Positions 1-64,000 of a DNA stretch of 64,000 nucleotides are shown piece by piece. A program made the position numbers and the translations under genes. Position 1 is the stretch's first letter. Each line of letters starts with the position of its first letter. This DNA is from Microscillaceae bacterium (GTDB lineage Bacteria; Bacteroidota; Bacteroidia; Cytophagales; Microscillaceae). Location of the stretch: assembly GCA_011390205.1 (NCBI GenBank), contig JAABSX010000007.1:1-64000 (forward strand). Reading direction: 5' to 3'. The notes beneath the pieces are model-generated. The model saw only the letters and a list, made by a program, of their open reading frames with translations, did no database searches and was not told where the DNA came from.

Positions 1-108
1 TTCTTCTGCTAATTCTTCCATACATCTAAAATAAGTTTTGCTGTGGATATACGCAAATAAATGTTCAAAAATTACGCAATATTTTTTTGTTTGATAATCA
101 GGTTTCAA
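1..108 (-). CDS. Partial hypothetical protein, N-terminal end only
   Basis: An open frame enters from the left edge on the minus strand. It gives about 36 residues from a TTG codon at 108, including the stretch CVIFEHLFAYIHSKTYF and a C-terminal visible end MEELAEE. The composition looks protein-like, rich in aromatic and charged residues, but I do not recognise the family. The frame is closed upstream of 108 by a TGA, so 108 is the only plausible start. The rest of the gene lies outside the window, so neither length nor function can be judged. Confidence 0.35.
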   Translation of the reverse strand, partial: MKPDYQTKKYCVIFEHLFAYIHSKTYFRCMEELAEE

Positions 109-210
109 TCAATATGAGCGCCAAATTTTATTCTTTTTTATCACAATAATAAATCTATAACAAGAATAAATATGCTAGTAATATTAATTTTATAGCAAAA
201 AAACCAATAT

Positions 211-399
211 TTATTCATAACTTTCAAAAGCTATTGAAAAAATCCCCTCTATTTCAAATACAGAACACCATTTGTCTGCAAATAGATACGCATGCAGTGC
301 AATGCCGTTGAATACTTTCAGTAGATGAGTAGCTTGGTCTGTCTTAATATTACGATAAATTTGATTGATTTTTGAAAAAAGTGATGGAATGTAGTACAT
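211..399 (-). CDS. Small hypothetical protein or remnant (62 aa)
   Basis: A 62-residue open frame with an ATG start lies between the edge gene and the exported protein at 463. The middle (HLLKVFNGIALHAYLFADKW) has the flavour of the C-terminal ligand domain of TetR-type regulators, which often reads 'dGlalhall'. No helix-turn-helix half exists upstream, because the next gene starts 60 bp away. If related to TetR it is therefore a decayed fragment. It may also be spurious. Confidence 0.25.
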   Translation of the reverse strand: MYYIPSLFSKINQIYRNIKTDQATHLLKVFNGIALHAYLFADKWCSVFEIEGIFSIAFESYE

Positions 400-462
400 T
401 GATGATGAGTGTAAAAAAGTAGCCTATATGTGTATAGGCTACTTGTGGGCAAATGCTTTGTT

Positions 463-1041
463 TTAAAGTTTGAGTTTTCCTTCGGCTAATTTTCGCCACC
501 TTTTTTGGCGATATTTATAAAACGATTTGGCAAACTGAGTAACAATGCCTGTACGCCACTTTGCGTAAATGATAATTTCATCAGTATAAGCCGTACTTTG
601 AGGGCTTGTTGAGCGAAGCTGAATGAGGTGGTCCCAAACTTTCACCGACTTGTCCCATTCTCGGCTTTGAATTTCTTTCTTTTCATCATCAATTCTCTCT
701 AAAAAAAGGTGGTGTCTTCCTCCAAAGGGAATAAAGCCAAATAACCTCATTTTTGTAGCGCTAGTGTCTTTTTCTTGCCAAACCTCAGGGAAATCATCTT
801 TCACAAACTTAATTTTCCCCTTTGTAACAAGTTTGAGCAGTTTTGGAGTTTTGACGGCCTCCCAAGCTGCTTCAAGAGGCATAGGAAATTCAGAATAGAC
901 GGTCAGTTTTTTGGCTTTTACGATTTTGCCTTTGTACTCAATTGTGGTATTTTCTATTCTTGCTTTTGGCTTAGTACTTTGTGCTGCTGCGTAAGCAATG
1001 GCTGTCAATAAATAAACGCCTATCATAACAATACTTTTCAT
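463..1041 (-). CDS. Exported SRPBCC/START-like protein
   Basis: A 192-residue protein with an N-terminal signal peptide (about residues 1-20, ending AYAAAQ). The mature part has the shape of an SRPBCC (START/Bet v 1) ligand-binding fold: an early strand and helix (YSEFPMPLEAAWEAVKTPKLL), a middle with HHLFLERIDDEKKEIQSREW, and a long C-terminal helix (FAKSFYKYRQKRWRKLAEG) that would close the cavity. The fold call is inference from pattern and no ligand can be named. It is followed downstream by a short open frame and preceded, 81 bp upstream and in the same orientation, by the Crp-type regulator. An exported SRPBCC protein is somewhat unusual, since most are cytoplasmic. Confidence 0.7.
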   Translation of the reverse strand: MKSIVMIGVYLLTAIAYAAAQSTKPKARIENTTIEYKGKIVKAKKLTVYSEFPMPLEAAWEAVKTPKLLKLVTKGKIKFVKDDFPEVWQEKDTSATKMRLFGFIPFGGRHHLFLERIDDEKKEIQSREWDKSVKVWDHLIQLRSTSPQSTAYTDEIIIYAKWRTGIVTQFAKSFYKYRQKRWRKLAEGKLKL

Positions 1042-1122
1042 TTTGATTAATGATTCATGTTGAACATTTAAAATTTATACTGCAAAAGTATTGTGCTCAG
1101 ATAGGCTGTGCATTGATTCAAA

Positions 1123-1761
1123 TCAAGAAGTAGAGGGATAGAAAGGATTTTCAGAAGAGGGTTGGTGTATAGATTGAGATAACTCTGGGTGGGCTTTGTG
1201 TATTCTTTTTTTGACCCTACTAAGGGTTTCGGGGGTCATATTGAGGTAAGAGGCGATAAAGTATTGCGGCACTCTTTGGAGCAGTGTCGGGTTTTCTTGC
1301 ATCAGGGTAAGATAGCGGGTATCTGCATCATCATGAATGAGGCGATTAGACCTTTCTACGGCATAGATGTAGGCATATTCGGCAAGTAGTCTGCCCATTT
1401 TTTGCCAAGCAGGTATTTGCTCATACAATTTTTGTAAATTTTGATAAGAGAGGGTATAAAGTACCGCATCCTCAATGGCTTCAATAGGTCTGATACTTGG
1501 GCTTTGCATCAGAAAGCTAAAATAATCAGAAAGCATCTGATTTTCTTGAAAGAAGAGCATTACTTTTTCTTGCCCTTCTATGCGATAAAAAAGCCGAAAA
1601 AGTCCTTGTTCTATAAAGGCTACTTTTCTACAAATTTTGCCTTCCTCCACAAAAAAATCACCCTTTGAGAGTGTTTCAGCTTTGAAAAATTGCTGTGTAA
1701 TGTGCCATTCTTCTTCTCCGAGTGGTACAATCTTATCTATGAATGTTTTGAGTTTTTGCAT
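1123..1761 (-). CDS. Crp/Fnr-family transcriptional regulator
   Basis: Cytoplasmic regulator of 212 residues from the internal ATG at 1761 (MQKLKTFIDK). The frame is open for 23 further codons upstream, but those residues do not look like family sequence. Residues about 15-110 form the cyclic-nucleotide-binding beta barrel (FFVEEGKICRKVAFIEQGLFRLFY). The C-terminal third carries a winged-helix motif (VPQYFIASYLNMTPETLSRVKKRI) of the type seen in Bacteroidota Crp-like regulators. The phosphate-binding cassette lacks a clear RxxE-type cAMP signature, so the effector is probably not cAMP. It lies upstream of the SRPBCC-like gene in the same orientation and could control it; this is inference only. 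Confidence 0.88.
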   Translation of the reverse strand: MQKLKTFIDKIVPLGEEEWHITQQFFKAETLSKGDFFVEEGKICRKVAFIEQGLFRLFYRIEGQEKVMLFFQENQMLSDYFSFLMQSPSIRPIEAIEDAVLYTLSYQNLQKLYEQIPAWQKMGRLLAEYAYIYAVERSNRLIHDDADTRYLTLMQENPTLLQRVPQYFIASYLNMTPETLSRVKKRIHKAHPELSQSIHQPSSENPFYPSTS

Positions 1762-1977
1762 GGCTTTCAAGTTTTGGTTTTTTATCCAGGCAGTTACTGG
1801 CTGAAGTGTGTAAGTAACAAAAAACTTCAATTTGTAGCACCCACCCCACCCTGCCCTCAGGGATGCAATCAGGTAAAAAGAGCATACACACTTAACTGTG
1901 GGACTACCGCTTTCTTCTACTTCTAACTTAAATAGTGTACTTTCTATTCACAGTTCTCTCATTTTTCTTTGAAATAT

Positions 1978-2269
1978 TGGTCGGTAGTCGGTGTTTTAGA
2001 AATGGCTGTTGAGTAGTTCGTAAAGGATAATGCGTTGGTTTACAGCCATTTCGACACCGTCATAGAATTCCACTCGAGTCCAAAGCATTCAGTTGTAAAG
2101 ATGGAAACAAGTTTAGGTCCGTTTTATTTGGTGTTAAATAAGATGTATATTTGTAAGAAAAGCTAGACGTAAAGGCTTATGACACAATCGGTTGGTGTCG
2201 AAATGGCTTAGTGAAGTGTAAACAAAGATTTGAGTGAATCGCCATTTCTAAAACACCAACCGCAGACCA
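1978..2269. mobile_element. 292-bp palindromic MITE/REPIN-like element
   Basis: The ends form 29-bp terminal inverted repeats: 1978-2006 against 2241-2269, with 25 of 29 positions matching. The inner 17 bp are perfect (GGTGTTTTAGAAATGGC at 1990-2006 and its complement at 2241-2257). A variant of the same motif recurs inside as a second inverted pair, 2045-2058 (GCCATTTCGACACC) and 2194-2207. The element therefore holds two short hairpins (about 1990-2058 and 2194-2257) around a 135-bp centre. An 11-bp perfect arm pair (1999-2009 with 2042-2052) strengthens the left hairpin. There is no open frame inside and no clear target-site duplication. It looks like a non-autonomous element or a pair of REP-type doublets. 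Confidence 0.6.
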
Positions 2270-2402
2270 GTGAGGGGGTGGGGCTGTGAGGTCAGTTTAA
2301 AGTTTATGAAAGAGTACCTGCAAACCAAGCAGGATATTCATTGGTTTACTACTTTACAATCAATGCGCTAAAAAAGGTATCATCAATACAGGTTTATCAT
2401 AG

Positions 2403-2562
2403 ATACCTTACTTTTGCTGCATAAGAATCTATAAGACGAAGACAATAGAATTTAAGAATCATAAAATTAGAGAAGCTATTTGTGCATTTCACTTTGAGGC
2501 TACTGAGGAAGATGCTTGGAATGTGGGTAAATTCTCAGATTTTTACAAAGAAAACAACTTCT
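2403..2562 (+). pseudogene. N-terminal remnant resembling TIGR04255-family proteins
   Basis: A stop-free frame ends at 2562. Its last 35 or so codons read as protein: FKNHKIREAICAFHFEATE, then a Trp, then KFSDFYKENN. That pattern (F-x-N-x-x-I-x-E-A-[IV]-C-x-F-x-F, a Trp, then FY) resembles the N-terminus of the poorly characterised TIGR04255 family, whose members are several hundred residues long. No normal start codon is visible and everything after about 40 residues is missing. A second stop-free stretch at 2290-2424 (+, 44 codons, containing AGYSLVYYFTINALKK) may be another gene scrap; I do not recognise it. The remnant overlaps the 3' end of the opposing thiamine-kinase-like gene by 28 bp, which suggests a rearrangement junction. 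Confidence 0.4.
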
Positions 2563-2915
2563 AGTTGGCTTGCTATTTCAGGTATTTGCGCAGGCATTTC
2601 TCCTAAGACATTGACTCTTTTGTGTCCGTTTTGCAGCAAGTATTCCAGGGCAGCTTGCAGCACGTTGGGCTTGTCAAACAAGAATGTGAGGGGCATTTGA
2701 TGTGCAGTTTTTGCTTCTATTTCTTGGGCTTTCTCTAAGCGAAGGCAGATGACATCTATCTTAATGCCCCATTCCAGCACTTGCACTAAGTAAGGCTCAA
2801 GCACGATTAGCACAGGGCTGGACTCTAAGAAGGGAGCCACTTGCTCAAAACTACAAGAACCTGCAATGATGAGTGCAGGTTCTTGGGCATCACACACAAT
2901 ATGGTGAGAACTCAT
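2535..2915 (-). CDS. Truncated, probably inactive thiamine-pyrophosphokinase-like protein
   Basis: A 126-residue protein starting MSSHHIVCDAQEPALIIAG, an opening I associate with Cytophagales thiamine pyrophosphokinases (about 200-220 residues). Only the N-terminal ATP-binding half is present. The usual acidic signature after 'GIKxDV' (LGDFD) is replaced by ICLRLEKAQ, and the later DQxKTD motif by FDKPNVLQ, so catalysis is unlikely. The C-terminal beta-sandwich domain is absent; the frame ends in VVFFVKI at a point where an unrelated remnant begins on the other strand. It starts 18 bp after ppiB and would be co-transcribed with it. It could be a decaying gene or a retained binding domain. Confidence 0.55.
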   Translation of the reverse strand: MSSHHIVCDAQEPALIIAGSCSFEQVAPFLESSPVLIVLEPYLVQVLEWGIKIDVICLRLEKAQEIEAKTAHQMPLTFLFDKPNVLQAALEYLLQNGHKRVNVLGEMPAQIPEIASQLEVVFFVKI

Positions 2916-2933
2916 AATGAATTCATTAAAATT

Positions 2934-3377
2934 TTAGGCTTCTACTTCATTGACAGTAATCTTGATGATTTTGTCGCCTTGTTTGATTTGAGGCACTATT
3001 TCTAAGCCTTCGGTTACTTTGCCAAAGCAAGTATGCTGTCTATCAAGGTGCTGTGTGGAGGCACGGCTAAGGCAGATAAAGAACTGTGAGCCGCCTGTGT
3101 TTCGTCCTGCATGTGCCATAGAAAGCACGCCTAAGTCGTGGTATTGGTTTTCGCCATTGAGTTCACAAGGGATGGTATAGCCAGGACCACCTGCACCTGT
3201 GCCATTGGGGCAGCCACCTTGCACCACGAATCCAGGGATGACACGGTGAAAATTAAGCCCATCATAAAACCCTTCACGGGCCAGTTTTACAAAGTTAGCT
3301 ACAGTACCAGGGGCATCTTTTTCGTAGAAGCTGAGCGTCATTGTACCCTTTTCAGTTTGTATTTCAGCAGTGAGCAT
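2934..3377 (-). CDS. Peptidyl-prolyl cis-trans isomerase, cyclophilin type
   Basis: A cytoplasmic cyclophilin of 147 residues from the ATG at 3377 ([11 protein letters not shown]). The longer frame to 3413 adds 12 residues not typical of the family. It catalyses cis-trans isomerisation of peptidyl-proline bonds during folding. The classic motifs are all present: [19 protein letters not shown] with the catalytic Arg, the GGSQFFI stretch (Gln and Phe of the active site), and the C-terminal [12 protein letters not shown], where a His replaces the more common Trp. There is no signal peptide. It leads the thiamine-kinase-like gene by 18 bp, so the two form a small transcription unit. Confidence 0.95.
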
Positions 3378-3453
3378 GTTTAAATAAGTTTTTAGGTTTT
3401 GAATAAAAGACAAATATGGCTAATAATTCTATGAATCACATTTTTTATTTTGA

Positions 3454-3876
3454 TTAATTGGCAGGATACCAAGTCTGTGTGCGATAAAACACTCCCCAGT
3501 AGCCCCTTACTTGTAGCTTTCCGTTTTCTATCCATAGTTTACAGTTATACTCTTTTCCTTTTTCGGGGTCTAAGACTTTGCCGTTTTTCCATTCATTGCC
3601 GTCTTGTTCTAGGTCTTTGATAAGCACCATATCCAAGATAGGCTGGTTTTTGCGGCTATCAGGGCACTTGTCGCAGAGTGGATTTTCTCCGCCACTTTTG
3701 TCAAGTAGTTTTTCTACTTTTCCATAAAATTTTCCGTTTGTAGCCTTGTAGATTCGGATAATGGATTTTGCCTTGTTGGTTTCATCATCTATGGTTTTCC
3801 AGCTTCCTATGATGCTTTGTGCCTGTGCTTGCAGCCCTGTGAACAAGAGTAGAAGCACAAAAAAAATTTTTTTCAT
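3454..3876 (-). CDS. Exported DUF2147 protein
   Basis: A 140-residue protein with a signal peptide (MKKIFFVLLLLFTGLQAQAQ). The mature part matches the DUF2147 pattern in order: GSWKTIDDETNKAKSIIRIY, FYGKVEKLL, a CDKC pair inside NPLCDKCPDSRKNQPI, VLDPEKGKEYNCKLW, and LQVRGYWGVFYRTQTW. DUF2147 proteins are periplasmic beta-rich proteins of unknown function, common in Bacteroidota and Proteobacteria. The two Cys may form a disulfide. It is a single gene, 40 bp downstream of the ppiB unit's promoter side, and transcribed in the same direction as ppiB. Confidence 0.9.
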   Translation of the reverse strand: MKKIFFVLLLLFTGLQAQAQSIIGSWKTIDDETNKAKSIIRIYKATNGKFYGKVEKLLDKSGGENPLCDKCPDSRKNQPILDMVLIKDLEQDGNEWKNGKVLDPEKGKEYNCKLWIENGKLQVRGYWGVFYRTQTWYPAN

Positions 3877-4130
3877 CGTTGGGTTATTTAAGAGTGTGTG
3901 TCGGTAAGCAAAAAAATATTTTTACAAATAGAACACTTAAACTATGTTTTTATTGAATTGTTTGGTTTTTTGTACTGTGTTTTTGTCTGTTTTGGCTATT
4001 TTTGGAGGTGTTTTTTGAATAGGACTGTATTGGTTTTATCCCAAGGCCAAATAAATTTAAGCAGAAAGTGTGATTTTTTTTTAAAAAGCCATACTTTTGA
4101 ACTAAGCACTCAATTTCCCGACCATATATT

Positions 4131-6272
4131 ATGTATAGATTTTTTCTGATAACTTTTGCTTTGTGTTTATTGCTTATCTCTGCTGAGGCACAAGATGAGC
4201 ATCACACTGCCATTAGGCTGCCTGCCAACAAATCTAAGGTGCTACAGCAGCTAGACAACAATACGCTGAGGCATGTAAAGTTTTTTGAAGGACAGCAAGA
4301 ATTCACCCATTTTTTGCAGGGAGATAGTATTTTAGCAGCCCAGGCAAAGCTCTACAGTACTGGTTTTAAGAGTGATAAGACTTATTGGGCAAAAATAAAA
4401 GTAGAGAACCAAGCAGATTTTGACAGAGATTATATTTTGTTTTTGGGCTACGTGAGTGAGGCAGAGGTCTATGTGGTGTATGATGATGTCAATTATCAAT
4501 CACATTCTTCGGGGTTTTTTGTAGAAAATCATAAACTAAACCCTCGCCAAGGGCAGGGGCAAAAAGTACGCATTACACTCCAATCTCAAAAAGTCAATAC
4601 CTTGCTGGTGAAGTTTAAGAACAGCATCAACTATCCTCCTGAGCCTTCTTTCAGCCTTCAAGATGAGGCATCTTGGCAGGAAGGCATTGCACAGACCAAC
4701 CTGATTCAGGGGATTTTTCAGGGCTTGCTTTGGTTGATTTTGCTGTATAATTTATTTTTGTTTTTCTCACTGAGAGACCTCACTTACCTTATTTTTGTAG
4801 CGTATATTTTTACGATTTCGGCTTATTTTCTAAATGAGTATGAGTTTTTAGAGCAATATTTCTTGCCAAATCAGCCTATTTTGAGTTTTCATTTGGGCAA
4901 CTTGGTCTATGTAGCCAGTGTATTTTATTTGCAGTTTAACAGATACATTCTAAACATTCCGCAAAAATACCCCACTTGGGACAGCATCCTTAAGGTCTGG
5001 CTTTGGCTAAGCATAGTGTCCATCATTCTTTTGTTTTCGCTTGCACCTTATGATTTTCAGCTATACATGCAGGTTCGCCTGACCTACCACGTTGCTTATG
5101 CTTTAGCATTGTTTGTCTTTATTTTTGCAGTACTCTGGATGAATAGCACAGTCGCCAATTTCTTTGTATTTGGTAATTTTGCGATGGTGCTGGGTGCTTT
5201 GCTTATCATCATGGGCAATCTGGGCGTGATTCCATTTAGCCTGTATTATCTCTTGGGGGGCATTGTGGCACAGTTGTTTATATTTATGATGGCACTTAGC
5301 TATCGCTACCAAGTAAGTATCCGTGAAGCACGTGAGAATCAACGCAAATTGATTATTCAGTTAGAAGCCAACCAACAGCTTCAGACACAAGTCAATAGAG
5401 AGTTAGAAGAAAAAGTAAGGGAAAGAACTAGAGAAATCGCCCAAAAAAATGAAGAAATAGAAACACAAAACGAAAGCCTTGTCTATAAAACACACGAACT
5501 AGAAAAAAGCCAGAAAAAGACTCAAGACAGCGTCCGCTATGCCCAAAGATTGCAAAAAGCCATCATGGGAGATGCCTCAGAGGCAATCAAACATTTTAGA
5601 GATGGTTTTGTGATTTTGCTCCCAAAAGATGTAGTCTCGGGTGATTTTTATTGGTCTTCCAAAATCGGGCATTTACGTATCTTGGTAGCCTCAGATTGTA
5701 CAGGGCACGGCATTCCTGGCGCTCTGATGACTGTATTGGGCAACTCTATCCTCAATGATGTAGTCAATGAAGAAGGCATCACTAGCCCTGACGAGATACT
5801 TTACGAACTTGATAAAAAAGTAATTCAAACCATTCAAAAACAAACCTTGGGTGAGCACCCCAAAGACGGCATGGATTTGATTGTCATTGCTTTTGATGAG
5901 ATTAGCTACACCATGCGCTATGCAGGAGCCAAGAATCCACTTTATTATGTGCGTGATTTTGAGATGCACCAAATCAAAGGCTCAAATGCACCTATCGGGA
6001 TTCAAAACAAGCGAATCCCTAAAAAATTTGAACTCCATGAGTTTCAGGCTCAAGAAGGAGATGTATTTTATCTTGCCTCAGATGGCTTTCAGGACCAGTT
6101 TGGAGGACCTAAAAACCAAAAGTATTTTACCAAAAGATTCCGTGCTTTGCTGCTTCGCTACAGTCATTTGCCGATGGCAGAGCAAAAAAAGAAATTCTTG
6201 GATGAATTTTATGAGTGGAAAGAAGCACAATCTCAGACAGATGATGTGCTGCTGATAGGGGTTCAGATTTAA
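4131..6272 (+). CDS. 7TM-DISM receptor with SpoIIE/PP2C phosphatase output
   Basis: A 713-residue inner-membrane signalling protein. In order: signal peptide (to about residue 21), a periplasmic 7TMR-DISMED2-like beta domain (about 35-180), seven membrane spans (about 190-390), a long coiled coil (about 400-475, LEEKVRERTREIAQKNEEIE), and a C-terminal SpoIIE-type PP2C phosphatase (about 485-710). Metal and active-site motifs visible are VVSGDFYWSS, LVASDCTGHGIPGALM, YAGAKNPLYYV, YLASDGFQDQFGG and TDDVLLIGVQI. Family knowledge: such phosphatases dephosphorylate STAS-type anti-anti-sigma factors. The extracellular ligand is unknown, probably a carbohydrate or similar small molecule. It is followed 59 bp later by tatD. 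Confidence 0.93.
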   Translation: MYRFFLITFALCLLLISAEAQDEHHTAIRLPANKSKVLQQLDNNTLRHVKFFEGQQEFTHFLQGDSILAAQAKLYSTGFKSDKTYWAKIKVENQADFDRDYILFLGYVSEAEVYVVYDDVNYQSHSSGFFVENHKLNPRQGQGQKVRITLQSQKVNTLLVKFKNSINYPPEPSFSLQDEASWQEGIAQTNLIQGIFQGLLWLILLYNLFLFFSLRDLTYLIFVAYIFTISAYFLNEYEFLEQYFLPNQPILSFHLGNLVYVASVFYLQFNRYILNIPQKYPTWDSILKVWLWLSIVSIILLFSLAPYDFQLYMQVRLTYHVAYALALFVFIFAVLWMNSTVANFFVFGNFAMVLGALLIIMGNLGVIPFSLYYLLGGIVAQLFIFMMALSYRYQVSIREARENQRKLIIQLEANQQLQTQVNRELEEKVRERTREIAQKNEEIETQNESLVYKTHELEKSQKKTQDSVRYAQRLQKAIMGDASEAIKHFRDGFVILLPKDVVSGDFYWSSKIGHLRILVASDCTGHGIPGALMTVLGNSILNDVVNEEGITSPDEILYELDKKVIQTIQKQTLGEHPKDGMDLIVIAFDEISYTMRYAGAKNPLYYVRDFEMHQIKGSNAPIGIQNKRIPKKFELHEFQAQEGDVFYLASDGFQDQFGGPKNQKYFTKRFRALLLRYSHLPMAEQKKKFLDEFYEWKEAQSQTDDVLLIGVQI

Positions 6273-6331
6273 TATAAAAACTTGATAACCACACACATAT
6301 GGTTATTCATCACCCAAAACTTATCTAAAAT

Positions 6332-7108
6332 ATGTATTTTGTAGATACCCACAGTCATTTGTATTCTTCTAAATTTAAAGAAGACCGTGATGACATGATG
6401 GCACGTACACTCGCCAACAATGTCAAGAAAATCTATTTGCCCAATATTGACAGTGAATCCATAGAGGGGATGCTGGCTTTAGAAGAAAAATATCCTCAAA
6501 ACTGCTTTCCTATGATGGGCTTGCATCCTTGCTCGGTCAAGGCTGATTTTGAAAAAGAACTTTACATCGTAGAAGATTGGCTTTCTAAACATAAATTCGT
6601 GGCAGTAGGGGAGATGGGCACAGACCTTTACTGGGATAAAAGCTTTTTTCCTCAACAGCAAGAGGCCTTTAAGATTCAGGTAAACCTCGCCAAGAAGCAT
6701 GATCTGCCCATTGTGATTCATTGTAGAGAATCTTTCAGAGAAACCATAGAACTGCTCACAGCACTCAAAGACGAAAAGTTAAGAGGTATTTTTCACTGCT
6801 TTACAGGCACTACTGCAGACGCCGAAGAGGCCATCGGGCTGGGTTTCTTGCTCGGAGTAGGAGGGGTACTTACCTTCAAAAAAAGCGGACTTGCAGAGGC
6901 ACTTGCACCCATAGACCTGAAGCACTTGGTTTTAGAAACAGATAGCCCTTACCTCAGCCCTACCCCACACAGGGGCAAGCGGAATGAATCTTCTTACATA
7001 CCACTCATCGCTCAGAAACTTGCAGAAGTGAAACAGTGCAGTATAGAAGAAGTAGCCCAGAAAACTACCCAAAACGCAGAGGCTCTTTTTGGCTGTGAGG
7101 CTTCTTGA
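6332..7108 (+). CDS. tatD: TatD-family metal-dependent hydrolase
   Basis: A 258-residue TIM-barrel hydrolase of the TatD/YcfH DNase family, the usual length. The N-terminal metal-binding HxH is in VDTHSHLY. Also seen are GLHPCSV, the bridging Glu in VGEMGTDLYWD, PIVIHCRES, GIFHCFTG, and the C-terminal LETDSPYLSPTPHRGKRNE, which is diagnostic. Family members are 3'-5' exonucleases acting on DNA or RNA ends, or deacylases for D-aminoacylated tRNA. The gene ends 2 bp before the convergent dapB, so transcripts of the two may overlap. Confidence 0.95.
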   Translation: MYFVDTHSHLYSSKFKEDRDDMMARTLANNVKKIYLPNIDSESIEGMLALEEKYPQNCFPMMGLHPCSVKADFEKELYIVEDWLSKHKFVAVGEMGTDLYWDKSFFPQQQEAFKIQVNLAKKHDLPIVIHCRESFRETIELLTALKDEKLRGIFHCFTGTTADAEEAIGLGFLLGVGGVLTFKKSGLAEALAPIDLKHLVLETDSPYLSPTPHRGKRNESSYIPLIAQKLAEVKQCSIEEVAQKTTQNAEALFGCEAS

Positions 7109-7110
7109 GC

Positions 7111-7836
7111 TTACTTAAAGGGAAGTTTGAGCAAATCTTGCATCCCGAACACACCCTGCTTGTCTGCAATCCACTCGGCAGCAAGTACTGCCCCCGTAGC
7201 AAAGCCCTCACGTCCATAGGCTGTGTGCTTAATCTCAATGGCATCTATTTCAGACTGATACGCAATGCTGTGTGTGCCAGGCACATGAGGCTCACGCTTA
7301 GAGACAATGCCGAGTTTGTCGTCTTGCTCAGAGATTTCATTGACCCAGCCTGTTTTGTTGGGGTAGTGTGGCAAAATGCCCTCTACAAGACTAAGTGCAG
7401 TGCCACTAGGGGCATCTTTCTTTTCGGTATGGTGAATCTCCTCCAGCATCACTTTGTATTGTGGCTGCTCACTCATCAGCTTGGCAAGCCATTGGTTTAG
7501 CTGAAAAAACAAATTAACTCCGATACTGTAGTTAGAAGCATAAAAAAAGCTGCCTTGCTGTGCAATACAATATTTCTCTAATTCGTCTTTCTGCTCTAGC
7601 CAGCCTGTGGTGCCAGAGACTACCGGGATTTTGTGGTCAATACAATATTTCAGATTTTTAAATGCCGTCTCAGGCTGCGTAAACTCAATGGCCACATCTG
7701 TATTTTTGGCATTTAGTGATTGTAACTCATCTTGATTGTCTTTGTCTATTTTTGCACTAATGCTGTGCTGTCTGTTGGCAGCGATTTTTTCAATGGTCTT
7801 GCCCATTTTGCCGTATCCTATGAGAGCGATTTTCAT
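7111..7836 (-). CDS. dapB: 4-hydroxy-tetrahydrodipicolinate reductase
   Basis: A 241-residue cytoplasmic enzyme of lysine/diaminopimelate synthesis, reducing hydroxy-tetrahydrodipicolinate with NAD(P)H. The N-terminal Rossmann motif is MKIALIGYGKMGKTIEKIA. The substrate-binding and catalytic segment is EEIHHTEKKDAPSGTAL, with the diagnostic His-His and K-D-A-P-S-G-T. The C-terminal ATGAVLAAEWI fits the family. The length is slightly short, as in other Bacteroidota DapB proteins. It is convergent with tatD (2-bp gap). Its upstream neighbour on the same strand is the DUF5683 gene, separated by a terminator-like hairpin, so dapB probably has its own promoter. Confidence 0.96.
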   Translation of the reverse strand: MKIALIGYGKMGKTIEKIAANRQHSISAKIDKDNQDELQSLNAKNTDVAIEFTQPETAFKNLKYCIDHKIPVVSGTTGWLEQKDELEKYCIAQQGSFFYASNYSIGVNLFFQLNQWLAKLMSEQPQYKVMLEEIHHTEKKDAPSGTALSLVEGILPHYPNKTGWVNEISEQDDKLGIVSKREPHVPGTHSIAYQSEIDAIEIKHTAYGREGFATGAVLAAEWIADKQGVFGMQDLLKLPFK

Positions 7837-7970
7837 AATATGTATTTTGATATTTTTTTAAGGTAAGTACTTGATCTTATTTAGTTTGAATTATTTTCGT
7901 GCAATGTGTTAATACGGGTTTTTCAGACGATTATTTATTTTTCTACAAGATGTCACTCCGACAGTATTGT

Positions 7971-8001
7971 AAAAAACGCCCTACTTAAAACAATTAAGGG
8001 C
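7971..8001 (-). terminator. Intrinsic terminator after the DUF5683 gene
   Basis: On the minus strand, a hairpin with GCCC/GGGC base and A/T-rich upper stem (7978-8001, with a small bulge) is followed by six T (7976-7971). It sits 8 bp past the DUF5683 stop codon. Confidence 0.6.
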
Positions 8002-8008
8002 TATTTTT

Positions 8009-8593
8009 TTATTTAAAAACGAGCTTAAAAGACAGCCCTGCGAAAGTTCCTCCACCTACTTGGTCAAGGTTAGGCTCAAATTGGAAGCTGAGGTTATCCC
8101 CTACATCAAAAGATTTTAAGTGTCCGTCCACATTGGCATCCACGATGTTAAGCCCGTGCAATAATATTGATAAAATAATCAGCAGCTCACGATTGCGCTT
8201 AAAGTAATCTCTATTTCTTTGTACGGCATTCTCAGAGAGAAAAGGATACGAATCACCTTCCGTCCTCCCTTCGAGCTTGGCATTGAGAGAGCTTTTGAAG
8301 CCAAGGTATGTACGGTTATTAAACCTAATAAAATAACCCAATGTGCCTCCCAAACCATAGATAATCGGGATTTTCCAATATTTTTTGTTGTAAGCCTGCC
8401 CAAGTCCAGGAATCAATGCTGAATAAAGTGTAGCTTTGCGAGGCGAATGCACGGAGGAGTCAGGTTTTTCGGTGTTTTGGGAGATAATTTGGAGGCTATT
8501 CTCTTTCACCTTTTTAAGAGAATCTTCTTGAGCACTTACAGCCAAAGTAAAAAAAGGCATTGATAAAAAAAACAGAATAAGATTCTTCTTCAT
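8009..8593 (-). CDS. DUF5683 membrane-associated protein
   Basis: A 194-residue protein with a signal peptide (MKKNLILFFLSMPFFTLAVSAQ). The conserved DUF5683 core follows: RKATLYSALIPGLGQAYNKKYWKIP, a hydrophobic segment (IIYGLGGTLGYFIRF), and a C-terminal LLIILSILLHGLNIVDANVDGHL stretch that ends in a beta-rich tail (FAGLSFKLVFK). This family is typical of Bacteroidota and often lies near chromosome-partitioning genes. Its function is not established; the terminal aromatic or charged residues hint at an envelope location. Here the neighbour is dapB, which in related genomes is likewise often found nearby. Confidence 0.88.
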   Translation of the reverse strand: MKKNLILFFLSMPFFTLAVSAQEDSLKKVKENSLQIISQNTEKPDSSVHSPRKATLYSALIPGLGQAYNKKYWKIPIIYGLGGTLGYFIRFNNRTYLGFKSSLNAKLEGRTEGDSYPFLSENAVQRNRDYFKRNRELLIILSILLHGLNIVDANVDGHLKSFDVGDNLSFQFEPNLDQVGGGTFAGLSFKLVFK

Positions 8594-8845
8594 TTTTGTA
8601 TGTTATTTGCCAATATTTTATAATATTTGAGAAAAATAATACAAGGGCAATATTTTTGATATAATTTGAGAGCGAATTTCGGTAAATTAGTGCAAAACAC
8701 AAAATAACTTCATAACTTGAATACTTAAAGCATTTTTTTTGCTAATTAAATGTATAAATCTTTGATTTTTAGCTAATTTTTAAACTAAATTTGAATCATA
8801 AATCTCGTCAGGTAAATAATTTACATCTTTTAATCTTTTAAAACT

Positions 8846-10519
8846 ATGATAAGAACGCTATTATTTTTATTCGGATTAAGCCTCGTGTTATCCTCTTGTG
8901 GAGGCGGCGGCGGCTCAAACTCTGAAGACACTAACAATGTCAAAACCTTCCGCTACAATCAAACAGGAGGACTGACCTCACTAGATCCTGCTTTTGCAAA
9001 CAAACGCTCTAATATCTGGGCTACTACTCAGATATACAACGGGTTGTTTAGCTTTAGTGATGATTTAGATGTACATCCTGAAATTGCCAAAGAATGGAAA
9101 ATTTCTGAAAATGGAACTACCTACACATTCACCATCCGTGATGGAGTACGCTTTCATGACAATAAGTGCTTTAGTGCCACCAATGGTAGAGGGCGTGAAG
9201 TGAAAGCAAGTGATGTAGTCTATAGCTTGCGCAGAGTCTTGACTACGGGCACAGGTGCTTGGGTTTTTAATGACAAACTGCTCAGAGGGCCTGACGGTAA
9301 TATCTCTGACACTTGCTTTGTGGCCGTAGATGATTATAACTTCCGTGTACATCTTGACCGCAGATTCCCTGCATTCTTACAAATCTTAGCAATGCCATAC
9401 TGCTTTATCGTGCCCAAAGAGGCTGTGGATATGTATGGAGAAGATTTTCGTGCCAACCCTGTGGGTACGGGTGCTTTCAAATTTCAGAAATGGGATGAAA
9501 GAAACAGCTTGCGTCTTGTAAAAAATGAGGCCTATTGGAAAAAAGATGACAAAGGAAACTCTCTGCCATATTTAGATGCCATACAAGTAAGCTTTATTGA
9601 AAACCGTAACCAAGAATTTAATACTTTTGAAGAGGGTGATTTGGATTTTATTGCCAACCTTTCAGAAGCATCTAGAGATCAAATCTTAGAAAAAAATGGT
9701 GAAATCAAAGAGCAGTTTAATGGCAAATACTCTGTAGAAAAAGTGCCTTACCTTAATACTGAGTATGTAGGCTTTAATATACAGGCGAAAGAAGGAAACC
9801 CATTTTCTAATCTTAAACTACGCCAAGCATTGAGCTATGCCATAGACCGCAAAGCGCTCATTTCTTTTATTCGTAACAGCTTAGGCACACCTGGTGATTA
9901 TGGAATCGTGCCTGCTGCTTTGCCCTCTTTTGATAGCACCAAAGTGAAGGGATACCCTTATAACCTGCGCAAGGCACAAGAAATGCTCAAAGAAGCGGGC
10001 TTTCCCAATGGGCAAGGGCTTCCTGCACTTAAGCTTTATACTTATACCTCTGACAAAGAGCTTGCAGAATTTTTGCAAAGTGCCTGGAAAGCTATCGGCG
10101 TAAGTGTAGAGATAGAGCCTAACCAATTTGCTACACACCAAGAAATGGTAGATAATGGCAAAGTGAACTTGTTTAGAGGCTCTTGGCTAGGTGATTACCC
10201 TGATGCAGAAAACTATTTGGCTATGTTTTATGGTAAAAACTTTGCCCCTAATGGCCCCAACAAAACTCGTTTTGCTAGTCCTGAGTTTGATAAATTATTC
10301 GAGGAAGCTCACGAAACAGACAACCTTTTCACCAGATATGAAGATTATCTAAAAATGGATCAAATCGTGATGGATTCAGCACCTATCATCGTATTGTATT
10401 ATGATGAAGTGCTACAGCTTACCCAACCTTGGGTAGTAGGCTTGAAGGCTGACCCAATGAATAACCTTATCTTAGAAACAGTAGATATCAAGCGTGAAGG
10501 AGCAAAAGAAACAGAATAA
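8846..10519 (+). CDS. Oligopeptide-type ABC transporter substrate-binding lipoprotein
   Basis: A 557-residue lipoprotein of the SBP_bac_5 (OppA/DppA) family. The signal sequence ends in a lipobox (LVLSSC, Cys18), followed by a Gly/Ser linker. Conserved features are the start LTSLDPAFANKRSNIWATTQIYNGL, EIAKEWKISENGTTYTFTIRD, the RFPAFLQILAMPYCFIVP segment, GTGAFKFQKW, and KLRQALSYAIDRKALI. It captures peptides or similar solutes in the periplasm for an ABC permease. No permease or ATPase genes are adjacent, so the transporter must be encoded elsewhere. It is a single-gene unit closed by a strong terminator. Confidence 0.93.
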   Translation: MIRTLLFLFGLSLVLSSCGGGGGSNSEDTNNVKTFRYNQTGGLTSLDPAFANKRSNIWATTQIYNGLFSFSDDLDVHPEIAKEWKISENGTTYTFTIRDGVRFHDNKCFSATNGRGREVKASDVVYSLRRVLTTGTGAWVFNDKLLRGPDGNISDTCFVAVDDYNFRVHLDRRFPAFLQILAMPYCFIVPKEAVDMYGEDFRANPVGTGAFKFQKWDERNSLRLVKNEAYWKKDDKGNSLPYLDAIQVSFIENRNQEFNTFEEGDLDFIANLSEASRDQILEKNGEIKEQFNGKYSVEKVPYLNTEYVGFNIQAKEGNPFSNLKLRQALSYAIDRKALISFIRNSLGTPGDYGIVPAALPSFDSTKVKGYPYNLRKAQEMLKEAGFPNGQGLPALKLYTYTSDKELAEFLQSAWKAIGVSVEIEPNQFATHQEMVDNGKVNLFRGSWLGDYPDAENYLAMFYGKNFAPNGPNKTRFASPEFDKLFEEAHETDNLFTRYEDYLKMDQIVMDSAPIIVLYYDEVLQLTQPWVVGLKADPMNNLILETVDIKREGAKETE

Positions 10520-10546
10520 AACCCAATAAGAGTACTTATAGAAATA

Positions 10547-10589
10547 AAAATCCCTGCAATCGTTATACGTAACTTATTGCAGGGATTTT
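10547..10589 (+). terminator. Intrinsic terminator after the substrate-binding protein gene
   Basis: A perfect 14-bp stem (10547-10560 AAAATCCCTGCAAT with 10576-10589) encloses a 15-nt loop that can partly extend the helix. The T-rich 3' arm serves as the tail. It lies 27 bp after the stop codon. Confidence 0.85.
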
Positions 10590-10786
10590 CTGTGTATTAG
10601 GTAGCCGTCCAGAATGAACTTTGCGTCTTGATTTAATCTAAATTTTTTGTAGTCAGGCTGTTAAATAGTTGGCAATTTTAAATTCTTCATTTGCTTATTC
10701 GTTTTTAGGTTTTAATTGTCGATATTTGAAACATCTTATATGAAGCAATGATTATATCCAATACACTTATCCAATTTTAATTTCTT

Positions 10787-11554
10787 ATGAAAACACGTAT
10801 TTATTTACTCTATCTTTTATTGCCTGGCTTCTTGCTACTGTCTTCTTGTGATGCACTAAACAGCCTTCCGATTTCTTTCCCGAATGGCGCTGCACCGCTC
10901 ACAGATGCCCAAATAGGTGGAGGGCTTAAGGATGCACTCAGACAAGGAATCTCCAATGGAGTCAAAGAACTTATCCAGACCGATGGCTATTTTAGAAATG
11001 AAGCCATTAAACTCTTGTTACCTCCAGAAGCTGAGAAAGTACAAAACATCATCACCAAGTATGTGCCCGGTGGGCAAAAACTCGTAGATGATGCTATCTT
11101 GAAAATGAACCGTGCCGCAGAAGATGCTGCCAATGAGGCCGCCCCTATTTTTGTGGATGCCATCACTTCTATGAGTTTTGCAGATGCAAAGGGCATCTTG
11201 TTTGGAGAAGAAAATGCTGCCACTACTTATCTCAAAGATAAAACCTACCAAAACCTTAGCAATGCTTATGCTCCCCGAATTAATAACTCGCTTGAAAAAG
11301 TAGGCGCAAGCCAAGCCTGGAACGCCCTCGTAACCCCTTACAATAAATTTGCAAACTCAGCAGCAGGCAGGCTCGTGAAAGATGCACAACCTGTCAATGA
11401 TGACCTAGGCGCTTATGTAACACAAAAAGCCCTCGAAGGCGTATTTTTTAAGGTAAGAGGAGAAGAAAAGAAGGTAAGAGGAAATGTATCTGCACGCTCT
11501 ACCAAACTGATGCAAGATGTATTCGGAATGTTAGACAAAGAAAAAAACAAGTAG
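10787..11554 (+). CDS. DUF4197 lipoprotein
   Basis: A 255-residue lipoprotein with a lipobox ending LLLSSC (about Cys21). The mature protein is helical and matches DUF4197: LTDAQIGGGLKDALRQGISNGV, GYFRNEAIKLLLPPEAEKV, AEDAANEAAPIFVDAITSMSFADAKGIL and GENAATTYLKDKT-like segments, then ALEGVFFKVRGEEKKVR near the end. DUF4197 proteins are periplasmic or outer-membrane-anchored and of unknown function. This gene stands alone, between the terminator of the peptide-binding gene and its own downstream hairpin. Confidence 0.9.
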   Translation: MKTRIYLLYLLLPGFLLLSSCDALNSLPISFPNGAAPLTDAQIGGGLKDALRQGISNGVKELIQTDGYFRNEAIKLLLPPEAEKVQNIITKYVPGGQKLVDDAILKMNRAAEDAANEAAPIFVDAITSMSFADAKGILFGEENAATTYLKDKTYQNLSNAYAPRINNSLEKVGASQAWNALVTPYNKFANSAAGRLVKDAQPVNDDLGAYVTQKALEGVFFKVRGEEKKVRGNVSARSTKLMQDVFGMLDKEKNK

Positions 11555-11575
11555 GTACAAGGCATATGCCTTTCA

Positions 11576-11616
11576 CTTTGTAGATACAAGGCGTGCTAGG
11601 CCCTGTATCTACAAAG
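11576..11616 (+). terminator. Intrinsic terminator after the DUF4197 gene
   Basis: Stem CTTTGTAGATACA (11576-11588) pairs with TGTATCTACAAAG (11604-11616), with G/C pairs extending inward. It lies 21 bp after the stop. The run of T is weak, so efficiency is uncertain. Confidence 0.65.
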
Positions 11617-11728
11617 ATATTTACGTTTATTGCAAGATTTTATAGAATTATTCTAATAATAGACCATAAATTCTTCATTTTTATTTTTTAAAAAAGAAAG
11701 ATATTCTGAAAAACCACTAACTTTACAC

Positions 11729-13225
<1,497 letters not shown>

Positions 13226-13271
13226 ATTAAGTGGTATTAACCATATATTAACATTGCTTTGAGCAATTATC

Positions 13272-13316
13272 AAAAAATAATATTTTAGCTAGCTTCTAAA
13301 ATATTATTTTTTTTCT
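13272..13316 (+). terminator. Intrinsic terminator after guaB
   Basis: A 16-bp A/T stem (13272-13287 with 13297-13312) with a 9-nt loop and a T-rich tail. It is located 46 bp after the guaB stop. The stem lacks G/C pairs, which makes it weaker than usual. Confidence 0.65.
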
Positions 13317-13477
13317 TAGTTTTGACTATATTCTCAGGAGTATGTAAATAAACAGGATGTGTGCACAAATAAAACCATGCCCCTGTTTATTAAGTGAAAG
13401 CCAACGTAATCAAGTTTTTTTAGCTTTTTTATACAGGTTTAGATAATTTAGAATATCCAAGAAATAGACCCTTCAAT

Positions 13478-15625
13478 ATGTTATCTCCTAAAGGAGTCAT
13501 AGGTATTTTCGTATATGTTAATCTAGTAAGCTGGGTGCTACTGCTGGTCATAAGGCTTATTGCCTTTTTGGGCTACAGCAATGTGGAGGTATTTGGTGTA
13601 AACTTCTATATCAAAGGCTTACTACTCAATTCTTTCTTACTGTTTGTGTTTTTTTATTTTAATGCACGGCAAGAAAAGATGGAAGACCCTAGCTTCGTGG
13701 ACATTATCTCCAATCTTTTTGTCTTTGGTCTGATTGCGACGGCTGCCTCAGTGGTTTTGCAGTTGATTGTTTCTTTTTTAGAAACGGAGCCTGTGAGCAC
13801 CTGGGCACGTATTTCCATTAATGTATTGTATCACTTGAATGTCGGGATACTGACTATCTTCTTGACCCAAGCATTTTTTTACTGGAAAAAAATGGTCTTT
13901 CACCAAAAAAGTATTTCAGTAAGTAAAATCTGGAATATCTTTGAATACACACTTTTACTAAGTCTGCTATTTAATTTTTTTGAGTTTGATATTAGGCATC
14001 CCCCTTTTGCACTGACACTGGCGATATTGCTCATTTTAGGGCTGGTGCTTTCTGTCAATCTTCGCTGGGTGGCATACCTCAATGCCAAAGAAAAATGGCA
14101 AAGCATACTCTATTTATTGTTCATTAGTATCTTTGCTTACTATTTTTTCTTAACGGTGATTAACCACTCCAATCATCCTTATTTTTCTACAGATTTAATG
14201 CACAGTGTCTATGTGCTTGCTGTATTTGTTTTTGTGATTTTCTACAGTATTTTTTCGCTTCTAGTGATCATCTTTAACCTCCCGACTACCTCCGTTTTTG
14301 AAAAAAAGATGGAGGAGATTATGAGTTTTCAGCGGCTTACCGAATCTCTGCAGATAGGAGAGGAAGAAGACCACGTCTATGAGGTCTTACTAGACAATGC
14401 CATACAATCAGTACAAGCAGATGCTGCTTGGATAGAAGTCAGAGATGAAGCAGGCAGGCAGATAGCCTTGGTCAATAGAAATATCAGCCATGAAAGCATC
14501 AAAAATATCAAAAGAACCTCTAAAAAAGAACGCCTCAATAAGGTAGTTAGCAAGACTTTTGCGAGGCAAAAAGAGAAAAAAGATACTGAAAATACAGAAG
14601 CTGAAGAGTTTGAATCTAGCTTTAAAGCTCCCCTGATTATCAATAACCGCTCTCTAGGCATCCTTACATTGCTCAAAAGAAGCAAAGAAGGCTTTGAAGA
14701 AGAGAAAAAAGAACTGATACAGACCTTTGTGCGTCAGGCAAGTCTTGCCATTGATAATTACAGGCTGCTGCGCAAAACCATTGATGCGGAGAGGTTTAAG
14801 GAAGAAATCAAAATAGCCCAACGCATACAAAAAAGCCTTTTGCCAGGGCATTTAAGGCTCAATGACTGTATAGACATAGAGGCCTTTTCCGAATCAGCTT
14901 ACGAGGTAGGAGGAGATTATTATGATGTGTTTTGCCGTGAAGACGGGCAGTTTATCTTAGTAGTAGGAGATGTCTCGGGCAAGGGCATCAATGCTGCTTT
15001 TTATATGGCACAGATGAAGGGTATCTTTCAAAGTCTTGCCCAGCTTAATTTTTCCTCTGAGCAATTTCTTTTTTATGCCAATCAAGCCCTTAGCAAATGC
15101 CTGAGTCATAATTCATTCATTACGCTCACTGTGGCACAGATAAACATGCAAGAGCAAAGCATCGAGTTTGCTCGTGCAGGGCATTGCCCCACTTTGTATT
15201 ATTCTGCCAAAGAGAAAAAAGCAAATTATTTTACGGGGCAGGGGCTAGGGCTAGGGATTATGCGCAACCCAAGTTTTGCCAATTTTGTGAAGCCTCTCAA
15301 AAAAACATACCAAGCCGGAGATGTAGTCATGCTCTATACCGATGGGATTCTTGAAGCCCTTAACCCAAGAGGCGAGCAATATGGTTACGAAAATCTCAAG
15401 AATATACTCGAGGAAAGTGCTGATTTGTCTTCACGTGCCATTTCTGATAAATTGGTAAAAGACCTGAAAGTCTTTGGAGAAGGCAAAAACCCCGACGATG
15501 ATTACACAGCATTGATTATTAAATTCAAAGCACCCGTAGCCGAAAAAATAAACTTAGAAACCCCTTCTGCCATCCCGCCACTCAAAGTGCCTTTAAAATC
15601 ATCCTCAATAGATACGATTCTTTAA
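13478..15625 (+). CDS. Multi-pass membrane GAF-SpoIIE/PP2C phosphatase
   Basis: A 715-residue inner-membrane regulator. Residues about 5-265 hold seven to eight membrane spans without a large periplasmic domain, about 285-440 a GAF-like domain with a charged insertion (RQKEKKDTENTEAEE), about 440-475 a signalling helix, and about 480-685 a SpoIIE-type PP2C phosphatase. Motifs include AQRIQKSLLPG, YEVGGDYYDVF, VVGDVSGKGINAAF, FARAGHCPTLYY, VVMLYTDGILEA and PDDDYTALIIKF. All the acidic metal ligands expected for an active enzyme are visible. The natural substrates of the family are phosphorylated STAS proteins. It converges on the next gene with only 6 bp between stops. Confidence 0.93.
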   Translation: MLSPKGVIGIFVYVNLVSWVLLLVIRLIAFLGYSNVEVFGVNFYIKGLLLNSFLLFVFFYFNARQEKMEDPSFVDIISNLFVFGLIATAASVVLQLIVSFLETEPVSTWARISINVLYHLNVGILTIFLTQAFFYWKKMVFHQKSISVSKIWNIFEYTLLLSLLFNFFEFDIRHPPFALTLAILLILGLVLSVNLRWVAYLNAKEKWQSILYLLFISIFAYYFFLTVINHSNHPYFSTDLMHSVYVLAVFVFVIFYSIFSLLVIIFNLPTTSVFEKKMEEIMSFQRLTESLQIGEEEDHVYEVLLDNAIQSVQADAAWIEVRDEAGRQIALVNRNISHESIKNIKRTSKKERLNKVVSKTFARQKEKKDTENTEAEEFESSFKAPLIINNRSLGILTLLKRSKEGFEEEKKELIQTFVRQASLAIDNYRLLRKTIDAERFKEEIKIAQRIQKSLLPGHLRLNDCIDIEAFSESAYEVGGDYYDVFCREDGQFILVVGDVSGKGINAAFYMAQMKGIFQSLAQLNFSSEQFLFYANQALSKCLSHNSFITLTVAQINMQEQSIEFARAGHCPTLYYSAKEKKANYFTGQGLGLGIMRNPSFANFVKPLKKTYQAGDVVMLYTDGILEALNPRGEQYGYENLKNILEESADLSSRAISDKLVKDLKVFGEGKNPDDDYTALIIKFKAPVAEKINLETPSAIPPLKVPLKSSSIDTIL

Positions 15626-15631
15626 TTAATT

Positions 15632-16027
15632 TTAAGCGGGGTTTTCTAGGTCTTCTAAGTATTCTATGCGTTCTTCTACTGAATATTTTTGCCAGCTCAG
15701 AAACCAATCCAGCAAATCATCCATCTCTTCAAAAGCACATACAGGGTAGGAGGCTGAGCCCTGTTTTTCGGCTATCAAAGCACAATAAGTAATGACTGTA
15801 CTCAAAAAATCATCTGTAAAATCTCTTTTTCTTGCATTTACAGTTGCCTGAATCTGCTCATAGGGCACTTCAAAAGTATATTGATTTTGCAGGCATCTAA
15901 AGACCACACGGTCAGTCTCTGCATCCAGTTTGAAGACGGTATATTCGGTAATGACCGCAATGACCGCATGCTTGCTAAGGTAAGATTCGGCTTGAGCACG
16001 AGAGCGGAAGGAGTGTGTGTAAAGCAT
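15632..16027 (-). CDS. Hypothetical protein (131 aa)
   Basis: A cytoplasmic protein of 131 residues without signal peptide or membrane span. I do not recognise the family. The N-terminal half is alpha/beta (SRAQAESYLSKHAVIAVITEY, FKLDAETDRVVFRCLQ) and the C-terminal part is acidic and helical (FEEMDDLLDWFLSWQKYSVEERIEYLEDLEN). It lies 6 bp from the convergent SpoIIE phosphatase gene. An ATG start with family-like composition and no overlapping better frame supports it as real. Confidence 0.6.
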   Translation of the reverse strand: MLYTHSFRSRAQAESYLSKHAVIAVITEYTVFKLDAETDRVVFRCLQNQYTFEVPYEQIQATVNARKRDFTDDFLSTVITYCALIAEKQGSASYPVCAFEEMDDLLDWFLSWQKYSVEERIEYLEDLENPA

Positions 16028-16174
16028 ATTTAATTCAAAAAAATCAACTACTCTTCAAACAGAGATTTTTGTCAGATGGTTTTGCTGGGTGCTTTGATTT
16101 ATTTTAGAAGAAATCTAAAAAGAAATAGTGCAAGATATTGGTCTTGCACTATTGTAAACAAAAGAATAAATTTT

Positions 16175-16474
16175 TTATCCGAAAATAGAAGACAACTTCA
16201 TAGCAATGCTCATATCACCATCTATTTTCATCTGTCCGCCCATAAAAGCAGACATTGGGCTGAGGTCGCCGTCCATCATCTGATGAAAATCACTCAAAGC
16301 TACATTGACGGTGCAGTCAGCATCTTCATCATTGTTATGTACAGGGTCTGCTGCATTTGCACCATTCAGGAAGATAACTCCCTCATCAAACACAAACTTT
16401 ACTGTAGCGCCTAAATCACCCATACCACTTGCGGCACGTTCTTTTACTTTTTGAGTAGCACTTGCTAAATCCAT
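16175..16474 (-). CDS. SCP2 sterol-binding domain protein
   Basis: A small single-domain protein of 99 residues from the ATG at 16474 (MDLASATQKVKER). It matches the SCP2 fold: an N-terminal helix, GATVKFVFDEGVIFLNG, DCTVNVALSDFHQMMDGDLSPMSAFMGG, and the closing GQMKIDGDMSIAMKLSSIFG, which is the diagnostic end (G-K-[ML]-x-[IV]-x-G-D-x). SCP2 domains bind lipids or acyl-CoA non-specifically in the cytosol. A monocistronic gene; no lipid-metabolism gene is adjacent. Confidence 0.92.
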   Translation of the reverse strand: MDLASATQKVKERAASGMGDLGATVKFVFDEGVIFLNGANAADPVHNNDEDADCTVNVALSDFHQMMDGDLSPMSAFMGGQMKIDGDMSIAMKLSSIFG

Positions 16475-16899
16475 AATTAAATCAATCAAAAGTTATAAAA
16501 TAAATATTTGGCTTAAAATTAACTAATTTTGACTAATTGCAAAAACCTAAATCTGATTATTGTATTTTTTTCACAAAAAATTAAATTTTAGTAGGTGTCT
16601 TGGAAACTCAAAAAAAGCCTTACACCCTGAAATTTTTATTAGAAATGAATGCTTTTCGGGAGCATTTTACAGCCTAAAGGAGTTGCATTTTTACAGAAAG
16701 GCTTTCAAAAAGTTTTATGGGGCATTTTCTAAGTTTCTAAGGGCGACAGTATCGGGTATTTTTTTACTAAATTACTTCCTTAATTTAAGTTTGGTTTTCC
16801 GCTCAAGCACTGCTAATTTTGCCAAGATTTAAAACTAATCAAAAGATACAGTAGTTTTAAATATCAGATAAACAACATCATAGACCTTGATCAAAAGAA
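16475..16899. other. Gene-free stretch (425 bp)
   Basis: An A/T-rich divergent intergenic region between the SCP2 gene and the membrane-protein gene. A 90-codon open frame at 16560-16832 has a composition unlike the neighbours and no recognisable motif. I see no hairpin or repeat that I can support; it probably holds the two divergent promoters. Confidence 0.4.
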
Positions 16900-17415
16900 A
16901 TGCTGAGAGTAACTCGTTTTTTTAAAAATGCAACTGTCCTTGTTTTTGTGGTGGTGCTGGGCTTGGCTTATTATGAGCTGACCGACCTGAGCAGCCCCGT
17001 AGTGCTATACCGTGATACGGCTGGCAAAAGTCTTTCTAGCACCAGTAGTAGTGTCTTTTTCTATGGGTTTTCTATTTTTGTAATCACTATGAATGTGCTT
17101 ATTTCGGTGATTGTAAAGCTGATGCAAGAGATGCCCTTCCAAAAAATGCGTGTGCCGCATGCAGATTTTTGGCTCTCAGATGCTTTTCATGTGGGCAAGC
17201 TGCGGGATGTCTGGAGTGTTTGGTTTTATACTTTGGCACTGCTTCTTAACCTGTTTATGATGTTTTGTGTGGTGAAGCTCTGGCTCATTAACCGTGGGCA
17301 AGGAGGACAGCTTTGGGAGTGGGGCGTTACGTTGGCTGCTTTCTTTGTGGTATTGCTTACTTGGGCAGGTTTTATATTTTATCGTCTAAGATTAAGGAGA
17401 GTGGAGTTTTTCTAG
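16900..17415 (+). CDS. Hypothetical inner-membrane protein, four spans
   Basis: A 171-residue protein with four predicted hydrophobic spans (about residues 11-27, 50-72, 103-128, 136-162). The loops carry MQEMPFQKMRVPHADFWLSDAF and a basic C-terminus (RLRLRRVEFF), which suggests a cytoplasmic tail. I do not recognise a named family. It lies 98 bp upstream of the MsbA-like exporter in the same orientation, so the two may be co-expressed. Confidence 0.7.
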   Translation: MLRVTRFFKNATVLVFVVVLGLAYYELTDLSSPVVLYRDTAGKSLSSTSSSVFFYGFSIFVITMNVLISVIVKLMQEMPFQKMRVPHADFWLSDAFHVGKLRDVWSVWFYTLALLLNLFMMFCVVKLWLINRGQGGQLWEWGVTLAAFFVVLLTWAGFIFYRLRLRRVEFF

Positions 17416-17513
17416 TGTGTTTTCTGTGCCTTTGGCTTGCCTACTTGTTTTTTATTTTTAAGAAAAGACATTGATTCTGGAACAAATCCTACACCAAAAG
17501 ACTTTCATAACTT

Positions 17514-19310
17514 ATGAAATCACTACGCTACTTAAATAAATACCTCTATAAATACAAAGCACTCTTATTTTGGGGGATTGCCTTCACCATTATTTCCAAT
17601 GTATTCAGCATTGCACCAGCTCCTATTGTAAGGTATTCGTTTGATTTAATAGAAGAAGCCATAGATATTTATACCATTCACCAAGGGCTGAGCGCTCAGG
17701 CGGCATTTTATACGATGTTTGCTTGGAATGTGCTACTTTACGGAGGGCTTATCTTGGTCTTGGCAATACTGAGGGGGTTTTTTTTGTTTTTGGTGCGTCA
17801 GACCCTCATCGTGATGTCAAGGCACATAGAGTATGATTTAAAGAATGAAATCTATGCCCATTACCAAGAGCTTCCCCTAAGTTTTTATAGACGGCACAAT
17901 ACTGGGGATTTGATGGCACGCATCTCAGAAGACGTGAGCCAGGTCAGGATGTATTTAGGCCCTGCCATTATGTATAGCCTCAATCTTTTTACACTCTGTG
18001 TGATGGTGGTGGCTTATATGTTTATGATAGATGCAGAGCTTTCTTTTTATGCTTTGCTGCCCTTGCCCTTTCTGTCAGTGAGTATTTACTTTGTAAGCAA
18101 TGTCATCAACAGGCAATCTACCGATATTCAGAAAAGCCTCTCAGGGCTTTCTACCTTCGTACAAGAGGCCTTTTCGGGGATTAGGGTGCTAAAGGCTTTT
18201 GCAAGAGAAGAAGATTCTGTGGAGAATTTTTCAAAAGAAAGTGAAGACTACCGCCAAAAGTCTGTACGGCTTTCATTGGTGCAGGCTTTGTTTTTTCCCC
18301 TGATTGTAGGTTTAGTAGGCTTCAGTACTTTGCTGGTGGTCTATGTAGGAGGGCTAGAAGTGATGCGAGGCAAAATCACCAATGGCGTGATTGCAGAATT
18401 TATTATTTATGTCAACATGCTTACTTGGCCTGTTACCTCTGTAGGCTGGGTAACGAGCCTCGTGCAGCGTGCAGCAGCCTCACAGACACGCATCAATGAG
18501 TTTTTGGATACCCACACAGATATTATTTCTCATAAAGACATTGTCCGTGATATTCAGGGAGAAATCAAATTTGACAATGTCTATTTTACGTACCCTGATA
18601 CGGGCATCAAAGCACTCAAAAACCTCTCTTTTAGTATAAAAGCAGGGCAGACCCTTGCCATTCTGGGCACTACAGGCTCAGGCAAAAGCACCATTGCTAA
18701 CCTACTGACCAGAATGTATGATGTCAGTGAGGGGCAAATCATCATAGATGAGATAGACATCAGAGATTATAACCTGACATCTCTGCGTACACAGACAGGC
18801 TATGTGCCTCAAGATGTGTTTTTGTTTTCGGAAACTATCCGAAATAATATTGCCTTTGGCACGGTGAAGATTGGTGAAGAGAACATTGTGGAGGCATCTA
18901 AAAAAGCCGATCTTTATCATAATATTATGGACTTCCCGAAGCAGTTTGATACAAGAATCGGTGAAAGAGGGATTTCTCTCTCTGGAGGTCAAAAACAAAG
19001 ACTCTCATTGGCGAGAGCCATTGTGAGAGAGCCCAAAATACTTATTTTGGATGACAGCCTCTCAGCAGTAGATACCAATACAGAAAATATTATCTTGAAC
19101 AATCTCCAAGAAGTGATGAAAGACCGAACTTCTATCATCATCTCTCACAGGGTATCTTCTGTAAAATTGGCAGATAAAATCATCGTGCTAGATGATGGCA
19201 AACTGGTAGAAGAAGGCACACACGAGTATCTGATGGAGCTAAACGGGACTTACCGTGAGCTGTATGACAAGCAGCTGCAGGCAGAAGATACCCTAGAACA
19301 AAAAGATTAA
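17514..19310 (+). CDS. ABC exporter, fused permease-ATPase (MsbA-like)
   Basis: A 598-residue half-transporter of the ABCB/MsbA type: six membrane spans (about residues 15-320) and a C-terminal nucleotide-binding domain. ATPase motifs are Walker A GTTGSGKS (about 385-392), the Q-loop in YVPQDVFLFSETI, signature LSGGQKQR (about 488), Walker B with LILDDSLSAVD (about 510), and the H-loop in IIISHRVSS. MsbA-type transporters flip lipid A or export lipids and drugs as homodimers. The substrate here cannot be told from the sequence. No fusion-protein or outer-membrane-factor gene is nearby. Confidence 0.95.
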   Translation: MKSLRYLNKYLYKYKALLFWGIAFTIISNVFSIAPAPIVRYSFDLIEEAIDIYTIHQGLSAQAAFYTMFAWNVLLYGGLILVLAILRGFFLFLVRQTLIVMSRHIEYDLKNEIYAHYQELPLSFYRRHNTGDLMARISEDVSQVRMYLGPAIMYSLNLFTLCVMVVAYMFMIDAELSFYALLPLPFLSVSIYFVSNVINRQSTDIQKSLSGLSTFVQEAFSGIRVLKAFAREEDSVENFSKESEDYRQKSVRLSLVQALFFPLIVGLVGFSTLLVVYVGGLEVMRGKITNGVIAEFIIYVNMLTWPVTSVGWVTSLVQRAAASQTRINEFLDTHTDIISHKDIVRDIQGEIKFDNVYFTYPDTGIKALKNLSFSIKAGQTLAILGTTGSGKSTIANLLTRMYDVSEGQIIIDEIDIRDYNLTSLRTQTGYVPQDVFLFSETIRNNIAFGTVKIGEENIVEASKKADLYHNIMDFPKQFDTRIGERGISLSGGQKQRLSLARAIVREPKILILDDSLSAVDTNTENIILNNLQEVMKDRTSIIISHRVSSVKLADKIIVLDDGKLVEEGTHEYLMELNGTYRELYDKQLQAEDTLEQKD

Positions 19311-19420
19311 ACCCTTCCGAGAAAAATCACAAAGTATCACAGATGAAATGCCCGTGAATGGATCCGGAAAGTGTGATTATAGTAATCTCCTTAACTCCTT
19401 ATATTAAATTTTTATACCTT

Positions 19421-20002
19421 ATGAAAGTACTCATATTATCTACCTCGCCACGCAAAGAAAGCAACACACTCAAAGTAGCAAAGGCGCTAGACAAGCTCAG
19501 CCAAGAAAAAGGACACAGCACCAAAGTAGTAAACTTTGAAAACTATGACATCCCTATGGTAGGGCAAGGTGCTTTGCAGAAAGACGCACTCAGTGATTTT
19601 CAAAGAGAATTCATAGAAGCGATGGAGTGGGCACAAGTAATCGTGCTGGCAGCTCCCGAATACAACTGGACGACTAGCGGGCAGCTCATCAATGCCATAC
19701 ATCAGCTAGGCAGCAGAGAGTTTGCCCACGTTTTTGATGACAAGGTCTTCGGGCTAGTCGGTGTTTCCTCAGGCAGAGGTGGCAGGCTTCCTTGTGTAGA
19801 GATGATGATGCTTATCAATAAAATGATTAACTTTTTGGATCAATACTCTGTGGTATCACCCAGAATTTTTGAATCTCACGAAACTCAAAATAACTTGGAC
19901 GAAGAAGGTAACCCCAAGCCTGATACGGTCTATTTGAGAGGAATGATAGGTTTCTTAGATTATACTTTTGTCATAGCCAAACGCTGGTTTAGAGAGGACT
20001 AA
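19421..20002 (+). CDS. NADPH-dependent FMN reductase family protein
   Basis: A 193-residue flavodoxin-fold protein from the ATG at 19421 (MKVLILSTSPRKESNTLKVA). The frame is open for 21 codons upstream, but the FMN-phosphate loop (STSPRKESNT) fixes the natural N-terminus. Other motifs are AQVIVLAAPEYNWTTSGQLINAI and VFGLVGVSSGRGGRLPC. Such enzymes reduce FMN, quinones, azo dyes or chromate with NAD(P)H in the cytosol. The last 14 bp overlap the 3' end of the convergent histidine kinase gene. Confidence 0.9.
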   Translation: MKVLILSTSPRKESNTLKVAKALDKLSQEKGHSTKVVNFENYDIPMVGQGALQKDALSDFQREFIEAMEWAQVIVLAAPEYNWTTSGQLINAIHQLGSREFAHVFDDKVFGLVGVSSGRGGRLPCVEMMMLINKMINFLDQYSVVSPRIFESHETQNNLDEEGNPKPDTVYLRGMIGFLDYTFVIAKRWFRED

Positions 20003-21587
20003 GGTTGGGGATTTGTATTTTAAAGGCGGTGCCTTGGTGCAAGACAGACTCTACATTGACACTCCCTTGGAGCCGCTCTACGGTTTGTTTGACGATATAC
20101 ATTCCTAGTCCGGCTCCATCTGATTTTTCGGTTGCTCTAAAAAACATATCAAATATCCTGTGCAGGTATTCTTTCTGGATTCCGATTCCGTTATCTTTCA
20201 GATGAATAAATGCCTTATCACTGTCTATATGAATATCTATTTTTAGTGAAGGCTTCTTGTGGGCTGGGTTATAGTATTTGAAAGCATTGGATATAATATT
20301 ATTGAGTACAATCTTGATTCTGAGTTTGTCTGAGCAAAAGAGGTATTCTTTGGGGATAATATTCACCCGAACGTTGATTTTGGCAGCGCTCTCTACGTAT
20401 TCTAAATCTTCTAGGCAGCTTTGGATAAGTTTGTCAAAATCAATACTTTCCATCGTAATTTCACTTCGGCTTGTTCTGGCATAATTGAGCATTTCTTTGA
20501 CAAATCCATCTAATTTATGGATTCTGTTCTCAATCAAATCTACATAATGGTGTTTTTTCTCGGGGTTGTCTTCTATTTTATAAATATTGACAAGACCTAG
20601 AATAGAGCTGAGAGGTGAGCGTAAATCGTGTGAAATCTTATAAACAAGCTGGTCAAGTTCATAATTTCTGTTTGAGAGTTCGGTAAGTGTTTTTTCTAGG
20701 CTAAGTTGATTTTCTTGAAGGGATAAATTGGCTGTTTTGAGTTCATTCTCATATTTTACCATTTCATTGATATCTAGCAGCATGGTTACGACAGCATAGA
20801 CCTTATTTTGGTAATCTTGGAGTGTTACTACATTGACACTGACCCATTTATATGTACCATCTTTATGCTTGAGCATCAGTTTGCTTGTAATATTAGAGGT
20901 AGATAGAATTTTCTCTCGGCTGCTGGTAACTGTTTGTCTTTGGCTAGGATGGATGTTTTCTAAGATAGGATCTTTGAATAATTTTTCAAATTCACTCTTG
21001 GAGTAGCCGAGCATAGTGGAGAGTTTTTTATTGTTAAAGATGTATTTTTGCTCTTCTATGTGATAGGCAGTCAGGGCGGCGGGGACGGTCTCTGCAATTC
21101 CACGTATCATTTTTTGCGTATTGATAAGGTTTACCAGTGTCTTTCGAATCTGTTCGTTCTGTTTTTTGAGCGTCTCTTTGGTTATTTCTAGGTTTTTGTT
21201 GTTGTCAGGAAATCTTGTGTAGCCCTCTTGTATTTGTTCTGGGTATGTAGTGCGGGTATTGCTGAGGTAGATATAGAGGTGTTGCTGTGCTTGATTGAGG
21301 GAGATGTTCCAATCATTTTTTTTGATAACTTGTTGAATATCAGCAGTATGCAGGCAAATCTTGCTTTGCTGGATGAGTGCATTGGAGCGTAGCTTCTCAA
21401 CTTCTGATTTTAGGACAAGCCACTCTGACTCTACAAAAAAATACTGTAAGGGCCTCACATAGAGTACTTCTACGGAGATGCCTAGCTGTGCTGCAAACGC
21501 ATCATTACAAGAAAGAAGGTGCAGCTCTGTATCAAATATTGCTTGTGGACAGGGGCTACTTAGAAACACACTTTCATAATCAATCAT
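19989..21587 (-). CDS. PAS-domain sensor histidine kinase, soluble
   Basis: A 532-residue kinase without membrane spans, so probably cytoplasmic. Residues about 5-110 resemble a divergent PAS domain. About 160-280 is a clear PAS/PAC (VPAALTAYHIEEQKYIFNN, YKWVSVNVVTLQDY), then a coiled coil, then the HisKA domain with the phospho-acceptor His320 in YKISHDLRSPLSSILG. HATPase motifs follow: NNIISNAFKYYN (N box), KDNGIGIQ (G1) and DGAGLGMYIVKQTVE (G2). No receiver or response-regulator gene is adjacent, so it is an orphan kinase. The 3' end overlaps the flavin reductase gene by 14 bp. Confidence 0.94.
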   Translation of the reverse strand: MIDYESVFLSSPCPQAIFDTELHLLSCNDAFAAQLGISVEVLYVRPLQYFFVESEWLVLKSEVEKLRSNALIQQSKICLHTADIQQVIKKNDWNISLNQAQQHLYIYLSNTRTTYPEQIQEGYTRFPDNNKNLEITKETLKKQNEQIRKTLVNLINTQKMIRGIAETVPAALTAYHIEEQKYIFNNKKLSTMLGYSKSEFEKLFKDPILENIHPSQRQTVTSSREKILSTSNITSKLMLKHKDGTYKWVSVNVVTLQDYQNKVYAVVTMLLDINEMVKYENELKTANLSLQENQLSLEKTLTELSNRNYELDQLVYKISHDLRSPLSSILGLVNIYKIEDNPEKKHHYVDLIENRIHKLDGFVKEMLNYARTSRSEITMESIDFDKLIQSCLEDLEYVESAAKINVRVNIIPKEYLFCSDKLRIKIVLNNIISNAFKYYNPAHKKPSLKIDIHIDSDKAFIHLKDNGIGIQKEYLHRIFDMFFRATEKSDGAGLGMYIVKQTVERLQGSVNVESVLHQGTAFKIQIPNLSPL

Positions 21588-21616
21588 AAAAAAATAGGGA
21601 TAAAGATAAGTTGATT

Positions 21617-23701
21617 TTATTGGGGAGAATAAATCCTGCGTGCATTTTTCAGTACTTCTTCTTTGGACAAGGTCATTTTCTTGAGTTTTTGTTGGGTATA
21701 TTTCTCCATTTGGTCAGTATAATGTGGACTATTTTTGTGATTAGATGCTCCATACGCATTTATACTTTCTAACTCTGTGCCATTTTCAGAAAATCTGACA
21801 AGCAAGATATAAGACTCACCCTGAGTAGTTTTAAACTTTCCTTTTTTATAGGGGCTGGCAGTCATTGCCGCAATGACATCTTGGTTGCCTGGCATAGGCA
21901 GACTCACTTTGCCTCGCCGATGTATTTGTATTTTGCCTAGGGGTACTTGTATGGTTTTAAAATGCCTTTTGAGGTGTTTTTCTGTGGCTTGCAGTGCTGT
22001 GATTATTTCAGATTCTGATACTGTATTGTATGCTTCTAAGCGTAATTTGCTGCGGAGGTCTTCACTCAAATAATGAAGAAATACCATAAAAACCCCTGCA
22101 CCGATACTTTCTACGTCATTTTTTCTGTCCCACTGCTGCAAAACACGGAGTATCTCTGCCGAATTTGGGTGTTGTAAAGGATTAATTTTAAATAAATCAT
22201 TCAGATTGGTGGCTACCGTAAAAGCCAAACTATCAGGATAAGTCAAATCGTATTTTATTTTTTTGAAATCTTCATAGCTTATTTTTTCTGTATGATTTTC
22301 TAGAAGGCTGGCGAGTCTTAGACTTCGGTTGTTTTGGTATTGTTCAAAACCCATCGTAGGGTCATAGGCAGTGCTAGGTTTGTTTTCTTCTTTTTTGGTG
22401 GCATAAAACGGACTATTATTGGTATTAAATACATAGCCTGATGGCGGGTTAAACACCTGCGGAAGCTCAGAAACAGGATGGTAGTTGCCCCTTTGCCACA
22501 GTGTCTTGGAAGTATTGCCTGGGAGTACTTTTTGCCAATCATAGCCTGTATCTCGGTAGGGAATCAAGCCATTGCTGAGGTAAAAAATATTGTCTTCTTT
22601 ATCGGCATAGACCAAGTTGAAGCAGGCCGCATCTTGCCTCTCAAGAGCAGCCTTAAACGCTGCCCAATTTTTTGCTTTTCCCATATAAAACTGCTGTTCT
22701 GCTGCCTTGATATGCATATTGGCAGGAAAACGCACTGCATAAAACTTCCCCTCTTTTTCTAGGGATGCACCATATTTGCTCCAGTAAAAAGTAAATTTTT
22801 TGGCGATTTTAAGCGGGCCGAGTTTTACCTTTATTTTTTTGCTTCTGACCAGAAGGGTTTCCCATTGCCCATCAAAGCGGTAGGTGAGGGGCTTTTCGGG
22901 GTGCATCTCTAGTAGGTAAATATCCGTAAAATCAGGATGATTGACCGTATGTGCCCAGCCTAGATTTTCATTGACTCCGTGCCCGATAGAGAGAAAACCA
23001 GGCAGGGTCCCCCCCAATACATTCAGCCCTTCCTCACTTTGCAGGTGCACTTCATACCAAGCAAGTGCCCCTTCTAGTGGCTGGTGAGAGTTGATGGCTA
23101 GGAAGGTCTCGCCTGAGGTAGTTTTGCTACTGCTGATGGCAAGAGCATTTGAGCCTGTGCCTAGCTTGGGCTCGTCTTGGATGATGCTTCCGTTAAATAT
23201 CTTGCTTAACTCATCAGTCAAACCAGAAAATAAAGCATATCCTAGTGTATATGAGCGGATTAAGTCTTTCTCAGTGATGGGAAAACTGCCTTTGAGCAAG
23301 ACTTCTTTGGGGTGTGCTTTGGCGTAGGCATTAATTCCTTCAGTATAAGCCGTTAAGATTTTTTTGAAGTCGGGAGAGAACGTATTTTCAGTATAAGCAG
23401 TATCGACGAGGGCTTCTATTCCTATCAAAAAACCAATCACATCCAGTGCAGCACTTGATTTGCCTTTGACCTGTGCAAGTTTACTTTGTGAGGCAAGGAG
23501 TAGCTCTTGGGCTGAGGCAAAATCATCTTCTGCGGCTGCCCAAGCCAGTCCGTAGGCTACTTCAGCATCAGTCTTTGCAAAAATATGGGGCACTCCCCAA
23601 GCATCACGGGCAATTTGTATATTTTGAGGATTTATTTGGGCTGGTAAGTTGTGCAGCGTATATGATAAGATAAAAATGAGGCTTAGTGTACGATAGAGCA
23701 T
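21617..23701 (-). CDS. Penicillin acylase family N-terminal-nucleophile hydrolase
   Basis: A 694-residue exported Ntn hydrolase, made as a precursor that cleaves itself into alpha and beta chains. There is a signal peptide to about residue 22 (NLPAQ). The alpha-chain opening IQIARDAWGVPHIFAKTDAEVAYGLAWA is typical. The nucleophile should be Ser184 in GTGSNALAIS, followed by AINSHQPL. HTVNHPDFTDIYLLE fits the region after the nucleophile, and the C-terminal GNQDVIAAMTASPYKKG resembles the family end. Known members cleave penicillin G, glutaryl-cephalosporins or N-acyl-homoserine lactones. The substrate here is unknown; there is no acyl-lactone system in view. Confidence 0.92.
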   Translation of the reverse strand: MLYRTLSLIFILSYTLHNLPAQINPQNIQIARDAWGVPHIFAKTDAEVAYGLAWAAAEDDFASAQELLLASQSKLAQVKGKSSAALDVIGFLIGIEALVDTAYTENTFSPDFKKILTAYTEGINAYAKAHPKEVLLKGSFPITEKDLIRSYTLGYALFSGLTDELSKIFNGSIIQDEPKLGTGSNALAISSSKTTSGETFLAINSHQPLEGALAWYEVHLQSEEGLNVLGGTLPGFLSIGHGVNENLGWAHTVNHPDFTDIYLLEMHPEKPLTYRFDGQWETLLVRSKKIKVKLGPLKIAKKFTFYWSKYGASLEKEGKFYAVRFPANMHIKAAEQQFYMGKAKNWAAFKAALERQDAACFNLVYADKEDNIFYLSNGLIPYRDTGYDWQKVLPGNTSKTLWQRGNYHPVSELPQVFNPPSGYVFNTNNSPFYATKKEENKPSTAYDPTMGFEQYQNNRSLRLASLLENHTEKISYEDFKKIKYDLTYPDSLAFTVATNLNDLFKINPLQHPNSAEILRVLQQWDRKNDVESIGAGVFMVFLHYLSEDLRSKLRLEAYNTVSESEIITALQATEKHLKRHFKTIQVPLGKIQIHRRGKVSLPMPGNQDVIAAMTASPYKKGKFKTTQGESYILLVRFSENGTELESINAYGASNHKNSPHYTDQMEKYTQQKLKKMTLSKEEVLKNARRIYSPQ

Positions 23702-23754
23702 TTTATATTTGGGTATTTTTGCTAAGTATTATGAAAGGGTATAGTAGATAAAAG

Positions 23755-23799
23755 CACCCCTTCTTGTGGCTTGTACATTCGAAGCCACGAGAAGGGGTG
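23755..23799 (-). terminator. Hairpin terminator after the small PAS gene
   Basis: An 18-bp stem (23755-23772 CACCCCTTCTTGTGGCTT with 23782-23799, one C/A mismatch) and a 9-nt loop. On the minus strand it lies 20 bp past the PAS gene stop and upstream of the acylase gene. The G/C-rich stem is strong; the T run on the minus strand is short. Confidence 0.7.
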
Positions 23800-23819
23800 T
23801 GGTGTTTGAAATATAAATT

Positions 23820-24209
23820 CTAAGCTTTTTGAATAAAAGTAAGTTTGTGTGGTTTTCCATTGATTTTATCGCTAAAACCCGCATCTACATCTATACTGAT
23901 GTTTTCTCCGTTTTTGCCTACGATTGCAAACTTTTCAAAGATTTCTATCTGTACTTCTATAAACTCATCGTGCATATCTTTGAGTTCTTCTTTATGGTCT
24001 TTGGGCACTACCATCAAAAAGCTTTTACCTAGCATCTCACCCTTGCTGTAGCCTAGGATGCCCAGATAATTGGCATTCATCCCTACATAAATACCATTTT
24101 CATCTGTGATACAGATGCCTAGTTTTGTATTTTCTATGATTTCTTCAAATTTTTCGGGGTTTTTGTCTATTGCATTTTTGATGCGTTCTGTTTCTGTGAG
24201 GTCTATCAT
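23820..24209 (-). CDS. Stand-alone PAS domain protein
   Basis: A 129-residue cytoplasmic protein that is little more than one PAS domain (about residues 18-128): ENTKLGICITDENGIYVGMN, YLGILGYSKGEMLGKSF, then a PAC-like end KPHKLTFIQKA. A charged helix precedes it (TETERIKNAIDKNPEKFEEI). It has no output domain. It lies 61 bp downstream of the GAF-PAS gene in the same orientation and shares a terminator, so it is probably an operon partner, perhaps binding the same signal or forming a heterodimer. Confidence 0.88.
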   Translation of the reverse strand: MIDLTETERIKNAIDKNPEKFEEIIENTKLGICITDENGIYVGMNANYLGILGYSKGEMLGKSFLMVVPKDHKEELKDMHDEFIEVQIEIFEKFAIVGKNGENISIDVDAGFSDKINGKPHKLTFIQKA

Positions 24210-24270
24210 AATTATAAGATTTATGGGTAAGGATTAAAAAATAAAAATTGTAAGTTTTTTGATCGTCTTT

Positions 24271-25650
24271 TTATAATTCTTTGAATTGTTCTATGATTTT
24301 ATCTTTTGTTGCAATTTCATTTTTGAGGGCTTTGATTCTTTCATAAGCCTTGTCTTGAATGCTTTTGGTTCTTTCTTTGAGCAATATTTGATTTTGCTCA
24401 ATAATCTGCTGGGTTTCTAGGAGTTCTGTTTGTTGTCGTTTTTCGAGCGTAATATCATAGGCGATTTTGAGTATCTTCATGATTTGCTCTTTGTTATTTT
24501 TAATGGGGTAGTAAGTGCCTCTAATCCACTTAGATTTCCCATTTTTATCTATTCTATGAAAATCACTGCTGATGGTTTCTCCATTTCTGAGCCTTTCCCA
24601 GAGGTTTTTGTATTCGTCTGATTCTCTGCTGGCTGGGTGGACTAGCATTTTGTGCAATCTTCCTCTGAGTTCGTTTTCTTGGTAGCCGAAGAAATCAGCA
24701 AAGGCATCATTGACTCTGAGCATTTCACCATCTGGGCTAAATTCGGCAGAGAGGCTGGCACTGTCAATGGCTGCCATGGTGCTTTCTTGCTCTTGTAAAA
24801 GTCTTTGAAGTTCTTCCTGAGTAGCCTGTAGCTCTTCCATATTTTGGCGTAGTTCTTCATCTTGTGCCATGAGTTCTTCGGTTTGCTCACGTGTAGCTAT
24901 CAGTAGGCTGCGGGTTCTTTCATTGATGCGTGTCGTAATGACTGTACTTGCTAGATTCTCGCATAATTTTTTGATAAGCGCCCTTTGGTAAGTCTGAAAA
25001 GGATAAAAGGAAGCCAGCTCTAGCACCCCGATTACGTCATCTCCGTCTATGAGTGGGCAGATAAAGAGGTGTTGTGGGTTGCTATCACCCAATCCTGAGG
25101 TAATGCTTAGGTAGTCATTGGGTATTTTGGAGAGGTAGATTTCTTGTTTTTCGAGGAATACCTGCCCTACAAGCCCTTCGGCATAGTCATACTCTATGCG
25201 AATAAATTTTTGGATAAATTTTTTACGGTTATAAGCATAGCTTGCCACGAGCTCTAGGGTGGTATATTCATCTTCTTCTTCGTGAATTAAAAATAACCCT
25301 CCTTGGTTGGCATTCACATAAGGTACAATCTCGGAGAGCATTTCATCTCCCATTTTGCGCTGTGAGTCAAAGTTATCCCGCATTAGCTCCGAAAATTTGG
25401 CAAGCCCTGTGGTTACCCAGTTTTGCTGTTTTTCATTTTCTGCAAGCTTTTGAATTTCTGCCTGCATTTTAAGCAAACTACTGATGAGGCTTTCTGGCTT
25501 GTTAAAATCTCCTTGGTAGCTCGCATTGTTGCTATCTTGGCGAAGCTGATTCACAAATTCAGTAGCCTCTGCAATTTCTTGCTTTAGCATTTGGATTTGC
25601 TGTAGGTATTCGGATATAATGTCTTTTTTTATGAATTGATGACCAAGCAT
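24271..25650 (-). CDS. GAF-PAS coiled-coil sensor without output domain
   Basis: A 459-residue soluble protein. In order: N-terminal coiled coil (about 10-85), GAF domain (about 85-245; VPYVNANQGGLFLIHEEED, EYDYAEGLVGQVFLEKQ, FICPLIDGDDVIGVLELAS), a Glu/Gln-rich coiled coil (about 250-295; LMAQDEELRQNMEELQATQEELQ), a PAS domain (about 295-410; ALPHA/BETA core with FADFFGYQENELRG and the PAC end MKILKIAYDIT), and a final coiled coil to the C-terminus. There is no kinase, cyclase or phosphatase domain. It is a clear paralogue of the gene at 47104. The architecture suggests a signalling scaffold that acts through protein contacts. Confidence 0.88.
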   Translation of the reverse strand: MLGHQFIKKDIISEYLQQIQMLKQEIAEATEFVNQLRQDSNNASYQGDFNKPESLISSLLKMQAEIQKLAENEKQQNWVTTGLAKFSELMRDNFDSQRKMGDEMLSEIVPYVNANQGGLFLIHEEEDEYTTLELVASYAYNRKKFIQKFIRIEYDYAEGLVGQVFLEKQEIYLSKIPNDYLSITSGLGDSNPQHLFICPLIDGDDVIGVLELASFYPFQTYQRALIKKLCENLASTVITTRINERTRSLLIATREQTEELMAQDEELRQNMEELQATQEELQRLLQEQESTMAAIDSASLSAEFSPDGEMLRVNDAFADFFGYQENELRGRLHKMLVHPASRESDEYKNLWERLRNGETISSDFHRIDKNGKSKWIRGTYYPIKNNKEQIMKILKIAYDITLEKRQQTELLETQQIIEQNQILLKERTKSIQDKAYERIKALKNEIATKDKIIEQFKEL

Positions 25651-25898
25651 GCTTTTATAAGGAATTACTTTTGAATAGAGTTTAGATAAACAAAATTGAA
25701 TAATTCAATGACTCTATGCAAAGAATGTCAATAATTATGCAAAATATAAAATTAATATTGGTTTATGCAAGATGTATTAAATAAAAGTAATCTTATGAGT
25801 GCCTAGGAGTCTTTGTGTTTGGACAATGATTAACTGTAAGTAAATGAATATCAATAGGTTATGCTATACTTTTTTTAGCGGCTAAGACAGATAGATAG

Positions 25899-25916
25899 GC
25901 AAACTAAAGTTTGTGC
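25899..25916. repeat. Short palindrome next to the peroxiredoxin-like gene
   Basis: GCAAACTAAAGTTTGTGC has a perfect CAAACT/AGTTTG core and ends 5 bp before the stop codon of the adjacent minus-strand gene. It may act as a weak 3' stabiliser or be a scrap of a dispersed repeat. Confidence 0.35.
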
Positions 25917-25920
25917 TACA

Positions 25921-26913
25921 TCACTTCAGCTCGCAGCTTGCTATTGCTTGATAATCAGGCACATCTGAGGCTGTTTGGTGTTTGTAAGATTGTAATATTT
26001 TATTCTGATGTACCAAAAACACACCAGGCATCCTAAAGCCATCTCCCACAAGCTTGCCTATACCGTGTCCTTTGAGAATGCCCGCATAAAAGCCCCGTGT
26101 AAAAGATTTTAGACCAAACACCTGCAAGAAAGAGGCTCTCTGAAGCCCAAAAACCCTGTAAAGTATGCAGCTAGGGTCACTTACTCGGTCTATGTGGGCT
26201 ATGCCATATTTTGCGAAATAAGCTTGGGCATCTGATTCGCTGCCCATGTGTACCAAGACAATCTTGACACCCTCTTCTGCGAGAGCCTCTTGTTTTTGGG
26301 AAATATCCCCGAGTGCTTCCTTGCAAAATGTGCAGCCAAAATGCCTTAAAAATACAATCAAAAGGGGCTTCTCTTGGCTTAAATCTGATAATGTGCTGCC
26401 TTCTTGATTTTGATAATCAGACAACACGGAGGGAAATTGTGCTTTGCTTTCCGCCTCTGTATTTTGGCTCACCTTGAATACCAAATAAAAACCCCAAGCC
26501 ATTGGCAATACCCATAGTAAATCATTAAAAATGATGTGTAGGTAAAAATTAAGGACATCATAACCTTGCTCCAATAGTAAAAAATAAGCGACCAAAGGCC
26601 CCAATAACTTACTGCCCAAACCCAAAAAAATAAACACCTGAAAACGAACAGCTTGAGCTGCAGCAATCAGGTAAAACACCCCGAAAAGCAGCACTGCAGC
26701 CCCAAAAGGATATAAAAACAAAGGGGCAGACACCACCTCAGGGTTGAGGGCATTGTAAAAATCTAAAGGGCGGCTCATAATATAAACACCCCATGCTAGA
26801 TTGTAATAGCCTGCAAACTTCAAAAAACGGATAATCCATTGAGGGATTGATGGTGATTTCGTATTCAAGAATAAAAGATTTATGTGAATTATTAGATTAC
26901 TATGCACTTTCAA
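25921..26913 (-). CDS. Membrane-anchored peroxiredoxin-like (AhpC/TSA) protein
   Basis: A 330-residue fusion. The first half has four hydrophobic spans (about 30-48, 62-88, 92-114, 124-148). The second half is a thioredoxin-fold domain of the peroxiredoxin-like type (AhpC-TSA_2/SelL-like): KPLLIVFLRHFGCTFCKEALGD, with Cys194 and Cys197, then VKIVLVHMGSESDAQAYFAKYGI, FGLQRASFLQVFGL, and MPGVFLVHQNKILQSYKH. The CxxC pair points to thiol redox activity at the membrane; the side of the membrane is not certain. It is divergent from the gene at 26969, with 55 bp between them. The membrane half resembles small DoxX-like bundles, but I cannot assign it firmly. Confidence 0.8.
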   Translation of the reverse strand: MKVHSNLIIHINLLFLNTKSPSIPQWIIRFLKFAGYYNLAWGVYIMSRPLDFYNALNPEVVSAPLFLYPFGAAVLLFGVFYLIAAAQAVRFQVFIFLGLGSKLLGPLVAYFLLLEQGYDVLNFYLHIIFNDLLWVLPMAWGFYLVFKVSQNTEAESKAQFPSVLSDYQNQEGSTLSDLSQEKPLLIVFLRHFGCTFCKEALGDISQKQEALAEEGVKIVLVHMGSESDAQAYFAKYGIAHIDRVSDPSCILYRVFGLQRASFLQVFGLKSFTRGFYAGILKGHGIGKLVGDGFRMPGVFLVHQNKILQSYKHQTASDVPDYQAIASCELK

Positions 26914-26968
26914 ATAACTTAATAAACATGCTTTCGGTTATAGTTTTTTGCAATCTAAACAATGAGTC

Positions 26969-27577
26969 ATGAATTTTTTTAACCAAATCTATCAGAAAAT
27001 ATTTACCAATCAGACTGATTCAGAAACTCTACCCGTAGAAGTACGCGAACCACTCAAAAGAAATGAATCGTATCAAAAAATATTTCAAGATTGGGTAGCA
27101 TCAGAAAGAAAAACACAGCGCATTCAGCCTATTGCTAAAGCCTATCACTTTAAAAAAGCCAATATCCACGGAGACATTCGGGTGCACCTCTTACGCTCAG
27201 GTGGTGCCAATGGCTTTGCCGTTACGCACCATCCTGATTTTGAGAAAGACACACTTTCTTTTTTGCTGGAGTATTGGAAACAAAAAACAGAGGAATTGGG
27301 CTATCAGCTCCAAGTAGCCGAAAGGCAAATAAGCGAAAAAACAGGCTATATCCAGACCAAGGAAAAGTATTATTTAAAACCTTCTATCCGCTTAGATACC
27401 ATCCAAAACAGGCTTTGTAATCAGCTATATGGCAATGTATTGCTAGAATACATCCAGATAGATGGGCTGCCTAGTTACCTCAAGGTATTGGTTACTTATT
27501 ATGTAGATGCACAGTTTAGCAAGGCATTGGAATATGATGACTTTGTGAGAATTCTGTTTGAAGAGCCTAGTTTGTAA
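26969..27577 (+). CDS. Hypothetical protein (202 aa)
   Basis: A soluble 202-residue protein without signal peptide. It has an N-terminal charged segment (EVREPLKRNESYQKIFQDWV) and an alpha/beta remainder with GDIRVHLLRSGGANGFAVTHH, KTEELGYQLQVAERQISEK and VLLEYIQIDGLPSYLKVLVTYY. This looks like a conserved Bacteroidota protein, but I cannot name a family. Its position 84 bp upstream of the alpha/beta hydrolase allows co-transcription. Confidence 0.7.
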   Translation: MNFFNQIYQKIFTNQTDSETLPVEVREPLKRNESYQKIFQDWVASERKTQRIQPIAKAYHFKKANIHGDIRVHLLRSGGANGFAVTHHPDFEKDTLSFLLEYWKQKTEELGYQLQVAERQISEKTGYIQTKEKYYLKPSIRLDTIQNRLCNQLYGNVLLEYIQIDGLPSYLKVLVTYYVDAQFSKALEYDDFVRILFEEPSL

Positions 27578-27661
27578 ACTTTTTCATGAAAAATTTCTCA
27601 TCAAAATATCGTATATTGCATCACTACGTAGTTCTTCTAACAAAAAAATAATATCCTAAAA

Positions 27662-28513
27662 ATGAATATCGAAAAAAATACCATTCTTACTTCTGAGCAC
27701 GATGAGCAGCCCTTTGGGTTAGATGCCTTTTATATACCCAATGCCAAGGCAAAGCCTGTCATCGTGTTTATACATGGCTTTAATTCTTTCAAAGATTGGG
27801 GGCATTATGACTTGGTCGCACAGACTTTTGCTGAGGCTGGTTTTGTGTTTGTCAAGTTTAATTTATCTCACAATGGCACTACACCTATGCGTCCTACAGA
27901 GTTTGTGGATTTGCACGCCTATGGCAATGACAAGTTTTCTACAGATTTAGATGATATAGGCTTGGTCTTGGATTATTTGCAGCATCCAGATTGCACTTTT
28001 GGCTCAGAGATGGATTTAGAAAAAATCGCACTCATAGGGCACAGCCGAGGCGGTGCATTGGCTATGCTCAAAGCAGCCGAAGACAGCCGTGTCAAAGCAA
28101 TGATTACTTGGGCATCTATCAAATCTACCCATCATTTCTGGACAAAAGAAAACATCGAGAAGGTCAATAAAGAAGGGGTGGTCTATTATATCAATGGACG
28201 CACCAAACAAAAATTACCCTTGTATCAGTCTTATTACGAAGATGTTTTGCTAAATCCAGAAAGACTAGATGTAGAAAAAGCAATGCGAAGCCTCAAAATA
28301 CCTGCTTTGATTACACATGGTGATGCAGATGAGTCTGTCCCTGCCTTCTTTGTGGACAAACTGCACGAGTGGAAGCCAGACGCAGAGAAGTTTTTGGTGG
28401 AAGGTGCTACCCATACTTTTGGGGCATATCACCCCTATGACCAAGATGTCCTGCCTGCACACGCACAGACATTGATAAATAAAACCATTGGTTTTTTGAA
28501 AAATCAGCTTTAG
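27662..28513 (+). CDS. Alpha/beta hydrolase (dienelactone-hydrolase/esterase type)
   Basis: A 283-residue cytoplasmic alpha/beta hydrolase. The oxyanion region is PVIVFIHGFNSFKDWGHY. The nucleophile is Ser128 in LIGHSRGGALAM, the acid is probably Asp221 or Asp223 in THGDADESVP, and the His is His251 in GATHTFG. The whole triad is in the expected order and spacing. The substrate is unknown. Neighbours do not indicate a pathway. Confidence 0.92.
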   Translation: MNIEKNTILTSEHDEQPFGLDAFYIPNAKAKPVIVFIHGFNSFKDWGHYDLVAQTFAEAGFVFVKFNLSHNGTTPMRPTEFVDLHAYGNDKFSTDLDDIGLVLDYLQHPDCTFGSEMDLEKIALIGHSRGGALAMLKAAEDSRVKAMITWASIKSTHHFWTKENIEKVNKEGVVYYINGRTKQKLPLYQSYYEDVLLNPERLDVEKAMRSLKIPALITHGDADESVPAFFVDKLHEWKPDAEKFLVEGATHTFGAYHPYDQDVLPAHAQTLINKTIGFLKNQL

Positions 28514-28539
28514 CATCCTTTTCCTATCCAAAAATGGGA

Positions 28540-28708
28540 TGTCCCAAAAATCAAGCAGTGCCAACTGTTATTTTAATTTGGAATTTTTTTCTCACACCAC
28601 AGCCTATAAATTGCAACCTGTGGGCTATGGTGTGAGAACCACTCAGGCTTCAAAAAGATTAGTTTTCTGTTAGCCACACAAAGTTTTATTCAAAATACTT
28701 TTGGGACA
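28540..28708. repeat. Inverted-repeat element (MITE-like), 169 bp, with internal hairpin
   Basis: The ends are a perfect 10-bp inverted repeat, TGTCCCAAAA (28540-28549) and TTTTGGGACA (28699-28708). Inside is a strong hairpin, 28589-28604 with 28623-28638 (16-bp stem, one mismatch). The region fills most of the gap between the hydrolase and ccmF-like genes and contains no coding frame. It may be a small non-autonomous element; the internal hairpin could also end the hydrolase transcript. No target-site duplication is evident. Confidence 0.4.
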
Positions 28709-28841
28709 GACTCATTTAAATTTCAGGGATTCTCATTAAAACACTTGCCCACAAACAAAACTCATCTACAAAGAATTATTCTTTCACATTTTAGGTGTAA
28801 ATTTGCCTAGTTTTTATTTTAAGAGAAATTTTTTTTATAAA

Positions 28842-31439
28842 ATGATAAATATTTGGATAGGAAGCCTAGGGCATATGCTCGTCATTCTGGCATTTTGCTT
28901 TGCTTTTTTAAATACAGTAAGTTACGCTTTTGCGGCATATTACCAGAACCAAGACGATGTGCTGGCAAATTCTTGGAGAAAATACGCAAGATTTTCTTTT
29001 GGGCTTCACGGTATCTCAGTGATGGGTGTGGTAGCTGCCTTGTTTTTTATTATCTATAATCATCTCTACGAATACCACTACGCATGGAGTCATTCTTCTA
29101 ATAATCTACCTGTGTATTACATGATTTCTTGCTTTTGGGAGGGGCAAGAGGGGAGCTTTCTGTTGTGGATATTCTGGCATGTGGTCTTAGGCTTTATTCT
29201 TATTTTGACCAATAAGACATGGGAATCTCCTGTGATGACGGTGGTCTCGGCAGTACAGTTGTTTTTGACTTCTATGATACTTGGTGTAGTGATTTTTGGC
29301 TTGAAGATAGGTAGTGACCCTTTCATTTTGCTCAGAGATGCAATGCCTGAGATGCCTATTTTTCAAGTAGGCTCACCGATGTTTAATCCTGATTTTAGGC
29401 CTGCCGATGGCACAGGCTTGAACCCGCTTTTGCAGAATTACTGGATGGTGATTCACCCTCCTACTTTATTTTTGGGTTTTGCCCTCACACTGATTCCCTT
29501 TGCCTATGCCGTGGCGGGTCTGTGGCAGAAACGTTATGAAGCTTGGGTACGTCCTGCTCTGCCCTGGGCTTTGTTTGCGGCGGCTGTGCTTGGTTTGGGC
29601 ATTTTGATGGGTGCTTACTGGGCTTATGAGACCCTCAACTTTGGAGGATACTGGAACTGGGACCCAGTGGAGAATGCCGTTTATGTGCCTTGGCTTGTGT
29701 TGGTCGCATCTATTCATACGATGATTGCCTACAAGAAGAGCACCACAGCCCTCAAAGCAGCCTTGATACTTACGATGAGTACTTTCTTATTGATTTTATA
29801 CTCTACTTTCTTGACCAGAAGCGGGATTTTGGGAAATGCCTCCGTCCATTCATTTACTGATTTGGGCTTGTCAGGGCAGCTTTTACTTTATTTTCTTGCC
29901 TTTTTAGTGCTTTCCATCGTCTTGGTGATGTACCGTTGGAGAGCATTGCCTAGTTCTAAAGAAGAAGTAGAAACATATTCTAGAGAATTTTGGATATTTA
30001 TGGGTGCTACAGTGCTTTGTTTGGCTGGTTTTCAAGTATTATTGACCACTTCCATTCCTGTATTCAATGCTGTGGCAGAGGGGCTAGGTTTTGTCTCTAA
30101 CCTCGCAATGCCTGCCGACCAAATAGAACATTACACCAAATTTCAACTCTGGGGGGCAGTTTTTGTGGCTTTGCTCTCAGGCACAGGGCAGTTCTTTTGG
30201 TGGAAAAAAATAGATGCCAAAAGCCTACAAGCGGCACTCACATTGCCTGTAGTCATCACACTTTTGCTTTCTTCGGCTTTGATTGCCATCAGTGCAATGA
30301 GTAACTGGCAGTTTATTATTTTACTGACTGTCTCTGTCTATTCGGTGGTGTCTAACCTTACCATTTTGCTTTCACTTCTTCGCAAAAAAACCTACAAATT
30401 GGCAGGAGGCTCTATTGCACATATGGGCATCGCTTTGATGTTTTTAGGGATTTTGACCTCGGCAGGATACTCTAATGTAGTATCTAAAAATGCGTCAGGA
30501 CTTTTATTGTTTGACCCGAAAGCAAACCCTGACATCCCTACCAATGAAAATGAAGACAATGTCTTGCTGTGGCTCAACCAAGCAAACCGCATTCAAGATT
30601 ATGAAGTAACTTACAAAGGAGATTACATAGAAGCCAAAGGATTTCCTGGATACATCAAAAAATCATCCCTTGCACCCACAGATGACCCCTTCAAGGCTGT
30701 AGCTGCTGAGGAGATAAGTCATAAGAATAGACCTTATTTTAAAAGAGGGGATACACTCAATATCTATCCTGAGAATACTTATTACAGGGTAGAATACAAA
30801 GAACCCTCAGGAGATGTCTTCTCACTCTACCCAAGGGCTCAAGTAAACCCACAAATGGGGGGCTTATTGGCTTCGCCTGACATTCATAGAGAGTTGTCAA
30901 GAGATATTTATACGCATGTATCTTCCGTACCTGACCCCAATGAGCCACGACAATGGTCTGAGACTGAAGAGCATACCGTGTCTCTGAAAGATACTTTCTT
31001 TTTGAATGACTATGTGGCGGTGTTTGAAAGTCATCAGCCCATTACTTCCGAAGAGGTTATGCGGCTCACCTCTAATGAAACCAACGCCAACCCCGAAGAC
31101 ATAGGTATTCAGGCAAACCTCAGGGTGCTAGGCAAAGAGGGAGATTATACAGCCAAGCCTGTGTTTTTTATCCGTGCAGGAAGGGTAGGCGTGATGCCTG
31201 AGCTCATTCCTGAGCTAGGGCTGCGGATTTCTTTGAGCAATATCAATACAGATACAGGTCAATTTACCTTTGGTGTGAATACGACCCAGAAAGATTACAT
31301 CATCATGAAAGCCGTAGAAAAACCTTTCATTAACCTACTCTGGATGGGCACATTGATACTTATGCTTGGCTTTAGCATGGCGGTCTATCGCCGCTATACG
31401 GAGTTTAAGAAAATGAGAGACAAGGGAATGGAAGGCTAA
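28842..31439 (+). CDS. ccmF: Cytochrome c biogenesis protein CcmF/CcsA family
   Basis: An inner-membrane heme-handling protein of 865 residues from the ATG at 28842 (MINIWIGSLGHMLVIL). A TTG at 28803 would add 13 residues with no family support. About 15 spans are present, interrupted by a long periplasmic segment (about residues 580-820). The tryptophan-rich WWD heme-binding motif is intact: GGYWNWDPVENAVYVPW. VIHPPTLFLGF with its His, and SFWEGQEGSFLLWIFWH-like sequence earlier (CFWEGQEGSFLLW), match CcmF. It takes part in ligation of heme to apocytochrome c. No other ccm genes follow directly; the next gene is lycopene cyclase. Confidence 0.95.
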   Translation: MINIWIGSLGHMLVILAFCFAFLNTVSYAFAAYYQNQDDVLANSWRKYARFSFGLHGISVMGVVAALFFIIYNHLYEYHYAWSHSSNNLPVYYMISCFWEGQEGSFLLWIFWHVVLGFILILTNKTWESPVMTVVSAVQLFLTSMILGVVIFGLKIGSDPFILLRDAMPEMPIFQVGSPMFNPDFRPADGTGLNPLLQNYWMVIHPPTLFLGFALTLIPFAYAVAGLWQKRYEAWVRPALPWALFAAAVLGLGILMGAYWAYETLNFGGYWNWDPVENAVYVPWLVLVASIHTMIAYKKSTTALKAALILTMSTFLLILYSTFLTRSGILGNASVHSFTDLGLSGQLLLYFLAFLVLSIVLVMYRWRALPSSKEEVETYSREFWIFMGATVLCLAGFQVLLTTSIPVFNAVAEGLGFVSNLAMPADQIEHYTKFQLWGAVFVALLSGTGQFFWWKKIDAKSLQAALTLPVVITLLLSSALIAISAMSNWQFIILLTVSVYSVVSNLTILLSLLRKKTYKLAGGSIAHMGIALMFLGILTSAGYSNVVSKNASGLLLFDPKANPDIPTNENEDNVLLWLNQANRIQDYEVTYKGDYIEAKGFPGYIKKSSLAPTDDPFKAVAAEEISHKNRPYFKRGDTLNIYPENTYYRVEYKEPSGDVFSLYPRAQVNPQMGGLLASPDIHRELSRDIYTHVSSVPDPNEPRQWSETEEHTVSLKDTFFLNDYVAVFESHQPITSEEVMRLTSNETNANPEDIGIQANLRVLGKEGDYTAKPVFFIRAGRVGVMPELIPELGLRISLSNINTDTGQFTFGVNTTQKDYIIMKAVEKPFINLLWMGTLILMLGFSMAVYRRYTEFKKMRDKGMEG

Positions 31440-31566
31440 GAAGCGCTAATTTTGTTTCAGAAGATAAAGTAGTACTAGAGCTACAGATGGTCAAAAGTCT
31501 GTATATCAAGTACTTAGATTAACAGCAAGGGGTGTTTTACAGATCCTTGCTTACACAATAAACAAC

Positions 31567-32715
31567 ATGCACTACGATTACATATTTGCAGGCTCTGGAG
31601 GAGCAGGGCTGAGCCTAGTCTATCTAATGAGCAAGCACCCTGTCTTAAAGCATAAAAAAATACTGCTGCTAGACAAAGCCGTAAAAAACGAAAATGACCG
31701 AACTTGGTGTTTTTGGACTAAAAACCCGACAGCTTTTGATGAAATCATTCATCAACAGTGGGACAAGGTCTGGTTTCGTAGCCCTGCATTTACTGAGTGT
31801 CTGACGCTCAGCCCTTACCAGTATAAGATGATTCGGGGGCTAGATTTGTATGAGTTTGTGCAAAAAGAAATTCAGCAAAACCCCCACATCACCCAGAGAT
31901 ACGGCACAGTACAAGAAGTTAGAGATGGCGAAAACGGCGCACATGTTTGTTTTGAAGGGGAGATAATTACTGCCAATCTTGTATTTAACAGCATCCCTGA
32001 TGAGCAGCTCTTTTCGAAAAAAGGACATCATTACCTCAAGCAACATTTTAAGGGTTGGTTCGTGCGTACCGAAAAACCCATCTTTGACCCGAAAGTAGCT
32101 ACTTTTATGGATTTTAGGATTGAGCAAAAAGGAGAAGCCCGCTTCTTTTACCTGCTGCCTACCTCGCCTTATGAAAGCTTGGTGGAGTTTACTATTTTTT
32201 CTAAAAATCTACTAGAAAAAGATGCCTATATCGATGAGATAAAACACTATTTTAAAAATTACCTCCCTGACACTGCCTACCAAATCATAGAAGAAGAGTT
32301 CGGGGTAATCCCGATGAGTGATGCCCCCCTGTCCAGCCGTGGAGGGCGTTTTGTGCTGAATATAGGCACTAGAGGAGGGCAAACCAAAGCAAGTAGCGGC
32401 TTTACTTTCTTGAATATGCTCAAGCAAAATGAAAAAATCATAGAGGCACTTGTCCAAGAGAAAGATTTGAGCAAAATTGAGTTTCAGAAAGCAAGGTTTA
32501 AACAATACGATGCCATGCTGCTCAACCTGATTCAGTATGACCGCCTAGCGGCTAGAGAGGTTTTTGGGCGAATGTTTAAGCATCACCCTGTAGAGCGTGT
32601 GCTGCGGTTTTTAGATGAAGAAACACACTTTGCCGAAGAGCTACAGATTATGGCTTCTATGCCGCCTTTGCCATTTATCCATTCGCTGCTGCACAAAACC
32701 TTCCTGAAAGATTGA
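31567..32715 (+). CDS. crtY: Lycopene cyclase family flavoprotein
   Basis: A 382-residue FAD/NAD-dependent enzyme of the lycopene beta-cyclase family. The dinucleotide fold is YDYIFAGSGGAGLSLVYLM, then LLLDKAVKNENDRTWCFW, the family's hallmark. Later motifs are RFFYLLPTSPYESLVEFTIFS, EEEFGVIPMSDAPL, and IGTRGGQTKASSGFTFLNML. It should cyclise the ends of lycopene to beta-rings in carotenoid (for example zeaxanthin or flexixanthin) synthesis. No crtB, crtI or crtZ gene lies in the window, so the pathway is split in this genome. It follows the ccmF-like gene by 127 bp. Confidence 0.93.
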   Translation: MHYDYIFAGSGGAGLSLVYLMSKHPVLKHKKILLLDKAVKNENDRTWCFWTKNPTAFDEIIHQQWDKVWFRSPAFTECLTLSPYQYKMIRGLDLYEFVQKEIQQNPHITQRYGTVQEVRDGENGAHVCFEGEIITANLVFNSIPDEQLFSKKGHHYLKQHFKGWFVRTEKPIFDPKVATFMDFRIEQKGEARFFYLLPTSPYESLVEFTIFSKNLLEKDAYIDEIKHYFKNYLPDTAYQIIEEEFGVIPMSDAPLSSRGGRFVLNIGTRGGQTKASSGFTFLNMLKQNEKIIEALVQEKDLSKIEFQKARFKQYDAMLLNLIQYDRLAAREVFGRMFKHHPVERVLRFLDEETHFAEELQIMASMPPLPFIHSLLHKTFLKD

Positions 32716-32835
32716 GCCGAAGCAGGTTTTGAGTGCCTGATCAGACGCACATCACCTTCTGCTCTGTCTATAAGGCTGGTTTCTAGTGATTTCTGTGAAT
32801 AATTTTAACTATTTTACTCTGCAGCTTGTACGGTT

Positions 32836-32940
32836 TGTTATTCTGGAATCCGCTTTATTGCGTAGTCTTTTTTGTATCCTTCAGATTAAAAATCTTTTGC
32901 TCTGTAATCGGGATTTGCCCTTCCTTAGCGGCATCATAGG
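32836..32940. repeat. Dispersed intergenic repeat, copy A
   Basis: Copy A contains GCTTTATTGCGTAG and a T-run ending CCTTCAGATT, almost identical to copy B at 58591-58662. The outer ends also match (TGTTATTCTGG on the left; TTCCTTAGCGGCATCATAGG on the right). Copy A carries about 32 extra bases before the right end. It lies between the convergent lycopene cyclase and GHL10 genes. Confidence 0.6.
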
Positions 32941-32951
32941 TTTAATGATAT

Positions 32952-34493
32952 TTATTGCTCTATTTTCATAAAAGCAGGTTCACTTTCATTATGAAGGCGG
33001 TCCATTGCTGTGATGGCGTAGATATAGCCCTCGGAGCCAGCAGGTTTTTTTTCTACAAACTGTGTTTCTTTTTGAATACTGATGATGTTTTGGGCTTGCG
33101 CCGTATTGGGGTTTTCACTTGAGAGGAAGCGATAGATGATGTAATAATGCGCTGTTTGTCCGTCTTGGGCTTCTTGGGGCGCTTCCCATTTGAGTAGGAC
33201 ACGTTTTGGGGTGCGTATTTTGCGTAGGCTTTGGGGTGCATTGGGCGGGATGTCGTCTTTCCAAGGCATACTGGGGATGATGGCGGGCGTGGTGTAAAGC
33301 TGGTGGAGGCTGTCTGTGATGCCTCTTGGGTTATCCATTAGATTTTTAGCCCTGAAAAACACACTTCCTGATATTGCTGAAAAAGTACGATTAAGTCTGA
33401 TTTGGTTGGGTATTTCGGAGCTTTTATACCAGTTTTGATCTGTATCTTGGTTGATTTTATAGAAAGCTTGCCCCACATAAAGGTGTCTTCCAAAAGTATT
33501 TTTAGACCACCATTTGACCAGTGTAGCATAATCTGCCCTCGGATGCCCGATACTCCAGTAAAGCTGCGGTGCTACATAATCTATCCAGCCTGCTTCGAGC
33601 CAAGCCAGCACATCAGCCCCTAGGTAATCATAGCTTGGTTGCCCTGCTTCGGTGGCTGAGCCCCGTGGGTCATCGGAGAGATTTCGCCATACGCCCATGG
33701 GGCTTACCCCAAATTTTATGTGAGGTTTGTGCTGCTGCAGGCTGTCGTGTACCATTTTGATAAGCTGGCTTACATTGTGCCTTCTCCAGTCTGCTTTGTC
33801 TCCAAAGCCCTGCCCATAGCGTCTGAAGGTAGCTTCATCGGGAAATTCTTTTTTCCAAATTTTATAAGGGTAGAAGTAATCATCAAACTGCACTCCGTCC
33901 ACGTCATAGCGGCGGATTACATCCATAATCACAGAGAGGATATAAGCCCTTACTTCGGGCAGACCTGGGTTAAGCTGCTGGTGCTTGCCATAGGTTACAA
34001 GCCATTGAGGGCTGCGGTTGAGGAGTTTTTGGGCTTTTACATCACTTACTTCTGTGTTATAGACTACTCTGTAAGGGTTAAGCCAAACATGGATTTCCAT
34101 GTTTCTTTTGTGGCATTCGTCCACCAAAAAAGCCAGGGGGTCATAAAAAGGTTTCGGGGCTTGCCCTTGCTGCCCCATTAGCCACTCTGACCACGGCTCT
34201 ATGCTACTGGCATAAAAAGCATCGGCACTGGGTCTAATCTGAAAAATAACAGCATTCATTCCTTTTTTTTGGTGATAATCTAGGATATTGCGGAGCTCTT
34301 CTTTTTGCATTTCATTGCTCAGGCCGGGCTGCGAAGGAAAATCTTTGTTGTCTAGAGTAACTATCCAAAAAGCCCTAAATTCTCGTTTGGGTGTTTGGAT
34401 GCTTTGGGTGAATGTATGGGTTTGTGCATCTTGGCAAGAAGAAACAGGGATTAAAAGCCAAAGTAGAAAATACAAGATGAGGTTGGTGTTCAT
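32952..34493 (-). CDS. GHL10-type glycosyl hydrolase lipoprotein
   Basis: A 513-residue lipoprotein with a lipobox ending PVSSC (Cys20). Residues about 35-370 match the glycosyl-hydrolase-like family 10 (formerly DUF187): REFRAFWIVTLDNKDFPSQ, MNAVIFQIRPSADAFYAS, MEIHVWLNPYRV, YDVDGVQFDDYFYPY, and WIDYVAPQLYWSIGHP. The C-terminal 100 or so residues look like a fibronectin type III domain (PQSLRKIRTPKRVLLKWEAP, YIYAITAMDRLHNES). The family is thought to act on peptidoglycan or related glycans at the outer membrane. The length is normal. The next gene upstream is the permease, separated by a terminator. Confidence 0.92.
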   Translation of the reverse strand: MNTNLILYFLLWLLIPVSSCQDAQTHTFTQSIQTPKREFRAFWIVTLDNKDFPSQPGLSNEMQKEELRNILDYHQKKGMNAVIFQIRPSADAFYASSIEPWSEWLMGQQGQAPKPFYDPLAFLVDECHKRNMEIHVWLNPYRVVYNTEVSDVKAQKLLNRSPQWLVTYGKHQQLNPGLPEVRAYILSVIMDVIRRYDVDGVQFDDYFYPYKIWKKEFPDEATFRRYGQGFGDKADWRRHNVSQLIKMVHDSLQQHKPHIKFGVSPMGVWRNLSDDPRGSATEAGQPSYDYLGADVLAWLEAGWIDYVAPQLYWSIGHPRADYATLVKWWSKNTFGRHLYVGQAFYKINQDTDQNWYKSSEIPNQIRLNRTFSAISGSVFFRAKNLMDNPRGITDSLHQLYTTPAIIPSMPWKDDIPPNAPQSLRKIRTPKRVLLKWEAPQEAQDGQTAHYYIIYRFLSSENPNTAQAQNIISIQKETQFVEKKPAGSEGYIYAITAMDRLHNESEPAFMKIEQ

Positions 34494-34639
34494 AAAGGAA
34501 TTTGGATGTTTTTTTCAAATATACCCATTAGATTATATAAAATGAAGTGCTTGGTGTGATGCATCAAAAATAGTAGCCAAGAGGGTATGTGTTTTAAAGA
34601 AATCTAGCCCAGAGAATAAAGAGGGTTTGGTGCTTATCA

Positions 34640-34674
34640 AAAACTCCCTCACAGATGCTCTTTGAGGGAGTTTT
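34640..34674 (-). terminator. Intrinsic terminator after the amino-acid permease
   Basis: A perfect 12-bp stem, AAAACTCCCTCA (34640-34651) with TGAGGGAGTTTT (34663-34674), and an 11-nt loop. The A/T base makes it usable in either direction; the gene it serves ends at 34786 on the minus strand. Confidence 0.75.
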
Positions 34675-34785
34675 GCTTTATCTGCCCTTGTTGGAGTAAA
34701 GGAATAGTTGATGCTGTAGGCATCTAATTCACTTTTTTTTTGCAGTGAGGGCAGGCATGTGTGCTCATATTTTCAGGTGCATTTT

Positions 34786-36522
34786 TTATGCTTGAAATTC
34801 TTTTCGGAGTTTGCTGTGTTGGTAGCCAAAGCCAAAATAGATAATCAGCCCCACCAGCATCCAGAGTCCAAAACCTATCCAGTTATGCACGCCTAGCTCC
34901 GTCATGAGGTAAAAATTGGTCAATACACCCATAATCGGAATCAAAGATAGCTTTTTGGTCAGGCATTGGTAGCTGATAAATACAGCAGAGACATTAAATA
35001 TCCAGAGCGGCAGTCTGTGAAAGAAACTCATCCAGAGTCCTTCACCCATATCTTTAAAAGTAATGAAGGCAATGAGATTTTCTTTGTCATAGATGTATGC
35101 CATTGTCAAAGCAAAAAGCAGCAAAGCAGGCACAATGAATTGACTATTGATATAAGGCACTTTGAAGCGTGCGGAGCTATCATGATCTGGTGAAGTTTCT
35201 AAAAATAAAACTCCTGCCGAGACCACTGCAAAAGCAAATAAAGTCCCGATGCTTGTCAGGTCTGTTACTTCGGTGAGGTTCAGCACCAAAGCGGGGATAG
35301 CCACGAGCAGCCCCGTCGCAATGGTAGAGATATAGGGTGTTTTAAAGCGCGGATGTATCTTAGAGAATGCCTTTGGCAGTAGTCCGTCACGGCTCATGGT
35401 CATTAAGATACGGGGCTGCCCTAGCTGAAATACCAAGAAAACACTCGTCATCGCCACGATGGCACTCAGGGCGATGATGCCCGCCATAAAATTCAGATTA
35501 TTTTGCTCAAACACATAGGCAAGAGGATCACCTACGGCAAGTTTTTCATAGCTTACCATTCCAGTCAGCACCAAAGCAATCATGATATACAACACTGTGC
35601 AAATCACCAAGGCATAAATCATCGCTTTGGGCAAATCTTTTTGAGGATTTTCACACTCTTCGGCAGTGGTAGAGATGGCATCAAAGCCAATGTAAGCAAA
35701 AAATACTGCAGATACGCCTTGCATTACGCCCGTGATGCCATTGGGTGCGAAGGGAGACCAGTTTTCGGGCTGTATATAAAATGCCCCTACTATAATGACC
35801 ATCAGCACGACGGCTATTTTGAGCAAGACCATGATGTTTCCTACATTCTTAGATTCTTTGATGCCTATATAGACCAAGCTCGTAATCAAAACAGTAATCA
35901 ACAGGGCAGGAAAATCAGCAATCAAACGAAAACCTCCACCAAGACTGGGAGCATTTTGCCAAGCTGCAAAAGTCTCTTGCTCTGTGCGTGAAAGGCTAGA
36001 AAGCTCTATTCCAGAAGCTATTTTGGCACTTACAGCCTCAAAACCTCTTGAAGCCGAGAGATAGTCCATCGTCAGATATTCGGGGATATTGAGCCCCAAA
36101 CCTGACAAAAAACCTGTGAAATAATCAGACCAAGAAATGGCTACGGCTATATTGCCAATAGAATACTCCATCACCAAAGCCCAGCCCAGTATCCAAGCCA
36201 TGAGCTCACCAAAAGTGGTGTAGGCATAAGTATAAGCACTGCCACTAATCGGGATGGTGGAGGCAAACTCAGCATAACACAGTGCCGAAAATAAACAGGC
36301 GATCGCCGTAAAAACAAATAAAAAGACGACTGCTGGTCCGCCATTGAAAGAGGCATTGCCAATGGTGCTAAAAATCCCAGCCCCTATGATGGCAGCAATC
36401 CCTAGAGATACTAAATCTCTGAGTTTGAGGTTTTTATGAAGGTTTGCGCCTTCTGCGAGTTCGTTGCTCTTGATTTCATCCAAAATCTGACCAACATTCT
36501 TTTTGCGAAATAGTGAGTTCAA
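34786..36522 (-). CDS. Amino-acid permease, APC family (cationic-type)
   Basis: A 578-residue inner-membrane transporter with about 12-14 spans. The family signature is LGIAAIIGAGIFSTIGNASFNGGPAVV, with the unwound helix GIGAGIFSxxG. Other motifs are CYAEFASTIPISGSAYTYAYTTFGELMAWILGW-like sequence split across span 3, FAYIGFDAISTTAEECENP (consensus E-E-x-x-N-P), and GQPRILMTMSRDGLLP. A roughly 60-residue hydrophilic insertion lies between spans 4 and 5. It most resembles cationic/branched amino-acid permeases such as YfnA. It is monocistronic, with a terminator downstream and a divergent gene upstream. Confidence 0.94.
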   Translation of the reverse strand: MNSLFRKKNVGQILDEIKSNELAEGANLHKNLKLRDLVSLGIAAIIGAGIFSTIGNASFNGGPAVVFLFVFTAIACLFSALCYAEFASTIPISGSAYTYAYTTFGELMAWILGWALVMEYSIGNIAVAISWSDYFTGFLSGLGLNIPEYLTMDYLSASRGFEAVSAKIASGIELSSLSRTEQETFAAWQNAPSLGGGFRLIADFPALLITVLITSLVYIGIKESKNVGNIMVLLKIAVVLMVIIVGAFYIQPENWSPFAPNGITGVMQGVSAVFFAYIGFDAISTTAEECENPQKDLPKAMIYALVICTVLYIMIALVLTGMVSYEKLAVGDPLAYVFEQNNLNFMAGIIALSAIVAMTSVFLVFQLGQPRILMTMSRDGLLPKAFSKIHPRFKTPYISTIATGLLVAIPALVLNLTEVTDLTSIGTLFAFAVVSAGVLFLETSPDHDSSARFKVPYINSQFIVPALLLFALTMAYIYDKENLIAFITFKDMGEGLWMSFFHRLPLWIFNVSAVFISYQCLTKKLSLIPIMGVLTNFYLMTELGVHNWIGFGLWMLVGLIIYFGFGYQHSKLRKEFQA

Positions 36523-36680
36523 GCGTGTCTATGATTAGGGTTTGACTAAATTTAGCACGCAAATTACACGAAATCTGAGAATTAAACATTTCTTCAACTC
36601 CTTTTATCAAATATTTCTATCTCTCACAAAGATTTCTTACCTTTATAATTCAGTCAAGTCAATTAAAAATAGAAGCACTT

Positions 36681-37184
36681 ATGAAAAATATCATTGTTTT
36701 CTTTATACTCTTACTTAACACTTGTTTTTTTATTCAGGCACAAGACCTCAGCAGCCCTCAAGGATTTAAACTAGAGAAACCTTCAGACTACGCAAAATAC
36801 CACGATTACATCATAGAAGCTGCACAATGGCTCGAGAATACACCTCTCAACGAAGAAGTAGAAAAACGCCGTGCCATTCAGAATTTTGTGCAAAAATGGA
36901 CTGCTGGAAGCCCCTCTGTACGAGTCAATAAACAGGCTTTTATAGATATTTTCACGGAGAAAAACCCGAACTTGTTTCCCGTATTCTTAGCCGCTTGGGC
37001 AAGCTACCAAATACAACACCCAGAAGAAAAAAATCTTGACAAGCTCCATGCCATAGGACTGACTGCCATGAACAAGGTCTATCAAATGGGAGGAGCAAAA
37101 GAAGAAAAGTTTTTTAATAAATTAGCCCAGATTATCGCAGATGGCGACCTAGAGACTTGGGTAGGTTACCAGTTAGAACAGTAA
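36681..37184 (+). CDS. Exported hypothetical protein (167 aa)
   Basis: A signal peptide (MKNIIVFFILLLNTCFFIQAQ) is followed by an all-helical domain (YHDYIIEAAQWLENTPLNEEV, AIQNFVQKWTAGSP, PVFLAAWASYQIQHPEEKN, LHAIGLTAMNKVYQMGGAKEE). I do not recognise a named family. It lies 90 bp upstream of the metallopeptidase-like gene in the same orientation and is also exported, so the two may act together in the periplasm. Confidence 0.78.
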   Translation: MKNIIVFFILLLNTCFFIQAQDLSSPQGFKLEKPSDYAKYHDYIIEAAQWLENTPLNEEVEKRRAIQNFVQKWTAGSPSVRVNKQAFIDIFTEKNPNLFPVFLAAWASYQIQHPEEKNLDKLHAIGLTAMNKVYQMGGAKEEKFFNKLAQIIADGDLETWVGYQLEQ

Positions 37185-37274
37185 AATATACTGAATAAAA
37201 GTAGTTTTTTTGAGAAAAATATCCTATCTTTCAGAAAAACTATCTTTTTTAACCTTCATCCTAAATGTCTTAAT

Positions 37275-38033
37275 ATGTCTGAGATATCCCGATACACCCT
37301 CTATTTGGTCTTTTTTTGTTTTATTTTTTGTAGTATTTTGCCTCAAAATGCTGCTTCCCAAAATTTTACTCATCCGCTTGGCACTGTTTCAAAGCCAACT
37401 ACTCAAGCCTTAGAAAGTCTTTGGGAGATAGCACCAAAACAAGAAAAAACATCCCAAGATTTAGAAAAATTTGCTGCTAATAAAGTAATTCCTGAAACAC
37501 TCAAAAACGAAATTTTGGAAGCCCTTTCGTATTATCCTGAGCTAGAAAACACACACATAGATTTTCTGTTTTACAAAAATATCAAGGGCTCAGTGATGCA
37601 AGCCCAGCCCAAAATCAAAACGATGTGGTTTCGGAATAAATCCAAAAGAAGCTACAAAGTAAAAATAAGCAGACATCTGCACCTTGTGCACAGAGATATG
37701 AAAGTAGAGGAAGTGCCTCATGATGTCTTAGTAGGATGGATAGGGCACGAACTCGGGCATATCATGGATTACCGAGACCGTAGCAATCTTGCCATGGCTT
37801 GTTTTGGGGTAAATTATGTCTGCTCCAAGAGATTTTTAAGAAAAGCCGAACGAAATGCCGATAAATATGCCATCTCTCATGGTCTTTCGGATTACATCAT
37901 AGAGACGAAGCACTTTATCTTAGACCACGCCAAATTTCCGAAAGCCTATAAGGAAAAAATCAGAGAACTGTATATGTCTCCCGAAGATGTCATCGCGAGT
38001 GTAGAGGAAGTAGAGGAGCAAGAAGACGAGTAA
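37275..38033 (+). CDS. Exported zinc-metallopeptidase-like protein (HELGH)
   Basis: A 252-residue protein with a signal peptide (about residues 1-28, ending NAASQ). The central motif HELGH at residues 158-162 (GWIGHELGHIMDY) fits the HExxH zinc site of metallopeptidases. About 30 residues later, AERNADKYA offers Glu192 and Asp196, the spacing expected for the third zinc ligand of M48-like gluzincins. The C-terminus is very acidic (SVEEVEEQEDE). I cannot place it in an established peptidase family; a degenerate or chaperone-like role is possible. It converges on the lipase-like gene with 28 bp between stops. Confidence 0.75.
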   Translation: MSEISRYTLYLVFFCFIFCSILPQNAASQNFTHPLGTVSKPTTQALESLWEIAPKQEKTSQDLEKFAANKVIPETLKNEILEALSYYPELENTHIDFLFYKNIKGSVMQAQPKIKTMWFRNKSKRSYKVKISRHLHLVHRDMKVEEVPHDVLVGWIGHELGHIMDYRDRSNLAMACFGVNYVCSKRFLRKAERNADKYAISHGLSDYIIETKHFILDHAKFPKAYKEKIRELYMSPEDVIASVEEVEEQEDE

Positions 38034-38061
38034 GGATAAATTTGGGTTAAGATTTCCTCAA

Positions 38062-39273
38062 CTATTTTTTTATCCATTGCCTGATTCTGTGGTAAACCTC
38101 AGGGTTGCTCAGCAAATCAAAGTGATTACATTCATAAGCAATCCAAGTATTTTCTTTCTTAAAATGGAGGTTTTTAGAAGGGTTTTTGTGCTGCCCAAAA
38201 GCACTTTTTACGCTTACCAGATTATCCCCTAGCCATTGAGAAGACAAGGGTTTAGTACTTCCTTTGCCAGAAACTCCTGCTATGCTGTGGCATTCTACGC
38301 CCTCGGGCAATGGAATATGTTGCCTTTGGTCATGCTTCATTTCAAAGCGGTCAGCATCTTGCCAATCCTCATCTACTAGGTTTCCATACCTTAAATCAGT
38401 TACTCCAGCGCTTCTGATTTTCCCCAATCTTGCAAAGGGTTTGGTGTAAGCCGTAGCCTCCAAAATGACATCCACATAGTTGCCTGCTTGCTCTAGTGAT
38501 GCCCCGTGGTGTGGTGTGCCAAGAAAAACAATTTTTTTGAGGTGTTTTATCCATGACTTTTGCTGTTTTTGGGCATAGTGCATCGCACTTCGGGATACCA
38601 AGCCGCCCATACTGTGTGCAAGGATGCAGATTTCTTCTACAGGCACAGGATAATTTTGCAGCAATGCTTCTAACAGGTTACTAAAATTTTGCCCATTGGT
38701 AGAGACGTGAAGACCACTGTTGTAATACAGATAAACAGGCGTTTTTTGTAATTCTTTCGCCAATGCTGCCCCGTGATTATGTGCTTTTCGGGTCCATTGC
38801 AGGTCATTCATACTTGAGCCATGCACCATCACAAGGATTTTCCCATGGAGAGTTGGGTAGGCTTTTTTGAGGCTTTTGCTATTTAGAGAGAGTGCTTGTG
38901 CCTCATGCCTGAATTGCATAGCAATCTTCAGAGGGTTTTCATGTTTCTCCAAATAATCACCAATGACACCATTTAAGACAGCACGAAGGGCTTCTCTATC
39001 CTCGGTGGTTTTGATTTCTCCCAGTATGAAAGTTAATTGTTCCAATGCTTTATCTACGGCACTGCCCACAAAAGAGGCACTCCATCTGATGTTTTTGTAA
39101 GCAAACTGAGAAACATCGCTAATCAGATGCTGTATAGGTGTAGAAGGCAAAAAAGGAGGGTGCACTATTTGCTTTTGCATCGCCTCTACCAAGTCTGTAA
39201 TGCCAACAACAGCATCTTTCAGCAAGTGGGTAAGCCCTTGTAAATCTGTAACAGTGTTCTTTTTATTTGGCAT
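38062..39273 (-). CDS. Alpha/beta hydrolase, PGAP1/lipase-like
   Basis: A 403-residue cytoplasmic protein. The N-terminal 140 residues are helical and without clear homology (LKDAVVGITDLVEAMQKQI). The hydrolase domain then begins with GKILVMVHGSSMNDLQW. The nucleophile is Ser221 in LAHSMGGLVSRSA, and VFLGTPHHGASLE is the segment typical of PGAP1-like and triacylglycerol-lipase-like enzymes. The acid is probably in the SAFGQHKNP region and the base in CNHFDLLSNPEVY. There is no signal peptide. Related proteins in proteobacteria act as esterases; the substrate here is unknown. Confidence 0.88.
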   Translation of the reverse strand: MPNKKNTVTDLQGLTHLLKDAVVGITDLVEAMQKQIVHPPFLPSTPIQHLISDVSQFAYKNIRWSASFVGSAVDKALEQLTFILGEIKTTEDREALRAVLNGVIGDYLEKHENPLKIAMQFRHEAQALSLNSKSLKKAYPTLHGKILVMVHGSSMNDLQWTRKAHNHGAALAKELQKTPVYLYYNSGLHVSTNGQNFSNLLEALLQNYPVPVEEICILAHSMGGLVSRSAMHYAQKQQKSWIKHLKKIVFLGTPHHGASLEQAGNYVDVILEATAYTKPFARLGKIRSAGVTDLRYGNLVDEDWQDADRFEMKHDQRQHIPLPEGVECHSIAGVSGKGSTKPLSSQWLGDNLVSVKSAFGQHKNPSKNLHFKKENTWIAYECNHFDLLSNPEVYHRIRQWIKK

Positions 39274-39316
39274 TCAGTTTTGATTTTTGATAATTACTAT
39301 TTCGCTTTGGCTGTGC

Positions 39317-39349
39317 ATCTTTGGCAAAGTTTTGAACTTTGTCAAAGAT
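39317..39349. repeat. Inverted repeat, possible terminator
   Basis: ATCTTTGGCAAAGTT (39317-39331) pairs with AACTTTGTCAAAGAT (39335-39349) with a single G-U pair and a 3-nt loop, so the RNA hairpin is a perfect 15-bp helix. It lies between two minus-strand genes, 80 bp beyond the SPOR-like gene's promoter side. It could be a structural RNA element or one of the dispersed hairpins seen in related genomes. Confidence 0.45.
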
Positions 39350-39429
39350 ACCAGATACCAAGGGTCTCCCCCCAGGGCAAGCCTCCTCTGTATAATTTTG
39401 AAATGAAACTGTAGCAAACTACAAGATTT

Positions 39430-40035
39430 CTAAAAAGTACACTGTGTCATGTCTTTCAGGTCAGGTACTCTTATGCCCTTATAATAACCAACTACATAGC
39501 TTTGAGCCCCTCCTTGGTCTAGGTATTTGCTGAAGCTTTTTGCCTCCCAGTAGGAGGTAAAGTAGCCAAGAATATATTTTTTAAGACCATTGCTTTGCTC
39601 CACCATAAAATTAGGGTTGTTGTCCATGTATTGCGTCAAGTCACGGTTTTCATAGGCTCCGATTTGGACACTAAACTCGCAATCGCTTCCCCCACGCCCT
39701 TGTCTTGCGGCATTGACTTCTCCCATTTCGCCCCTAAGTTTTCGGAGTCTTTCTTGGAGTGCTTCTATGGCTTCGTCTTTTTTGGAGAGTTCTTGGTTTA
39801 GTTTGTTAAGTTCTGATTTTTTATTGAGTGTGCTTACTCGGGCATTTTCAAGGTCAGTGTTGAGTTTGGCATCCTCTTGTTTCATGTTTTTGAGTTGCTC
39901 AGGGTTTCTTTTGAAGGCTTTAATTTCTTTGAGCAACTCTGTGCGTTCGCTTCTGCTTAGCTGAGCGAATGCGGCCTGAGACGCCATGCTTGCCAAGATA
40001 ATCAGGCAGAGTGTGAAGGTCTTTGATAAGTTCAT
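39430..40035 (-). CDS. Coiled-coil/SPOR-like envelope protein, paralogue 1
   Basis: A 201-residue exported protein from the ATG at 40035, with signal peptide (to about residue 24, AFAQ). The family opening LSRSERTELLKEIKAFKRNPEQLKNMK follows, then a heptad coiled coil (about 55-110), and a C-terminal SPOR-like domain (about 120-200): CEFSVQIGAYENRDL, LKKYILGYFTSYWEAKSFSKYL, QSYVVGYYKGIRV. SPOR domains bind denuded peptidoglycan. Members of this Cytophagales family are commonly labelled ezrin/radixin/moesin-like because of the coiled coil. It is the third of three tandem paralogues and starts 52 bp after the stop of paralogue 2. Confidence 0.82.
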   Translation of the reverse strand: MNLSKTFTLCLIILASMASQAAFAQLSRSERTELLKEIKAFKRNPEQLKNMKQEDAKLNTDLENARVSTLNKKSELNKLNQELSKKDEAIEALQERLRKLRGEMGEVNAARQGRGGSDCEFSVQIGAYENRDLTQYMDNNPNFMVEQSNGLKKYILGYFTSYWEAKSFSKYLDQGGAQSYVVGYYKGIRVPDLKDMTQCTF

Positions 40036-40086
40036 ATTTGGTGTTTTGAGATATGTAATTTTTAATAGGTTTACTGGGTATAGCAT

Positions 40087-40674
40087 TTACTCCATTACTT
40101 TTTTACCATCACGGTAAGGGACTACCTTTGCATCTTTGATGCGTAAGAGTTTGAGATAATCTTTGAAGGTGTCGGCTTCTTTTTTATCTTTGAAGTAGCC
40201 CAGGGTATATTTTTTAACTCCGTCTTCGTCTTCATCCCCCGTAAACACGGGTCTTTTTTCTCCGTCTATCTCACTAATCTCTTTGTAGAGGGCAGCATCA
40301 TTGATTTCTACCTGTACTTTATAGACCAATCCATCAAGATTTGTCTGTGCATTGATGACATTTTGCGTTTGTTTTCTTTCTAATGAGAGTCTTGCTATTT
40401 CGTCGATGAGCCTTTTTTCTTCAGCATTTTTTTCATTGATTTTTGCCTGAACATCTCGTATAGAGGCTTCTACATCATCTACATCGGCTTCTAGTCTGAT
40501 GAGTTCTTCTTTTTTTTCTTGGATTCCCTCTTTGAGCTCTTTGTATTTTTCGGGATTTTTAGAAAGCTCTCTAATTTCTTTTTTGAGTTCTTTTTTTTCA
40601 GCTCTGCTAAGCTGTGCTTGGGCTAAAGAGATAGTGCCAAGTAAAAATAATAGACTTAAAAAGGTATATTTCAT
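40087..40674 (-). CDS. Coiled-coil/SPOR-like envelope protein, paralogue 2
   Basis: A 195-residue exported protein from the ATG at 40674 (signal peptide to about residue 21, LAQAQ). The family opening LSRAEKKELKKEIRELSKNPEKYKELK comes next, then a coiled coil (EADVDDVEASIRDVQAKINEKNAEEKRL), then a SPOR-like C-terminus: VYKVQVEINDAAL, VKKYTLGYFKDKKEADTFKDYL, AKVVPYRDGKKV. The VQIGA motif of the paralogues is changed to VQVEIN, so ligand binding may differ. It is separated from paralogue 3 by a terminator hairpin but runs close to paralogue 1. Confidence 0.82.
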   Translation of the reverse strand: MKYTFLSLLFLLGTISLAQAQLSRAEKKELKKEIRELSKNPEKYKELKEGIQEKKEELIRLEADVDDVEASIRDVQAKINEKNAEEKRLIDEIARLSLERKQTQNVINAQTNLDGLVYKVQVEINDAALYKEISEIDGEKRPVFTGDEDEDGVKKYTLGYFKDKKEADTFKDYLKLLRIKDAKVVPYRDGKKVME

Positions 40675-40722
40675 TTTTGTATGATTTAGGTGATTTGATT
40701 TCAATATTTCAAATATACAAAT

Positions 40723-40764
40723 AAAGACCTAATCTTACTCCTAAAAAAGCCAGATTAGGTCTTT
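40723..40764 (-). terminator. Hairpin between SPOR-like paralogues 3 and 2
   Basis: A perfect 13-bp stem, AAAGACCTAATCT (40723-40735) with AGATTAGGTCTTT (40752-40764). On the minus strand it is followed by a T-rich run. It lies 25 bp beyond the stop of the upstream paralogue. Confidence 0.75.
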
Positions 40765-40789
40765 GAATATGTGTTTTATCGAGAAATGA

Positions 40790-41536
40790 TTATTGTCCTT
40801 TGCTTCTGCGGCGTGCGGCTTCTTCTGTACCGAGTGCATCTTCTACACTGATTCTGTTTCCATCTTTGTAAGGTGCTACGAATGGGCGATACTCTGGCTT
40901 ACGGAAGTCTAACTGTAATAAGAATGCACGAAGTTGGTCTGCTTGCTCTATGCTGTTAAACACACCCATGATGTATTTATTATAGCCATCCGAATTTTCT
41001 TTTCGGAAGTCGGGGTTATTGTCATTGACAGTTACATCTTTCTGCTGAAAAGCACCGATTTGGACTACATAAAACAGCCCTTCTTGGGGTACACCGAAGT
41101 TACTTCCTGCCGCAGGTCTATCTGACTGGGCTTTCAGCCTTGCTTCTAGGTCTTCTATTTGTTTGCGTAGTTCTTCTACTTCATTGGCACACTGTGATTC
41201 CAGCTCTTTCACTCTGAGCAGTTCACGTGTGTTGGTAGCTAGGTCAGCTTCTGCACGTGCTTTGTCATCTTTGAATTTTTTGAAAGAGGCAGGATTTTTT
41301 TGGAATGCTTTAGCCTCATTTTTAAGTGCTTTTTCTTCATCACGGCTTAGCTTGCCATCAGAGCCAGTATCAGTCTCTCTAGATTTTTTTTCTTTGGGTT
41401 CACGTTCTTTCTTTTCTTTGGGTTCACGTTCTTTTTTTGTGCGGCTTTTTTGTGCCTCTGCATCAGGAGAGAACACTAGAAACATAGCCATCAATGCAAG
41501 GCTTGTAAGTTTTAGAATCAAAGGGGTATTTTTCAT
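40790..41536 (-). CDS. Coiled-coil/SPOR-like envelope protein, paralogue 3
   Basis: A 248-residue exported protein from the ATG at 41536 (one two codons upstream is possible). The signal peptide is to about residue 28 (AEAQ). A basic Lys/Glu linker follows, with an exact 8-residue duplication (EREPKEKK twice; 24-bp DNA repeat near 41396-41443). The family segment LSRDEEKALKNEAKAFQKNPASFK leads to a coiled coil and a SPOR-like domain (about 150-235; FYVVQIGAFQQKDV, YNKYIMGVFNSIEQADQLRAFL, FVAPYKDGNRIS). It is first in the tandem array. Confidence 0.82.
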   Translation of the reverse strand: MKNTPLILKLTSLALMAMFLVFSPDAEAQKSRTKKEREPKEKKEREPKEKKSRETDTGSDGKLSRDEEKALKNEAKAFQKNPASFKKFKDDKARAEADLATNTRELLRVKELESQCANEVEELRKQIEDLEARLKAQSDRPAAGSNFGVPQEGLFYVVQIGAFQQKDVTVNDNNPDFRKENSDGYNKYIMGVFNSIEQADQLRAFLLQLDFRKPEYRPFVAPYKDGNRISVEDALGTEEAARRRSKGQ

Positions 41537-41574
41537 ATTCAAATTTATTTAATAACGAAGGTTTTGTATCAATT

Positions 41575-41618
41575 ATAAACTGCTTTATTCAAAACCCATG
41601 CCGAAAAAAGCAGTTTAT
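41575..41618 (-). terminator. Hairpin after fumC
   Basis: ATAAACTGCTTT (41575-41586) pairs perfectly with AAAGCAGTTTAT (41607-41618) across a 20-nt loop. It lies 22 bp beyond the fumC stop on the minus strand. The T tail is weak. Confidence 0.6.
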
Positions 41619-41639
41619 GATGTCTTCATCCAAAAGGCA

Positions 41640-43037
41640 TTATTTTTTTAGGCTCCCTACCATGTTTTCAGGCACGACCCATTCATCAAATTGCTCACTT
41701 GTGAGCAGGCCTAGAGCTACAGCAGCCTCACGCAAAGTGCTGTCTTCGGCGTGTGCTTTTTTGGCGATCTTAGCGGCATTTTCGTAGCCTATGTGTGGGT
41801 TAAGTGCCGTCACGAGCATCAGAGAGTTTTCTAAATGTTCTTTGATACGGCTATGGTTAGGTTCTATTCCTTTTGCACAGTGTTTATCAAAAGAAGCACA
41901 AGCATCTCCCAAAATACGGGCTGAATGCAAAAGATTGTAAATCATCATTGGTTTAAACACATTGAGCTCAAACTGCCCCATCATACCACCTGTACTAATG
42001 GCCACATCATTGCCGATGACTTGGCAGCAGACCATTGTGAGGGCTTCGCACTGTGTCGGGTTTACTTTGCCAGGCATGATAGAAGACCCTGGTTCGTTGG
42101 CGGGGATGACAATCTCTCCGATGCCTGAGCGAGGGCCAGAGGCGAGCATTCTGACATCATTGCCTATCTTCATCAGGCTGACTGCCAGCTGCTTCAATGC
42201 CCCTGAGGTCTCCACGATGGCATCATGGGCTGCCAATGCTTCAAATTTATTTTCAGCAGTAACAAAAGGCATTCCGCTCAATTCAGCGATTTTAGCTGCC
42301 ACTTTTTCAGAATACCCTTCGGGTGTGTTGAGCCCTGTGCCCACGGCAGTGCCTCCGAGTGCAAGCTGGCTGAGGTGTGCAAAGGTGTTTTTTAAAGCCT
42401 TTAATCCGAAATCAAGCTGTGCTACATAGCCCGAAAACTCATGCCCAAGCGTAAGAGGAGTGGCATCCATAAAATGTGTCCGCCCTATTTTCACCACAGC
42501 CTGAAAATCTTCGGCCTTTTGCTGCAAGGTGTTTCTCATTTGTTCTATCTTAGGGATGGTCAGATCTACAAGCATTTTGTATGCCGCAATGTGCATCGCC
42601 GTCGGGAAAGTATCATTGGATGACTGTGATTTATTGACATCATCATTGGGGTGTACTTTCTTTTTCTCATCAGAGAGTTTGCCTCCTGCGATTACGTGGG
42701 CACGGTTGGCGATTACTTCATTACAGTTCATGTTAGATTGTGTGCCTGAGCCTGTCTGCCAGACCACCAGCGGAAACTGCTCATCGTGTTGGTGGGCAAG
42801 GATTTCATCACAAGCCTTTGCGATGAGCCCTGTTTTTTCACTGTCCAATACACCCAGTTCATGGTTGGTGAGGGCAGCCGCTTTTTTTAGAATAGCAAAG
42901 GCATCAATGATTTCTTTGGGCATTTTATTCTCTCCAATTTCAAAATTTTCGAGAGAGCGTTGGGTTTGTGCTCCCCAATATTTATCGGCAGGAACTTCTA
43001 CTGGGCCTATGGTATCTTTTTCTATGCGGTATTCCAT
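41640..43037 (-). CDS. fumC: Class II fumarate hydratase
   Basis: A 465-residue cytoplasmic TCA-cycle enzyme that interconverts fumarate and malate. Full length. Family signatures are [17 protein letters not shown] near the start, [48 protein letters not shown], and the lyase signature [18 protein letters not shown]. The catalytic His and Ser of the class II family are within these motifs. It is monocistronic, with a hairpin downstream and a divergent promoter region (43038-43268) shared with the metal operon. Confidence 0.97.
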
Positions 43038-43268
43038 TTGTTTGGATGGTTTTAATTATTGAATTTTGATTAAATTGAATCTTGTAACAAAAATAAGTGA
43101 TTTTTTGGGCTTTTGCATATCTTTGCCCAATTTAGGTTTAAAGTTTATGGCGAAGGTCTATTTTATTTTGTGAATATTGCATTGCTTTTTTTGAGATAAA
43201 AAAAGTAATTTTGCAATCCCGAACAAATACAAGCCAAAAGTCGTTTGTAATGTGAGAAATTGAAATCT

Positions 43269-43709
43269 ATGAAAAAATTAAACAGGCATATCATAGCCTC
43301 ATGGCTGATGCTTCAAGTATTGTTTAGCTCTTTGGGCTTTACAATAGAGGAGCGTGTCTGTGATATGTCTGCGACTTTGCAGCAGGCTGAAAAAATTTCT
43401 TGTTGTAGCATTTCTATTCCTAAAGAGAAAGCCTTTGCCTGTTGTGCTGAAGCATCTGAAATACCTGAAATGCCCTCTGAGAGTGATTGCTGTAGCATTG
43501 ATGCACAGTATCATTTTTTTGCTTTTAAAAGTTATTTTATTTCGTCTTCGGAGAGTTTTTCAGAGGCAAGCCCTACATTCGTTCTTCCAGATTTTGAACC
43601 AAATGTATGTTTGCTCAAAAATTCAAACCTCATACAGGCATTTTATGCCCAACCTCCACCCAAAAATGGCAGAGATATTCTCACCTTACATTCAGTCCTT
43701 TTGATATAA
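43269..43709 (+). CDS. HYC_CC_PP-family Cys-rich exported protein
   Basis: A 146-residue protein from the ATG at 43269 (MKKLNRHIIASWLMLQVL). It has an N-terminal hydrophobic export segment, a lone Cys (ERVCDMSATL), two CC pairs (KISCCSISIP and FACCAEASE) and another (SDCCSIDAQY). It ends in a PPP motif (FYAQPPPKNGRDILTLHSVLLI). This matches the HYC_CC_PP family, small Cys-rich proteins of Bacteroidota that sit beside TonB-dependent receptors. The seven Cys suggest metal binding. It is first of a three-gene putative operon, 103 bp before the receptor. Confidence 0.82.
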   Translation: MKKLNRHIIASWLMLQVLFSSLGFTIEERVCDMSATLQQAEKISCCSISIPKEKAFACCAEASEIPEMPSESDCCSIDAQYHFFAFKSYFISSSESFSEASPTFVLPDFEPNVCLLKNSNLIQAFYAQPPPKNGRDILTLHSVLLI

Positions 43710-43812
43710 TATTTTTTGAATAAGCTCCATTGGCTTTCAGTCTAGGTTTATTTACAATACTTAGAAATGATTGCGTGTTCTATTATTCAAAAAAAATATC
43801 ATCAAAAAATAC

Positions 43813-46032
43813 ATGAAAATTCATATAATTGTCAAAATAACTTTAACCTTGGCTTTTGTAAGCTTTCAATGCCTCTCTGCCCAGACACTGACGGGCATAG
43901 TCTATGAAAAAGAAGAAGCTACCCAAAAAACACCCCTTATCGGGGCGAATGTGTTTTGGCTTGGCACTACACAAGGAGTAGCTACAGATGAGGAGGGTAA
44001 ATTTGAACTCCCATTGCGTAAAGACAGTAAGCGACTTGTGATTACTTACATCGGCTACCTCAGTGATACGCTCAATATACAAACACAAACTTATGTAGAG
44101 ATAGCACTTGCCTCTAACAATAGCTTGGATGTGATTGTAATAGAAGACAGCAAATCCCTTGACCGTGAGACAATTACCTCCGAACTACTCACCACCAAAG
44201 ATTTAAGAAAAGCGGCTTGTTGTAATCTTTCTGAAAGCTTTGAGACCAACCCCTCTGTAGATGTAAGCACTACAGATGCCGTAAGTGGAGGAAAACAAAT
44301 CAAAATGCTGGGCCTTGACGGTATCTATGCACAGATTCTGAGAGAAAACATTCCCACCATCAGAGGCTTGTCTGCTCGAAATGGGCTAGGCTTCATCCCA
44401 GGCACATGGGTAAAATCTATAGACATCAACAAGGGTGCAGGCTCTGTGGTCAATGGCTATGAATCTATCACAGGACAAATTAATGTAGAACTCGCCAAGC
44501 CCGAAAACAGTGAAAGACTTTTATTGAATGGCTACCTCAACGGAAACGGAAGGGTAGAAGGAAACCTAAATACAGCCATTCGCCTCAGTGATAAATGGAG
44601 CACAGGGCTGCTGCTGCACGCAAGCACACTCAACAATGCTGTGGATATGAATGAAGATAGCTTCGTAGATACGCCACTTTATACCCAGCTAAATGCCATC
44701 AATAGGTGGAAGTATGAGGGTGAAAACTTTAAGATGCAGCTCGGAATCAGGGCCATGTATGATGACAAGACCGCAGGGCAAAATGATTTTAGAAAAGGGC
44801 AGGAGAGAAGCCCTACCTTGCCTTATGGCTTTGGTGCAGAGACACAGCAGGGGGAGGTCTTTGGCAAACTTGGCTTCCTGTCTAAATCTAATCCTAGTCA
44901 AAGTTTGGGGATTATTTTCTCGGCAGCCCACCACCGCCAAGACAGCTTTTGGGGCTTAAATACGTATGATGCCACCCAAAATACACTCAATCTGCAAGCT
45001 ATTTTTCAAACCTCACTCGGAGACAAACACCAGATTAAGACCGGTGTAAGCTATCTTTTGGATGAGTATGATGAGTTATACCAAGTGAACCAAACCCAAA
45101 GCACCACCTTTGACAGGGAGCGGAAAGAATCTGTGCCTGGAGTGTTTGTAGAGCATGTTTTTAACCCAAGTCTTCGCCTAGGCATTGTCTCGGGGATACG
45201 GGTAGATTTTCACAATCTCTACGGTACATTCGCCTCTCCCAGATTGCATGCCAAATATGAGCTGAATAGAAACAGTATCTTGCGGCTGTCGGTAGGGCGT
45301 GGACTCCGAGTAGCCAACCCGATTGCAGAAAACATAGGTTTCTTGATTAGCAGCCGAAGTCTGAGCATTGCCAATGATTTACAGCCTGAAATAGCTTGGA
45401 ATTATGGAGGTAATTTTACACAAAAATTTAGTATCTTAAAGCAAGAGGCTACACTGACACTAGATTTTTACCGCACTGACTTTCAGAACCAAGCAGTGCT
45501 TGATTTGGACACAGATGCCCAGCAAATCTTGATTTATAACCAAGAGGGCAGTACCTGGGCAAATAGCTTTCAGGCAAACCTCAGTTACCCAATCATGAAA
45601 TCACTGGATTTGACAGTATCCTATAAATACTACGATGTCAAGACCCGTATTCAAGGTCGTCTTGAGGAAGCTCCTTTTGTAGCAAAACATCGTTTTTTTA
45701 GTAATCTGGCATATGCTACCAAAGGAGATAAGTGGGAGTTTGATTTTACTACACAGTGGGTAGGCTCACAGAGAATGCCCACGGCAGGCAGTGAAGGACA
45801 AGCAATGCCCTTACGAAGCCCCTATTTTTGGCTCTTTGGCGGGCAAATCACACACAAAATAAATGACAAGTGGGATGTGTACCTCGGAGGCGAAAACCTT
45901 GCTAACTTTATGCAAGACAATGCTGTAATCGGAGGTGAAAATCCTTTTGGGCAAGGTTTTGATGCAGGGATGGTCTATGGCCCCGTGATGGGCAGAGTGC
46001 TATATGCAGGTTTTCGTTTTACGATACCTTAA
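43813..46032 (+). CDS. TonB-dependent receptor with carboxypeptidase-like N-domain, probable metal receptor
   Basis: A 739-residue outer-membrane receptor from the ATG at 43813 (signal peptide to about residue 23, CLSAQ). A carboxypeptidase-regulatory-like beta domain (about 25-110; GIVYEKEEATQKTPLIGANV) precedes the plug (about 125-240), which opens LRKAACCNLSESFETNPSVD with Cys136-Cys137 and continues GSVVNGYESITGQINVEL. The 22-strand barrel follows, ending GRVLYAGFRFTIP with the C-terminal aromatic rule satisfied. The CC pair in the plug, together with the Cys-rich protein before and the HMA protein after, points to a metal such as copper or its complex. The substrate is inference. Confidence 0.9.
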   Translation: MKIHIIVKITLTLAFVSFQCLSAQTLTGIVYEKEEATQKTPLIGANVFWLGTTQGVATDEEGKFELPLRKDSKRLVITYIGYLSDTLNIQTQTYVEIALASNNSLDVIVIEDSKSLDRETITSELLTTKDLRKAACCNLSESFETNPSVDVSTTDAVSGGKQIKMLGLDGIYAQILRENIPTIRGLSARNGLGFIPGTWVKSIDINKGAGSVVNGYESITGQINVELAKPENSERLLLNGYLNGNGRVEGNLNTAIRLSDKWSTGLLLHASTLNNAVDMNEDSFVDTPLYTQLNAINRWKYEGENFKMQLGIRAMYDDKTAGQNDFRKGQERSPTLPYGFGAETQQGEVFGKLGFLSKSNPSQSLGIIFSAAHHRQDSFWGLNTYDATQNTLNLQAIFQTSLGDKHQIKTGVSYLLDEYDELYQVNQTQSTTFDRERKESVPGVFVEHVFNPSLRLGIVSGIRVDFHNLYGTFASPRLHAKYELNRNSILRLSVGRGLRVANPIAENIGFLISSRSLSIANDLQPEIAWNYGGNFTQKFSILKQEATLTLDFYRTDFQNQAVLDLDTDAQQILIYNQEGSTWANSFQANLSYPIMKSLDLTVSYKYYDVKTRIQGRLEEAPFVAKHRFFSNLAYATKGDKWEFDFTTQWVGSQRMPTAGSEGQAMPLRSPYFWLFGGQITHKINDKWDVYLGGENLANFMQDNAVIGGENPFGQGFDAGMVYGPVMGRVLYAGFRFTIP

Positions 46033-46150
46033 TGCAAAAAATGAGAGAAGGAAAACAAAGGTTTAGCCCTTAATTTCTGTCTTTTATCAAGATAATGGCT
46101 ATTTTAGCAATTATTTATATTTTTTTTTAAACCTTAAACGTTACTGACTT

Positions 46151-46621
46151 ATGAAAAAATTAGTTGTTCTATTCGTGTTGGTCTTGAGCTTTTTAGCTTT
46201 TGAGACCCAAGCCCAGGAAAAGGGTAAAAAGGCTAAAAAGGAAAAAGCCAAAAAAGAAGTAAAGTCTGAAAAAGAAAAAGCCGAAAAAGAAGTGAACTCT
46301 GAAAAAGGAAAAGCTAAAAAAGAAGTGAACTCTGAAAAAGGAAAAGCACTCGGAAATCAGACAGTTAGCTTTACGAGCTCTGTGCAGTGTGATATGTGCA
46401 AAGACAAAATTGAGAAAGCCCTTGCTCTTACCAAAGGTGTAAAATCATCTGAAGTAAATGTAGAGGCTAATCAAATCAGTATCACTTACAACAGCAATCA
46501 AGTAAGCACAGATGATTTGAAAAAAGTAATCAGTGAGACAGGCTACGATGCTGATGATGTAAAAGCCAACAAGGCTTCACATGACAAGCTGCCAAAGTGC
46601 TGCCGTAAATCTGGTGAATAA
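46151..46621 (+). CDS. Exported heavy-metal-associated (HMA) protein
   Basis: A 156-residue exported protein: signal peptide to about residue 21 (ETQAQ), a Lys/Glu-rich linker (about 24-66) made of 11-residue repeats, then one HMA domain (about 70-138). The metal site is CDMC (Cys80, Cys83) in SVQCDMCKDKIEKAL, and the fold ends ISETGYDADDVKA. A further KCCRK pair lies near the C-terminus. HMA domains carry Cu+ or similar soft metals. It is third in the metal operon, 118 bp after the receptor, and the operon ends at the terminator after it. The linker is unusual for a periplasmic metallochaperone. Confidence 0.93.
   Translation: MKKLVVLFVLVLSFLAFETQAQEKGKKAKKEKAKKEVKSEKEKAEKEVNSEKGKAKKEVNSEKGKALGNQTVSFTSSVQCDMCKDKIEKALALTKGVKSSEVNVEANQISITYNSNQVSTDDLKKVISETGYDADDVKANKASHDKLPKCCRKSGE
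46241..46339 (+). repeat. Three 33-bp direct repeats inside the HMA gene
   Basis: Units at 46241-46273, 46274-46306 and 46307-46339 encode EKAKKEVKSEK, EKAEKEVNSEK and GKAKKEVNSEK. Copies 2 and 3 differ at only a few bases, which suggests recent duplication and copy-number instability of the linker. Confidence 0.85.
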
Positions 46622-46634
46622 TCAAGATCATATC

Positions 46635-46680
46635 AAGCTCCTTTCTAAGCAACCTTAGAGAGGAGCTTTTTATTTTTTCT
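46635..46680 (+). terminator. Intrinsic terminator closing the metal operon
   Basis: A 15-bp stem (46635-46649 with 46654-46668, one mismatch), a 4-nt loop CAAC, and a T-rich tail. It lies 13 bp after the HMA stop. Confidence 0.88.
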
Positions 46681-47103
46681 GCAAAGCCGTTCTTTCTTTT
46701 GATTTCTGAGAATATGTAACTTCCCTCTTGATTTAGCTTAAAAATGAGCCATTCTATGTGTATTTTGCTTTTGATAAACCCAAATCAGACAAAGTAGATA
46801 CAGTAAATCAGTAGCACTTTTAGCCATCATTTAAGCCCCCACCTTGTATTTATCCAGTGATAAGATAGCCAAGCAATCAATTTAATTTACTTTGATTTAT
46901 TTTATGAAGATATACTTCATTGAGTAAGTTTACCTTTATTTCTTTGCTTTTTGGGTATTGATAGATGACAATAGAGTTAAAATTCTTTCGAAATTTAACT
47001 CCAAAATAGATATTTTCCAAAACTTTCTTTATTATTGACGTACAAATTAAAAAATGACTTTTTTGAGATTAAAAATCATTCATTCTTCTTTAAAATCACC
47101 ATC
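46681..47103. other. Gene-free stretch upstream of the GAF-PAS operon (423 bp)
   Basis: No coding frame is supported. An inverted repeat GAGTTAAA/TTTAACTC (46974-46981 with 46994-47001) lies about 105-130 bp upstream of the GAF-PAS start and could be an operator or a leader hairpin. Nothing else stands out. Confidence 0.4.
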
Positions 47104-48627
47104 ATGTATCTGTTCAATAATAAAAGGAAACAACATTGTGAAACCTTACAGCTAAAATTTGACAAACTCAAACAAGAGTTAAGGCTTGCTACTGAGTTTG
47201 TAGAAGTTATCACAGAGGAAGATTTAGATACAATCAGCCTGAGTGATACTGACTTTACAGAGGCTGTTAAGCTCTCTAAGGCACTTCAGACGATGCAAAA
47301 GCAGCTTCAGACATTTAGTAAAGTCGAGAAGCAGCGAAACTGGAGCATCGAAGGGCAAGCAAGGTTTGGCGAGCTACTGCGTATGTATAATCAGGAAATC
47401 TCCGAACTATCAGATTATATCTTAAAATTCTTGATAGATTACCTTAATGCCAATCAAGGAGGAATATTCATACTTAATGAAGAAAACCCACAAGATGTTT
47501 TTTTAGAACTCAAAGCTTGCTATGCCTATGACCGTAAGAAATTTACCAAAAAGAAAATTCAGGTTCAAGAGGATTATGCAGAAGGGCTCATCGGGCAGAC
47601 TTTCTTGGAAGGGAAAATTACACATCTCAAAAATGTGCCCCAAGACTATGTACGCATTACCTCTGGACTTGGTGATGCAAATCCTAGTAACTTGGTGATA
47701 GTACCACTCCAAAACAATGACCAAAAGCTCGGAATCATAGAAATAGCTTCTTTTAGCCATTTTGAAGAATATCAGATTGATTTCTTGGAAAAAATTAGCG
47801 AAAGTATTGCCACTTCTATCAGCATAGTCAGAAGCAATGAAATCACTCGAAACCTACTCAGAGAGTCACAGTACCAAGCCGATACACTCAGAGCACAAGA
47901 AGAAGAGCTAAGGCAAAACAATGAAGAACTGCTCACCACCCAAGAAGAAATGATACGCCGAGGCAATGAGCTTAGTAGCCAAATAGATACCATTAACCGA
48001 AGTGGAATTATCTTCGTAGAGTTTGATAAAAAAGGAGTGATGCAAGAAGCCAATCAGGCTTTCTATGACTTATTCCAATACCAAGAACAAGAAATTATAC
48101 AACAAAACCAACACATCCTCAAAAATCAAGAAGAGAGACTTGAAGACGATAAGCTATGGGCACAGCTCGCAGAAGGAGTAGCTCAGACGGGTGAATATTC
48201 GTTCCTTACCAAAGACCAAGATAAAAAATGGCTCAAAGGAGGCTATACACCTATCATAGATGCCAATCAAGAAATGCATAAAATCATACTTATTGCCTTT
48301 GATATTACTGAATCAAAAAAGCAGATGGAAGAAATCCATAAGCAAGGTGAGCGTATGAAATTACAAGAAATTGTACTCCTCAAAAATAATCAGAAACTGA
48401 CCCAAGCCAAAGAAGACCTGCAAGATAAAATAGATGAGCTAAACCAATTTAAAGCCGATGAAGACAAAAGAATAGAAGAAAAAAATCAAAAAAGTCAAGT
48501 ATGGGTCAATAAAATGAAAGACAAATTGAAATCACAAAGCAAAGAAATGGAGGAGCTAAAAGCCCTGCTTATAGAAAAAGAAAATCATATTAAGGAACTC
48601 GAAAATAAACTCATTAAACTCAATTAA
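47104..48627 (+). CDS. GAF-PAS coiled-coil sensor without output domain
   Basis: A 507-residue soluble protein from the ATG at 47104; a TTG-led extension to 47035 has no family support. In order: N-terminal coiled coil, GAF (about 80-235; YLNANQGGIFILNEENPQ, QEDYAEGLIGQTFLEGK, VIVPLQNNDQKLGIIEIAS), Glu-rich coiled coil (AQEEELRQNNEELLTTQEEM), PAS (about 285-405; GIIFVEFDKKGVMQEANQAF), then about 95 residues of charged coiled coil to the C-terminus. No enzymatic output domain. It is a paralogue of the gene at 24271-25650 (shared INANQGG, DYAEGL[IV]GQ, ITSGLGD segments). It leads an operon: the next start is 16 bp after its stop. Confidence 0.88.
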   Translation: MYLFNNKRKQHCETLQLKFDKLKQELRLATEFVEVITEEDLDTISLSDTDFTEAVKLSKALQTMQKQLQTFSKVEKQRNWSIEGQARFGELLRMYNQEISELSDYILKFLIDYLNANQGGIFILNEENPQDVFLELKACYAYDRKKFTKKKIQVQEDYAEGLIGQTFLEGKITHLKNVPQDYVRITSGLGDANPSNLVIVPLQNNDQKLGIIEIASFSHFEEYQIDFLEKISESIATSISIVRSNEITRNLLRESQYQADTLRAQEEELRQNNEELLTTQEEMIRRGNELSSQIDTINRSGIIFVEFDKKGVMQEANQAFYDLFQYQEQEIIQQNQHILKNQEERLEDDKLWAQLAEGVAQTGEYSFLTKDQDKKWLKGGYTPIIDANQEMHKIILIAFDITESKKQMEEIHKQGERMKLQEIVLLKNNQKLTQAKEDLQDKIDELNQFKADEDKRIEEKNQKSQVWVNKMKDKLKSQSKEMEELKALLIEKENHIKELENKLIKLN

Positions 48628-48643
48628 TTAAACCATTACAAAT

Positions 48644-49060
48644 ATGGAAACTACTTATCATCAATCAGGCAGTCATTTTGTGAGACTTGATGCCGAAGTG
48701 CCTACAGTCATTATCGAGAATAATCAGTACACCTCAGGTGAAGATTTTAGAGAAGCCCTCAGCAAAACCTTGGATTGCTTCAAAGAGAATGCCGCTAAAT
48801 ACTCAAAATTAGGATGGCTCGCCGATACAGGCAATGCAGAGGTATTCCCCGAAGAAGACATCAAATGGGTCAATGAAGTGCTCAATCCTCAAATGTATGC
48901 GGCAGGAGTAAGGTACATCGCTTTTGTGTTACCAAAAGATGTGTTTGCAGGAATGGGCGTAGAAGAATACTCCGAAAATACGGACCCAGATGCCATCACT
49001 ATCCGAAATTTTGACAGCAAAGAAGACGCAAAGACATGGCTCAGTGAGGTTCTTGCTTGA
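48644..49060 (+). CDS. STAS/SpoIIAA-like small protein 1
   Basis: A 138-residue cytoplasmic protein with alternating strands and helices. Key segment: LADTGNAEVFPEEDIKWVNE, then MYAAGVRYIAFVLPKDVFAGMGVEEY, and the end FDSKEDAKTWLSEVLA. The order and the closing F-D-x-x-x-x-A-x-x-W-L pattern are those of SpoIIAA/STAS-like proteins of Bacteroidota. A phosphorylatable Ser at the STAS site is not obvious (a Thr lies in ADTGN). It is homologous to the protein at 49906. It starts 16 bp after the GAF-PAS sensor, so direct partnership is likely. Confidence 0.75.
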   Translation: METTYHQSGSHFVRLDAEVPTVIIENNQYTSGEDFREALSKTLDCFKENAAKYSKLGWLADTGNAEVFPEEDIKWVNEVLNPQMYAAGVRYIAFVLPKDVFAGMGVEEYSENTDPDAITIRNFDSKEDAKTWLSEVLA

Positions 49061-49158
49061 AAAATGAAGATGTTGCAGACAATACTCGTTATTGTCTGCA
49101 GCGCTCTATCAAGAACAATATCTTAAACTCATTATCATCTATACAAAGCATCACTCAA

Positions 49159-49842
49159 ATGGATAAATTAACACTCGCATCACAAGCCCGCGATTATATG
49201 AGTCAAGGACATTTTGGCTCTATGAATTTCAGGGGAAAAGACATCGTGGTCTTGCCTACTGTATTTATGCCTGACTCTAATACCCCTCTGCTCAGTGAAG
49301 TAGTGGAAAGCCTTGCCCAAGAAGTCTTAGAAAATAAAAAACATTGTAGCGTCTATGAAATGGGTGCTGGCTCTGGGGCTGCCATCGTTTATTTAGCTCA
49401 AAACCCCCATATTAAGGCATATGCCTCTGATATTGCTCCGATGGCAGTACTTAACATCAAAGCCAATGCCCTCTGGTGGGAGGTAGATTGTGAGGTCTAT
49501 GAGGGAAGCCTTTATGAAAATACGCCTGAGGGGCAGTTTGATATTATATTCTGGAACATCCCTTTCTTTAAAGAAAACCCTGGAGGGGTAGAAGATGTAA
49601 AGTTTAGAGCAGGCTTTGATCTAGAGTATAATTACCTCAAGAGATTCTTGCAAGAAACTCATAAGACTCGCCTAGCACAAAATGGCAAAGTACTGCTGGC
49701 AGTAGATGAGGATATGTGTGACCGCCCTTCTATCCATGCACTCATTGAGGAGGTTGGATTTAAGTGGAAAGTACAGGCACAAAAACAAATTAAATGGGGA
49801 GAAATGCCCGTAAATTTCGCTTTTTTGTTACTCGAAAAATAA
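49159..49842 (+). CDS. HemK-like class I SAM-dependent methyltransferase
   Basis: A 227-residue protein from the ATG at 49159 (MDKLTLASQARDYMSQ). A TTG-led frame from 49057 overlaps the preceding gene but its extra residues look non-coding. The SAM motif is VYEMGAGSGAAIVYLAQ, then ASDIAPMAVLNIKANA, and FDIIFWNIPFFKENPGG where PrmC/HemK enzymes have NPPY. The NIPFF variant keeps the Asn and the Pro but changes the second position, so the methyl acceptor may differ from glutamine in GGQ. It sits between two STAS-like genes in the same operon, 98 bp after the first and 63 bp before the second. Confidence 0.8.
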   Translation: MDKLTLASQARDYMSQGHFGSMNFRGKDIVVLPTVFMPDSNTPLLSEVVESLAQEVLENKKHCSVYEMGAGSGAAIVYLAQNPHIKAYASDIAPMAVLNIKANALWWEVDCEVYEGSLYENTPEGQFDIIFWNIPFFKENPGGVEDVKFRAGFDLEYNYLKRFLQETHKTRLAQNGKVLLAVDEDMCDRPSIHALIEEVGFKWKVQAQKQIKWGEMPVNFAFLLLEK

Positions 49843-49905
49843 ATTATATTCTTATAAATTACATCGTAACTTAGTACTCCATTCTAAAATTAATCTTATA
49901 CTCAA

Positions 49906-50307
49906 ATGACAACTCTCGAAAACAAATACATTGCCATCAAGACGCTAAAAGACAAAGGCATCGTGGTAGGCACATGGAATGAAACAGATGATGACTTCAC
50001 AAATGACACATTCAAGGAAAACATGCTTGCTTGGTTTGAAGAAGTCAAAAAATTAGGCAATGTCAATGTATTGGCAGATGCACGTAAGTTTAATTTTATG
50101 ATTGACCCAGATACCCAAATATGGGTCAATGAGCATGTCATAGGGCAGTATCCTGATTATGGGGTAGCTAAATTAGGTTTTTTGGTCAGCCCAGATGTTT
50201 TTGCACAAGTATCTATAGAGCAGACCATAGAAGAGAAAGAGCAAGCCTTTGAGGTGCAATACTTTGAAGATGAGGCAGTAGCTTTGGAGTGGCTTACCCG
50301 AAGCTAA
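49906..50307 (+). CDS. STAS/SpoIIAA-like small protein 2
   Basis: A 133-residue cytoplasmic protein aligned over its length with the protein at 48644: NVLADARKFNFMIDPDTQIWVNEHVIG against its LADTGN...WVNE segment, YGVAKLGFLVSPDVFAQVSIEQ, and the end FEDEAVALEWLTRS. It lacks any Ser/Thr at the position of the STAS phosphorylation loop (LADARK). It ends the operon; a terminator follows 20 bp after its stop. Perhaps it forms a heterodimer with, or antagonises, the first STAS-like protein. Confidence 0.75.
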   Translation: MTTLENKYIAIKTLKDKGIVVGTWNETDDDFTNDTFKENMLAWFEEVKKLGNVNVLADARKFNFMIDPDTQIWVNEHVIGQYPDYGVAKLGFLVSPDVFAQVSIEQTIEEKEQAFEVQYFEDEAVALEWLTRS

Positions 50308-50327
50308 ATCAGTATTTTAACATTAAT

Positions 50328-50379
50328 AAACAAAAACTCACTTGGCTTTCATTTGAAAATTGAGTGGGTTTTTGTTTTA
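50328..50379 (+). terminator. Intrinsic terminator closing the GAF-PAS/STAS operon
   Basis: A 15-bp stem, AAACAAAAACTCACT (50328-50342) with AGTGGGTTTTTGTTT (50363-50377, one G-U pair), and inner pairing in the loop. The 3' arm is T-rich. Confidence 0.82.
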
Positions 50380-50404
50380 AAACTTATGACTCAAAACATT
50401 CATT

Positions 50405-51112
50405 ATGCAAAAAGGCAAACTTCATCTTATTCCTAACCTTATTGCGGCTGATACAGCCACGAAAGCCTTTCCACCCCATAACCTAGAAGCCATCAGGCAT
50501 ATTTCTCATTACTTGGTAGAAGATATTCGGACTGCTCGCAGGTTTTTGAGCGGTCTTGACTTAGGCTTAAATATCAGAGATTTAGTATTCGATAAGCTAG
50601 ACAAACAAAGCAAAATACAGGAAGTACTGCCGTTCTTAGAAATAATCTTACAAGGGGATGATATTGCTGTCATCTCAGAATCAGGCTGCCCAGGCGTGGC
50701 TGACCCTGGCAATATCGCCGTAAAATGGGCACACCAAGAGGGCATTCGGGTAGTGCCCTATGTAGGGCCTTCTTCTATCTTGATGGCCTTGATGGCATCA
50801 GGGTTGAATGGGCAAAACTTCTGCTTTCGGGGCTATCTGCCCGTGAAAGAAGCTGAGCGCATCACCAAGATAAAAGAGCTAGAAAAGCAATCTCTAAAAC
50901 AGCATCAGACCCAAGTTTTTATAGAAACGCCTTACCGCAATACAAGTCTTTGGAAATCTCTTTTAAGCCACCTCTTACCCAATACACAGCTCTGTGTTGC
51001 TTATGACCTCATGGGAGAGGCTGAGTTTGTCCGTACTTTAAGGGTTGCCGATTGGAAAAATCAAGTATTTCAATTAGATAAATTACCTGCATTATTTTTA
51101 TTTCAGGCCTAG
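50405..51112 (+). CDS. RsmI-like SAM-dependent methyltransferase (tetrapyrrole methylase fold)
   Basis: A 235-residue cytoplasmic protein with the two-lobed tetrapyrrole-methylase fold. It resembles RsmI (16S rRNA C1402 2'-O-methyltransferase), with GKLHLIPNLIAAD at the start, SESGCPGVADPGNIAV (the conserved D-x-G-x-P-x-[IV]-x-D-P-G pattern), YVGPSSILMALMASGLNG, FCFRGYLPVKEAER and FIETPYRNTSLW. It is shorter at the C-terminus than E. coli RsmI, as is the second RsmI-like protein of many Bacteroidota. The target is therefore not certain. It begins 25 bp after the operon terminator. Confidence 0.88.
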   Translation: MQKGKLHLIPNLIAADTATKAFPPHNLEAIRHISHYLVEDIRTARRFLSGLDLGLNIRDLVFDKLDKQSKIQEVLPFLEIILQGDDIAVISESGCPGVADPGNIAVKWAHQEGIRVVPYVGPSSILMALMASGLNGQNFCFRGYLPVKEAERITKIKELEKQSLKQHQTQVFIETPYRNTSLWKSLLSHLLPNTQLCVAYDLMGEAEFVRTLRVADWKNQVFQLDKLPALFLFQA

Positions 51113-51117
51113 CAGTC

Positions 51118-51285
51118 CTAGTGCATGAGTTTGTTGCTTTGCATATAGCGAGCAAAGTTTTCTTGGTCTTTTTTGAGCATAAAAATCTTTTCGCTGAATT
51201 CGGCAGCAATGTTTTCTAAGCGGTTAAACTGTTCTTTGATTTTAGCTGAGTCGGTTTTGAGTGAGTTTGATGTTCTTTTGTTCAT
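51118..51285 (-). CDS. Small coiled-coil hypothetical protein (55 aa)
   Basis: From the ATG at 51285 (MNKRTSNSLKTDSAKIKEQF) the frame gives 55 residues, basic at the N-terminus, then a helix with heptad spacing (RLENIAAEFSEKIFMLKKDQ). The frame is open further upstream, but the extra 24 residues look non-coding. It converges on the RsmI-like gene with a 5-bp gap. The composition supports a real small protein. Function unknown. Confidence 0.55.
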   Translation of the reverse strand: MNKRTSNSLKTDSAKIKEQFNRLENIAAEFSEKIFMLKKDQENFARYMQSNKLMH

Positions 51286-51581
51286 ATCAATGCTATTTAT
51301 GTTGGATGTAAGTTTTGTTTTATATTTACACAAATATCTAAGTCTGTGCCAAATCATAAGTTTCTGTAAATCAATGCTTTAACTTTAAGCTTTTTCCAAA
51401 AAAGCGTCTATTTAAGGGATTGTTTCTAATTTTGGGAATTTTTACAAAGTTCAATGCCCATTTTTTATGCTGGACATCACAATCTTTGGATAATCTGACC
51501 CCACAAAGACATACAAGGGCTTTTCTTACGTTATCACTTGCATTGAATAGGCTGTACGAAGTCTGTATAATTACTTACCTT

Positions 51582-52424
51582 ATGAAACTACATTTTTCTC
51601 TTTTGGCCTCACACATGCTGTTGCTGTGTTTTTTACATCATCCTGTTCAAGCACAATCTACTTCGGAGAAGGCAGGAGTTTTTTATGAACAAGCCCTTGG
51701 AGCTTACCAGCAAAAAGACATTCCCCTGACAAGGATTTACTTAGATTCTGCTGTTCTGTTAGATAAAAATTTTGCCGAAGCATTCGCAAGAAGGGGCTTG
51801 CTACATTATGAGTTTTCCGAATTTGAAGAGGCGCTGTCAGATTACCAAAAAGCATTAAACTTAAAGCCAACAGAAGCCAAGTATCATTACCAAAAGGGAG
51901 TAACTTATTATCAGCTTCTGAGAATAGAAGCTGCAAAGACTTGTTTTGAGGCAGCCATTGAGCATCATCCAAGCCATACGGAAGCACTGACTGCACTCGG
52001 TGTACTCTATGCAGAGCAAGGGGAATACAAAAAATCACTGGACTATCAGCAAAAAGCCATGCACTATCAGCCTCAATACGAAGTGCTTTACTATAACCGA
52101 AGTCTGGTCTATATTCAGCTTAATAAAATCAAAAAGGCATTCGCAGACCTTGAAACTGCCCTGACCCTGAAACCTGCTTACGAAGAAGCCCGCCTGCTCA
52201 GGCTGTATCTATGGCAAATACAAAGTGAGTATGATAAATTATTAGAAGATGTAACATATATCTTACATCAAAACCCTTATGCTGCTGAGGCATATTATTA
52301 TCAGGGAAATGCCTATTTTGCATTAAAGAGACCGAAGGAAGCCTGTGAAGCTTGGCAAAAAGCGACAGAACTTGGAGACATGGACGCTGAATCGCAGCTT
52401 AGCCAGCATTGTGAGAGAAAATAA
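51582..52424 (+). CDS. Exported TPR protein
   Basis: A 280-residue protein from the ATG at 51582, with a signal peptide to about residue 24 (VQAQ). Seven or so tetratricopeptide repeats follow (A-x-x-L-x-x-K-P-x-x-x-x-x-Y pattern: EEALSDYQKALNLKPTEAKYH, KSLDYQQKAMHYQPQYEVLYY, KAFADLETALTLKPAYEEARL). The protein ends with a Cys-flanked EACEAWQKATELGDMDAESQLSQHC repeat of the 'SEL1/TPR' type, shared with the protein at 60775-61629. A scaffold in the periplasm or envelope. Partners unknown. Confidence 0.85.
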   Translation: MKLHFSLLASHMLLLCFLHHPVQAQSTSEKAGVFYEQALGAYQQKDIPLTRIYLDSAVLLDKNFAEAFARRGLLHYEFSEFEEALSDYQKALNLKPTEAKYHYQKGVTYYQLLRIEAAKTCFEAAIEHHPSHTEALTALGVLYAEQGEYKKSLDYQQKAMHYQPQYEVLYYNRSLVYIQLNKIKKAFADLETALTLKPAYEEARLLRLYLWQIQSEYDKLLEDVTYILHQNPYAAEAYYYQGNAYFALKRPKEACEAWQKATELGDMDAESQLSQHCERK

Positions 52425-52845
52425 CCTGTGTGAAGAAACGGTGAAGAATACGTTAATTCACATAAATAATAGGAAGATTTGCCAGTTAAATAGGTATATT
52501 AGCAGATTTTGAACTATTTTCTAAAAAAAGCACTTACCTTCTTGTAGTATTATGTATTCATACCCAATAAGAAAACACACTCTTCTATTAATACAATGTA
52601 CTTACAAAGGATACACTTTTTATCTTCAAGATTTTTCGATGCTAAACCAAACAAAATCAGTGCATTATTAATTTTATTCTGTGGAGTCTGGATAGAGATT
52701 TAAAAAAAGTAATATTCACTTATTACAATTACATACAACAGAAAAAAAGTAATAATCAAGTGACTTTTGAGTTTTTCATTCGTCTTCTAAACAAATTAAT
52801 AGCAGTCAAAAAAAATATTTTAAATAATCATAAACCCTTTATTAA
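52425..52845. other. Upstream region of the primary sigma factor gene (421 bp)
   Basis: A long A/T-rich leader with no coding frame. A 13-bp direct repeat, AAAAAAAGTAATA, occurs at 52702-52714 and again exactly 40 bp later at 52742-52754. It could mark paired protein-binding sites or multiple promoters for the sigma gene. I cannot place a -33/-7 pair with confidence. Confidence 0.4.
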
Positions 52846-53712
52846 ATGCGTCAATTAAAAATAACCCAAACTATCACCAATCGGGAGAGTCAATCTCTGG
52901 AGCGTTACTTTAATGAAATCAATAAAGTTGATTTATTAACACCCGAAGAGGAGGTAGAATTGGCTCGCAGAATCCGTGAAGGAGACGAAAAAGCATTGGA
53001 AAAGCTTACCAAAGCCAACTTACGCTTTGTTGTTTCGGTGGCTAAACAATACCAAAACCGTAACCTTTCCTTGAATGACCTTATCAATGAGGGAAATCTG
53101 GGGCTAGTGAAAGCTGCAAAGAAATTTGACGAAACCCGTGGTTTTAAGTTTATTTCTTATGCCGTCTGGTGGATTCGCCAGTCTATCATGCAGGCTCTTG
53201 CAGACCAATCAAGGATTGTAAGATTGCCACTCAACAAAACGGGTGCATTAAGCAAGATTAACCGTGCCTTCTCTGAGCTAGAGCAAAGGTTTGAGCGTGA
53301 GCCTACCCCTGAGGAGCTTTCTACTATCTTAGATATGGACGAAAACGAAATCACCAATACACTTCGTGCAGGCTCTAAACAAGTATCTGTAGATGCTCCT
53401 TTCCAAGATGGAGAAAGCAACTCTTTACTAGATGTGCTTGAAAACAAAAACACGCACTCTACCGACCAATCAGTGGCTTACACTGACTCACTGCGTATAG
53501 AAACCTCTCGTGCCTTGGCAGCCCTGACGGAGCGTGAGCGTACTGTCGTGAGAATGTTTTTCGGTATCGGGCATGAGCACCCTATGTCATTGGAGCAAAT
53601 CGGTGAAGAGCTAGACCTTACCCGTGAGCGTGTACGCCAGATTAAAGAAAAAGCCATCCGTAAGTTACGTGGAAGCAGCAGAAGCAAGCTACTTGCCGAA
53701 TATTTAGGATAA
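52846..53712 (+). CDS. rpoD: Primary RNA polymerase sigma factor, sigma-70 family
   Basis: A 288-residue housekeeping sigma factor of the Bacteroidota type, which lacks region 1.1 and the non-conserved insertion. Region 1.2 reads [18 protein letters not shown]. Regions 2.1-2.4 contain [36 protein letters not shown] and [19 protein letters not shown] with the DNA-melting aromatics. Region 3 has [20 protein letters not shown]. Region 4.2 is [21 protein letters not shown]. It binds core polymerase and recognises the -33 TTTG / -7 TAnnTTTG promoters of this phylum. It is monocistronic, with a strong terminator. Confidence 0.97.
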
Positions 53713-53735
53713 ACTTAAGGGATTCAATAAAAATC

Positions 53736-53772
53736 AAAAAGCCCTGACAAAACAATTTTTGTCAGGGCTTTT
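53736..53772. terminator. Bidirectional terminator between rpoD and the lipocalin-like gene
   Basis: AAAAGCCCTGACAAAA (53737-53752) pairs perfectly with TTTTGTCAGGGCTTTT (53757-53772), 4-nt loop. A-rich and T-rich flanks on both sides allow it to end rpoD on the plus strand and the gene at 53804-54163 on the minus strand. Confidence 0.92.
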
Positions 53773-53803
53773 GTTTGAAATCTGAAATCAAAGAAGAGAT
53801 TTC

Positions 53804-54163
53804 TTATTTCTTCTTCTTTAAAGTAATGGTTTCGCTTTTGTCTCCATCTTTAAACATCATTTTATCTCCTTTGAGCTCCACTGATTTCATTTCTTCAGCT
53901 TTGCCTTCAGCAGGTTTGAGTGTGATGGTTTTCCCGTCTTTGCTTACTTCATAAGTTCCTTCACGCTTCTTGTCACCAGCAGTCTGTATAAATTTACCTT
54001 CTTTTTCAAAAGTAATAGTGATTGATTTCTCTGTTTCAGAGAGTTCTTCACCTTCCATACTATCCATTTGCCAGGCGCCTAAGAGCTTGGCAGCAGGGTC
54101 GCTTTTGCAGGCAGTCATAAAGACGAGGCTCATTACGAGGGCAGTTAATAGTAATTTTTTCAT
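53804..54163 (-). CDS. Lipocalin-like lipoprotein
   Basis: A 119-residue lipoprotein with a lipobox ending FMTAC (Cys19). The mature part starts AAKLLGAWQMDSMEG, the [GxW] start of lipocalin-like/DUF-type small barrels, and continues with alternating strands (SITITFEKEGKFIQ, EGTYEVSKDGKTITLK, GDKMMFKDGDKSETITLKKKK). Such proteins are common Bacteroidota surface or periplasmic lipoproteins, probably ligand-binding, function unknown. It converges on rpoD across a shared terminator. Confidence 0.85.
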   Translation of the reverse strand: MKKLLLTALVMSLVFMTACKSDPAAKLLGAWQMDSMEGEELSETEKSITITFEKEGKFIQTAGDKKREGTYEVSKDGKTITLKPAEGKAEEMKSVELKGDKMMFKDGDKSETITLKKKK

Positions 54164-54272
54164 AATCTTTTTGTTTTAGTTTTTAGATTCATTTAACTCA
54201 AGGCAATTTAGAAATTTATCCTCAATCTTTATACAACAAAGAAGATTTTTTTTTAGATTTTACTGACATCTT

Positions 54273-55271
54273 TTAGAATGTCTTTTGACTGTCTTCTTGT
54301 AGCAAGGCATAATAATCTTGGCTATATTGCTTCCATAGGGTTTGTTGGGCTTCCTTTTTTTCTGCTATGTCATTAAATTTTTGTGTGTTGAGGGCTTCCC
54401 AAGGGAGGATATATCGCTGATATACAGACTGATATCGAGTAAAAAGATAGACTTTGAGGGCATTTAGGTTTTCTATTCCCAAGGCCACCAAGCTTAGACT
54501 TACATCATCTGCTGCGATAGGCAGGAGCATTTCTATGAGTTTGTCTCGCCAGTCTTCGGCATCATAGACACTTTCTATGAGTGTCTTTAAGAGGATGTAT
54601 TCAAAGTGCATAGGGCTTGGCAAATAGCCAAAACAGCCATCTGAGGCCGAGATAAGAATGGCAGGGCTGGTGATGCTAAATGTTTTTTGGTGAATGTGGT
54701 AATTTCCTGTGGCTTCTATGCAGTTGGAGAGGGGGGCATCTTGCCATAAGTTCTCTAAGGCATCTGGATTTTTGTGCAAATCATCCGTAGAGAGCGGCTG
54801 AAGTCCTTTGGCACTGGTCAGGAGGTAGTTACGAGAATCTCCTGCCCAAAAGCTTTGTATGCTACAGGTCTTGTCTGTAGGCTTGTGTGTGTAGTATAGC
54901 CCTGCCAAGGTGGTAGGCAAAGTTTTGATGAGTTTGCTTTTGAGCTTAGATTCGGTGCTGTCTAAGTTTTGGGCATAGGTCTGAAACGCAGTTTTGAGGG
55001 TGTTTTCTAATGATTCTAAGAAAGCATTTTTATCTATTTCTCTGTGATAAGCCTGCTCAAGGCTTTCTTTGGCAAGCCGTGAGGCGAGGTAAGCCCCGCT
55101 TTTGCGGATTTCTTGTTTATTTTCTTGGAGTAAGTAAGTTTTACTTCCTGCTCCCCCTAGCCCGTCATAGACTGCCAAAAGACCCTCTTTTTGGGCAGAT
55201 TGAAAAAGCAAAGTAGGAGGTGCATCTTCACCTTGTCCGTCAATTTTTTCAATCCAAATCGTAAAATACAT
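54273..55271 (-). CDS. PP2C-type Ser/Thr protein phosphatase
   Basis: A 332-residue cytoplasmic protein. The PPM/PP2C metal sites are visible: LLAVYDGLGGAGS (Asp36), FWAGDSRNYLL (GDSR at 144-147), ILISASDGCFGYL (SDG at 210-212) and AADDVSLSLVAL (Asp255-Asp256). The last 75 residues are an extra helical tail (YQSVYQRYILPWEALNTQKF, AQQTLWKQYSQDYYALLQEDS). PP2C enzymes reverse Hanks-type kinase phosphorylation, but no kinase gene is next to it. The tail is unlike ordinary stand-alone PP2Cs and may bind a partner. Confidence 0.85.
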   Translation of the reverse strand: MYFTIWIEKIDGQGEDAPPTLLFQSAQKEGLLAVYDGLGGAGSKTYLLQENKQEIRKSGAYLASRLAKESLEQAYHREIDKNAFLESLENTLKTAFQTYAQNLDSTESKLKSKLIKTLPTTLAGLYYTHKPTDKTCSIQSFWAGDSRNYLLTSAKGLQPLSTDDLHKNPDALENLWQDAPLSNCIEATGNYHIHQKTFSITSPAILISASDGCFGYLPSPMHFEYILLKTLIESVYDAEDWRDKLIEMLLPIAADDVSLSLVALGIENLNALKVYLFTRYQSVYQRYILPWEALNTQKFNDIAEKKEAQQTLWKQYSQDYYALLQEDSQKTF

Positions 55272-55368
55272 TTATAATGAGAGGATTAGTTTTATATTTA
55301 TTTACCAATTCTATGTGATTAGCAAATATAAACCTAAATTTAAAGACTTATCAAAAATATAAAAACTC

Positions 55369-55575
55369 ATGGCTAGATTTATTTCCGTTCTCATACTCTG
55401 CATTGCTTTACTAGGCTGCTCTTCTGGCAGTGAAAAAGCATCGGATTGTAAAACTTGTAAAGATTTTAAGACCCAAGCCGATGCGAAGGCTTATGCAAAA
55501 TCAAATCCCAAATGTAAGAAAAGATTGGACTCTGATAAAGATGGAAAGTTTTGTGAAGATTTGCCTAAAGAATAA
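55369..55575 (+). CDS. Small Excalibur-domain lipoprotein 1
   Basis: A 68-residue lipoprotein: lipobox ending ALLGC (about Cys17), then CSSGSEKASDCKTCKDFKTQ, and an Excalibur-type calcium motif LDSDKDGKFCEDLPKE (D-x-D-x-D-G-x-x-C-E). The domain is known from extracellular calcium-binding proteins. Four Cys probably form two disulfides. It is 48/52 identical in the mature part to the lipoprotein at 57094, so one is a recent copy of the other. Divergent from the PP2C gene. Confidence 0.88.
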   Translation: MARFISVLILCIALLGCSSGSEKASDCKTCKDFKTQADAKAYAKSNPKCKKRLDSDKDGKFCEDLPKE

Positions 55576-55642
55576 AACACAAAAAAACCAACAGACAGTT
55601 AAAATCCATCTATTGGGCCTAAAAATAGGGTTTATCCTCTAT

Positions 55643-56209
55643 TTAAAATTGCTTGAACTTATCTACGCTTGCAGCGAAATCCTCATTTCGAGAGGCGATA
55701 TCATTATAAGTAGAGCGGTTTTTAGCTAAAATTTGAGATGCTTCTGTTTTTGCCGATTCTTCCCCTATTCGTTGTCTGCGTTCTTTGAGCAATACATGCG
55801 CAACCTCAGGGTGCTGAAAGTCTAGCTTTTGAAGTTCTTGCCAGTAATACTCACGGGCGGCTTCTACTGCCTCACCTTTGTCCTCCATGAGGTCAAGGTT
55901 AAGCACTATCATCAAAAGGAGTTCTTGTTTCATCTGCACAAAGTCTTCGGCTTGTTGATACTCTTCGTTGCTCACCATCTTGCGGTAAAATTTATCAAAT
56001 GACCGCCAGTTTTGGTTATCAGGAGTGAGAGCAAACTCAACAAAATTAATATGTTCACGAAGTGATAAAGGTGCTTGAGTCATGGCTTCTAGAGCTTGAA
56101 GATCCTTGATTTCCTTTTGACTTTGTGAGTGTTGCTCTAGTTCGTTTTCATTTTGACAGGCAGCTAAAGTCAGACCTATCAAGAGAATAATTATTGGAAT
56201 TTTTTTCAT
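55643..56209 (-). CDS. Lipoprotein of unknown function (188 aa)
   Basis: A lipobox ending LTLAAC (about Cys18) is followed by a mostly helical, acidic protein with LREHINFVEFALTPDNQNW, SFDKFYRKMVSNEEYQQAEDFVQMKQE and YYWQELQKLDFQHPEVAHVLLK. I do not recognise a family. The DNA from 56181 to 56230, spanning its start codon and first codons, is nearly the same as 56466-56515 at the next gene upstream. The gene lies between two Excalibur lipoproteins. Confidence 0.75.
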   Translation of the reverse strand: MKKIPIIILLIGLTLAACQNENELEQHSQSQKEIKDLQALEAMTQAPLSLREHINFVEFALTPDNQNWRSFDKFYRKMVSNEEYQQAEDFVQMKQELLLMIVLNLDLMEDKGEAVEAAREYYWQELQKLDFQHPEVAHVLLKERRQRIGEESAKTEASQILAKNRSTYNDIASRNEDFAASVDKFKQF

Positions 56210-56248
56210 AATGTATTAAAATTTAAAAGGTTGTAATAAAAAGACACT

Positions 56249-56494
56249 TTAACAACAAAAGAGTAAAGCATCGGCAATTGGAATAAATGTACTAGAAGTA
56301 ATCTGACCTGAACTGTCATACCTTTTCTCAATAGCCTGAGTACTTGTTGGTGAGCAACATCCAGTACCCTTATCTGTTGAATAACTGATGGTGATTTCAC
56401 CACCTTGTTTGGTAGTTTCAGTACAAGAACAAGATTTAGCATCCACAAGATAGGGTAGTGCTAATAAGGAAATAATTATTGCAATTTTTCTCAT
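56249..56494 (-). CDS. Small exported Cys-rich protein ending in CC (81 aa)
   Basis: A signal peptide (MRKIAIIISLLALPYLVDA) precedes a mature chain of about 62 residues containing KSCSCTETTKQGGEITISY, GTGCCSPTSTQAIEKRY and a hydrophobic C-terminus IADALLFCC. Six Cys in such a short chain suggest disulfides or metal binding; a CC at the very C-terminus is unusual. I do not recognise a family. Its start region shares a duplicated leader with the gene at 55643-56209, which lies 39 bp downstream on the same strand. Confidence 0.7.
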   Translation of the reverse strand: MRKIAIIISLLALPYLVDAKSCSCTETTKQGGEITISYSTDKGTGCCSPTSTQAIEKRYDSSGQITSSTFIPIADALLFCC

Positions 56495-57093
56495 AATGTA
56501 TTAAAATCTAAGAAGAAATGAATGATTTAAAAAACTTTGAATTTTATATTTCAGGATACATACCAAAGTATCTAATCAAGAATCTACCTCAATGAAGCAT
56601 TTTATGAAAGCTAATCGGTTTAGATAGTATTTGATTTTTTGATAGTATCAGATAAAGCAAAACCCTTTTGTAAGGATTAGGTAATCAAGTCAATCTACTA
56701 ATTATAGATTATTTGATTAAAATTTAATGGAGAACAATCCTTCAAAAAAGCTAGTTTGAAGCATTGCTGTTCAACGTTGAATTAAGACCCATATAATATA
56801 TTTAAAATCCAAATTAAATCCAAATTAAATCCAAATTAAATCCAAATTAAATCCAAATTAAATCCAAATTAAATCCAAATTTATGATTTTATAAATAAAA
56901 AATAGTATTTTATCTATAATTTGAGATATATTTTATTTCTTTGAAGATGAAATACTAAGTGATGTAATATGATTTCTGATAAAAAAATCAGTTTATAATA
57001 ACAGTATAGAGTTATTTTGACCTTATTCTACTGATTTCTTTGTGAACTATGAATATATATTTACTTTTAAAAAAAATAAAAACTTAAAAACCA
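56495..57093. other. 599-bp non-coding region with A-tract array
   Basis: A very A/T-rich region between divergent genes, holding the 11-bp repeat array at 56805-56881. I see no coding frame. The array is roughly 210 bp upstream of the second Excalibur gene and about 310 bp upstream of the Cys-rich gene. Confidence 0.6.
56805..56881. repeat. Seven perfect 11-bp tandem repeats (AAATCCAAATT)
   Basis: Seven uninterrupted identical copies of AAATCCAAATT occupy 77 bp. Each copy, joined to the next, places A-tracts (AAATTAAAT) at close to one per helical turn. Such phasing predicts intrinsic DNA curvature. Perfect identity suggests recent expansion and variable copy number between strains. It is too short and has no spacers, so it is not a CRISPR. 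Confidence 0.95.
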
Positions 57094-57300
57094 ATGACTA
57101 GACTTATTTTAATTTTAATCTTGAGTGGTAGTTTATTTGCCTGTTCTTCTGGTTCTAATAAAGAATCAGACTGCAAAACCTGTAAAGATTTTAAGACCCA
57201 AGCAGAAGCCAAGGCTTATGCAAAGTCTCACCCCAAGTGTAAGAAAAGATTGGATTCTGATAAAGACGGAAAGTTTTGCGAAGATTTGCCCAAAGAGTAA
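57094..57300 (+). CDS. Small Excalibur-domain lipoprotein 2
   Basis: A 68-residue lipoprotein (lipobox ending SLFAC) whose mature part, CSSGSNKESDCKTCKDFKTQ onward to LDSDKDGKFCEDLPKE, differs from the copy at 55369 at only four positions. The signal sequences differ much more. The Excalibur calcium motif D-x-D-x-D-G-x-x-C-E is intact. It ends 10 bp before the stop of the convergent LolC/E-like gene. Confidence 0.88.
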   Translation: MTRLILILILSGSLFACSSGSNKESDCKTCKDFKTQAEAKAYAKSHPKCKKRLDSDKDGKFCEDLPKE

Positions 57301-57310
57301 GCAAGAATTT

Positions 57311-58543
57311 CTATAAATGCTCTCTAATATGAATATTACTTGCCCTCATGGCAGGGATGTAGGAGGAGAGAAGCGTAATCAAGATGATGGTCAGCCCAGT
57401 AAACAGAAAATCACTCATGACGAGTTTGACAGGGTAGGAGCTTATCAAAGTACTTTGTGTACCCATCGTTACGAAGCCATAATGTTGCTGTAGCAGGATG
57501 ATAGATGTTCCTAAGATTAGCCCTAAAAATGCTCCTGTAAAAGCAATTAAGACACCTTCAAGCCAAAAAATCTGTCTAATGGTTTGTGTGCTAGCACCCA
57601 TTGCCATCAATACGCCTATGTCTTTTTTCTTGTCTATCACGAGCATCATTAGAGAAAAGAAAATATTAAAAGAAGCCACAGCCAATATAAACGAAAGCGT
57701 CAGATAGACGAAAAACTTCTCAATCTTGATAGCTCTCAGTAGGCTTGCTTGCTGTTCATCACTGTTTTTGATAGTAAACTTATTTCCTAGCATTTCCTTT
57801 AAAGTATATTGTACTTTGTCAATCGAGAAGCCTTTTTTTATTTTCAGTTCTAAGGAAGTACGTTTATTGCCATATTCTAGGAGTTCTTGCATAAAATCTA
57901 GTGGTACGAACACATACTTTTCATCATAGCTTTTTTCAAGTGAAAACACGCCTGCGGGGTAGATGCTTTTTCGGTTAAAGCTTTTATCAGGGTTTAGGTT
58001 GCTGAGGTTCACCTTGTCAGTGCGTTTAGGATACCAAAGCTGCAAGTCATCAAACTGATTATTCACTCCGATAGACAAGATAAGCTGCACGCCTCGCCCT
58101 AAAATGGCAAAGGCTTGTTTACCTTCTTTGAGTTTAAAATCACCCATAATCAAGGCAGACTCCAGGCGGCTTTGTGCTTTAAAATTATCGCTTACTCCTT
58201 TGAGTGTAACCACCATTTGCCCCTCACGGTAGCGCAGGAGGGCATTGTCTTCTATGATTTCGCTCACTATCTCTACGCCCTTTGTGCTGCTGATGTCATG
58301 CAAAAATCCTGGATTGACCTCAAAAGATTTGCCCTTTGCGGCAGTAATCTGCAGGTCTGCATTGAAGGTGTGGTGCAGGCCCTTAATGACCTCTTCCAAT
58401 CCATTAAAGACTGAAAGTGCGATGATTAAGGACATCGTGCCGACCATGACCACCATGAGAGAAATCATCGAGATGAGGTTGATGAATTGCTTTTTTTGGG
58501 TAGAGAAAAAGTACCTTCTTGCTATGTATAAGGGTAGATTCAT
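57311..58543 (-). CDS. FtsX-family ABC transporter permease (LolC/E-like)
   Basis: A 410-residue inner-membrane permease in the lipoprotein-releasing (LolC/LolE) and MacB-permease fold. The first span follows a family start, LYIARRYFFSTQKKQFINLISMIS, then a periplasmic domain (about residues 45-270), then three C-terminal spans (SFNIFFSLMMLVIDKKKDIGVLMAMGAS, IFWLEGVLIAFTGAFLGLI). It would work with a LolD-type ATPase, which is not in view. It follows rbfA on the same strand (132 bp), as in other Bacteroidota. A dispersed repeat (58591-58662) lies in between. Confidence 0.92.
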   Translation of the reverse strand: MNLPLYIARRYFFSTQKKQFINLISMISLMVVMVGTMSLIIALSVFNGLEEVIKGLHHTFNADLQITAAKGKSFEVNPGFLHDISSTKGVEIVSEIIEDNALLRYREGQMVVTLKGVSDNFKAQSRLESALIMGDFKLKEGKQAFAILGRGVQLILSIGVNNQFDDLQLWYPKRTDKVNLSNLNPDKSFNRKSIYPAGVFSLEKSYDEKYVFVPLDFMQELLEYGNKRTSLELKIKKGFSIDKVQYTLKEMLGNKFTIKNSDEQQASLLRAIKIEKFFVYLTLSFILAVASFNIFFSLMMLVIDKKKDIGVLMAMGASTQTIRQIFWLEGVLIAFTGAFLGLILGTSIILLQQHYGFVTMGTQSTLISSYPVKLVMSDFLFTGLTIILITLLSSYIPAMRASNIHIREHL

Positions 58544-58590
58544 ATTTCAGTAGCATAAGTCATCATTCATATTTCATTTTCAGTATTTTT

Positions 58591-58662
58591 TGTCATGCTG
58601 GGGGCATCTGCTTTATTGCGTAGCTTTTTTATACACCTTCAGATTCCTAGCGGAATGACAGG
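58591..58662. repeat. Dispersed intergenic repeat, copy B
   Basis: The counterpart of copy A at 32836-32940. It shares CTGCTTTATTGCGTAG-like core sequence, a T-run and CCTTCAGATTC. The ends TGTCATGC (left) and GAATGACA (right) are inverted relative to each other, the form of a small palindromic intergenic element. It lies between the LolC/E-like gene and rbfA. Confidence 0.6.
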
Positions 58663-58675
58663 GAAATCCTTTACT

Positions 58676-59065
58676 CTATTTCTCATCTTCTTCCTCTTCG
58701 TCATTATCTTCTTTTGGTGGAATATCTAGGCTCTCTAATAATTGGTCTATTTTGGAGGCGTATTCGGCGGTGTCATCCAAATAAAACTGTAGTTCTGGCA
58801 CGATTCGGACACTCTTGGCGATGCGGTTTCCTAGAATCTGTCGGATGGGCTTGGTGCGGTCACGGATATTTTCTAGCATTTCTTCTTTATTGTCCACCAT
58901 TAAGAAACTGAGGTAAACTCGTGCGATGCCAAGGTCGGGGCTTACTCTGACTGTAGTAACAGTGATGAAGGCATTTCCGAAGAGGTGTTTTGCATCTTGC
59001 TGGAATATTTCTCCCAAATCTTTTTGTAAGAGTCTTGATATTTTTTGCTGTCTTTTGCTTTCCAT
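58676..59065 (-). CDS. rbfA: 30S ribosome-binding factor A
   Basis: A 129-residue cytoplasmic KH-domain protein from the ATG at 59065 (MESKRQQKISRLLQKDLGEIF); eight more codons are open upstream. It assists 16S rRNA 5'-end processing and cold adaptation. Typical motifs are TVTTVRVSPDLGIARVYLSFL, KPIRQILGNRIAKSVRIVPEL and FYLDDTAEYASKIDQLLE. An acidic C-terminal tail (KEDNDEEEEDEK) ends the protein. It heads a unit with the LolC/E-like permease. Confidence 0.95.
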   Translation of the reverse strand: MESKRQQKISRLLQKDLGEIFQQDAKHLFGNAFITVTTVRVSPDLGIARVYLSFLMVDNKEEMLENIRDRTKPIRQILGNRIAKSVRIVPELQFYLDDTAEYASKIDQLLESLDIPPKEDNDEEEEDEK

Positions 59066-59215
59066 TGTGTATTTTTTAGAATCTATCATGCAAATATGTT
59101 AAATTTGAAACGATTTTGGTAAGAAAACCCAAAAAGCTTCATTAAAATCCTTTGATTGCTTTGATATAAACAGATTGAGTGCCTGATAGTCAGATATTTA
59201 CTGTTTTTTTGTGAT

Positions 59216-60721
59216 GTGCTAGGATTCATTTGCGAAATTTTTAAAACCACTAAGAAATTGATAAGTTTTTTTAGAGTAAGTACATTTTACAAATATATTT
59301 TTTTATTTCTACTGTTTGTAGGGCTGCGTCTTCCTGTGTTGCTTTTAGATGTACCTTGGCTTTTGCCTGAGTGGAAGTGGATTTTGGTGGGGGAGCGGAT
59401 GAGCAGGGGTTTTATTCTGTATGCAGAGATTTGGGACAATACTGCTCCGCTGAGTGCTTTGGTTTATCAGGGGCTTTACGGGCTTTTTGGAGCTAATCAG
59501 CTTGCTTACCAGCTTTTGAGTACTTTATTGATTTTTATACAAGCAGTCATGTTTTCAGAGATACTTAAGGGGCGTTATATTTATTCAGACTTGACTTTAG
59601 TGCCTGCCTTGCTTTATTTGGTGCTGATGAGTGTGTTCCCTGATTTTTATATTTTGAGCCCTGCCTTGCTTGCCAATACTTTTTTGCTGATAGTGCTTCG
59701 GTATGCTTTTCTGCACATTGCAGAGCGAAGGCGTTATAATTCTGTATTTGAGATTGGGGCTTATCTAGGGATAGCTACTTTGTTTTATTTTCCGAGTATT
59801 GCATTACTTTTTGCGGTGTCATTGTCTTTTTTGAGCTTTACGAGCACAAAGTTAAGGGATTATCTATTGATGTTTTTTTCTTTTATTTTTCCGATATTTA
59901 TTGCTTTTCTGGTGTTTTTTATGAGCAACAGTGAGTATGATTTTTATTTGAGTTATATTCAGTCTGTTTTTTATTTACGCCCTATTTTTTATATTTCACC
60001 TTTTGGCTTGCTGTTGATTTTTGCTCCTGCACTGATATTGAGTCTTTGGCATTTGTTTCGGACATCACAACATTCAAGGTTTACCAATTATCAGAGTTCT
60101 TGTCAGACCATTGTGGTATTTTGGCTAGTCTTCTCTGTATTGAGTATTTTTCTTGATTCGGAGGTGTCTGTGTATAGTTTGATTCCTGCGGTACCTGCTT
60201 TGGTTTTTTTGATGACACATCTCTTTTTGATGCTTAAGAATACACTTTTAAAAGAGATTTTATTTTTGGGTGTGTTGGTGGTATCTATGTATTTTTGCTA
60301 CAGCACAGTGTTTAAGACTTATTTGCAAGTGCCTATTCCTTGGCAGGGCTGGCAGTTGTATAGTTTTAAAATACCTACTGATAGATTATTGGCAGCCAAG
60401 CACCCGATGTCGGAGCAGTTTAAGGGCAAAAAAATTCTGGTTTTAGGGGGCAATGTGGGGTATTATTTGCAGGCAAAAGTAGCTTCGCCTTACCTCAACT
60501 GGAGGCTTAGTCAGCGTCATTTTGAAAAAATGAACCAATATTACGACATCAAAACGCAGGTTTATAGAAATATTTTCCAGAATAGCCACCAAGATACCCC
60601 CGAGTATATCATAGATGTGAATGGCACAGCAGAGAAATTTTTTAAAGAGCTGCCTTTGGGTGAAGTAAAATATCAAAAAATCGAGGGTAAAAAAAATATT
60701 TATCAGCGAAGGCAAGACTAA
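59216..60721 (+). CDS. Polytopic membrane protein, GT-C/PMT-like architecture
   Basis: A 501-residue protein with about 11 hydrophobic spans (from about residue 28 to 380) and a C-terminal soluble domain of about 110 residues (KGKKILVLGGNVGYYLQAK). Early loop sequence VGERMSRGFILYAEIWDNTAPLSALVYQGLYG has the spacing of the Asp-containing first loop of GT-C glycosyltransferases. That, with the topology, suggests a lipid-linked-sugar transferase, but key residues cannot be confirmed. GTG at 59216 is the annotated start; a TTG at 59258 is also possible. Gliding-related DUF6427-like proteins share some features. No operon partner. Confidence 0.6.
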   Translation: MLGFICEIFKTTKKLISFFRVSTFYKYIFLFLLFVGLRLPVLLLDVPWLLPEWKWILVGERMSRGFILYAEIWDNTAPLSALVYQGLYGLFGANQLAYQLLSTLLIFIQAVMFSEILKGRYIYSDLTLVPALLYLVLMSVFPDFYILSPALLANTFLLIVLRYAFLHIAERRRYNSVFEIGAYLGIATLFYFPSIALLFAVSLSFLSFTSTKLRDYLLMFFSFIFPIFIAFLVFFMSNSEYDFYLSYIQSVFYLRPIFYISPFGLLLIFAPALILSLWHLFRTSQHSRFTNYQSSCQTIVVFWLVFSVLSIFLDSEVSVYSLIPAVPALVFLMTHLFLMLKNTLLKEILFLGVLVVSMYFCYSTVFKTYLQVPIPWQGWQLYSFKIPTDRLLAAKHPMSEQFKGKKILVLGGNVGYYLQAKVASPYLNWRLSQRHFEKMNQYYDIKTQVYRNIFQNSHQDTPEYIIDVNGTAEKFFKELPLGEVKYQKIEGKKNIYQRRQD

Positions 60722-60774
60722 TGCATTCACTGATAGACAGTATTTTGCTTGTGGAGTAATGTAATGGGTGATTT

Positions 60775-61629
60775 TTATCTCAACCCGTCGCAGCCCTCTA
60801 GCATGTCAGCGGCTTGCTCGTATCCGTATCTCATTGCCAAGTACCAATCTTCACAGGCTTCATTTTGTTTTCCAGTGGCAAATTTGGCGGCTCCTCTGCC
60901 AAAATAAGCTTTTCCGACACTCGCATCTTGTTGGATGATTTTGTTAAAAATCTTGATAGCACCCTCATAATCTCTTCTCTCCATTTTTTGCTCTCCTTCT
61001 ATCATCAATGCTTCTAGGTCATCGGGCATGCTTTCGAGGGTATTTTCACTTCTTCTTTTTTGGAAGGCACTTCCCTCTTTTTCTCCACAGTATTGGATGA
61101 TTTTTTGGATTGCATTTTCATTTCCCATGTTGGCAGCCGCTCTCCAGTCTTTGCAAGCCTTTTCTATATCTTTTCTAGCTTCGTAGATTTCTCCTCTGAG
61201 ATAGTAGGCTTCAGCAAATTGTGGTTTTATTTCGAGGGCTTTGTCAAAGTCTTGCAATGCCTCTATTTGTCTGCCTAACCCTAGATACAAAGCGCCTCTG
61301 CTGGCGTAAGGTTCTGCCTCATTCGGGTCAGATTCGATGGCTCGTGCATAGCTACTGAGTGCCTGCGGGTATTCGTTCATGAGGTAATAGACATTCCCGA
61401 GATTATGATAAGCAGCGGCATAGGTTGGTTTTTTTTGGATTGCCTGTTTGTATTTTTGCAGGGCAAGGGTATAGTTTTGGGCATGAAAAGCCTGATTGGC
61501 TTCTCGGTAGATGTCCTCTGCTGTCTGAGCAAGTGCATTTACTGCTGTGAGCGTCATCATCATTAGGCCTACATAAATGTGAATAGTATATAAAAACTTG
61601 TGGGTACGTGGTGTTGTATCAGAGATCAT
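60775..61629 (-). CDS. Exported TPR protein
   Basis: A 284-residue protein with an N-terminal signal anchor (about 10-35, NALAQ; the start may be one of the Met at 22-24). TPR units follow: EDIYREANQAFHAQNYTLAL, AAYHNLGNVYYLMNEYPQAL, EPYASRGALYLGLGRQIEAL, AEAYYLRGEIYEARKDIEKA. A second block sits near the C-terminus (RDYEGAIKIFNKIIQQDA). Both blocks end in A-C-x-D-W repeats (KACKDWRAAANMGN, EACEDWYLAMRYG), a style shared with the TPR protein at 51582. It is likely a periplasmic scaffold. Confidence 0.85.
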   Translation of the reverse strand: MISDTTPRTHKFLYTIHIYVGLMMMTLTAVNALAQTAEDIYREANQAFHAQNYTLALQKYKQAIQKKPTYAAAYHNLGNVYYLMNEYPQALSSYARAIESDPNEAEPYASRGALYLGLGRQIEALQDFDKALEIKPQFAEAYYLRGEIYEARKDIEKACKDWRAAANMGNENAIQKIIQYCGEKEGSAFQKRRSENTLESMPDDLEALMIEGEQKMERRDYEGAIKIFNKIIQQDASVGKAYFGRGAAKFATGKQNEACEDWYLAMRYGYEQAADMLEGCDGLR

Positions 61630-61759
61630 TTTGGTATAAAATTTTGTGAATCTTATTAGAACTTAACCCAAAAACGTACCAAGTAAGTTTTTAATATTTA
61701 TTTCATTCTTAAAAATTTGTCTAAGTATCTGATAATAAAGAATTTAAGCCTTTTATTTT

Positions 61760-62692
61760 TTAGAAGAAAAGCATTTCGTGTAGTTTGATATTCAGGTTTT
61801 TTTCTAATAAAAGATACATCATTCCATCTTTTAGACCCACATTTGGTACTCTAATGCTGCTTGCTTGGGCACTTTTCATGGCATTGAGGTAAATTTTGGT
61901 GGCAGGCACGATGGTATCTGCCCTGTCAGGGTTTAATTTTAGAATATTGACTTTTTCTTTGAAAGAAAACTTTTCTAAATACGTCTGTAAAGTTTTGATA
62001 TCTTCTATCTCGAGCCATTCGCTGCCTGTTTTGGAGAGGTTATGCACTTTATTGATATTGCCTCCTGTGCCTACGGCAAAGATGGCTTTTTTCTTGGGGA
62101 GGTGTTCTTTTCTATTCTCAAAAATCCATTGCTGCATTTGTTCATCTATGATGCGTCCGTTTTGAGAATCCACCCCTCTGATAGAACCCATCCCGAAAGA
62201 ATGTGAAGCCACTTTTTGCTGCCCCTTGTAGAGGTTAATCTCTGTGCTGCCTCCCCCTACATCTATATGAATGTAGTTTTTGTCTTTTTCTAGCTGCGTA
62301 GCGATGACGTGGCTCAGTATTTCGGCTTCTCTGCTGCCGTCTATGACTTCAAAGTTTATTCCTATATCTTGTTTGATAACTTGCACCATTTCTTCACCAT
62401 TTTCTGCCTCTCTGAATGCTGAAGTCGCAATGGCAAGGTAATCATCTACTTCGTGCAGCTCCATCAGTAGTTTGAATACTTTGAGGAGTTTGAAGAGTTT
62501 TTCTTGCTTGTTTTCAGTAATTCTTTGATGATAAAATACGTCCTTGCCCAGTCGGAGTGCAAAGCGTGTATATTCTACTTTTTTGAAAGAAACAATGTTT
62601 TTTACATTGGGCTTTTTAGAGTCCTCGGTCAGTACTCTATTGATTTGCATTCTAGCTCCGTTAGAGCCTATATCGATGGCGGCAAGTTTCAC
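61760..62692 (-). CDS. Exopolyphosphatase / Ppx-GppA family phosphatase
   Basis: A 310-residue cytoplasmic protein of the ASKHA fold. The N-terminal phosphate-1 loop is AAIDIGSNGARMQI. Further motifs are AIATSAFREAENGEE, EILSHVIATQLEKDKNYIHIDVGGGSTEI (phosphate-2 loop, GGGS) and FAVGTGGNINKVHNLSK. Family enzymes release Pi from polyphosphate or hydrolyse pppGpp. This is the short single-module form without the C-terminal HD domain, as in other Bacteroidota. The stop is followed by A/T-rich sequence only. Confidence 0.92.
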   Translation of the reverse strand: MKLAAIDIGSNGARMQINRVLTEDSKKPNVKNIVSFKKVEYTRFALRLGKDVFYHQRITENKQEKLFKLLKVFKLLMELHEVDDYLAIATSAFREAENGEEMVQVIKQDIGINFEVIDGSREAEILSHVIATQLEKDKNYIHIDVGGGSTEINLYKGQQKVASHSFGMGSIRGVDSQNGRIIDEQMQQWIFENRKEHLPKKKAIFAVGTGGNINKVHNLSKTGSEWLEIEDIKTLQTYLEKFSFKEKVNILKLNPDRADTIVPATKIYLNAMKSAQASSIRVPNVGLKDGMMYLLLEKNLNIKLHEMLFF

Positions 62693-62813
62693 TATGTGTT
62701 ATATTTTTGATGATATTCAAAGATAGACATGCTTTTTTAAATAAATGCCTGCTCAAAATTAGTTTATACTATTTTTTACTGTATTTCTTCTTGATTTGTG
62801 TCTTTGTGTCTTT

Positions 62814-62865
62814 GGTTTATGTCTTCACGAACCACTGATTTTTTCGGTTTGTGAAGACACAAACC
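62814..62865. repeat. Long inverted repeat between hisB and ppx
   Basis: A 20-bp arm (62814-62833, GGTTTATGTCTTCACGAACC) pairs with 62846-62865 (GGTTTGTGAAGACACAAACC), 18 of 20 positions matching, across a 12-nt T-rich loop. It lies 52 bp beyond the hisB stop on the minus strand and may act as its terminator. Confidence 0.6.
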
Positions 62866-62916
62866 GAGTGGGAGAGTATCTTCTATGAAATTTTGTTTCT
62901 AAAAATCAGGTTGTTA

Positions 62917-64000
62917 TCACAGCACTCCTTTCGTAGAAGGCAAATCATTGGAGAGTCCATCTTTTTTGATAGCCATTTTGATAGATTTGGCAAATGCTTT
63001 AAAAACGGCTTCTATCTGATGATGGTCATTATCACCTTGTACTTGTATATTAAGATTGCAGAGGGCAGCATCTGAGAATGATTTAAAGAAATGATGCAGC
63101 ATTTCAGTCGGAAAATCACCTACTTTTTCACGTTTGAATGCCCCTTTCCAGACAAACCAAGGTCTTCCCGAAAAATCAATGGCAACCTGTGCAAGGGTTT
63201 CATCCATAGGCAACAAAAAATGCCCATATCTTTCTATGCCTCTTTTATTTCCGAGTGCTTTCCGAAATGCCTCTCCGAGGGCTAGGGCAGTATCCTCAAT
63301 GCTGTGATGCTCATCTATGTGCAAATCTCCCTTTACTCTGATATGCAGGTCAAGTTTGGCATGTTTGGCAAGTTGGTCTAGCATGTGGTCAAAAAAACCC
63401 AGACCTGTCTGGTGCTGGTATTTTCCCTCTCCATCCAGGTTAAGCTCTACCAAGATGTCTGTTTCATTGGTTTTTCGATGAATTTTCGCCGAGCGATTAG
63501 GGGCTTGGTATAGTTCTTCTTCTACTTTTAAAAACTGAAAAATCTCTTCCCAGTCAGTCGTAATGAGCTCTACTACTTCTTCTACCACGGGTTTAGGGTA
63601 ATAAATCTCATGGCTTGGGTCTTGCATCAAGATTCCCTTCGCCCCAAGGTTATAGGCGAGCTCCATATCTGAGATTCTATCCCCGATGACATAAGAGTTG
63701 GCAAGGTCATACTGTGGGTTATCTAGGTATTTGCCCAGCATTCCTGTGCGTGGTTTGCGGGTAGGGGCATTGTCTTCCTCAAAAGAGCGGTCAATGTATG
63801 TTTCATCAAAATTAATTCCTTCACTCTCAAGGGTTTGCACCATTTTTTGATGTGCAGGCCAAAAGTGTTCTTCTGGAAATTGTGGCGTGCCTAGTCCGTC
63901 TTGGTTAGTAACCATCGCAAGTTCATATTCAAAATCGCCCACGATTTGTCCCAGACTTCTGATGACTTTGGGATAAAAGGCAAGTTTTTCAAGTGAATCT
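62917..64000 (-). CDS. hisB: Bifunctional histidinol-phosphatase / imidazoleglycerol-phosphate dehydratase, partial
   Basis: The gene runs off the right edge; the frame is open to base 64000 and about 361 residues are visible. The upstream part ([37 protein letters not shown]) belongs to the HAD-type histidinol-phosphate phosphatase; its nucleophile DxD motif lies outside. Later HAD motifs are [13 protein letters not shown] and [17 protein letters not shown]. The dehydratase half begins [26 protein letters not shown] and has the His-rich metal sites [17 protein letters not shown] and [17 protein letters not shown]. It performs the sixth and eighth steps of histidine synthesis. Other his genes are expected beyond the edge. 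Confidence 0.96.

Follow-up and report, generated by a model that had tools for sequence, protein, structure and literature searches.

A rare gene module in a Microscillaceae bacterium combining a GAF-PAS sensor, STAS-like proteins and a HemK2/PrmC-related methyltransferase

Four neighbouring genes in a 64,000-nucleotide stretch of a Microscillaceae bacterium genome (contig JAABSX010000007.1, positions 1 to 64,000; hereafter the window) probably form a small signalling unit. They represent a rare, conserved gene module whose core is a sensor, a STAS-like protein and a methyltransferase, with a second STAS-like protein as an optional member. The set comprises the sensor gene (P0001, 47104–48627, 507 aa), the genes for STAS-like protein A (P0002, 48644–49060, 138 aa) and the methyltransferase (P0003, 49159–49842, 227 aa), and the gene for STAS-like protein B (P0004, 49906–50307, 133 aa). 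A first-pass annotation had described four genes running in one direction with short gaps and ending at a terminator, and this layout was reproduced: all four open reading frames are on the plus strand, the gaps were re-measured as 16, 98 and 63 bp, and the region following the last gene (50310–50385) gives on folding a stem of 18 bp whose 3′ arm is T-rich (−21.6 kcal/mol, z = −5.3 relative to shuffled sequences). The resulting intrinsic-terminator-like hairpin, located at 50328–50377 on the plus strand, was overlooked by a simple scan because its loop is long. Alternative TTG starts are possible for the sensor (47035) and methyltransferase (49057) frames; the methyltransferase ATG at 49159 fits the N-termini of its homologues in an alignment of six sequences. 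The 98-bp stretch that separates STAS-like A from the methyltransferase contains a perfect 11-bp inverted repeat on the plus strand (49074–49100; arms 49074–49084 and 49090–49100), with no second copy elsewhere in the window, and folds at −22.8 kcal/mol (z = −4.6); this hairpin was rejected as a conserved element due to its absence from the corresponding gap in a related genome (G004). A sigma-70 promoter scan returned matches at chance level, and no match to a spaced Bacteroidota-type promoter was found.

Orthologues of STAS-like A and of the methyltransferase were confined to the same three of 15 genomes of the bacterial family (G000, G004 and G009), with 54–70% identity for the methyltransferase, and with STAS-like A orthologues that are 68% (G004) and 75% (G009) identical and occur nowhere else among the 15. 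In G004 (L054) all four genes are present with order and direction kept (44, 68, 54 and 48% identity, respectively), while the other 12 open reading frames called on the contig have no match in the window, so the four genes are not neighbours by chance. The gaps in G004 are wide (303, 107 and 239 bp), and co-transcription is therefore not certain. In G009 (L055) the sensor, STAS-like A and methyltransferase genes follow in the same order, STAS-like B is missing from the cluster, and the trio is faced by gpsA, which is absent from the window together with the other neighbours. In G009 one interruption breaks the sensor frame and another the methyltransferase frame (L055:1233-3908), which may be due to sequencing error or decay. 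The proposal that the four-gene order is conserved thus held for all four genes in G004 and for the first three in G009, with the qualifications that STAS-like B is optional and that only three clusters are known in the 15 genomes, one of them with interrupted frames. In a tree of fumC, which represents one gene only, the three genomes do not form one clade, so either several lineages have lost the set as a whole or it has moved as a unit. The pN/pS ratio is below 1 for all cluster genes and lowest for STAS-like A (0.18–0.33), with synonymous sites near saturation. STAS-like A is also the most conserved cluster member (67–76%), as would be expected if it binds its partners tightly.

The methyltransferase matched PF05175 above the cut-off (E 3e-10) and is, as judged from its sequence, a class I SAM-dependent enzyme related to HemK2/PrmC. 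The first-pass annotation had placed a HemK-like methyltransferase between the two small proteins; the position and the HemK2/PrmC relationship stand, whereas two marks of a HemK/PrmC glutamine methyltransferase are missing, as the NCBIfam models PRK14968, HemK2 and PrmC matched below their cut-offs (PrmC 59.5 of 199 bits, HemK2 61.7 of 87 bits) and FWNIPFF, hence NIPF, occupies the position of the HemK NPPY motif in the alignment of six homologues. The motif at this position in class I methyltransferases usually goes with nitrogen methylation. Beyond the bacterial family, a 57% identical relative is encoded in Nostocales LEGE 11386 without the other cluster genes, flanked by aspartate kinase-like and sucrose synthase/phosphate synthase-like genes (named from their translations); no STAS-like relatives turned up when that genome was searched, an empty answer that is weak evidence. 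The occurrence of the methyltransferase alone in a cyanobacterium indicates that it can work alone, and makes its role the weakest link of the module idea. More distant relatives were found in a Chlamydiae MAG (29%) and in Ensifer (24%, fused to an aminotransferase-like region), and a phylum-wide draw of 395 genomes contained only three weak relatives (33–35%) beyond the window's own. A mobile or defence origin of the cluster was considered and rejected, as the sole PADLOC hit was a weak one, between the methyltransferase and a generic part of mad2; P0002 had no phage matches, and its plasmid matches were distant only and annotated as STAS/SEC14 or hypothetical.

The solitary cyanobacterial enzyme would be accounted for if the four genes were neighbours without a shared function, or if only the sensor and STAS-like A were linked and the methyltransferase and STAS-like B were passengers, and the absence of STAS-like B from the G009 cluster and the mostly solo occurrence of STAS-like family genes agree with this. 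However, it leaves unexplained the retention of gene order in non-syntenic surroundings, by all four genes in G004 and by the trio in G009, as well as the identical phyletic pattern of STAS-like A and the methyltransferase, and we regard it as quite unlikely. Our favoured explanation, held tentatively and at a little below an even chance, is a co-inherited module in which the GAF-PAS sensor acts by binding STAS-like A and the methyltransferase adjusts this interaction.

Pfam and NCBIfam analysis of the sensor identified a GAF_2 domain at residues 97–239 (E 2e-13) and a PAS domain at residues 301–405 (E 2e-10), arranged as an N-terminal helical region, GAF, a coiled coil at about 245–295, PAS and a long C-terminal coiled coil, the coiled coils being read off the sequence. 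No catalytic domain was detected with these models, including kinase, cyclase and phosphatase domains; the HisKA/HATPase module of two-component sensor kinases was likewise not found, and there was no STAS domain match. This is in agreement with the initial description of a GAF-PAS sensor with coiled coils and no catalytic output. The stretch linking GAF and PAS is the best conserved part of the protein (82% at residues 251–275 across three orthologues). The possibility that the sensor is a mis-called, truncated histidine kinase was rejected, given the absence of any kinase remnant and the similar coiled-coil ends shared by the three orthologues. The window encodes another GAF-PAS protein without a kinase domain (minus strand, 24274–25650), which shares 40% identity with the sensor and adjoins a small PAS-only protein, the pair spanning 23823–25650.

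STAS-like A and STAS-like B are homologous to each other (31% identity over 102 aa, E 4e-8), and the first-pass annotation was correct on this point. Both fall just under the gathering cut-off of 25 bits for the SpoIIAA-like family PF11964 (P0002 21.6, P0004 22.6 bits), which 31 of 49 members of their own family match at E ≤ 0.01 (best 1.8e-7), and a sequence search of solved structures with the small proteins gave no significant match. AlphaFold2 models built on family alignments had pLDDT values of 90.8 for STAS-like B and 88.7 for STAS-like A. Top Foldseek matches for the two models include SiaC, RsbS, RsbV, SpoIIAA and DUF3478 proteins, those of STAS-like A being SiaC, DUF3478 and SpoIIAA, with none below E 1e-3. 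A second structure aligner ranked RsbS first for both (Z 11.3 for B and 12.1 for A; 113–114 residues superposed at an rmsd of 2.5–2.6 Å), with the SpoIIAA-like structures 2ook and 2q3l at Z ~10 and with STAS proteins or STAS domains in nearly all of the best ten rows; crotonase-fold (MenB) and Ctp-protease chains also reached Z ~8–10, and the lower ranks should not be over-read. The models thus assign both small proteins to the STAS/SpoIIAA fold across the whole domain, as the first-pass annotation had predicted.

The same structural matches bear on a different function, in which the STAS-like proteins would carry or sense small nonpolar ligands, similar to CRAL-TRIO/Sec14 proteins, and the cluster would respond to or handle a hydrophobic molecule modified by the methyltransferase. 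The structures 2q3l and 2ook, which rank high for both A and B, have been proposed to bind nonpolar ligands, and the missing phosphoserine was taken to mean that a SpoIIAA-like function had been lost (PMC2954212); the Foldseek matches also include neurofibromin Sec14 modules. The scores of RsbS and of stressosome STAS domains are no lower, however, and the association with a sensor points to signalling; this alternative is considered unlikely.

In most related SpoIIAA-like proteins, Asp or Glu takes the place of the SpoIIAA phosphoserine where helix 2 begins (PMC2954212). Located by alignment, by the predicted helix start and from the same study, this position corresponds to P0004 residue 67. 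It is occupied by Asp67 in STAS-like B, and is without Ser/Thr in STAS-like A and its two orthologues (3/3). Canonical phospho-switching of the A/B pair is therefore unlikely, as far as can be judged from residue identities. Across 169 aligned family segments, this helix N-cap position is Ser/Thr in 80 and Asp in 18. Ser, Thr and Asp are common helix N-caps, and Ser/Thr at such a site alone is no proof of phosphorylation. The source genome encodes 45 SpoIIE domains, compared with two strong stand-alone RsbW-like proteins and two stand-alone STAS proteins, and some STAS-like paralogues could therefore be phospho-substrates. These counts, the frequent Ser/Thr at the N-cap and an operon-like row in another genome (G008, L064:5663-10201), in which the gene for a GAF-SpoIIE phosphatase precedes those for a STAS-like protein and a pair of GAF-PAS sensors without kinase domains, would suit canonical partner switching, with a SpoIIE-type phosphatase and an RsbW-type kinase controlling the phosphorylation of the STAS-like proteins and the GAF-PAS protein only modulating. 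Given the residues found in STAS-like A and B, and a cluster that has neither a kinase nor a phosphatase gene, partner switching of this kind is improbable. Two SpoIIE-type phosphatases are encoded elsewhere in the window (4131–6269, SiaA-like, and 13478–15622), and in the genome as a whole SpoIIE domains far outnumber RsbW-/STAS-type partners.

STAS-like A is specific to this cluster. STAS-like B carries the motifs I-x-P-E-x-Q-x-W and FAQxSxEQ and is a typical member of a lineage-expanded family, with about 16 relatives in the source genome and 4–41 detected copies per genome among genomes of the bacterial family. The 168 members collected lie in 137 loci, many solo and some in tandem, and most are without an adjoining sensor gene. 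A modest excess of GAF/PAS genes was observed next to STAS-like genes: they made up 18 of 288 direct neighbours, compared with 20 of 1005 genes at distance 3–8 (odds ratio 3.3, Fisher P = 5e-4), the loci having been picked for holding a family member and some being related between genomes, so that the effective sample is smaller. Several sensor-STAS pairs are 2–41 bp apart. HAMP-GAF proteins without a Pfam output domain lie directly upstream of a STAS-like gene at two loci (L171, L205), and hybrid histidine kinases adjoin STAS-like members at two others (L182, L202). Eight STAS-like genes are present within 5.7 kb at one locus of a further genome (G012, L235:4971-10617). No paper on the expanded family turned up in the literature library covered, nor did relevant combinations of terms give matches. 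Output-less sensors recur in these genomes, and a compact gene set that retains a STAS-fold protein beside such a sensor directly suggests what the missing partner may be. A broader reading is that kinase-less GAF-PAS sensors bind stand-alone STAS-fold partners in a phosphorylation-free, previously undescribed form of signalling, in which methylation of the partner replaces the kinase and phosphatase and the paralogues are a lineage-specific partner set; we consider this decidedly unlikely.

In the favoured scheme of a co-inherited module, the sensor would be a soluble GAF-PAS protein that dimerises via its coiled coils, and a change of state in the GAF or PAS domain would run along the conserved linker and alter binding to STAS-like A, so that a sensor without enzymatic output could pass on its state through this binding. 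The sensor and STAS-like A may then constitute a split stressosome, with its parts on separate proteins, or STAS-like A may be a SiaC-type adaptor controlling a client. The methyltransferase would most likely tune the interaction via methylation of a side-chain nitrogen in one of the components. The first-pass annotation had put forward a similar picture, of sensor dimers that bind the two small proteins and of a methyltransferase that modifies one partner; it is supported in part, by the retained gene order and the folds. The binding, the direction of signalling and the methylation target are what we infer from the observed gene order, its conservation, the domains and the folds.

Stressosomes, in which STAS-fold proteins work through protein binding, are one precedent. 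The cluster resembles the RsbR/RsbS/RsbT system in linking sensor domains with STAS-fold proteins, and both A and B are structurally closest to RsbS. It differs in that sensor and STAS domain, fused in RsbR-type proteins, are separate proteins, in that no RsbT-type kinase/HATPase gene is present, and in that A and B are without a Ser/Thr phosphosite and a methyltransferase is added. Lacking Ser/Thr where helix 2 begins, A and B also differ from the phospho-regulated anti-anti-sigma factors RsbV and SpoIIAA. SiaC (DUF1987) of the Pseudomonas aeruginosa SiaABCD system is also a small STAS-related protein, which controls its partner by direct binding (PMC8457831) and is among the top Foldseek matches; however, its sequence identity to the cluster STAS-like proteins is only ~10%, and the cluster is without a SiaB-type kinase, a SiaA-type phosphatase and a diguanylate cyclase. 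PF11964 (DUF3478; 2ook, 2q3l) is close to A and B in family matches and structural Z, whereas P0002 and P0004 score below its cut-off and the W and FAQxSxEQ motifs are particular to the expanded family. HemK/PrmC and HemK2/MTQ2 are the best-characterised NCBIfam relatives of P0003 and share its class I fold and motif positions, with NIPF in place of NPPY and all model scores below cut-off setting P0003 apart. The cluster is best seen as a variation on signalling between a sensor and a STAS partner, and not as a system of a categorically new kind.
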